Source: a virus | Virus record (IMG/VR): IMGVR_UViG_3300022602_000433 | Span: 1-23,663 of that record | Strand: one strand, 5' to 3' | Length of the DNA: 23,663 nt | In this document: one piece after another, positions 1-23,663 of the stretch | How the letters are laid out: every line of letters begins with the position of its first letter | Numbering within the stretch: position 1 is the stretch's first letter | Made by a program: the position numbers and the translations under genes | Notes under the pieces: model-generated | Databases searched by the model: none | What the model was told of the DNA's origin: nothing | The model's input: only the letters and a program-made list of their open reading frames with translations

Positions 1-229
1 GATCGCCAGCTAATTTGATCATACGACCAAAGTAGCCAACTTCAACAGTGCCAACTGTAGCAGCGGGAAGTTGCGCTGCACGGCAAGTGAAGCGAAACTT
101 AGTATCTGAACCTGTGTCAGCCGCAACAAATGTTGGGATTGACAAGTATACTTCAAACTGCGAAGGACGAGCTCCGCCGTAAATAAGACCTTGCTGTTTG
201 AAGCTACTTACGTTAAAACCTGAAGCCAT
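1..229 (-). CDS. gp19: Tail tube protein gp19 (N-terminal part, runs off window)
   Basis: This is the N-terminal 76 codons of a gene that starts at ATG 229 and continues beyond position 1. The product begins MASGFNVSSFKQQGLIYGGA and continues with RPSQFEVYLSIP and FTCRAAQLPAATVGTVEVGY. That pattern, an N-terminal Gly-Gly-Ala-Arg-Pro-x-x-F followed by a 'cRaaqLPa' segment, is typical of T4-type gp19 tail tube proteins, which stack in hexameric rings inside the sheath and form the DNA channel. Its position directly downstream of the sheath gene, 32 nt away, is the T4 order 18-19. AAGGAG lies just upstream of the ATG, and a TATAAATA-like box (256-263) may let it be transcribed separately from the sheath. 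The identity is clear; the C-terminal part cannot be judged. Confidence 0.88.
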   Translation of the reverse strand, partial: MASGFNVSSFKQQGLIYGGARPSQFEVYLSIPTFVAADTGSDTKFRFTCRAAQLPAATVGTVEVGYFGRMIKLAGD

Positions 230-255
230 TTTCTTATTCTCCTTATAGCTTTATC

Positions 256-263
256 TATTTATT
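256..263 (-). promoter_or_regulatory. Possible T4-type late promoter before gp19 (AATAAATA)
   Basis: Read on the minus strand, the sequence is AATAAATA, 7 of 8 matches to the T4 late promoter TATAAATA. It overlaps the stop codon of the sheath gene (262-264) and lies 26 nt upstream of the gp19 ATG, so a leader of about 22 nt would carry the AAGGAG ribosome-binding site. In an AT-rich genome one such match could be chance; the position supports it. Confidence 0.42.
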
Positions 264-2349
264 AGAATTTACCAACAACTTCAGAGAATGCAACACCCGT
301 ACCAACAGCCACAAAGTTCAACTGGATGAAGTTGATTGAGCGAGCTGGCTTGATATAGATGTCACCAACGAATTGGTTAGCATCAACAACTGCAGGAGTA
401 TTGTTTGTTGAATCGCAAACAACCAAGAAGTCAGTGATACCACGGCGACCCTGAATCTGACGGAGATAAGGAACCACCAAGTTCTTAAACTGAGCCTGAG
501 TGAACGCATCATTGAATTCGAACAATGAGTACTTAGCAGCAGTTGAGATTGCTTTCTCAAGAACAATGAACAAGCGACGAACGTTGATACGATCGAAAGC
601 AGATGGCTTAGACTGAAGTGTCTTATCACCATAAAGCAGTGTACCCTGTCCAGGAATTGAAACAACTGGGTTGATACCATTGCTATAAAGCAGATCACGT
701 TGAGCTTGACGAGGATTCCAACGCATCTGAATCACGTTATTGATTTGACCACGATTGAACCCAGCAGGTGACCACCATGGATCTCTCTGATTGTCAGTAC
801 GAGCGCAGAGACCAGCGATATCGCCATTTGTAGGCAGATAACGATTGATGTCGTTATAGCGGTCATATTGATATTTGTAACCAGAGTCAAGAACAGCGTA
901 TGAAGAATCATGAAGAATATCTCTCCATGCCACAACAGCTGCAGATTGATTGCCTTGGTTTGAAGTTGCAACACCATCATCTGGGGTGATGAAGGCGACG
1001 CAATCTTTACGGATAGCGCAAATGTTATCAATGAGCCAGTTAGCAAGCTGGAAGTTATTAACAGTAAATCCTTGAGAGGATGTTGAACCACCAATTGGTT
1101 TACCTTGAAGAACCAAAGAAATATCAACATCTTCTGGTGATTGAAAATATTGATATCCAGCAGAAATAATTGAAAGTGGAGCATTACCTTCAGAATAACC
1201 ATCTGAACCACCAACAAACGAGAGTGAAAGTGGTAAGTTATTTACTGAAGAAGCTATCAAAGCAGCATTAGCTGAAGTTGCTCCAGAACGATCATTCGCA
1301 ACCCAAGTATAATTTGAATTATCATTAATTACTGTTTGATAGTAATTAACTGTACCATCAGCATTTTTACCATCTGTGGCACGTGAAACATTAGTGAATG
1401 TTTCAAGAACTGTTCCAGGTTGACCTGTGAAAACACCATTTTCGTCTTGAATTACGATATGCATTGTATCAACAGCAGCTGAGTTACCGAATTGAGCAAC
1501 ATAAGCAGATGTGATAGGAGGAGCTCCCGCAGTGTTAAAAAATTCCCAACGACGATTGATTGAACTGTTAATAGAACTGTTTGCAATAAACTGAGTTCCT
1601 AAACGGAATGGATCATATGTTGAGATTGTGAATGATGTATTAGAACCTGAAGAAGAGAAATTTCCAATAGCTGAAATTGAAGCGTATTGAACACCAGTCG
1701 TTGTGTTACCCAAAGCGAGCTGGTCGCCGAGCGTAAAGCTATTAGCCAATGCATAAGCAAAAGCATTAGTAGATGCTACGTTGGAACCAACTGAAGTAAC
1801 AGTAACTGTAACTACGTTCGAACCAATATTTGTTGTAAGAACAGCCGAAGTATCAGCGTTAGCTACTAAGCTCACGTTTGAACTGAAAGAATTAACACTA
1901 TCGCAGATAGAAATACGAAGAGAATTACCGTATGAACCACCTGGATATCTAGCTATATAAAGTGCATCATTATCAAACAAGCCTTGCTTAAGAGAAAAAT
2001 CTGTAGAGTTCAAAACAGTTGGAGTATTAGAAACTGAGCCAACGTTAGCGAAAGCATTCTTAGCGCCTTGCTGTGTATTTGAAGAAGTTGTATTAGCTGC
2101 ACGAACAACCCAAAGAGCATTTGTATAGCCCAAGAAGTTAGCTGCAGTAAAGAATGTTTCAGCGTTGTTTGAATTTGGCTTACCAAAAGTATTAACGAGA
2201 GTTGTCTCAGAGTCGATTAAAACACGTTGACCGACTGGACCCCAGTTAAAAATACCTGAGATAGCACCAGTTGATGTGGCAACTGCAGGAACAATCGTTG
2301 TAAGATCGATCTCAGTTACATTTACACCTGGACTTAATTGAGTTGGCAT
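262..2349 (-). CDS. gp18: Contractile tail sheath protein gp18
   Basis: The 695-aa product (T4 gp18 is 659 aa) opens MPTQLSPGVNVTEIDLTT and then reads FNWGPVGQRVLI, matching the conserved start of myovirus sheath proteins ('SPGVxvxExDlT', '...wGP...v'). The C-terminal domain has the sheath signature: RRLFIVLEKAISTAAKYSLF, then a YLRQIQGRRGI segment and a final KPARSINFIQLNFVAVGTG stretch, the region that forms the conserved inner core and interlocks neighbouring subunits. The middle (about residues 100-330) is Asn/Ser/Thr-rich and looks like the variable outward-facing insertion. The protein polymerises around the gp19 tube and contracts to drive DNA injection. An exact TATAAATA late-promoter box lies 44 nt upstream of the ATG, with AAGGAGAAT as ribosome-binding site. 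The gene lies between large terminase and tail tube, as in T4. Confidence 0.95.
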   Translation of the reverse strand: MPTQLSPGVNVTEIDLTTIVPAVATSTGAISGIFNWGPVGQRVLIDSETTLVNTFGKPNSNNAETFFTAANFLGYTNALWVVRAANTTSSNTQQGAKNAFANVGSVSNTPTVLNSTDFSLKQGLFDNDALYIARYPGGSYGNSLRISICDSVNSFSSNVSLVANADTSAVLTTNIGSNVVTVTVTSVGSNVASTNAFAYALANSFTLGDQLALGNTTTGVQYASISAIGNFSSSGSNTSFTISTYDPFRLGTQFIANSSINSSINRRWEFFNTAGAPPITSAYVAQFGNSAAVDTMHIVIQDENGVFTGQPGTVLETFTNVSRATDGKNADGTVNYYQTVINDNSNYTWVANDRSGATSANAALIASSVNNLPLSLSFVGGSDGYSEGNAPLSIISAGYQYFQSPEDVDISLVLQGKPIGGSTSSQGFTVNNFQLANWLIDNICAIRKDCVAFITPDDGVATSNQGNQSAAVVAWRDILHDSSYAVLDSGYKYQYDRYNDINRYLPTNGDIAGLCARTDNQRDPWWSPAGFNRGQINNVIQMRWNPRQAQRDLLYSNGINPVVSIPGQGTLLYGDKTLQSKPSAFDRINVRRLFIVLEKAISTAAKYSLFEFNDAFTQAQFKNLVVPYLRQIQGRRGITDFLVVCDSTNNTPAVVDANQFVGDIYIKPARSINFIQLNFVAVGTGVAFSEVVGKF

Positions 2350-2392
2350 TTGGATTCTCCTTCCATGGAAAAGGCTTTGTAAATCTACAAAT

Positions 2393-2400
2393 TATTTATA
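2393..2400 (-). promoter_or_regulatory. T4-type late promoter for the sheath gene (TATAAATA)
   Basis: This is an exact 8/8 match to the T4 late promoter element on the minus strand. It lies in the gap between gp17 and gp18 and overlaps the gp17 stop codon (2396-2398). Initiation about 6 nt downstream would give a leader of roughly 38 nt ahead of the gp18 ATG (2349). Late promoters ahead of the abundant sheath and tube genes are expected in T4-like phages. Confidence 0.7.
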
Positions 2401-4045
2401 AATTATCGTTTTCTACTCCAAACATCCAGTTTCCAGATGGAGGCAGATCTAATGCTTCCACTAAATCGCCTCTTCCATCATCAACGAATCCAAAAGGTGT
2501 TAAATCGTTCATTATATCTTCTTCAGACTTTTCTCGGAGCTTTATGAGTGTATTTATGTTGGTATAGTCCTTGAAATACTGCTGGTCAGTTAGCCAAGCG
2601 AACAGAACTAATGGCATTACCAAGTCATCGTGTTTGCCTTCTTCCGCCTCATAGCTTTGACCTTTACGAGAGAAAGTCGACAACTCTTCAATCGTATGAA
2701 AGTCATTTATGATAAGCTGATTCTGTTCTACCAACAGTTTAAGGATGGCGCAACCTGTCGCTTTAACAGGCTTTGTAGTGCGAACGCCTTTATCAATGTT
2801 AGCGCCACCGAAACCAGTGCTAATTTTTTTACCAGCACGACCAGCATTTTCTGTCATAAGGACGTTGTCATATTCGAAGTCATAATGAAGCGAGTGACCG
2901 ACCTGTTCGCCGATATCGTTGATTTCAACCAGCACAGAAGCGTTGTTATATGCTTTTGCCACACGGTAAATTACGTCAGCATAATCGATCGGCGTGATCA
3001 TATTATTACGATAAACACAAACCTGCTGATAAGGCATTGTCGTAACATCAAGAACAGAGAAAGCTGAGTAGTCGAGACCCTTACCTCTTGAAACGTCACA
3101 AACCATTACATAGGAACGACCTTTTATCGGTTGGAAATATTGACTCAACCCGTCTTTGAAGGTAATCGGAACTTGGTGAACCAGCTCTTTCAGTTTCCAA
3201 CCTGCAATAAGTGTACCAGAGCTACCCATAAACTCGACGCAATATTCCTGCTCGAATTTAGCAACGTCAAAATTCATAGCCGCTAGAGTATTCTTTTTCC
3301 AATTTTCATCACGACCTGGAACTTTATCGTAGGTTACTTCGATTGGTTGGTAGCCGTTGCGACCTTCTTTGGCATTTATCCAAAGTGAATAGAAATGGTT
3401 CAATCCGTTCGGCGTTGACACAAGAACGATCTTTGATTCAAGACCAGATGAAATTGTAGGATAAACTGATGTAAAGAATGTATCCCAGTTCTCAATAAAT
3501 GCCGCCTCATCGATGAAGAGAAGGTTGATAGAATAACCACGGATGTTATCAGATGAAGTTGCAGCAGCAAGAACACGGCTGTTGTTTTCGAGTTCCATTG
3601 AACCCTTGTTCCATTCCTTCACACCCTGTTGCAGCCAGCGAGGTAAATGCTGATATGCCAACTGAATACGACCAAGAATTTCACGAGCTGTTTCGCCTTT
3701 GTTCGCCAGCAATGCAACTGTTTTTTCTGGATGGAAAATAATATACCAAAGAACGAACGCGCAAGTAACTGTTGACTTACCAGCCTGACGAGCAGTCGCA
3801 ATAATCGTAAACCGATTGGCAGCCATAGATTCCAACATTTCTTTTTGGTAATCATACAGCTTGAAGCTCACCAACCCTTTGTCGATGTTGATAATCTTCA
3901 TATATTTTTCGGTGAAATAAACTACATCGTTAGAACATTTGATGTATTCTTCAACAAGCTCTGGAGTCCACTCGATAGCTTGGTTCGAGCGTTTAAGTAG
4001 AGCATTTCCATTATAGCCGCGTAATTTACTGAGATCCACTTCCAT
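2396..4045 (-). CDS. gp17: Terminase large subunit gp17 (packaging ATPase and nuclease)
   Basis: The 549-aa protein is the DNA packaging motor and headful nuclease (T4 gp17 is 610 aa). The N-terminal ATPase domain has a Walker A-like ATARQAGKST (83-92), Walker B LLFIDEAAF (175-183, with the catalytic Glu after the Asp) and the coupling motif VSTPNG (209-214). The C-terminal RNase H-like nuclease domain shows the acidic triad: D317 in VMVCDVSRGKG, E374 in VLVEINDIG, and D473/D474 in KHDDLVM. The start at ATG 4045 overlaps the end of gp16 by 20 nt, so the two subunits are probably translationally coupled. Upstream there is only a weak GAGA-type ribosome-binding site, consistent with coupling. 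The domain organisation looks complete and functional. Confidence 0.96.
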   Translation of the reverse strand: MEVDLSKLRGYNGNALLKRSNQAIEWTPELVEEYIKCSNDVVYFTEKYMKIINIDKGLVSFKLYDYQKEMLESMAANRFTIIATARQAGKSTVTCAFVLWYIIFHPEKTVALLANKGETAREILGRIQLAYQHLPRWLQQGVKEWNKGSMELENNSRVLAAATSSDNIRGYSINLLFIDEAAFIENWDTFFTSVYPTISSGLESKIVLVSTPNGLNHFYSLWINAKEGRNGYQPIEVTYDKVPGRDENWKKNTLAAMNFDVAKFEQEYCVEFMGSSGTLIAGWKLKELVHQVPITFKDGLSQYFQPIKGRSYVMVCDVSRGKGLDYSAFSVLDVTTMPYQQVCVYRNNMITPIDYADVIYRVAKAYNNASVLVEINDIGEQVGHSLHYDFEYDNVLMTENAGRAGKKISTGFGGANIDKGVRTTKPVKATGCAILKLLVEQNQLIINDFHTIEELSTFSRKGQSYEAEEGKHDDLVMPLVLFAWLTDQQYFKDYTNINTLIKLREKSEEDIMNDLTPFGFVDDGRGDLVEALDLPPSGNWMFGVENDNL

Positions 4046-4451
4046 TTTTCATATTCTCTATTACTTTTTGCAACTCAGCCGTAGAGCCAACAAACAAATT
4101 ATTGGTGACGGATTTTGCTTCATCATTAGTTGGACTGTCTTTTGCTTCGATCTCACGAATATCTTTTTGTAATGATAATAGATCTTTGTTTGCCTGAAGC
4201 ATTGTTTCCATAAGCTTTGCTAACACCTCGAATGCACGAGGATGCTGCGAAGCATCGGCGATTTGTGAAAGCTTTTCCATGGCGAATACGCCGTTCTGTA
4301 TAACCTCATGGATATTAGAACGAGCCATTTGAAAATCATTTTTAGCGCTATCGTCATGAGCTTTGGCGACAATTGACTTTACTGAATCATTTGTTGTCAA
4401 AGGATTCAAGTTTAGAGCATTGTAAATTGCATTATTAGAGTTGTCTGTCAT
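4026..4451 (-). CDS. gp16: Terminase small subunit gp16
   Basis: The product is 141 aa (T4 gp16 is 164 aa). The central region, around ARSNIHEVIQNGVFAMEKL, IADASQHPRAFEVLAKLM and LLSLQKDIREIE, corresponds to the T4 gp16 coiled-coil core, which has 'NADSPRHMEVFATLM' and 'ILKLHKEMKDI'. The C-terminal LFVGSTAELQKVIENM matches T4 'VFMGSPTELMDEI'. Small terminases form rings that recognise viral DNA and regulate gp17. The ATG overlaps the gp15 stop as ATGA (4448-4451), and the 3' end overlaps gp17. No clear Shine-Dalgarno sequence is present, so translation probably depends on gp15 ribosomes. The identification rests on both sequence and position. Confidence 0.9.
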   Translation of the reverse strand: MTDNSNNAIYNALNLNPLTTNDSVKSIVAKAHDDSAKNDFQMARSNIHEVIQNGVFAMEKLSQIADASQHPRAFEVLAKLMETMLQANKDLLSLQKDIREIEAKDSPTNDEAKSVTNNLFVGSTAELQKVIENMKNGSGSQ

Positions 4452-5296
4452 GGGCTATAATCAGTCTTTGTTATTACGAAACCATAATCATCGGTTACTT
4501 GAATTTGCGATACAGGAACAGATGCTGCTGCGTTAGATGTTGGTTGACCATTTGCTGTAAGTCCAGGTTGATCAAGTGTTCCTGAAACAACATTAGCGAC
4601 ACCAACAGCTGTTGCCAATTCTCCATCCGGAACATTTTCTGGAGTATAGTAATTGACAAAAGCGTATTTGATAATTGGCGTAGATTGAATTGGACCATAC
4701 AAATAACCTTTGACAGTAAAATCAAGAGTCCAAATTAAAGCTTGGCGCTCTGTGAAGTTACCTTGATATGTATCTTCCTGCGAAACGCTGTTAAGAACAA
4801 CAGGAATATCTTTCAGCTCATTCATATCAGGAATAAGCTCTACAGTAACTGTAAAGTCTGGAGTAAAGTAGGGTAGAATTTGCTCTACGATTTTTGTACC
4901 ATCCTCAGCATTTTTCACTAGAATATAAAGTCTGAACCCAAAGTTATAAGGGACAGGCATGTATTGATAATTTAAATTTGAAGCATACGCTGTGTTTGCG
5001 ATTTTGTTAGCTGTGCGTTGAATCGTTTTAAGTTTTCTATCGCTATCATAACGCACATCTGTCATCTCAAATGACATAAACGGCATTGTCAGCGTTGCCG
5101 TTGGTCGATCAATGTTAGGATCTTGTTGCGTACGAGCCAACATCTTTTCTTTTGGAGCATATGTGATCGGAACTTTAATAACAGCTGTAAGATCTCCAGC
5201 CGAATCTGTTCTTTCAATAATAATGTCATCAAACAGCGTACCGAACAGAGCTACGTATTTGCGAATCGTTTGAAAATAAAACTGTTGACCGAACAT
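4448..5296 (-). CDS. gp15: Tail sheath stabiliser / tail completion protein gp15
   Basis: The 282-aa protein starts MFGQQFYFQTIRKYVALFG, closely resembling the T4 gp15 opening (MFG...FRRYATLMG.LF). It keeps VPITYAPKEKMLAR (T4 'VPITYASKEHFMMK'), a KIVEQILPYFTPDF segment (T4 'FQIVEQILPYFQPHF') and ALIWTLDFTVKGYLYGP (T4 'IEWSLTFEVNGWMYPP'). T4 gp15 is 272 aa and forms a hexamer capping the tail at the head-proximal end, joining it to the gp13/gp14 neck. The last 50 residues are Ala/Thr/Val-rich and poorly conserved. The start overlaps the gp14 stop as TAATG, indicating stop-restart translation within the neck-terminase operon. Confidence 0.93.
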   Translation of the reverse strand: MFGQQFYFQTIRKYVALFGTLFDDIIIERTDSAGDLTAVIKVPITYAPKEKMLARTQQDPNIDRPTATLTMPFMSFEMTDVRYDSDRKLKTIQRTANKIANTAYASNLNYQYMPVPYNFGFRLYILVKNAEDGTKIVEQILPYFTPDFTVTVELIPDMNELKDIPVVLNSVSQEDTYQGNFTERQALIWTLDFTVKGYLYGPIQSTPIIKYAFVNYYTPENVPDGELATAVGVANVVSGTLDQPGLTANGQPTSNAAASVPVSQIQVTDDYGFVITKTDYSP

Positions 5297-6018
5297 TAAA
5301 TTTGCCCTTCACTGAATGGGTCATTGACGGACCAATCAACAAATCCTGACGATTCATTAGACATATCTTGGTTCGTGCCTGTTCCTTCGATAGTATCGAG
5401 ATTGTATTGTTCCATTTCGATATAGTTGTCTTGTTCGTCAGTAATTGGAGCGCCTGTTTCATCCATGATAACATAGTCAAGAATATTCGTGCTGTAATTG
5501 AGCTGAATACGATCGATTTCTGGAATACCTGTGTTGAATACTTCATCGCTGTATTCAAATAATTCACAAGTCATTTCCCACGTTTGTAATGCGCCTAATT
5601 GATAGAACATCTCAAACTTGTTGACGAACTTAATTTGAAAACATTTATTATTCAGCGGAAAGTAAATCAAGTCGCCTTCGAGCGGTCTTATCAAAGTAGT
5701 GTAAGCGCCAATTTCTCTGCTAAATGTTCTTTGTGCGATAGAGAACACAACTTGATCGCGGATTTCCAAACCGAACTTAGACATAAAGTTGCCGTCGCCA
5801 GAAAACCCATCAACTGACTTAATATAGAATTCTACAAGATATGCATTGGTGTATGATGATTGATCGTCAGCCGTATACAACTTATCAAGATTGTTAATGT
5901 TACGAGTGATATAGTACATATCCTCGCCATAGATCTTGATAGCCTCAACAACCAGATCTTCAAGGAGATCTTGTTCGCCAGAGCTTTTGTAGTTGTTGAA
6001 GTAAAAGCTAGTTGCCAT
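5296..6018 (-). CDS. gp14: Neck protein gp14
   Basis: The product is 240 aa (T4 gp14 is 256 aa). It opens MATSFYFNNYKSSGEQDLLE with LVVEAIKIYGEDMYYITR following, equivalent to T4 '[30 protein letters not shown]'. It retains FMSKFGLEIRDQVVFSI (T4 'FFSNFGMQVQDEVTLSI'), EGDLIYFPLNNKCFQIKF (T4 'EGDLIYFPMDNSLFEINW') and EMFYQLGALQTWEM, plus an acidic C-terminus ending NDPFSEGQI (T4 'SSPFDNDFMD'). gp14 and gp13 form the neck that seals the packaged head and docks the tail. The gp13 stop and the gp14 ATG overlap as TGATG at 6016-6020. This is a confident homologue in canonical order. Confidence 0.93.
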   Translation of the reverse strand: MATSFYFNNYKSSGEQDLLEDLVVEAIKIYGEDMYYITRNINNLDKLYTADDQSSYTNAYLVEFYIKSVDGFSGDGNFMSKFGLEIRDQVVFSIAQRTFSREIGAYTTLIRPLEGDLIYFPLNNKCFQIKFVNKFEMFYQLGALQTWEMTCELFEYSDEVFNTGIPEIDRIQLNYSTNILDYVIMDETGAPITDEQDNYIEMEQYNLDTIEGTGTNQDMSNESSGFVDWSVNDPFSEGQI

Positions 6019-6755
6019 CAGCCAATCATATCCGCAATTGGTAAGCTGCTATCGTAGATAACCTTTTCTAATTCTTTTCTTTCTGCAACAGCATCGCTAA
6101 GAATTTTATCGCCATTAAAAGTAACACCTCCAGGAAGCTGCATACCAGAGAACTTAGAAAGGTTAGCGCCCCATTGTTCTTTGATCAACGCTGTAGCATA
6201 GTTTTGAAGCAGACGTTCATTGTACCCTTTTGTATAAACATTCGGGTCGATAACCTGATAAGCTTCGATGATAAGATAATCGCCTTCATTGACAAGCGAC
6301 CAATCCATATCTAAATAAAGCTTATTGATGATACGATTGTAACGGAATGGCTGCATACCAACAAGAATCTGCTCAAGGAACTGAACATGTTGAAGAGCCA
6401 TATAATAAGGAACCATTGACACTGATGTCAACGTATACAAATCGTTCAATGCGATCTGATATCGAATGTTAAACAGATTGTTTGTGTTCAATGACTGACC
6501 GACAGGAAACAAATTAACAACGCCACGAATGTTATCAGGCATTGTAATGTAACGATTGTAGATGTCTGTTTGCGTAACTTCGTATTTGTAGTACACTTTT
6601 TCCATACCATCGAAATGATAGTCCCAATAAAAGTTGAGAGCTTCAGTGACGCGATCTTCAACCTGATCGTCATCTACGTTAATTTCGATTACTGGAGCGC
6701 CGAGCTTACGTAAGCAATAAGCTTTAAATTCGTCTCTGTTATTGATCCAAGCCAT
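6018..6755 (-). CDS. gp13: Neck protein gp13
   Basis: The 245-aa protein is shorter than T4 gp13 (309 aa), apparently because a central insertion is missing. Both ends are well conserved. The N-terminal part LRKLGAPVIEINVDDDQVED with YWDYHFDGMEKVYY matches T4 '[20 protein letters not shown]' and 'YGEYHFDGINKGFH'. The C-terminal YATALIKEQWGANLSKF and GMQLPGGVTFNGDKILSDA match T4 '[37 protein letters not shown]'. It acts with gp14 in head completion and the neck. It heads the gp13-gp17 coupled block and lies 4 nt downstream of the cupin-like gene, so it is probably cotranscribed with it. Confidence 0.93.
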   Translation of the reverse strand: MAWINNRDEFKAYCLRKLGAPVIEINVDDDQVEDRVTEALNFYWDYHFDGMEKVYYKYEVTQTDIYNRYITMPDNIRGVVNLFPVGQSLNTNNLFNIRYQIALNDLYTLTSVSMVPYYMALQHVQFLEQILVGMQPFRYNRIINKLYLDMDWSLVNEGDYLIIEAYQVIDPNVYTKGYNERLLQNYATALIKEQWGANLSKFSGMQLPGGVTFNGDKILSDAVAERKELEKVIYDSSLPIADMIG

Positions 6756-6759
6756 TTAA

Positions 6760-7284
6760 TTACCCTTGTGTGTTACCAGAGTCTCTAAAATAAAGCGCAA
6801 CTGAACCAGCGCCTACGGTAACGTTAGCAGTTTGTCCGTTCAAAATACGAACGTAATTTTGATTTTTTAGTGTCTTATCATTTACTGTGACTGTACCATT
6901 GACGCAAACAACAACAGATTCAACTCCATCACCAGTATATGATGTTGTTGTATTTTCAGTTAAAAGTGTTCCATCATAGATTTTTGTTGCAGGAACAGGG
7001 TTGATACAAAACCAAGTTCCACCAACGTCGCTGTTGATAGTATATGAAAATGCTGTATTATAATGTTTTCTTAAATCATACAAATTTCCAGCAGAATAGG
7101 TATCAGTTACGTTACCATTCGAATCTAAAACATTCGCAGAACCTTCTAAACAATAACCAAGCTGACTGTAACCACCATTTTTAGTTGTGTCAGCTGTTGT
7201 AAATGAATATGTTTCATTGGCGGTCATATGACCGATACAAATAACAAATCCTTTACAAATTTGGTTCGTTGTTAAAACTTTCAT
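6760..7284 (-). CDS. Unknown, cupin-like beta-rich phage protein
   Basis: The product is a 174-aa soluble protein with no signal peptide or membrane segment. The sequence alternates short hydrophobic strands with Gly/Asn/Asp turns. It contains two stretches resembling cupin half-barrels: GYCLEGSANVLDSNG with YSAGNLYDLRK (about 45-75), and VVVCVNGTVTVNDKTL with VRILNGQTANVTVGAG (about 123-160). No conserved metal-binding His/Glu pattern is obvious, so a structural rather than enzymatic jelly roll is more likely. It lies between tail-adhesin genes and the neck operon, where T4 has the fibritin gene wac, but it is not fibritin (no long coiled coil). A neck, whisker or head-decoration role is possible but unproven. 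Its start overlaps the preceding gene as ATGA. Confidence 0.6.
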   Translation of the reverse strand: MKVLTTNQICKGFVICIGHMTANETYSFTTADTTKNGGYSQLGYCLEGSANVLDSNGNVTDTYSAGNLYDLRKHYNTAFSYTINSDVGGTWFCINPVPATKIYDGTLLTENTTTSYTGDGVESVVVCVNGTVTVNDKTLKNQNYVRILNGQTANVTVGAGSVALYFRDSGNTQG

Positions 7285-7598
7285 AAAGAAACCTCAAGCG
7301 TGAAGTTATTTGCGTTAATAAGATCTGACGCTTGAAAAGTTTGATGAGCGCCAACAGTATTTTTAATAGCTGCTACAAGATCTGTATTAGCAGCATATAC
7401 ATTTTTTTGTTCAATACCGCTAAGTATATTTCGACCAACCATTGCGATTTGTTTAATTATATCGCTAGAATTGTTGGCGCTATATAAATGTGGATAAAAT
7501 GCATACGTAGGCGTAACATTATTGCCGTCAGAAAAATTGACGTGCATAACGTGACTGTTTTCGTCATAATCTACAATGTTGACTGATACATAGTCCAT
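7281..7598 (-). CDS. Hypothetical protein, small, before the neck operon
   Basis: I do not recognise this 105-aa protein. The first half looks beta-stranded (MDYVSVNIVDYDENSHVMHV). The second half is probably helical (SSDIIKQIAMVGRNILSGIE), ending in a short strand. There is no signal peptide, membrane segment or cysteine. A good ribosome-binding site (AGAGGT) precedes the ATG, and the 3' end is coupled by ATGA to the cupin-like gene, so the two may be partners. A GATAAATA box at 7618-7625 could start a late transcript here. The function is unknown; a small virion or chaperone protein would suit the location. Confidence 0.65.
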   Translation of the reverse strand: MDYVSVNIVDYDENSHVMHVNFSDGNNVTPTYAFYPHLYSANNSSDIIKQIAMVGRNILSGIEQKNVYAANTDLVAAIKNTVGAHQTFQASDLINANNFTLEVSL

Positions 7599-7617
7599 AT
7601 TTTACCTCTTTTATTTG

Positions 7618-7625
7618 TATTTATC
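7618..7625 (-). promoter_or_regulatory. Possible late promoter before the 105-aa gene and neck operon (GATAAATA)
   Basis: The minus-strand sequence GATAAATA matches 7 of 8 positions of the T4 late promoter. It overlaps the stop codon of the glycine-rich adhesin gene (7624-7626) and would give a leader of about 14 nt containing the AGAGGT ribosome-binding site of the next gene. The position at the upstream end of the 7598-2396 run fits a late operon promoter. Confidence 0.42.
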
Positions 7626-8484
7626 AGGCAGCATTGCCTCTAATGTCGTTTGTTGCAGCCCATGTAACATTACCACCACCAACAACGTAATATCCAGCAG
7701 CGCCGCCACCGCCACCATTGTTACTTGGTGCACCACTTTGACCAGGTCCACCACCTGTTCCGCCGTAACCGCCACCAGAAGGAGGTGGACCCCAACCACT
7801 GCCACCAGCAGATAGTGATCCAGGGTTTCCTGAATTTCTACCACCCGAACCTCCAGGTCCAGGGACATAGCCGCCTCCGCCGCCACCTGAACCTCCAGGA
7901 GCATATGCTGGTTTAGGACTACCATCAGCACCACCATTACCAGCGCCGCCGCCTCCGCCGCCACCCCAAATAGAACCATTGTTTGTTATTCTTGTTGGGT
8001 AGTTAACAAGTAATGCGTTACCACCAGCAGAACCAGAACCTCCATCTTGCGCACCACCACTACCACCAGCGCCTGTGATAACGCCGTTATTATACAGTTC
8101 TAAAATATCGCCGTTATTACCATTTAATGTAAGAGCATATGCACCAGTTGATGTCGAACCAAGAACTGTGCCGCTGTTAATTGTGATAGAGTTATATGTT
8201 CTACCAGCAACATAATTTCCGCCAGCAAGAGATATAGATTCAAGATTGTAAGTAGAATAATAACCATTCGAATCTAAACTACCACCAACAGAAACATTTG
8301 TTCTAGAATTACCATGGTAATTTGAAATAGGAGCTGGTGTTCCGCTGTTTATGTTTTGACCAGTGAAACCAGCTGCAGCCAGTTTTCTACCTTCAGCGTC
8401 ATCCAAACTATATTGATTTGTAAAGAATCTACCAAGTTCTGCATTTATTTGAGCAAAGCTTATACTGCCTGTTGGTAATGTCAT
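7624..8484 (-). CDS. Glycine-rich tail-tip adhesin (gp38-like candidate)
   Basis: The 286-aa protein starts MTLPTGSISFAQINAELGR, a common opening of phage tail proteins ('GSISFxQINxELG'). Residues about 60-120 look like short beta strands. From about 137 onwards it is dominated by glycine runs (GAGGSGGAQDGGSG, GGGGGGGAGNGG, GPPPSGGGYGGTGGG) separated by more ordinary segments. Glycine-rich motifs packing as polyglycine-II helices are known from the distal adhesin gp38 of T-even-related phages such as S16, encoded just downstream of the long tail fibre gene. Here the gene likewise directly follows an S74-chaperone fibre gene, with TAATG coupling at 8482-8486. Receptor binding at the fibre tip is therefore a reasonable inference. 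Homology to gp38 itself is not demonstrated. Confidence 0.7.
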   Translation of the reverse strand: MTLPTGSISFAQINAELGRFFTNQYSLDDAEGRKLAAAGFTGQNINSGTPAPISNYHGNSRTNVSVGGSLDSNGYYSTYNLESISLAGGNYVAGRTYNSITINSGTVLGSTSTGAYALTLNGNNGDILELYNNGVITGAGGSGGAQDGGSGSAGGNALLVNYPTRITNNGSIWGGGGGGGAGNGGADGSPKPAYAPGGSGGGGGGYVPGPGGSGGRNSGNPGSLSAGGSGWGPPPSGGGYGGTGGGPGQSGAPSNNGGGGGAAGYYVVGGGNVTWAATNDIRGNAA

Positions 8485-9479
8485 TAATTTGCTCCAGAAT
8501 TGACTTTTGCCTCGAGCTCTTTAATCGCTTCAATGAGAAGCGCGACTACACGATCGTACTTGACTGCTTTCGTTCCATCTTCACGAGTTGCAACGACTTC
8601 GGGAAGAACCTTTTCGATTTCCTGAGCGATTACACCAACGTCATGCTTACGAACAAAGTAACCATCTTCGCCGCCATTATTAGCAATGAATTCATCTGTC
8701 CAGTCAAACTCAACACCGCGAATAGCCTTGACTTTATCAAGAGCATTTGGTATAACAGAGACGTTCTCTTTTAAGCTTTCGTCAGAAGAATAGAAAGCAG
8801 TGATATTGTTAGTGGCACGAATTTCGCCAGTTGTACCAGATGCTGGTGTACCAACACCGAGTGAAGAAATTTGTGTTGTAACAGGTGTAGCCCAGTACAC
8901 ACCAGTTCCGTTTGATGTTAAAACTTGACCAGTTGAACCAACTGAAGCGTTGGCTGTGACAGTGCTACTGAAAACAACAGCCTGTGGAAAATTGATTGAA
9001 CTGTTTGAAGAATTGATCTGAACAAAGTCAGTCGTGTTGTTGTAATTGATATAAAAATTACCAGAAAGGTTAGTAACACGCCATGGATTAGATGAGGGAT
9101 AGGAAAGCCAAATGTTGTTACCAAAACGACCATTACCTGCAACATCAAGAGTATAAGCAGGAGTTGCTGTTCCTAAACCTAAGTTACCGTTAGCAGCATG
9201 ATAAGCTGCTGTACCAATCGTAACAGTGTTTGTTTGAGTTGAAATAGCATAAGCATTAACAAGAATCGAGTTTGCTGTAAATGTAGTGCCAACTGTATAG
9301 GAAGCTGCATTAACAACGCCTGTTGTATAAACGCCTGAAGAATTGGCTATTACAGAGGAACCGACCTGTAATGCCGCAGCATTCACAACACCTGTGGAAT
9401 AAGCGCCAGAACCATTGGCTACAAATGCGTTACTGTTAACGGCTAAATAATTTTTGACAACGAACGATAAGTCTGACAC
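8484..9479 (-). CDS. Tail fibre with C-terminal S74 intramolecular chaperone
   Basis: This is a 331-aa fibre protein. The N-terminal two thirds consist of short beta repeats (ANSSGVYTTGVVNAASYTVG and similar), a LGLGTATPAYTLDVAGNGRF segment, and a GSTGQVLTSNGTGVYW motif at about 181-196. From residue 231 the sequence is SSDESLKENVSVI, then IRGVEFDWTDEF, HDVGVIAQEIEKVLPEVV and a C-terminal helix KYDRVVALLIEAIKELEAKV. This is a classic Peptidase_S74 (endosialidase-type) chaperone, which trimerises the fibre and cleaves itself off before the serine of the SD motif. The start codon is GTG 9479, preceded by GGGGAG with 8-nt spacing; no better upstream start is present. An exact late-promoter box lies at 9513-9520. 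Confidence 0.88.
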   Translation of the reverse strand: MSDLSFVVKNYLAVNSNAFVANGSGAYSTGVVNAAALQVGSSVIANSSGVYTTGVVNAASYTVGTTFTANSILVNAYAISTQTNTVTIGTAAYHAANGNLGLGTATPAYTLDVAGNGRFGNNIWLSYPSSNPWRVTNLSGNFYINYNNTTDFVQINSSNSSINFPQAVVFSSTVTANASVGSTGQVLTSNGTGVYWATPVTTQISSLGVGTPASGTTGEIRATNNITAFYSSDESLKENVSVIPNALDKVKAIRGVEFDWTDEFIANNGGEDGYFVRKHDVGVIAQEIEKVLPEVVATREDGTKAVKYDRVVALLIEAIKELEAKVNSGAN

Positions 9480-9512
9480 GGATCACTCTCCCCTGTGTGC
9501 TTGAATTTTATC

Positions 9513-9520
9513 TATTTATA
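9513..9520 (-). promoter_or_regulatory. T4-type late promoter for the 331-aa fibre (TATAAATA)
   Basis: This is an exact match to TATAAATA on the minus strand within the divergent 53-nt gap between the fibre gene and the plus-strand Bug/TctC gene. It would give a leader of about 28 nt carrying the GGGGAG ribosome-binding site of the GTG-started fibre gene. On the plus strand the same bases contain TATAAT (9517-9522), but that lies too close to the plus-strand ATG (9533) to be a convincing -10 box for it. Confidence 0.68.
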
Positions 9521-9522
9521 AT

Positions 9523-9526
9523 GGAG
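9523..9526 (+). promoter_or_regulatory. Ribosome-binding site deciding the Bug/TctC start
   Basis: GGAG lies 6 nt before ATG 9533 and marks it as the start, in preference to the in-frame GTG 9497 or ATG 9521. Starting at 9533 also puts the signal peptide at the very N-terminus (MKRILLFLAFLLN). Confidence 0.7.
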
Positions 9527-9532
9527 CAAATT

Positions 9533-10495
9533 ATGAAAAGAATACTGTTATTTTTGGCTTTTTTATTGAATTGTAGCTTGACTTACGCCGACAACCTTAG
9601 TATAATTACTCCGTCCCCTGATGATAGCTATACGATTAATGCTCGAATACTAGCCAAGTATCTTACCAAACATCTACCGAATCATCCTGACGTAATAATC
9701 CAGTCAATGCCTGGAGCGCAGAGTCTTGTTGCTGCTAACTGGCTGTATAACATAGCCCCCAGAGATGGATCGGTAATCGCCACATTACAAAAAGAAATAC
9801 CTTTCGATGGACTACTGGGTGGAAAGGGAGTGCAGTTTGATCAAACCAAATTCACATGGCTAGGGTCAACTTCCGATGGACGAAAAGATGCTGTGATGCT
9901 CTGGGCGAATGAACCTAATTTTCGTGACGATTTTATTGTTGGCGCTGAATCTCCAACAGCTGGAAATATGGCTGTGTTTCTTAATAAAGTGATGGGAACC
10001 AAATTTAAAATTGTAACAGGTTATGAAACAACAGGCGCGAATCGATTAGCGTTTGAGCGAAAAGAAACAGATGCCGTCATTTATAGTTTGGCTGGAGTTA
10101 AAACACAGAAACCAGATTGGCTCAATCCCGATTCTGCGATCAAACCATTCCTTCAATTCGGTAATGGAACAAATAGATTACCTGAATACTCAGATATTCC
10201 TACGCTAGAAGAAAAAGTAGATAGCAATTACTATCAATTGATCGAGGCTTTTGAAACGCAATTTATTTTACTCCGCCCGTTCTTAGCTCCGCCGAATCTA
10301 CCAACCGATAAAGTTACTGAACTACGCAGAGGATTAGAAGCAGCAGCAAATGATTCAGATTACATAGCCGAAGCAAAGAAAGCTAGAATCGATGTTAATT
10401 TTATACAAGGTGAAAGAGCTGAGATGATTGTTGACTTTCAATCAAGAACAGCTCAAAAAATTATAAACCAGCTGAAAGAAATATATCATGATTGA
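9533..10495 (+). CDS. Bug/TctC-family periplasmic solute-binding protein (phage-encoded)
   Basis: The 320-aa protein has a typical Sec signal peptide: basic MKR, hydrophobic ILLFLAFLLN, then SLTYA as a probable signal peptidase I site near residue 19. The mature part follows the TctC-like subfamily well: ARILAKYLTKHLPNHPDVII, MPGAQSLVAANWLYNIAPRD, GLLGGKGVQFDQTKFTWLGS, LNKVMGTKFKIVTGY, and C-terminal RPFLAPPNLPTDKVTELRRG. This family binds carboxylates and similar solutes for tripartite tricarboxylate transporters (TctABC). No membrane subunits lie in the window, so it would have to work with host TctAB or have another role. It is on the strand opposite to the late genes and heads a three-gene island. 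Family assignment is firm; substrate is unknown. Alternative starts at 9497 and 9521 are less likely. Confidence 0.87.
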   Translation: MKRILLFLAFLLNCSLTYADNLSIITPSPDDSYTINARILAKYLTKHLPNHPDVIIQSMPGAQSLVAANWLYNIAPRDGSVIATLQKEIPFDGLLGGKGVQFDQTKFTWLGSTSDGRKDAVMLWANEPNFRDDFIVGAESPTAGNMAVFLNKVMGTKFKIVTGYETTGANRLAFERKETDAVIYSLAGVKTQKPDWLNPDSAIKPFLQFGNGTNRLPEYSDIPTLEEKVDSNYYQLIEAFETQFILLRPFLAPPNLPTDKVTELRRGLEAAANDSDYIAEAKKARIDVNFIQGERAEMIVDFQSRTAQKIINQLKEIYHD

Positions 10496-11177
10496 ACATA
10501 AACTGTTTCCTACGCTTGTTACAGAACATCTCTATCCTGACCATGCAGAATTTAAGAAAAAGTTTGCTAAGAACATATTCAAACATATGACACCAGAAGG
10601 ATACTCGAGCGAGCTAACGAACCATGTAACATTACACCACGAAAAAGCTTTTGAGCCATTGTTTAAATTTGCCACAGAAGCAGCGAAAAAGCATTGCGAA
10701 CGATTGCATATTGATACAGAAAAATTTGACTTTAACATAATTAAAACTTGGATGAATATAAAAAAGAGCGCCGAAACACCAAAGCACATGCATGGGGATG
10801 CGCATATCTCATTTTCATACTATGTTAATATGCCACCAAATTTTGCTTGGCCAATACGTTTTTACAACTATGACAATCGACACGAACCATATCCAGGATC
10901 TATTGTACATAATAATACCAGTGGTATTTGGGATGAATTGAACTCTGGAAGTTGGCAATTTGTACCTAGTGAAGGTAGTCTTTTTGTTTTTCCATCTAAC
11001 CTTGTTCATGATACAGTTGGTAATACATCATGGAATATTCTTGAGCAGGGTGTAACAAAACAATCATTGATGGATTATCGCCATTGTTTAGCAGGTGATA
11101 TTCTTATGACTTACAAAAAGAAAACACCAAGTCACCTTGGCGTACAACCAGTATCAAATTGGAGGAATTTCGAATGA
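10488..11177 (+). CDS. Putative 2OG-Fe(II) oxygenase, type 1
   Basis: The product is 229 aa. The opening HKLFPTLVTEHLYPDH resembles the 'LFPTPV' start of the phage and bacterial putative 2OG-Fe(II) oxygenase family (TIGR02466-like). A double-stranded beta-helix core follows: FNIIKTWMNIKKS, then KHMHGDAHISFSYYVNMP with a possible H102-x-D104 metal pair, and PSEGSLFVFPSNLVHDTVGN with the distal His174. Together these could supply the 2-His-1-carboxylate iron site. Such enzymes hydroxylate a substrate using 2-oxoglutarate and O2; the substrate cannot be told from sequence. The gene overlaps the Bug/TctC gene by 8 nt and the next oxygenase by ATGA, so all three are coupled. Related genes are frequent in T4-like aquatic phages. 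Confidence 0.75.
   Translation: MIEHKLFPTLVTEHLYPDHAEFKKKFAKNIFKHMTPEGYSSELTNHVTLHHEKAFEPLFKFATEAAKKHCERLHIDTEKFDFNIIKTWMNIKKSAETPKHMHGDAHISFSYYVNMPPNFAWPIRFYNYDNRHEPYPGSIVHNNTSGIWDELNSGSWQFVPSEGSLFVFPSNLVHDTVGNTSWNILEQGVTKQSLMDYRHCLAGDILMTYKKKTPSHLGVQPVSNWRNFE
11161..11165 (+). promoter_or_regulatory. Ribosome-binding site of the second oxygenase gene
   Basis: GGAGG lies 8 nt before ATG 11174. It decides the start in favour of ATG 11174 over the in-frame TTG 11159, which lies upstream of this site. The ATG overlaps the preceding gene's stop as ATGA. Confidence 0.75.
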
Positions 11178-11755
11178 TATATAATGATCCATTTGAACGT
11201 GAAGTGATTACCTATCCTTATGTTTGGCAAGATAATATCTTTAGCGAACAAGAATTAAAAACGATAATTGATTATTGTGATTCAAAAGGAACGCAAGAAG
11301 CTACGACATTTGCTGGACTACAGCCTGACCTACGTAAATCAGAAATAAAATTCCATCAAAGAAACATTGACAATGGCTGGATATTTGACAGATTGAATAC
11401 GTTGATCGAATTCATTAATGAAAAATACTATCGATTTGATCTAAATGGATACAACTATTTTCAGTATACAAAATACAATAAAACAGGTAAATATGGCTGG
11501 CACATGGACACGCATTTGGGCGCTGATAATAGAGATCAAACTCGTAAGCTGTCCTTATCCATACAACTCAATGATGACTATACTGGTGGAGAGTTTATGA
11601 TCAATGAAGGTGAAGAAAAGAAAGCTTTTACTGTACCAATGAAAAAAGGAAGAGCTGTTTTATTCCCTTCCTTTTTGATTCATCGTGTTTCGCCAATTAA
11701 AAAAGGCATTCGTAAGTCTTTGGTTGTTTGGGTTCAAGGTCCAAAGTTTCGTTAA
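11174..11755 (+). CDS. Putative 2OG-Fe(II) oxygenase, prolyl-hydroxylase/PiuC-like
   Basis: The 193-aa protein has the prolyl 4-hydroxylase-type fold signature: YGWHMDTHLG with iron ligands H110 and D112, then RKLSLSIQLNDDYTGGEF, then AVLFPSFLIHRVSPI with distal His170 and GIRKSLVVWVQGP with R180 as probable 2OG carboxylate anchor. The spacing and the 'LS.siqLnd.Y.GGef' strand match the P4H/PiuC superfamily. Phage members are common, with substrates mostly unknown; protein (prolyl) or small-molecule hydroxylation are options. It is the last gene of the plus-strand island and ends in TAA 11753-11755, which overlaps the stop codon of the convergent minus-strand gene. All catalytic residues appear present. 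Confidence 0.83.
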   Translation: MIYNDPFEREVITYPYVWQDNIFSEQELKTIIDYCDSKGTQEATTFAGLQPDLRKSEIKFHQRNIDNGWIFDRLNTLIEFINEKYYRFDLNGYNYFQYTKYNKTGKYGWHMDTHLGADNRDQTRKLSLSIQLNDDYTGGEFMINEGEEKKAFTVPMKKGRAVLFPSFLIHRVSPIKKGIRKSLVVWVQGPKFR

Positions 11756-12168
11756 GTGTTAGAAGCCAAAGCGTTTGTTGTATGGATTAAAAACATTTGA
11801 CCATTAGAAAATTCAACGTATTTGGAAATAACAATTGTACTACCAACATTAGAAATGGAAGTCGTCGACGACTTCCATGCAGCTGTTTTGGCACCAATCA
11901 TAGCAAACATAGCATTGACATATTGATTGTTTGCATCTGATATACTTTTAGAAAACAACAAGGCATTTTTATCTGTGTCGATAGTGTATGTTTGATGCTG
12001 AGTGTTTTCATTATCCATAACACTAGTATAGCTATTACTCACATAGCCGTTTTGAACTAAAACGACATTGGTTTTGAACGCCTCAATAATTGCCTTTTCG
12101 CTATCAGTATAAGCTGGCAAAAATTGATCATTAGCTTGTTTAACTATTATTCTGTGAACTTTTGGCAT
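11752..12168 (-). CDS. Hypothetical protein, 138 aa, after the Bug/TctC gene
   Basis: I do not recognise this protein. It starts MPKVHRIIVKQANDQFLPAY, contains a possible helix (DSEKAIIEAF), then mostly beta-type Ser/Thr/Asn-rich sequence (VSNSYTSVMDNEN, STIVISKYVEFSNGQMFLI). It has no signal peptide or membrane segment. The composition and ISKYVEFSNGQMFLIHTTN ending are compatible with a small virion or tail protein rather than an enzyme, but that is a guess. It is the last gene of the long minus-strand run, preceded by GAGAG and a 9-nt gap. Its coding sequence carries a perfect 24-bp palindrome (11855-11878), and its stop codon shares TTAA with the converging oxygenase gene. Confidence 0.6.
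   Translation of the reverse strand: MPKVHRIIVKQANDQFLPAYTDSEKAIIEAFKTNVVLVQNGYVSNSYTSVMDNENTQHQTYTIDTDKNALLFSKSISDANNQYVNAMFAMIGAKTAAWKSSTTSISNVGSTIVISKYVEFSNGQMFLIHTTNALASNT
11855..11878. repeat. Perfect 24-bp palindrome inside a coding region
   Basis: The half-site ATGGAAGTCGTC is followed directly by its reverse complement, with no mismatch and no spacer. It is centred on GTCGAC between 11866 and 11867. The pairing stops at 11854/11879. As RNA it could fold into a hairpin of about 10 bp from either strand, and as DNA it could bind a symmetric dimer. It lies about 100 nt inside the minus-strand gene from the convergent junction. On the plus strand a TTTT run follows 7 nt after it, so a role as a terminator for the plus-strand island is possible but weak. 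Confidence 0.9.
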
Positions 12169-12177
12169 GTTTGCTCT

Positions 12178-13107
12178 CTAATGTTTGTCTCCATATACCT
12201 TATTTAGGTAACTCAACTCGTTTTTAACAGTTGCTTCTGTATCACTTGGATCCATACAATATGACATATATGGAGCTCTAAGTTCTGCTACTGTTTTAAA
12301 ATCAGGGCTAGCGCATGCTAATTTCATATCAGCCAAAAAGGTTTTAGCAAACTCTGGCTTTTCTTTGGGGATAGCAAATAACAGAATAGACTGCAGATTG
12401 AAGTCATTAAATCCGATTTCCTTACCTGTCGGCGCATCTGGAAAAGTTGTCATACGCGCATCCGAGGAAACAAGAATAGCTCTTAAACTTGTCATATCAG
12501 GTAATGTAAAAACAGTATAATCGATCTCTTTATTCTGAATAGCTAAAACAATTTCTGGTACTGTTTTATATTGTATCTCTTCGACTTTATCTTCTAGCCC
12601 ATAATGTTTTAAGAATATCTGATTCATCATTTTTGCGGCTGGAGCAACAAGAGTTCCGCCTTCATAGGACTTTGATCTACTCTTAATAAAAGCTACTAGA
12701 TCATCTACGTTTTTGATTGGCGAATTTGGCGCTACCAAAATACCAAGTGTGTTTTTACCGATTCCTGTGCTGAAGATAAAGTCATGATCGCGATCAATAC
12801 CAATATCTGGATTATTGATTCTGTTAAATGTTATTGTAGAAACGCCAGTAAAGAAAACAACATCCTGATTTTCTTTTGCTAATGCCTTTGCTCTTAAAGC
12901 AGCAGCATCACCAGAACCACCCATTGTAACAGCAAACTTATACTCGCGCTGGTTTTGAACTGTGTTAAGTATTTGTGTAATACCTATACCGATTTGACCG
13001 CCAGATCCTACAACTGGTAATGCGCTGACGATTTCAATCTGTTCGGCTGCCATGGCTGTTGTAGATAACAACAACGAGAGCGCGAGTATTTTAATTCCAT
13101 TTAACAT
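12178..13107 (-). CDS. Bug/TctC-family solute-binding protein, second subfamily
   Basis: The 309-aa protein has a Sec signal peptide (MLNGIKILALSLLLSTTAMA, cleavage likely after AMA at residue 20). The mature domain shows family hallmarks: GSGGQIGIGITQILN (the loop that normally grips the substrate carboxylate), LGILVAPNSPIKNVDDLVAF (120-140), and YKTVPEIVLAIQNKEIDYTV (180-199), corresponding to the usual 'YKG..pal.dLlgGqvDv' region. Two cysteines (C265, C284) near the C-terminus could form a periplasmic disulfide. It is only distantly similar to the plus-strand copy at 9533, so the phage carries two different subfamilies. It is coupled by a 17-nt overlap to the upstream PP-loop gene with AGGAG as ribosome-binding site. 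The substrate is unknown, and a host TctAB partner would be required for uptake. Confidence 0.82.
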   Translation of the reverse strand: MLNGIKILALSLLLSTTAMAAEQIEIVSALPVVGSGGQIGIGITQILNTVQNQREYKFAVTMGGSGDAAALRAKALAKENQDVVFFTGVSTITFNRINNPDIGIDRDHDFIFSTGIGKNTLGILVAPNSPIKNVDDLVAFIKSRSKSYEGGTLVAPAAKMMNQIFLKHYGLEDKVEEIQYKTVPEIVLAIQNKEIDYTVFTLPDMTSLRAILVSSDARMTTFPDAPTGKEIGFNDFNLQSILLFAIPKEKPEFAKTFLADMKLACASPDFKTVAELRAPYMSYCMDPSDTEATVKNELSYLNKVYGDKH

Positions 13108-14266
13108 TCAATTCTCCTATAATATATGAGTCAGTTGGAATATGATTCGATAGCATGTTTTTATTATCGATCTTTCTGTACTTGTTTAGATAGAAATTTT
13201 GTTGTTCCCTTAAAGCATCAGCGGCATTGTTTTTTTGTATCAAAGATACAAGCTTAATTTCTGGAGATATTTGTAAAGATTTTGGTGCGCTGAATAAACC
13301 AGAATGCCAATAGTAGTAAATATACTTAGTGTATTCTCTGGAGTAATTATGCATTGGTCCATGAGATCTAACATCTGGTTTTAATGGAGATTGATTAACA
13401 AAATTAAGATAAAGTTGTTTGTCATTTTCGAAAGCTTTCTTTAATACATGAGATTGTTTTATCGGTATAAGTGGAGCATCTTTACTCCAGAAGAAATTTT
13501 CAATTGTGTAAATTGGATCAATTTCGTTTTTACGAATAAGTTTGTCTCCAGTAAGAGCAGCATCATTAAAACTGAAAGTTAATTTTTTGTTTTTTACCTT
13601 TAAGTTTGGTTTTTCGACGCCACGAATAAACCCAGTTTTGTTCGTTTTTTTAATGTACAAATTATTATAATGATGTTGATAGAAATTTCTTGCGTATGGC
13701 GTCATTTGTATTACAAAACTAGCTTGTGTTCTTTTTCCATTAATTCCCATAAAAGTAAATTTGTTATTCAAAATATCATCAATAAGATTATGTGACATAT
13801 CGATGGAACTAATCTTAGTTTTTGGACTTAATTGTCTAACCTTTTCTAGTGTAGGAACACAAACCATTTCATATTCTAAAAATTGATTAACACCTTCAAT
13901 ATCTTTTAGAAAATTACGATCAAATCGAGCCATTGCTTTTTCGTAATGAATTACTTGTATTTCATCAATGAAGATGTTGTTTTCTAAAAATGTATAAAGT
14001 ATTTCGTGAGAGTCTGATCCTCCAGAATAACTGAGGATAAGGTAATCATAAGTGTCGCGAAGCTGTTGCGCTCTTTGTACATAAAGTTCTTTTAGAGAAA
14101 ATGGAGGCTCGACAGTCCAATCAATCGATCTAAAAACTTTTTCATTGAATTTAAAAACAACAGGCGGGCAGTCAATCTTATTGATTATAAAATTGTTCAT
14201 GTCATTCAGAGCTTCTTCTCGATCATAGTATATTTTATGATCGAATATATAATATCCGTTAATCAT
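13091..14266 (-). CDS. PP-loop ATPase-like protein A (asparagine-synthetase/QueC-type fold)
   Basis: The 391-aa protein carries the PP-loop nucleotide-binding motif SGGSDS at 81-86 in YDYLILSYSGGSDSHEIL, followed by NNIFIDEIQVIHYE. This is the HUP-domain signature of N-type ATP pyrophosphatases (asparagine synthetase B C-terminal domain, QueC, TilS, ThiI and relatives), which adenylate a carbonyl or carboxylate before attack by an amine, ammonia or sulfur. An N-terminal 50-residue extension (MINGYYIFDHKIYYDREEAL) and a long C-terminal region (about 200-390) do not match a named family I can recognise. There is no N-terminal glutaminase cysteine and no CxxC zinc cluster as in QueC. It is clearly paralogous to the gene at 15508-16545. 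It overlaps the neighbouring PP-loop gene by 8 nt. Confidence 0.72.
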   Translation of the reverse strand: MINGYYIFDHKIYYDREEALNDMNNFIINKIDCPPVVFKFNEKVFRSIDWTVEPPFSLKELYVQRAQQLRDTYDYLILSYSGGSDSHEILYTFLENNIFIDEIQVIHYEKAMARFDRNFLKDIEGVNQFLEYEMVCVPTLEKVRQLSPKTKISSIDMSHNLIDDILNNKFTFMGINGKRTQASFVIQMTPYARNFYQHHYNNLYIKKTNKTGFIRGVEKPNLKVKNKKLTFSFNDAALTGDKLIRKNEIDPIYTIENFFWSKDAPLIPIKQSHVLKKAFENDKQLYLNFVNQSPLKPDVRSHGPMHNYSREYTKYIYYYWHSGLFSAPKSLQISPEIKLVSLIQKNNAADALREQQNFYLNKYRKIDNKNMLSNHIPTDSYIIGELNVKWN

Positions 14267-15074
14267 TTTTCCACTTATCTAAATAGCTCAAAAAATCCTC
14301 TCTTCTACCAAGAGGAAAAGAATAACCGACCGAAAGATCTCTGCCAGATAAAATATGTTTTATGATTTTTCTAAATTCGACTGGGAAATTATACTTCATA
14401 ACTGGTCGATAATCTGTGTTATATAACTTATGTTTGTATTCATCAATCGGTATTTCCTCTATCGCTTCTACCATCGCATACGTAAGTTCTACAGTATACA
14501 TGAAGAATGGTATATTATACTCCTCGCCTACCAATGCTTCATTGATAAAATCCCACTCATTCATTCCTGGGAATATACCAGTATGATCATTATCAATCAT
14601 ATGTTCGCCAATAATAAGAATACCGCTATTATCTTTTGCGTATTTACAGGCGACTAATCCTGGAACAGAATATATTCCATGACAGTTTAAATTGGCAAAA
14701 ATTTCATTGTTGTATGATCGAATTATATCATAATCTGATAATTCAATAATGATTGGTTCAATGTTTAATTTGCGACAGGAATGGTGAGCGTATGCTGCTT
14801 CGTTTTCGTTACCAGATGTTTTTACAATAATCGGTTTGATAGGTAAGTTATTTTCTGCGAATACATGCAAAACAAAATCAGAATCAGCTCCGCCAGATAG
14901 CGCTAGGAATACAGATGGATATTTGTCGGAGATCATTTTCGCTGTCATATTAGCAGCAGAACGAAAGTCCATATGTTTAAAAGAGTATGGGTTCAAATCG
15001 ACTTTGAAGTCAACTTTCTTATCAGTAATTCTATCTTTTAAATTACTCTTAACCCAGTAATTATGTGTTGTCAT
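14259..15074 (-). CDS. PP-loop ATPase-like protein B
   Basis: The 271-aa protein has the PP-loop SGGADS at 60-65 in YPSVFLALSGGADSDFVLHV. A second conserved strand reads LPIKPIIVKTSGNENEAAY, with a possible Glu/Asn substrate contact, then CRKLNIEPIIIELSDYDIIR. This is closer to the canonical ATP-pyrophosphatase core than the two flanking paralogues and lacks their N-terminal extension. It has no glutaminase domain and no zinc-cysteine cluster. The start is taken at ATG 15074, which overlaps the upstream stop as TAATG with GGGA before it; an in-frame TTG at 15089 would add five residues but lies inside the upstream gene with no advantage. The function is probably AMP-forming activation of a substrate carboxylate or carbonyl; the substrate is unknown. 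Confidence 0.72.
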   Translation of the reverse strand: MTTHNYWVKSNLKDRITDKKVDFKVDLNPYSFKHMDFRSAANMTAKMISDKYPSVFLALSGGADSDFVLHVFAENNLPIKPIIVKTSGNENEAAYAHHSCRKLNIEPIIIELSDYDIIRSYNNEIFANLNCHGIYSVPGLVACKYAKDNSGILIIGEHMIDNDHTGIFPGMNEWDFINEALVGEEYNIPFFMYTVELTYAMVEAIEEIPIDEYKHKLYNTDYRPVMKYNFPVEFRKIIKHILSGRDLSVGYSFPLGRREDFLSYLDKWKND

Positions 15075-15511
15075 TATAATCCCATCCAACTACCAAATAT
15101 CATATCCCAGACTGGAGTGAACACGCCGTAGTTTTTGTTGGGTTGTTCATGGTGTATTAGATGCCATTTACCAGATGTAAGGAAAGGATACAGATTGATC
15201 TTACTATTATGCTCAATCGCCTCTTGTATATAGCCCGCCCAAATATAATAAAAAACAGCAATCCACCATTGATTGGTTATAAAGGAAAAAATGATTGTCG
15301 GTATAACTTCGGTCAGCCACTGATCGATAGTGCTGTTAATCGAGTCAAAATAAAGGAAGAAGTTTTTCCAGTTTAATCCCTGAACAGTCTGTTGCGTTAC
15401 CTGTTTGTGATGATCAGCATGATAATATCTCATAAATGGAATAACGTGTGCTGCTCTATGTGTTGTATAGAGTAGTAAAGTCCAAAGTATGAAATAGAGT
15501 ACATAGCTCAT
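15074..15511 (-). CDS. Fatty-acid-hydroxylase superfamily di-iron membrane protein
   Basis: The 145-aa protein has the histidine-box pattern of the FA_hydroxylase / sterol desaturase superfamily: H18-x3-H22 (THRAAH), H31-xx-HH (YHADHHK), H101 (EHNS) and H117-xx-HH (KWHLIHHEQPNKNYGV), ending FTPVWDMIFGSW as is typical. Hydrophobic segments at about 1-16 and 65-95 would embed it in the inner membrane with the di-iron centre on the cytoplasmic face. The superfamily uses O2 to hydroxylate or desaturate acyl chains, sterols, carotenoids or aldehydes. At 145 aa it is near the short end for the family, but all His boxes are present. It lies between two PP-loop genes with ATGA and TAATG overlaps, so it is part of the same transcript. 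The substrate is unknown. Confidence 0.8.
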   Translation of the reverse strand: MSYVLYFILWTLLLYTTHRAAHVIPFMRYYHADHHKQVTQQTVQGLNWKNFFLYFDSINSTIDQWLTEVIPTIIFSFITNQWWIAVFYYIWAGYIQEAIEHNSKINLYPFLTSGKWHLIHHEQPNKNYGVFTPVWDMIFGSWMGL

Positions 15512-16545
15512 AGGTAATATGGTCTGGTAAAGAATGATATCGGTTTACTCGGCGGAGCGTATTGTTTAATCGTATGTAATCCTCTAAGGAACATATCATA
15601 CATCCCGCTGTCTTTACTATTTAACATAAACATATCTCTTGCAGAGATCGAAGTTGTAGTTGATTTTTTAGACTTAAACACCAGCGGATTCTTAAGATTA
15701 TACACTGTTCTGTTAATAATATCTTCTCGCTTAGAGGATAATATAGCAGGAGGAATTGCGTTGTCTTTTATTCCGTCATATAATCTTTTCATTACATGAG
15801 CTTGTTTTACCATTATCTTTGTGTAATATGGATCAGTGTAGAAATTGATACGTGTAAAGTTTTCATCGAAATAGTTAGCGCCATAGTCGTTGATTCCTAG
15901 ATCGCATATTCTAACTCTTGGTTTATCAAACCCATGCTCGTAACCAGTTTTTTCAGCACCCATTATCCATGCTGTTTTCTTATTGTTACCTTTACCAGCA
16001 AAGCGTTTAAAGTCATACCACCAAAGATTATGAACCGATTTGAACCCACCAATGTATTTGCTCCACTCATCTTTATATGTTTTAATAAGAGTAAAGTTGT
16101 TGGGGTCTCTGAACCAGTCAGTATAATCGTATACGGATATCTTGGTGTTTGGTAAGTTAAATTGATTCAATGTTGGCTTGGCGTTGAAAAATATATCGCC
16201 ATTGTGATTCTCATCTGAACCCTGATATGAGTCCTGAGAAAAAGCGCCAACCATTACAATCTCATCTATATGAATGTTATTGTAATAGAATGTTTCTAGG
16301 ATATTAGTTGAGTCTGAACCGCCAGAATAACAAAGAATAACATACTCGTACTCGTCGCGAATCTGCTGAGCACGTTCTTTATACAATTCTTCTAGCGATT
16401 CTGTTGGCTCTGTTTTCCAATCTATCTTTAGGAACTCTTTGTCGTAGTAATAGAAAAAAATATTTTTGCCAGCCTGTTTAGCAGCATAAGCGTCTAATTG
16501 AGTTGGGTAAATTGTTTTTTCAGTATCATAATAAAAGATAGACAT
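15508..16545 (-). CDS. PP-loop ATPase-like protein C (paralogue of A)
   Basis: The product is 345 aa. The N-terminal half parallels protein A residue by residue: IDWKTEPTESLEELYKERAQ and QIRDEYEYVILCYSGGSDST here, against DWTVEPPFSLKELYVQRAQQ and LRDTYDYLILSYSGGSDSHE there. The PP-loop SGGSDS is at 74-79. Near the C-terminus a K-(Q/S)-(A/S)-HV-(M/L)-K motif (VKQAHVMKRLYDG) is also shared (IKQSHVLKKAFEN in A), perhaps a substrate or phosphate contact. This points to a duplicated enzyme family with diverged specificity. There is no glutaminase domain, zinc ribbon or transmembrane segment. It is coupled by TAATG to the small upstream gene (16545) and by ATGA to the hydroxylase gene (15508-15511). 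It is probably an ATP-dependent ligase, amidotransferase or thiolase-type enzyme of unknown substrate. Confidence 0.72.
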   Translation of the reverse strand: MSIFYYDTEKTIYPTQLDAYAAKQAGKNIFFYYYDKEFLKIDWKTEPTESLEELYKERAQQIRDEYEYVILCYSGGSDSTNILETFYYNNIHIDEIVMVGAFSQDSYQGSDENHNGDIFFNAKPTLNQFNLPNTKISVYDYTDWFRDPNNFTLIKTYKDEWSKYIGGFKSVHNLWWYDFKRFAGKGNNKKTAWIMGAEKTGYEHGFDKPRVRICDLGINDYGANYFDENFTRINFYTDPYYTKIMVKQAHVMKRLYDGIKDNAIPPAILSSKREDIINRTVYNLKNPLVFKSKKSTTTSISARDMFMLNSKDSGMYDMFLRGLHTIKQYAPPSKPISFFTRPYYL

Positions 16546-16958
16546 TAGTTCTTAAGATTTTTCAACAATTCCTCGACATCAGCTTCATCAATAGCAGCTG
16601 GTGTGATTGGATTAACGATTTTAGAAACTTCGTCTCCAGTTTTATGAGAAGTTTGTCCAACCAAAGCTTTAACATGATCTATATTTGTATCTGTATTTGG
16701 ATCACGAACTGCTTCGATTTTCTTTAACCATTCGTACGGAGCATGCGAAACAAGCAATTTATCTAAGTCATCACCTTTTTCTGGCGGAACAGATAAATTG
16801 ATCGCTACGTCTGTACGACATCTTACTGGCGTTCCATCTGGATTTCTATTAGCATCGCTTGCTAATGCTTCTTCAGATAATACGTCTGTCCAGTAGCGAG
16901 CAACAATTAAGTGATCGTCTGGCCAAACTTCAATAATTTTGTAATGTAAGTTTGTCAT
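16545..16958 (-). CDS. Hypothetical protein downstream of collagen-like fibre
   Basis: This is a 137-aa, acidic, soluble protein. The N-terminal half, LHYKIIEVWPDDHLIVARYW with NRNPDGTPVRCRTDVAIN, has the look of a small beta-domain seen in phage proteins encoded beside fibres. The second half is helical (APYEWLKKIEAV, AIDEADVEELLKNLKN). I do not recognise a defined family. Position directly after the collagen-like fibre gene with ATGA overlap (16955-16958) suggests a fibre assembly chaperone or accessory subunit, by analogy with the small genes that follow fibre genes in many phages. Its own stop overlaps the start of the first PP-loop gene, linking structural and enzyme genes in one run. 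Confidence 0.62.
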   Translation of the reverse strand: MTNLHYKIIEVWPDDHLIVARYWTDVLSEEALASDANRNPDGTPVRCRTDVAINLSVPPEKGDDLDKLLVSHAPYEWLKKIEAVRDPNTDTNIDHVKALVGQTSHKTGDEVSKIVNPITPAAIDEADVEELLKNLKN

Positions 16959-18058
16959 GAGATTGGTCCGTTTCTTGTTCCTGTTGATATGTAAGCTGTT
17001 ATGTTTGAATTTCCTGTGATTGCGTTACCTTGTGAACCAGTTGGACCTGTTGGACCCTGAGAACCTGTTGGACCTTGTGGACCAATTGAACCCGTTGGTC
17101 CAGTAGGACCTACTGATCCAGCGCCACCACCAGAACCACCAGCATATCCACCAGTTCCTGTTGCGCCAGCGGCTCCTGCAGAATTCAATGATCCACCAGT
17201 ACCACCTGCGCCACCTGCGCCTCCGTATCCGTCGCCAGCACCAGCTCCGCCGCCACCGCCACTAGTGAAGTTACCACTAGCACCGCCAGCATTACCAGCG
17301 CCACCAGTTCCTGGGGGCGTACCGCCTCCGCCGCCTCCACCACCGCCTCTGGCTTGTGTCTGTCCAATTCCTTTACCGTAGTTAACGTGCGACCATCCGC
17401 CGCCTCCGCCGCCTCCGCCGCCACCAGGACCTCCTGGACCTCCAGCTCCACCAGGACCTCCTGGACCTCCAGCTCCACCAGGACCGCCTGGACCTCCAGT
17501 ACCACCTGTACCACCAGTAATTGTTGTTACGTTATTGAGATATAAAAAAACATTTGAGTTTGTTGGAGCAGCAAAACCTGCGCCACCAGTACCACCAGTA
17601 CCGCCTGTTGCGCCAGTACCACCTGTACCACCTGTACCACCTGTTCCGCCAGTGTAACCTATGCTCCCAGGAGAACCACCACCACCAACACTACCACCAC
17701 CAACACCAGTTGGTGAAGCTCCACCAACGCCACCAGCGCCGTAAGATCCAGCACTTCCCGTAGAACCTGGAGCTCCTGTCGCGCCTGTTGTTCCAGTATT
17801 ACCAGTGCTACCAGTAACACCTGTAGCGCCTGTTATTGTATTTGAATTTTGAACGTAAAGATATGAACCGCCAGTCCAGCCAGTTCCTACATCAAATGCA
17901 GGTGTTGTGTTAACTGTACCAGAAACAGTAGCATTGATAAACGCCAATACGTTAACACCGCCGACTGGCGAACCAGCAGCAGTATACAGGTTAACATTAT
18001 TAGCAGGAGTGTTAATGTTAACAATCCGAGTATTTCTGTTGATAAAGTTAACGAACAT
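16955..18058 (-). CDS. Collagen-like glycine-rich tail fibre protein
   Basis: The 367-aa protein has a short beta-rich N-terminal domain (MFVNFINRNTRIVNINTPAN to about 75) and then long Gly-x-y stretches: GATGVTGSTGNTGTTGATGA, three copies of GGPGGPGGA or close to it, glycine-only runs, and a C-terminal GPTGPTGSIGPQGPTGSQG segment. Such repeats form trimeric collagen-like rods in phage fibres. Between the rods are glycine-rich blocks resembling the other adhesins here. In the GGPGGPGGA block proline sits in the Y position, the usual substrate site for prolyl 4-hydroxylation; in the C-terminal block it is in X. AGGA precedes the ATG. It heads the run that continues into the enzyme cassette. 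Confidence 0.82.
   Translation of the reverse strand: MFVNFINRNTRIVNINTPANNVNLYTAAGSPVGGVNVLAFINATVSGTVNTTPAFDVGTGWTGGSYLYVQNSNTITGATGVTGSTGNTGTTGATGAPGSTGSAGSYGAGGVGGASPTGVGGGSVGGGGSPGSIGYTGGTGGTGGTGGTGATGGTGGTGGAGFAAPTNSNVFLYLNNVTTITGGTGGTGGPGGPGGAGGPGGPGGAGGPGGPGGGGGGGGGGWSHVNYGKGIGQTQARGGGGGGGGGTPPGTGGAGNAGGASGNFTSGGGGGAGAGDGYGGAGGAGGTGGSLNSAGAAGATGTGGYAGGSGGGAGSVGPTGPTGSIGPQGPTGSQGPTGPTGSQGNAITGNSNITAYISTGTRNGPIS
17421..17501. repeat. Three tandem 27-bp repeats in the collagen-like gene
   Basis: Units are 17421-17447, 17448-17474 and 17475-17501. The first two are identical and the third differs at two positions. Each encodes GGPGGPGGA (the last copy ends in G instead of A) on the minus strand. 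The period is a multiple of three, so copy-number change by slippage would lengthen or shorten the rod without a frameshift. Confidence 0.9.
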
Positions 18059-18065
18059 TTTATTC

Positions 18066-18497
18066 CTATTTTACGTTTGGTAAAAACGAACCATACATAT
18101 TAGTACCATCACTAACAAACGATAATATATCTCTAGCAGATGCATTGGTTGTTAAAGTTGGAGCAATGCCAGCAGCCCATTTAAAATTCGACCCCCATGT
18201 TATAATTCTAGAACCAGTTGCATCTTGTATCGCATGTAATATATAGGTCTGCACTTTTGGATTGGTAATAGTTACAGTTGTATTACCAGTAAGAGTAAGA
18301 TAAGCAACCTGACCAGAAGCAGCATTCCATACCGTATTAGGCGATGCGAATGTCAATGTTTGATTTTGCATATTCGCTGCTGTAGTGTCGACAATCCCAG
18401 AAATTCCGAATGTAGAAGTATTCACTGTCAAATTGCTTGTAGCAATATTCAGTGTTAAATACTGTCCTAATTCGCCGAGATTGAAATTCTGTGCCAT
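18066..18497 (-). CDS. Short tail fibre / structural protein with WGSxFKW motif
   Basis: The 143-aa product has an N-terminal MAQNFNLGELGQYLTLNIAT and a C-terminal domain containing RIITWGSNFKWAAGIAPTLT and DILSFVSDGTNMYGSFLPN. The pattern 'W.s.FkW..G.aPtLt....d.lsF.sDGt.myG' recurs in many phage tail and fibre proteins as a small beta-barrel module. It is therefore likely a virion protein, perhaps a separate chain of a composite fibre. The function in detail is unknown. A CATAAATA late-promoter-like box lies 17 nt upstream of the ATG, and the next gene (collagen-like) follows after 7 nt. Confidence 0.7.
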   Translation of the reverse strand: MAQNFNLGELGQYLTLNIATSNLTVNTSTFGISGIVDTTAANMQNQTLTFASPNTVWNAASGQVAYLTLTGNTTVTITNPKVQTYILHAIQDATGSRIITWGSNFKWAAGIAPTLTTNASARDILSFVSDGTNMYGSFLPNVK

Positions 18498-18513
18498 CGT
18501 TTACCTTTTATAC

Positions 18514-18521
18514 TATTTATG
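18514..18521 (-). promoter_or_regulatory. Possible late promoter before the 143-aa structural gene (CATAAATA)
   Basis: CATAAATA on the minus strand matches 7 of 8 positions of TATAAATA. It lies in the 24-nt gap directly after the stop of the 18522-18953 gene. The predicted leader is only about 11 nt and barely includes the AAAAGG ribosome-binding site, which weakens the call. If real, it would be the nearest promoter upstream of the collagen-like fibre and the enzyme cassette. Confidence 0.42.
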
Positions 18522-18953
18522 CTATAGCACATTAGCAGCAACAGCTGTTTGAACAGGCTGTAAAGCGGCGACTAAACTAGTTGTGTCTGTTGCTGCTGTA
18601 ATAGCAGAACGAGCAGTAGAAAGAGCAGCTGTCCAGTCAATATCAGAAAGAACATTAGAAAGACCAGCACCAGTTTTTGCTGATCTATGCTGCGCTTCAT
18701 TATATGCCAAACGATTTAACTGATTTGTTGCATTCGTTTTTGCCTTGGTTATATCAACAGAAACTGTTGTACCATTAAGAACCCAAGAGTCAAAAAACTG
18801 CGCATCATTACCTTGTGGAAGAGAACTGTTATCGACAATGATTGCGCCAGCTGGGCAATCTTTTACTAAAACTTGATCGATAAAAAGTTCGCCCGTAGGA
18901 ACACAAACAGATACGCCGCCATTTGTATTTGTGTAGATAATTACTTGTGACAT
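18522..18953 (-). CDS. Putative tail fibre accessory / assembly protein
   Basis: The 143-aa protein starts MSQVIIYTNTNGGVSVCVPT and has KDCPAGAIIVDNSSLPQGND followed by FFDSWVLNGTTVSVDITKAK. This 'hhvypn.dG.v.v..P......eei..kdvPaG..y.ivd.sdlP....f..aW....' layout is common in small phage proteins encoded next to fibre genes. The second half is helical and Ala-rich (NRLAYNEAQHR, LSTARSAITAATDTT), compatible with a coiled coil. A fibre assembly or minor structural role is inferred from family appearance and neighbours; I cannot name it more exactly. The ribosome-binding site is GAGGT, 5 nt upstream of the ATG, overlapping the end of the preceding gene's region. Confidence 0.62.
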   Translation of the reverse strand: MSQVIIYTNTNGGVSVCVPTGELFIDQVLVKDCPAGAIIVDNSSLPQGNDAQFFDSWVLNGTTVSVDITKAKTNATNQLNRLAYNEAQHRSAKTGAGLSNVLSDIDWTAALSTARSAITAATDTTSLVAALQPVQTAVAANVL

Positions 18954-18960
18954 TTTTACC

Positions 18961-19398
18961 TCAACGAAATATTGCGCATGTTAAAACTGTTCCATCGTAA
19001 AAATTCCCGCCACCAGATACCATAACCATATAAACATTACTTGTGCTAGCAGGTACAGCAGATATCCATTGATCATACTGACCAGCAGCGCCTAAAATAG
19101 TGTTACTGTAGTTACCGCCAGTTACAACTGCATAGCTAGTATCTGGCATTGGTTTATTTAAAGTGACAGTGTATTCACCAGTGCCATTTCTTGTAACACT
19201 ACTTACATTAAAAGAATTGGCAATAACCATACTTGAACTAATATATCCGTAGTTTACCCAAGCACGACAAAGCGTACCAATTTGTGATCCAGCTCCTTCA
19301 TTAAATTGTGGAGGAGATCCATTTGCGCTTGATTGAATAGTATTAGAAAAAACAGCAGCAGTTGTTATTCCATTTGAACCATCGATAATTACTGACAT
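18961..19398 (-). CDS. Short tail fibre protein with C-terminal beta-domain
   Basis: The 145-aa protein opens MSVIIDGSNGITTAAVFSNT, the 'ViIDGsnGiTt' start found in many phage tail proteins. It continues with LCRAWVNYGYI, FNVSSVTRNGTGEYTVTLNK and MPDTSYAVVTGG. This 'raWvnf......sFNVssit.nGtGdYtv.f...mpd.nYav' module is a widespread C-terminal fibre domain that probably forms the receptor-facing tip. The chain is short and consists of little more than an anchor plus this domain. It is coupled to the preceding 383-aa fibre by TAATG (19396-19400), so the two are likely made together. Confidence 0.75.
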   Translation of the reverse strand: MSVIIDGSNGITTAAVFSNTIQSSANGSPPQFNEGAGSQIGTLCRAWVNYGYISSSMVIANSFNVSSVTRNGTGEYTVTLNKPMPDTSYAVVTGGNYSNTILGAAGQYDQWISAVPASTSNVYMVMVSGGGNFYDGTVLTCAIFR

Positions 19399-20549
19399 TA
19401 TACTATCTCCGCGCCTATTCCGATGTACGCATTGTTGCTATTGTTTGCTCTTACATAATAAGATCTAAATTGAGTTAATCCTGATGAAGCAAAAGAAAGA
19501 TATACGTTAACGTCATTTACACTAGGAACTGCTTCAGTAGAACCTACGATTGATGCACCAGTTATAGAAAAACTATTAACTTCTTCTGTTAATCCTAAAT
19601 TCGCATAATCAAGAGTTGTTGCAGTTGCTCTCAAAGGAACTGGTAATACCAATGTACATGTTAAAGATGTTGTAGAAAGTGCTTGTCCAAAAAATGGAGA
19701 CATCGAATATGCTGCGGATGGGTTTGATTGCCATCTCCAATAATACCTTTGACATAACAAAAACTCTGTCCCATAATGACGATAATCAAATGCTGTTGCA
19801 ACAGATCCAACTTCTAGCTGAACGCCAGTAATTTGGAATGTATTAGATGTAGATGAAAAATAATTATATGTTTGAGACGAATAGCTGTTACCTGCGGAGT
19901 TGACGTTCCAAATAAAAGGTGTTCCAGAAGAAAATCCTGAACCAATTGCCATATAACCAAAATCGATTTCGAAACCGATAGCATTACTATATGGTATAGT
20001 TCCACCCGTATCTCCAGGAATAGTAACAACAACTTTTGTCCATGTTCCGTTTGTTACTGTATATGTCCATGGAAAAACACGCTGAGTAGAAGCACTTCTT
20101 TGAATTATACCTCCACTCAACGTTCCATTAAATGATGTTTTTACCCAATATGAGAGAGTAATTGTTTTAGCACCAGCTGTTCCATAAGCTAAATCCGCAG
20201 CGTTAATTCCTTCGACGCATTGGTTTATGGTTGCGTAGGTAAAGCTGGCTAAAGAAGATATAGCTGTAGTTGCTTGAAACAATAAAGAATAAGGGAAACC
20301 AGAACCGCTAGGAACATCTGTCGATTGTGTCATACTGAAAACACCAGTTCCAATCGTTCCGCAATTTAAATAAAATCTATCAGCTGAAAATGTTCCGCTT
20401 GTCGTCAAGCTAGTAAATGATGTACCGCGCTGCCAAATACCCATATTACAATTGATAATACGATTACGCATTCCCAAACTGCTAGCGCTATTAAATGTCG
20501 TAGCATCGTTAAATGTAATACCGTTTACGCCGTCGACTGATACTGGCAT
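19398..20549 (-). CDS. Tail fibre with lectin-like (carbohydrate-binding) jelly-roll domain
   Basis: The 383-aa protein begins MPVSVDGVNGITFNDATTFN, sharing the start motif with the next gene. It then reads NRIINCNMGIWQRGTSFTSL and ADRFYLNCGTIGTGVFSMTQ, and later ITLSYWVKTSFNGTLSGG, FEIDFGYM and ITGVQLEVGSVATAFDYRHY with LLCQRYYWRW. This 'NrIinG.m.iwQRgtsf......ADRw', '...tvSfwvk', 'tgvQlEvG..aTpFe.r....el.lCqRYy' order is a well-known phage fibre jelly-roll module resembling carbohydrate-binding domains. Receptor or glycan binding is likely. The final 110 residues form a variable tip. AAGGTG precedes the ATG. Confidence 0.8.
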   Translation of the reverse strand: MPVSVDGVNGITFNDATTFNSASSLGMRNRIINCNMGIWQRGTSFTSLTTSGTFSADRFYLNCGTIGTGVFSMTQSTDVPSGSGFPYSLLFQATTAISSLASFTYATINQCVEGINAADLAYGTAGAKTITLSYWVKTSFNGTLSGGIIQRSASTQRVFPWTYTVTNGTWTKVVVTIPGDTGGTIPYSNAIGFEIDFGYMAIGSGFSSGTPFIWNVNSAGNSYSSQTYNYFSSTSNTFQITGVQLEVGSVATAFDYRHYGTEFLLCQRYYWRWQSNPSAAYSMSPFFGQALSTTSLTCTLVLPVPLRATATTLDYANLGLTEEVNSFSITGASIVGSTEAVPSVNDVNVYLSFASSGLTQFRSYYVRANNSNNAYIGIGAEIV

Positions 20550-20558
20550 TATTTCACC

Positions 20559-20882
20559 TTATGTTGTAGGTTTTGGAATATTGTTTTTAACATTTTGAAT
20601 ATATGATTTCCAACCATCTATACCTTGATCAAAAATGATAGCCAACTGCTGTTCAGCAGTAGGATAATGTTCTAATCTTTTAAAACGATAATCTACACCC
20701 AATCTAATGGTCGCTTGCGAATAATTCCAAGCAGATTGCAATTCTTGTTCTGTTGGTTTTGGGTAAAACAAATCGTCCCAAACAATATCATTGTATGTCC
20801 AACCGCCTTCGGGTACAGTGTTTCCGCTAAAATGCCATTTAGCTTGCGGAAGAATAAACATTATTGCTGCTGTATAATCCAT
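20559..20882 (-). CDS. Putative tail fibre assembly chaperone-like protein
   Basis: The 107-aa protein starts MDYTAAIMFILPQAKWHFSG, followed by WDDLFYPKPTEQELQSAWNY and RLEHYPTAEQQLAIIFDQGIDGWK. Small phage proteins with a 'W......w.d...p.pt..Ela.aw' core and a 'YPpi.eQLa.lf..g.....' C-terminus are common next to fibre genes and are often annotated as tail fibre assembly or XkdW-like. No membrane segment is evident (the N-terminal hydrophobic stretch is short). It lies between a glycine-rich adhesin and a lectin-like fibre, with GAGGAT as ribosome-binding site, consistent with helping one of them fold. The precise function is inferred only. Confidence 0.65.
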   Translation of the reverse strand: MDYTAAIMFILPQAKWHFSGNTVPEGGWTYNDIVWDDLFYPKPTEQELQSAWNYSQATIRLGVDYRFKRLEHYPTAEQQLAIIFDQGIDGWKSYIQNVKNNIPKPTT

Positions 20883-20891
20883 TTTATCCTC

Positions 20892-22064
20892 TTACCAATA
20901 TCCTATAAGTAATCCACAACCGCCAACGCCGCCTTCATCAGCACCTCTTGCATACCTATAACTTGTGTTTACTTGCAAATCGGGATCCCAATAAAACGGC
21001 GGAATAAAAGATTGACCAGTAAAAGTTTGACCCATAATTACGCTTGAATGAATGTAACCAGAGCCGCCTCCTCCGCCGCCCATCGAGTTACCAGCATTAT
21101 AAGCGCCAGAACCACCGCCATACCAACCACCGCCACCACCTCCGCCGTAGCAGTTCGAATTTTGGTGCGTTCCTCCTGCAAATTGGCTACCAGCTTGTCC
21201 TGTTGTGTTAGAACCCGTACCAGCCGCTCCGCCAGCAGTTTGCGTTCCTGCCTTACCATTAACAACACCACCCGAGTATCCAGTTATATGTCCTTGTTCT
21301 CCAACAAGACCGCCACCAGCGCCACCACTATTCAATGCAAAACCATTACAAGCACCACCTCCGCCGCCACCGCCAGCAACCATAGTCCATGCGCTTTGCG
21401 AAGGAACATAGATAGAAGTAGAACCACCACCAGAAGCACAATATTGATTGTCGCCAGCAGCAGTTGAAGGAGCGCCACCATCTGGAAAAGAAGTGGTAGA
21501 ACCAGCATCGCAAGATCCGTTAACGCCAACTCTATATGTAAGCGTTTCGCCAGGGACGACTTGAATTATACCCATACTAAAACCGCCAGCTCCGCCTAAC
21601 GCGCCTTGTCGCCAACCGCCATAAGTTCCACCACCGCCACCAGCTCCCCACATTTTAATGAACATTTTTGTAACACCAGCTGGAACAACAAGTGTACCAT
21701 TAGAACCAGGGGTGCTGGCGCCAGTTAAAAGCTGTCTTGTTTTATTTACGCATAATAAAAGTCCATTATCAAGCGTAAAATCAAATCCATAAACACTAAA
21801 CACCTGACGATGTAGTGAAGGATAATGTTTGTAAATACTGTTACCATCGCTAGAAATATACTGATCGGTTATAATACCTACGTTAGCAGTTATAGAACCC
21901 ATTGAATGAAACTGCGAAGTCGGAGAAGTCGTTCCAACTCCAATAAATCCGTTAGAAGCCATAAACATAGAATTGGCGCCATTAGCCTGAAACTGGATTG
22001 TTTGAGAGTTATCAGAGTTTATAACAAGACCGATATTATTCGAAGCGTTAATTGTAGTTGTCAT
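20892..22064 (-). CDS. Glycine-rich adhesin / tail fibre
   Basis: The product is 390 aa. The N-terminal part MTTTINASNNIGLVINSDNS with GFIGVGTTSPTSQFHSMGS resembles other fibre openings. A middle domain (about 95-145) precedes a long glycine-rich domain with GAGGGGGTYGGWRQGALGGAG, MVAGGGGGGGACNGFALNSG, and YGGGGGGGWYGGGSGAYNAG, ending GGVGGCGLLIGYW. The recurring 'aGGGGGGg......GG.GGG' arrangement is like the glycine-rich domains of phage adhesins and, in shape, of ALK-type receptors, which pack as polyglycine helices. Several cysteines (C in SCDAG, YCASG, ACNG, NCYGG, GGCG) are unusual in this setting and might cross-link it. The start is taken at ATG 22064, which overlaps the upstream stop as ATGA; an in-frame ATG at 22076 would add four residues. 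Confidence 0.75.
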   Translation of the reverse strand: MTTTINASNNIGLVINSDNSQTIQFQANGANSMFMASNGFIGVGTTSPTSQFHSMGSITANVGIITDQYISSDGNSIYKHYPSLHRQVFSVYGFDFTLDNGLLLCVNKTRQLLTGASTPGSNGTLVVPAGVTKMFIKMWGAGGGGGTYGGWRQGALGGAGGFSMGIIQVVPGETLTYRVGVNGSCDAGSTTSFPDGGAPSTAAGDNQYCASGGGSTSIYVPSQSAWTMVAGGGGGGGACNGFALNSGGAGGGLVGEQGHITGYSGGVVNGKAGTQTAGGAAGTGSNTTGQAGSQFAGGTHQNSNCYGGGGGGGWYGGGSGAYNAGNSMGGGGGGSGYIHSSVIMGQTFTGQSFIPPFYWDPDLQVNTSYRYARGADEGGVGGCGLLIGYW

Positions 22065-22414
22065 AAAATCACCCATCTAGAATTTGCGCTGACTGTAACA
22101 ATAGCGCCGTTGTTAACAGCAATTGGTCCAACCGAATGCGCACCAAAGCCAGCTGGAACTGTAAAACTTGTATTTACTGTTCTGCCATTTAAGAAAAAAA
22201 CTGTGTCGGTACCACCGCCAGTAGCACCAGCGCCAGAACCCCAGTAAGCAGCAGAACCATTTGATAATAATACCTGACCATTAGATCCAACAGAACCATT
22301 GGCGTTGATGGCTGTAGTTGTAACAGTAGTAATCGCCGTCGCATTGGTTGTTAAACCAGCAACAAGAGCGGGAGCACTATTAGCTAAAACTGCTAAACTG
22401 TTAGTTATTGTCAT
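22061..22414 (-). CDS. Short tail fibre segment protein
   Basis: The 117-aa protein starts MTITNSLAVLANSAPALVAG, has a Thr/Ala-rich stretch, the motif GSVGSNGQVLLSNGSAAYWG, and a C-terminal beta segment FTVPAGFGAHSVGPIAVNNG ending ANSRWVIL. The GSxGQVLxSNGxxxYW motif also occurs in the 331-aa S74 fibre at 8484-9479 and is frequent in phage fibres. It is probably a subunit or module of a composite fibre, coupled by ATGA (22061-22064) to the glycine-rich adhesin that follows. AAGGAG lies upstream of the ATG. Nothing suggests an enzymatic role. Confidence 0.72.
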   Translation of the reverse strand: MTITNSLAVLANSAPALVAGLTTNATAITTVTTTAINANGSVGSNGQVLLSNGSAAYWGSGAGATGGGTDTVFFLNGRTVNTSFTVPAGFGAHSVGPIAVNNGAIVTVSANSRWVIL

Positions 22415-22440
22415 TTAAATACTCCTTATAGATGCGATGC

Positions 22441-22448
22441 TTTTTATG
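22441..22448 (-). promoter_or_regulatory. Weak late-promoter-like box before the 117-aa gene (CATAAAAA)
   Basis: The minus-strand CATAAAAA matches only 6 of 8 positions of TATAAATA, but it overlaps the upstream stop codon (22444-22446) just as the better boxes in this window do. It lies 26 nt from the ATG with AAGGAG between. It is recorded as tentative because of position, not sequence. Confidence 0.25.
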
Positions 22449-23663
22449 CTCCTACCTTAGCTTTTAAGGCGGCTATTTCTGTTGCTTGGGTAGCAACTGT
22501 GCTTTCCAACCCAGCTAAACGCTGGCGAACTGACTGAAGTTCTGCTACTAAATAAGCGATAATCTCTGGTGAGGAAACAGCTACTTGCTGGTAAACTGGT
22601 TTACCTTCAGCATCAACAGCGTCTTTTTCTCCAGTTACTGCACGAGGAATAACCGCTTGCATTTCATGTGCGATGAAACCAACGTCTGATGTGTTATCTT
22701 CTTTCCAAGTAAATTGACTTGGTTTTAAAGCATCAATTACAGGACCGCTTTGAGTTGTGGTTAACGGTGTGACGTTTTCTTTCAAACGGTAATCCGATGT
22801 GCTGTTAAAAGATACCTGTGCACTGCCGTTTTGCGTAATAGAACCAATAATAGACCCATTATACCCAAACCATTGATAACCTGTTCCAGATGCAACGCCA
22901 GATGCATGATTGACAATTTGCAATCCAGAGCTACCCAATAATGCTATTGAATTAGAATTTGATGTGCTTGCAACTGTCGTTCCCACCAGCAGATTGCCAC
23001 CGCCTGGCTGCATAACAATGTCACCAACATTGCCAGCGGATGTTAAACCTTGGAAAGCGGGAACTGCATAATAGGATTGTGACCACCAAACACCAGCTTG
23101 TGACCCGCTTACAAAACCAAGATATACATCTCCACGCCCACGCACTGTTCCGTTAACGTCTAATTTATAAGCAGGCGAACTTGTCCCAATCCCCACGTTG
23201 CCGCTGGAGTCAATACGCATACGTTCGGTAAAAGTTGCTGCGCCCGTGCCAAAAGCAAGTGCGGCGGTTGCCCAAATAGTAGAAGCGCCAGTTGTGGTTG
23301 ACAAAAGACCAGTTGAATTTGTGTTGTCCGTCCACCGAACTGCGTCTGTAGTTGCAGCAGTAGAAATTGATAAAGATGATTGTGGTGTTGATGTTCCAAT
23401 ACCAACACTACCCATAAAGTAACTGTTAGCTGTTCCGTTTGAAGTAATACTATTCAAACCAATTGTTGTATTACCAACAGTAATATTATTTGAATTTATC
23501 TGTGTATTGCCAAGAGTAATGCTATTGATACCTATTTGCGTTTGACCAACAACGAAAGCATTAGCACTATAAACAATAGATGTTAAATAACCGAATACGT
23601 CGATAATATAATTGTTAGCTGGTGTAACAACAAAGTTAACTGTTGAACCAGAAGTTGTAATAA
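22444..23663 (-). CDS. Tail fibre with C-terminal S74 chaperone (5' end beyond window)
   Basis: The reading frame is open to the edge of the window, so the real start lies beyond 23663. A TTG at 23457 is not a convincing start because in-frame coding of the same character continues upstream (VVGQTQIGINSITLGNTQIN and before). At least 405 aa are visible. The N-terminal part shows repeats of the type 'ITVGNTTIGLNSIT', then SVGIGTSTPQSSLSIST and VGIGTSSPAYKLDVNGTVRG. The C-terminal part has the S74 chaperone: STSDYRLKENVTPL, PSQFTWKEDNTSDVGFIAHE, a PRAVTGEKDAVDAEGKPVYQ segment, and a helix ending in a coiled coil (LVAELQSVRQRLAGLESTVA). It belongs to the same fibre class as 8484-9479 but is clearly different in sequence. 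Confidence 0.87.
   Translation of the reverse strand, partial: ITTSGSTVNFVVTPANNYIIDVFGYLTSIVYSANAFVVGQTQIGINSITLGNTQINSNNITVGNTTIGLNSITSNGTANSYFMGSVGIGTSTPQSSLSISTAATTDAVRWTDNTNSTGLLSTTTGASTIWATAALAFGTGAATFTERMRIDSSGNVGIGTSSPAYKLDVNGTVRGRGDVYLGFVSGSQAGVWWSQSYYAVPAFQGLTSAGNVGDIVMQPGGGNLLVGTTVASTSNSNSIALLGSSGLQIVNHASGVASGTGYQWFGYNGSIIGSITQNGSAQVSFNSTSDYRLKENVTPLTTTQSGPVIDALKPSQFTWKEDNTSDVGFIAHEMQAVIPRAVTGEKDAVDAEGKPVYQQVAVSSPEIIAYLVAELQSVRQRLAGLESTVATQATEIAALKAKVGA

Follow-up and report, generated by a model that had tools for sequence, protein, structure and literature searches.

Two predicted Bug/TctC-fold proteins and an adjoining PP-loop gene in a T4-like phage fragment: a candidate phage gene module

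Two Bug/TctC-fold genes in a myophage fragment

The window, that is, the whole stretch of 23,663 nucleotides of IMG/VR virus record IMGVR_UViG_3300022602_000433, is a fragment of a T4-like myophage with tail sheath, terminase and neck genes, and its terminase is 58.7% identical to those of Sinorhizobium phages phiN3/phiM12. Two genes, P1 and P2, lie on opposite strands 1.68 kb apart, in agreement with an earlier note on this DNA that had placed them about 1.7 kb apart (Table 1). A GTG at 9497 was disfavoured as the start of P1, given that the GGAG upstream backs the ATG at 9533.

Table 1. Genes and ribosome-binding sites at the P1/P2 locus, with positions in the window
Feature	Position	Strand	Basis or remark
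Shine-Dalgarno GGAG of P1	9523-9526	+	sequence
P1, exported Bug/TctC-fold protein (predicted), phage-specific subfamily 1, 320 aa	9533-10495	+	Shine-Dalgarno, AlphaFold2, relatives
2OG-Fe(II) oxygenase	10488-11177	+	PF13759, phrog_81; 8-nt overlap with P1 end
2OG-Fe(II) oxygenase	11174-11755	+	PF13640, phrog_61
138-aa ORF downstream of P2	11752-12168	-	no convincing family
P2, exported Bug/TctC-fold protein (predicted), phage-specific subfamily 2, 309 aa	12178-13107	-	PF03401 E 2e-12, AlphaFold2
Long-form PP-loop ATPase-like protein, SGGSDS motif, 391 aa	13091-14266	-	17-nt overlap with P2 start
Shine-Dalgarno AGGAG of P2, within PP-loop gene	13114-13118	-	sequence
Second PP-loop-type protein	14259-15089	-	weak, sub-threshold Asn_synthase / tRNA_Me_trans similarity; alternative ATG 15074
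Fatty acid hydroxylase-superfamily protein, PP-loop gene block	15074-15511	-	PF04116 E 5e-16
Short-form relative of long PP-loop family, 345 aa	15508-16545	-	not itself tied to Bug genes

Structures of both proteins were predicted with AlphaFold2, with pLDDT values of 92.0 for P1 and 86.6 for P2, and every one of the 11 top PDB matches of each model is a Bug/TctC protein. The Z scores are 21-24 for P1 (21.2-24.4 over the 11 entries; next family 14.7) and 27-30 for P2 (next family 17.4), a wide margin that points to a binding-protein rather than a structural-protein fold, as the earlier note had proposed. P2 matches the Pfam TctC model PF03401 with 47.6 bits (cut-off 27). P1 alone matched no Pfam model, PF03401 included, a P1 relative at locus L102 scores 15.1 bits, and a PDB sequence search with P1 returned chance matches only; its kinship to TctC-type genes located beside TctA is found by tblastn and HMM searches, at 28-37% identity to the bacterial TctC-type proteins. 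The two proteins are joined by profile-profile comparison (probability 97.7, E 2.5e-12). Because of these structure matches and family comparisons, P1 and P2 are predicted to be two full-length Bug-fold proteins of distantly related subfamilies, and the ribosome-binding sites and models bear out the earlier description of the two ORFs.

By a heuristic, both proteins have Sec-like N-termini, in line with the signal peptides noted earlier, as do 30/31 phage P1 and 14/14 phage P2 sequences, compared to 12/186 other phage ORFs, and 77 of the 79 Bug ORFs at PP-loop loci. Purifying selection is evident from dN/dS values of 0.035-0.14 over the P1/P2 pairs with finite values (0.10 for P1 against the L002 sequence and 0.10-0.13 for P2). 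In P2, Cys265 and Cys284 are invariant among 14 P2 sequences and may form a disulfide; exactly two cysteines follow the signal region in 39 of the 51 Bug ORFs at loci L173-L206, and the rest have none.

Phage ancestry and a rebuilt ligand loop

P1 is borne by 29 viral contigs, and 29/30 P1 rows form one group separate from bacteria. By sequence comparison, P1 belongs to a phage clade of 29 sequences and is not a recent host gene; locus L121 may be a separate acquisition. Among bacteria, the closest relatives of P1 come mostly from the Hyphomicrobiales (Alphaproteobacteria), and the best terminase matches are Sinorhizobium/Rhizobium phages. The earlier hint of a betaproteobacterial host is not supported by these comparisons. 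For P2, the full-length phage members listed score 372-455 bits and bacterial matches reach at most 86 bits, with no close bacterial relative within the genomes searched. The genome scan was done with alignment A3, alignment A1 being too diverse for it. Searching 50,697 GenBank phage records by tblastn with P1, P2, a distant phage Bug protein and three PP-loop proteins yielded no matches, and so no host can be read from an isolate. The phage Bug genes, of at least two subfamilies, are maintained in many uncultured phages, whose contigs range from T4-like fragments to lengths above 300 kb. Misassignment may affect some IMG/VR contigs, but phage structural genes are present in the window and at the T4-like loci. 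A TctC match in a paper on glacier ice proved to be a primer sequence.

The TTT signature, P-F-x-A-G-G-x-x-D in the beta1-alpha1 loop, was used to compare the binding sites. Its GGxxD core is present in 85/97 bacterial relatives and in 0/30 phage P1; it is also found in 0/51 P1/P2 ORFs at L173-L206 and is absent from all P2 examined. The P1 loop in the window reads D-D-S-Y-T where its bacterial kin have G-G-x-Y-D, and the pocket loops differ between P1 and P2, for which the earlier note had suggested two substrates. Characterised Bug proteins bind mostly carboxylates, and the TTT ligands characterised so far are for the most part di- or tricarboxylates, which the GGxxD loop holds (PMC5812351). 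Since this loop, which in known TTT proteins grips the proximal carboxylate, is rebuilt here, a carboxylate ligand cannot be assumed, and the ligand of P1 and P2 is probably not a standard dicarboxylate; loss of the core could also signify that solute binding has been lost. Some Bug proteins vary at the signature (PMC5812351), and therefore shared fold and ancestry are claimed here, rather than canonical TTT ligand handling.

No TctA permease (PF01970) was found in 17 viral records of up to 354 kb, in a search that was positive for control genomes, addressed TctA alone and covered records that may be fragments. Orphan solute-binding proteins are common among bacteria. For these reasons a host permease may still serve the phage proteins. 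The earlier proposal of carboxylate uptake via host TctAB thus holds in part: reliance on a host permease fits, if the proteins transport at all, but carboxylate uptake through TctAB is not supported, given the lost GGxxD core.

Pairing of Bug genes with PP-loop genes

The strongest clue, missed in the earlier note, is the PP-loop ATPase-like genes adjoining Bug genes. In the window, the Shine-Dalgarno of P2 lies inside the long-form PP-loop gene, suggesting translational coupling of the two; P1 is several genes away from the nearest PP-loop gene. Residues S81, G82, G83, D85 and S86 are invariant in 21 long- and short-form members, while searches of Pfam and the PDB gave the long-form family no match in the former and no meaningful one in the latter. 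The Asn_synthase-like protein of the block is linked to the long-form family by profile comparison (probability 92.5).

When searched from the PP-loop side, a Bug gene is the immediate neighbour in 29/30 dereplicated long-form ORFs, compared to 81/466 control ORFs in the same loci (17%; p 1e-19) and 2/15 short-form relatives (p 2e-8). P1-type genes are paired with a second PP-loop family, of which 17/23 members are Bug-adjacent, in GC-rich (50-55%) phages that have other structural genes. The Bug gene is downstream on the same strand in 29 of 33 PP-loop pairs, and the gaps over all 33 range from -53 to +17 nt. The pairing looks phage-specific, given that 88 bacterial P1-type loci contain one SGGxDS ORF, asparagine-synthase-like by eye. 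The long-form profile had no matches in 289 genomes from the class of an alphaproteobacterial MAG or in 300 genomes from the order of a Caballeronia, both weak nulls from searches run without a positive control. Because relatives of the Bug genes are found again and again in uncultured phages, mostly beside the gene for an ATP-using enzyme, these genes and their PP-loop partners resemble a phage module not yet described more than a host gene picked up by chance. Gene adjacency is no proof of a common pathway. Several PP-loop enzymes, such as asparagine synthetase, NAD synthetase and QueC, adenylate carboxylate substrates; the loss here of the GGxxD core from the loop that holds di- and tricarboxylates in most characterised TTT proteins is a poor fit with a carboxylate-activating partner.

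Possible functions and comparison with known systems

It is proposed, with close to an even chance of being right, that these genes form a widespread, previously undescribed two-gene module in which translational coupling joins a PP-loop ATPase-like enzyme and an exported Bug-fold protein whose ligand site is rebuilt, and by which phages scavenge or control a specific periplasmic metabolite during infection. The favoured mechanism, at somewhat less than even confidence, is capture, import and activation. P1 and P2, from old phage lineages maintained by selection, would be exported into the periplasm by the host Sec system during infection, where they would capture a small metabolite and pass it on to a permease of the host, invoked because the phages searched bring none. 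Once imported, the compound would be adenylated, and so activated, by the linked PP-loop ATPase-like enzyme.

An unlikely, though not negligible, alternative is that P1 and P2 are exported and bind solutes for sensing or sequestration, either by acting on a host two-component or chemosensory system, in the way that BctC works with BctE, or by retaining in the periplasm some metabolite, signal or toxic compound. The missing TctA and the lost GGxxD core are consistent with this, BctC-BctDE is a precedent for a signalling TctC protein (PMC5812351), and signalling was proposed for orphan TTT binding proteins in Rhodoplanes (PMC5994714). However, the genes adjoining the Bug genes include no recognisable sensor kinase or regulator, and the close pairing with a gene whose ATPase-like product is presumably cytosolic speaks for metabolism. 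Envelope remodelling or a block to superinfection, in which the binding-protein scaffold masks or modifies a receptor and its neighbours modify envelope or virion molecules, is rather improbable. The cassette does adjoin genes for tail fibres and neck, its content varies, its neighbours encode modifying enzymes (PP-loop, 2OG oxygenase, fatty-acid hydroxylase, amidoligase and methyltransferase-like genes), and PP-loop enzymes of the QueC family can conjugate nucleobases to proteins (PMC11996544, PMC13279940), but both models retain the entire two-lobed Bug fold and ten cassette proteins had no PADLOC match.

The linkage might instead reflect hitch-hiking of functionally unrelated genes in a hypervariable moron locus, given that all the genes lie in a plastic region near tail-fibre genes, that the T4-like contigs share ancestry and that the control ORFs in these loci are themselves at times Bug-adjacent. 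This is considered improbable, since only the long form, and not its paralogue in the same loci, shows the pairing, Bug and PP-loop genes show coupled overlaps, and the second PP-loop family repeats the pairing in phages of different composition. Least probable, and disfavoured, are auxiliary genes for tricarboxylate uptake from a recent betaproteobacterial donor: P1 and P2 belong to the Bug family and look intact, but the separate grouping of P1, the gap between phage and bacterial scores for P2, the mostly alphaproteobacterial kin of P1 and the lost signature all argue against such an origin. That Bug genes are maintained across many uncultured phages and tied to an ATPase-like gene, yet have no match in the GenBank phage records, points to a role in metabolism or at the envelope that has been overlooked for want of cultured phages, and to a concrete protein pair open to expression and testing.

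Tricarboxylate transport genes have been seen in viral contigs. SUP05 phages have a tctA domain match and a 2OG-FeII oxygenase among their auxiliary genes (PMC4164917), and such transport genes occur in a myovirus from an oxygen-depleted zone (PMC8115048); in the available portions of both reports these are passing mentions, with no PP-loop pairing or family analysis. UniProt entries from uncultured Caudovirales phages, named "PBP2_Bug_TTT" or "Bordetella uptake" proteins (A0A6J5T247 and others), have the Bug fold too, but are only 13-17% identical to P1, and no published study of them was found. P1 and P2 share the full-length predicted fold and Sec signal with the Bug/TctC proteins of TTT systems (BugD 2F5X, BugE 2DVZ, Bug27 2QPQ, MatC 6HKE, AdpC 5OEI, TphC 7NDS). 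P1 retains the PGA motif after strand 2 but has no counterpart to the N-terminal FYxGKT segment found in its bacterial relatives. Both differ from the Bug/TctC proteins in being phage-encoded with no TctA found and in lacking the GGxxD core, and P2 differs in its conserved cysteine pair. Phage-encoded solute-binding proteins are known mainly as PstS of cyanophages. Like P1 and P2, PstS is an exported phage-encoded protein that relies on a host permease, as is proposed here, but it belongs to another binding-protein family, its ligand is known, and its expression rises when the host is P-limited (PMC6359870). Unlike cyanophage PstS, the Bug genes described here are tied to a PP-loop gene.

P1 and P2: fold, constraint and pocket

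Structure prediction settles the predicted Bug/TctC fold of both P1 and P2. The AlphaFold2 models have pLDDT values of 92.0 (P1) and 86.6 (P2), and Bug/TctC entries are their top structural matches, with Z 24.4-21.2 for P1 (next family 14.7) and 30.1-27.0 for P2 (next family 17.4); the models were also matched with Foldseek. P2 matches Pfam TctC and P1 alone has no Pfam match, and profile comparison relates the two at E 2.5e-12. The earlier note's placement of the proteins in different subfamilies is borne out, as two subfamilies of one superfamily.

Genes and motifs in the window
Feature	Position	Strand	Description
P1	9533-10495	+	intact ORF, Shine-Dalgarno upstream
P2	12178-13107	-	intact ORF, Shine-Dalgarno upstream
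Long-form PP-loop gene, 391 aa	13091-14266	-	SGGSDS motif

Wherever dN/dS is finite for a P1 or P2 pair it lies at 0.035-0.14, and neighbouring phage genes are similar. By a heuristic, Sec-like N-termini occur in 30/31 P1, 14/14 P2 and, at PP-loop loci, 77/79 Bug ORFs; other ORFs rarely have them (12/186). C265 and C284 are invariant across 14 P2 proteins, and of the 51 Bug ORFs at loci L173-L206, 39 contain exactly two cysteines beyond their signal region while 12 contain none. The conserved pair would be compatible with a periplasmic disulfide.

In tripartite tricarboxylate transporter (TTT) binding proteins, a near-ubiquitous P-F-x-A-G-G-x-x-D loop grips the proximal carboxylate via two waters (PMC5812351, PMC8556258). 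The complete GG..D is present in 85 of 97 bacterial relatives of P1 versus 0/30 phage P1, and the window P1 has D-D-S-Y-T at the five positions. None of the 51 P1/P2-type ORFs at L173-L206 keeps GG..D; it persists, for example as APGGPSD, in several Bugs from phages that are larger or more distant. The predicted pocket is, on these residues, rebuilt in both subfamilies.

Relatives of P1 were found on 29 contigs in a scan of viral contigs, and P2-like ORFs at 12 of the first loci, with many more at PP-loop loci. Both types occur together on several contigs, and some contigs have a pair of P2 genes, so two Bug genes per phage are not rare in the group. Two or three P1-type genes occur on phage contigs L112 (3303-4277) and L139, and the divergent second copy in L112 retains the loop Asp. 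Neither family was found in 50,697 GenBank phage records; in BFVD there are a few Bug proteins of uncultured Caudovirales phages, annotated automatically.

Pairing with PP-loop genes

The start of P2 overlaps the end of the 391-aa PP-loop gene by 17 nt, with the P2 ribosome-binding site inside that gene. To avoid a Bug-side search, viral contigs were searched from the PP-loop families, and PP-loop ORFs were dereplicated at 90% identity before counting. A Bug gene is the immediate neighbour of 29/30 long-form PP-loop ORFs versus 81/466 other ORFs at the same loci (Fisher p 1e-19), versus 2/15 short-form relatives (p 2e-8), and it adjoins 17/23 members of a second PP-loop family (p 1e-8); these p-values assume that the dereplicated loci are independent of one another, an assumption weakened by common phage descent. 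Since the profiles derive from PP-loop genes initially encountered next to Bug genes, the search favours their closest relatives, and among more distant PP-loop ORFs just 11/38 have an adjoining Bug. The Bug gene lies downstream on the same strand in 29/33 pairs, and over all 33 the gaps range from -53 to +17 nt. The second family is paired with P1-type genes in T4-like contigs and also in contigs that are GC-rich and carry other structural genes.

The long-form family has no Pfam match and no meaningful PDB match, and gave no match in 589 sampled bacterial genomes, in a search run without a positive control; the PP-loop proteins tested had no GenBank phage match. Other cassette genes encode 2OG-Fe oxygenases, a fatty-acid hydroxylase, an amidoligase (PF12224) and, by eye, a methyltransferase-like protein. 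The Amidoligase_2 family lies in the PP-loop/Bug cassette of contigs L111 (5038-5844; PF12224 tested here), L112 and L110. Some distant long-form PP-loop genes lie near Bug genes in L207-L250 (e.g. L239:4911-7965) and in the 235-354 kb contigs G602-G605, and some such Bug genes in very large contigs retain GGxxD.

Phage, origin and host

Tail sheath, terminase and neck genes identify the 23.7 kb IMG/VR fragment as that of a T4-like myophage, and the closest terminase matches are from Sinorhizobium phages phiN3/phiM12 (58.7% identity). Putative tail proteins at 16955-18058 of the window and L118:1622-3805 carry collagen-like GXY repeats (GPTGPTGSQG). That region of the window also encodes 2OG-Fe(II) oxygenases, and hydroxylation of phage collagen is conceivable. 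A homing-endonuclease-type ORF, GIY-YIG-like by eye, is an insertion between neck genes in L002 (1761-2438) and L014 (3734-4516) and is absent from the window.

A quick-search tree with 92 rows places 29 of the 30 phage P1 in a single group (SH-aLRT 94), with the L121 P1 apart on a long branch. Bacterial P1 relatives recovered by a genome scan share 28-37% identity and belong mostly to Hyphomicrobiales/Alphaproteobacteria. P2 scores 372-455 bits for full-length phage members among the matches listed and 267 for one 249-aa member; no bacterial match exceeds 86 bits, in a search of 150 genomes from the order that includes a Caballeronia plus a few other bacterial genomes. Given the P1 phage group, its mostly alphaproteobacterial kin and the low bacterial P2 scores, recent capture of P1/P2 from a betaproteobacterium is unlikely. 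The betaproteobacterial host hinted at earlier finds little favour; the relatives of the terminase and of P1 point tentatively to Alphaproteobacteria. An alphaproteobacterial MAG (G004, the genome of L045) has 136 P2-profile matches, a massive TctC expansion resembling that in Rhodoplanes.

Proposed role and relation to known systems

The most economical reading is that P1 and P2 would be exported and capture a periplasmic metabolite, that a host permease would import it, and that the PP-loop enzyme would then use it; no TctA was found in 17 viral records. Computation supplies the export signals, the fold, the selection and the linkage; that a ligand is bound and imported, and that the enzyme is linked to it, is what we infer. 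P1/P2 might instead serve in sensing or sequestration, or in envelope remodelling.

In the literature searched, TTT genes in viral contigs receive passing mentions only (PMC4164917, PMC8115048), and no report of Bug/PP-loop pairing was found in the open-access literature. The pairing appears to be new, on components that are already known: Bug proteins and PP-loop enzymes are both established, as is the concept of a phage that encodes a solute-binding protein.

What the first reader, a model, noticed from the sequence alone, without database searches (positions are those of the whole stretch)
13091..16545. Cassette of three PP-loop ATPases around a di-iron hydroxylase, inside a tail-fibre operon
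Seen: three consecutive or near-consecutive genes with SGGSDS/SGGADS PP-loops and one gene with complete FA-hydroxylase His boxes, all joined by 1-8-nt overlaps and cotranscribed with a collagen-like fibre, a Bug/TctC protein and small unknown genes. Known: PP-loop enzymes adenylate a carboxylate or carbonyl for amide, thio or amidine formation; FA-hydroxylase proteins oxidise hydrophobic substrates. Inference: the set may be a late-expressed pathway that builds or modifies a lipid, glycan, amino-acid derivative or virion component. I do not recognise this gene combination from a described phage system.
Basis: partly seen in the sequence, partly recalled or inferred. Interest (0 to 1): 0.86.

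Follow-up and report, generated by a model that had tools for sequence, protein, structure and literature searches.

The report
Phage amide-ligase and oxygenase gene cassette
Many uncultured T4-like phages carry, inside the genome island that holds their tail fibres, a tightly packed set of enzyme genes (three asparagine-synthetase-like ligases, an exchangeable oxygenase and a substrate-binding protein) that looks like a small biosynthetic pathway switched on late in infection; what it makes is not known.

Summary
13091-16545 (- strand) encodes three proteins with intact SGGxDS PP-loops (A, B, C) and a di-iron fatty-acid-hydroxylase-family protein (H), overlapping by 1-8 nt and followed by a TctC gene and a small gene. 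C, H and B are under strong purifying selection. AlphaFold models (pLDDT 92, 94.5) place C and B with the synthetase domain of asparagine/beta-lactam synthetases, lacking the glutaminase; A is homologous to C. The H slot can instead hold a Rieske oxygenase or a radical-SAM enzyme, and H and Rieske almost exclude each other. A travels with TctC/Bug proteins, in one phage group with a full TctC-TctB-TctA set. The site is the known host recognition cluster of T4-like phages, with T4-type late-promoter motifs. My searches found no bacterial C or H and none of the set in cultured phages. Best reading: a late-expressed, virus-specific pathway joining ATP-dependent carboxylate activation to C-H oxidation. 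Product and target (small molecule, envelope or virion) are inferred, not shown.

The parts
15508..16545 (-). C: PP-loop protein, 345 aa, asparagine-synthetase-like synthetase domain without glutaminase
   Evidence: SGGSDS invariant in 34 relatives; AlphaFold pLDDT 92; best VIA match human ASNS Z 11.5, 273 aligned, 6.2 A; dN/dS 0.05 against L004
15074..15511 (-). H: membrane-type di-iron hydroxylase of the FA_hydroxylase family, 145 aa
   Evidence: PF04116 E 5e-16; nine invariant His in 24 relatives; dN/dS 0.03
14259..15074 (-). B: PP-loop protein, 271 aa from the ATG at 15074, asparagine-synthetase-like without glutaminase
   Evidence: Profile hits NAD synthetase 3p52 E 1e-5 and TtuA 3vrh E 2e-5; model pLDDT 94.5; human ASNS Z 14.8, 243 aligned, 3.6 A; dN/dS 0.09
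13091..14266 (-). A: PP-loop protein, 391 aa, distant paralogue of C
   Evidence: SGGSDS; profile-profile match to C over 346 columns, E 2.5e-53; 35% identity to C over 256 residues
12178..13107 (-). TctC/Bug-type substrate-binding protein with a signal-peptide-like start, partner of A
   Evidence: PF03401 E 2e-12; in relatives 40 of 56 A genes have a TctC/Bug gene next to them on the same strand
11752..12168 (-). S: small protein (138 aa) of a family found near A-TctC
   Evidence: 33-member family; near A in 26 of 49 groups with A, present in 3 of 37 without A
16545..16958 (-). D: small protein between fibre and cassette, conserved neighbour
   Evidence: Directly upstream of C in 24 mapped loci; overlaps the fibre gene by 4 nt
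16955..18058 (-). Collagen-like (Gly-rich) fibre protein near the head of the run
   Evidence: Translation; 4-nt overlap with D
18514..18520 (-). T4-type late promoter core ATAAATA ahead of the run
9497..11755 (+). Convergent flanking genes Bug2 - O1 - O2 (secreted protein and two 2OG-Fe(II) oxygenases), conserved neighbours, probably a separate unit
   Evidence: PF13759 and PF13640 for O1 and O2; same convergent arrangement in many relatives

Best explanation
The run is a late-expressed biosynthetic module in the host recognition cluster of a T4-like phage. Shown: three intact PP-loop proteins whose fold (C, B by model; A by homology to C) is the synthetase domain of asparagine/beta-lactam synthetases without a glutaminase; an oxygenase co-operonic with B and C that other phages replace with a Rieske or radical-SAM enzyme; an A-TctC(-S) sub-module; coupled genes; purifying selection; late promoter motifs. 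Inferred: B and C use ATP to adenylate a carboxylate and pass it to an amine or ammonia, as beta-lactam synthetase and lasso cyclases do; H hydroxylates (or desaturates) the same hydrophobic or membrane-held substrate; TctC captures a carboxylate outside the inner membrane for uptake through a TctAB-type carrier, and A activates it as a second building block. The product is most likely a small or envelope-attached oxidised amide made during virion assembly.
For: Recurrence, counted by query: of 23 non-redundant C-found loci with enough flank, 20 have B and 19 H; of 47 H-found loci 44 have B; of 49 B-found loci 32 have H and 9 Rieske. Gaps of at most 10 nt: C-H 22 of 23, H-B 37 of 38, A-TctC 22 of 23. 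Purifying selection against L004: dN/dS 0.05 C, 0.03 H, 0.09 B. Fold. H and Rieske nearly exclusive (53 H only, 10 Rieske only, 1 both, 13 neither; Fisher p 9e-6). Slot swaps C-Rieske-B and C-rSAM-B. A next to TctC/Bug, matched subtypes in genomes with two pairs (44 to 13, not independent), complete TctC-TctB-TctA in L136. Other cargo in such islands: amidoligase, ATP-grasp, P450, FA desaturases, Trp halogenase, SPASM radical SAM. Late promoters.
Against: No bench data, substrate or product. No glutaminase domain (PF13537) in ten long relatives, so the nitrogen source is open. Some C loci (L007, L018, L021) lack H and B, so C can act without them. A was not folded. TctA/TctB are absent from most loci; TctC could be a hitchhiker. 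Similar folds (LarE, NadE, tRNA thiolases) also score well for B, so sulfur or nucleotide chemistry is not excluded. All contigs are uncultured.
Confidence: 0.5

Rival explanations
1. Virion tailoring: the enzymes modify the fibre or another virion protein after translation (amide or lactam formation by A/B/C, hydroxylation by H and the 2OG oxygenases on collagen-like repeats).
For: Overlap of fibre, D and C genes and shared late promoter; AS-like enzymes modify peptides in RiPP pathways (PMC13060819); SPASM radical SAM and amidoligase genes in sister islands; S-family genes have their own late promoter motifs in several loci, as virion proteins would.
Against: H looks membrane-bound, Rieske/P450/desaturase neighbours point to small hydrophobic substrates, and TctC proteins carry export signals; no conserved substrate motif was looked for in the fibres.
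Confidence: 0.22
2. Host-surface alteration against superinfection: the set amidates or hydroxylates LPS sugars, lipid A or lipids of the infected cell, as glycosyltransferases in this island are thought to do.
For: Location in the host recognition cluster, where pelagimyophages carry LPS genes (PMC7029224); membrane-type hydroxylase; desaturases in sister islands.
Against: No glycosyltransferase or sugar gene in this cassette; no uronate- or lipid-specific match above cut-off.
Confidence: 0.15
3. Ordinary metabolic help: the PP-loop proteins make asparagine, NAD or a modified tRNA base for the host cell.
For: Weak profile matches of B to Asn_synthase, NAD synthase, TtuA, QueC.
Against: No glutaminase, no match to any curated family above cut-off, three divergent copies at once, company of an oxygenase and TctC, no bacterial relatives of C or H found.
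Confidence: 0.08
4. The genes are unrelated cargo collected in a variable island, together only by common descent of the phages.
For: The island is hypervariable (PMC7029224); co-inheritance inflates co-occurrence.
Against: H/Rieske replacement in the same slot, A-TctC pairs repeated together, reordered C/H/B in different phages (D-H-B-C, C-B-H), occurrence in phages of two gp23 score classes.
Confidence: 0.05

Closest known systems
Asparagine synthetase B family synthetase domain (AsnB/ASNS), beta-lactam and carbapenam synthetase (BLS, CarA), lasso cyclases
   Same: PP-loop fold; B aligns over almost its whole length to ASNS (Z 14.8, 3.6 A), C also best to ASNS/BLS (Z 11.5, 6.2 A); short N-terminal parts align to the end of the glutaminase domain
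   Different: No glutaminase domain, no conserved N-terminal Cys, about 7-12% identity, no family match above cut-off; substrates unknown
Host recognition cluster of pelagimyophages and cyanomyophages (PMC7029224)
   Same: Same genome site between VrlC and the gp13/gp14 neck genes, with fibres and metabolic cargo
   Different: The cargo described there is LPS genes and radical SAM cassettes; asparagine synthetase and TctC are not mentioned in its text
FA_hydroxylase superfamily (ornithine lipid hydroxylase OlsE, sterol desaturases, CrtZ type)
   Same: His boxes and PF04116 match
   Different: Only 145 aa; NCBIfam OlsE hit is far below cut-off (16 against 475 bits); no relative found in 84,980 species genomes
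Phage-encoded biosynthetic gene clusters and the cyanophage halogenase (both cited in PMC10452541)
   Same: Secondary-metabolism-type enzymes carried by phages
   Different: Those BGCs are described as rare and mostly in temperate phages; this set sits in the structural region of T4-like phages and recurs widely

Membership tests
PP-loop ATPases | SGGxDS pyrophosphate-binding motif | tested here: met
   Invariant in the aligned A, B, C members; one divergent A-like ORF in L035 did not match the strict motif
PP-loop ATPases | PP-loop (HUP-class) fold | tested here: met
   C and B models; A by profile homology to C only
Asparagine synthetase B (class II amidotransferase) | Synthetase-domain fold of AsnB type | tested here: met
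   Best structural matches ASNS/AsnB/BLS for B (Z 14.8) and C (Z 11.5, rmsd 6.2 A)
Asparagine synthetase B (class II amidotransferase) | N-terminal glutaminase domain with Cys2 | tested here: not met
   Proteins too short; window proteins start MSI, MTT, MIN and relatives have no conserved Cys near the start; no GATase_7 in ten long relatives
Asparagine synthetase B (class II amidotransferase) | Curated family score (PF00733 gathering) | tested here: not met
   B 17.7 against 21 bits; A and C no match
Beta-lactam synthetase / lasso cyclase type | ATP-dependent lactam or amide formation with an amine of the substrate | not testable with these tools
   Needs an enzyme assay
FA_hydroxylase superfamily | Histidine boxes and PF04116 match | tested here: met
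   Nine invariant His, E 5e-16
Tripartite tricarboxylate transporter (TctC) | TctC/Bug family match | tested here: met
   PF03401 E 2e-12
Tripartite tricarboxylate transporter (TctC) | TctA and TctB partners encoded nearby | tested here: not met
   None in the window; a TctC-TctB-TctA set was confirmed by Pfam only in L136
QueC / TilS / ThiI / WbpG | Family profile above cut-off for A, B or C | tested here: not met

The most novel reading that the evidence does not exclude
T4-like phages own a virus-specific, modular chemical pathway: glutaminase-free asparagine-synthetase-type ligases paired with exchangeable C-H oxygenases, fed by phage-encoded TctC proteins that redirect host carboxylate uptake, to make a compound or surface tag not made by the host.
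Probability: 0.35. Interest if true: 0.9.

Novelty: new variant of a known kind. Interest (0 to 1): 0.74.

Why it matters
Metabolic genes in marine and freshwater phages are usually read as borrowed host genes that boost host metabolism. Here C and H have no relative in about 85,000 prokaryote species genomes by this search, yet the set is common, conserved in order and under strong purifying selection. If it is a pathway, phages would be making their own chemistry late in infection, and the A-TctC pairing would give a testable link from uptake of a carboxylate to its activation.

Tried and rejected
Single-protein searches for A, B and H found few relatives; alignments were needed. tblastn of B, C, H and TctC against 50,697 phage records found nothing; profiles on the HRCs of Melnitz, Mosig, XG4 and phiM12 found 2OG oxygenases only in Mosig and no A/B/C/H in any. 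Genome scans with C and H found no bacterial relative; the method uses short peptide patterns, so distant relatives could be missed. Sequence profiles of A and C hit no relevant PDB chain; their fold rests on the C model. Direct alignment of B or C to E. coli AsnB by sequence was too weak to place catalytic residues. Mirror-tree correlation of A with TctC (0.65) is no higher than that of other gene pairs in the 21-set, so co-evolution rests on the two-pair genomes only. Papers: nothing found on this combination. Considered and set aside: DNA hypermodification (the cassette lies in the late structural region, with no known base-modification gene beside it).
Full report
What is there. The window is a 23,663-base IMG/VR virus record. 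On the - strand, in order of transcription, lie a collagen-like fibre (16955-18058), D (16545-16958), C (15508-16545), H (15074-15511), B (14259-15074), A (13091-14266), TctC (12178-13107) and S (11752-12168); convergent on the + strand are Bug2, O1 and O2 (9497-11755). Gene junctions overlap by 4, 1, 4, 1, 8 and 17 nt, then a 9-nt gap. G+C is 33% in the cassette against 39% in the structural genes.

Are the motifs real? A, B and C carry SGGSDS or SGGADS, and these residues are invariant across 21, 31 and 34 aligned relatives. H matches FA_hydroxylase with nine invariant histidines in 24 relatives. Between the window and its near relative L004, dN/dS is 0.05 for C, 0.03 for H, 0.09 for B, 0.19 for A and 0.13 for TctC, against 0.29-0.30 for D and S.

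Does the set recur? Scans of 2.9 million viral contigs with C, A, H and B give 86 groups after merging overlapping or near-identical contigs. To limit selection bias I counted by query. C-found loci with enough flank (23): B in 20, H in 19, A in 13. H-found (47): B in 44. B-found (49): H in 32, Rieske in 9. Order D-C-H-B-A-TctC is common, but D-H-B-C and C-B-H also occur. Junctions stay coupled: at most 10 nt in 22 of 23 C-H and 37 of 38 H-B pairs. gp23 capsid genes of long carriers fall into two score classes, about 450-510 and about 325-330 bits, the second including contigs of 348 and 337 kb, so the set is not confined to one close clade; the B genes of those large contigs are remote members.

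What are the PP-loop proteins? By sequence only B reaches known enzymes (NAD synthetase, TtuA, weakly carbapenam synthetase). Models are confident (C pLDDT 92, B 94.5). VIA alignment ranks asparagine and beta-lactam synthetases first for both (B: Z 14.8, 243 aligned, 3.6 A; C: Z 11.5, 273 aligned, 6.2 A). Foldseek is weaker for C (no hit under 1e-3). A matches C over 346 columns (E 2.5e-53). None has the glutaminase domain or a conserved N-terminal Cys. Nearest viral models are unnamed proteins of uncultured phages. Natural-product members of this family form lactams, lasso rings, C-terminal amides and nitriles (PMC13060819); that beta-lactam synthetase and lasso cyclases use an amine of the substrate instead of glutamine is from my own knowledge.

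The oxygenase slot. H lies between C and B in 20 mapped loci; the same slot holds a Rieske oxygenase in four and a radical-SAM protein in one. Among groups with B, 53 have H only, 10 Rieske only, 13 neither and 1 both (Fisher p 9e-6; groups share ancestry, so p is only a guide). Unrelated enzyme types that can attack C-H bonds replacing each other is the best hint that oxidation of the PP-loop substrate or product is the shared step.

The A-TctC-S sub-module. A is next to a TctC/Bug gene on the same strand in 40 of 56 cases. In genomes with two pairs, subtypes of A and its neighbour agree 44 to 13 (comparisons are not independent). L136 has TctC-TctB-TctA together. S-family genes lie near A in 26 of 49 groups with A and appear in 3 of 37 without. 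Transport plus activation of a carboxylate is my inference.

Place and timing. Relatives show VrlC - fibre - D - cassette - O2/O1/Bug2 - gp13 - gp14, the host recognition cluster described for pelagimyophages (PMC7029224). Cultured Mosig carries other metabolic genes there. The closest cultured terminases are those of Sinorhizobium phages of the phiM12 group (about 59%), then XG4, Melnitz and Mosig. T4-type ATAAATA motifs sit ahead of structural genes, including 18514-18520 ahead of this run, and in relatives 53 of 104 lie just upstream of starts, 6.4 expected.

Judgement. A functional unit is well supported; carboxylate activation by A/B/C plus oxidation by H is likely; the product is open. 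I rate it a new variant of a known kind (phage biosynthetic cargo), with a substantial chance of being more.

Noticed in passing
L013:9824-11747, L014, L022, L026, L041, L048 (beyond Bug2): CsgG-like genes (type VIII secretion), as known for pelagimyophages; here a 225-aa protein with curlin-like repeats (judged by eye) follows csgG, whereas PMC7029224 reports CsgA and CsgB as missing.
   Followed up: partly
L136:9752-12388: A phage locus with a complete TctC-TctB-TctA transporter set beside PP-loop, Rieske, radical SAM and ATP-grasp genes.
   Followed up: partly
L110:3136-4308: Tryptophan-halogenase-family gene (PF04820, E 3e-22) two genes upstream of an A-TctC pair.
   Followed up: no
L090:5834-12934: 348-kb contig with two FA desaturases, H, B, A and a cytochrome P450 in one run.
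   Followed up: no
L020, L022, L024, L031, L033, L118: Amidoligase_2-type gene in the same islands, often directly after B.
   Followed up: partly
L011:10200, L046:7465, L129:6561, L168:9688 and 12203 (coordinates as oriented): Late promoter motifs directly ahead of S-family genes inside the cassette, suggesting that S is needed in larger amounts.
   Followed up: partly
L131:11564-12469: Porin-like gene resembling those of Burkholderiales in a contig with C-Rieske-B; a possible host hint (from memory, not tested).
   Followed up: no
window 9497-11755 (+): Bug2-O1-O2 convergent block, conserved next to the cassette but without a late promoter motif on the + strand.
   Followed up: partly
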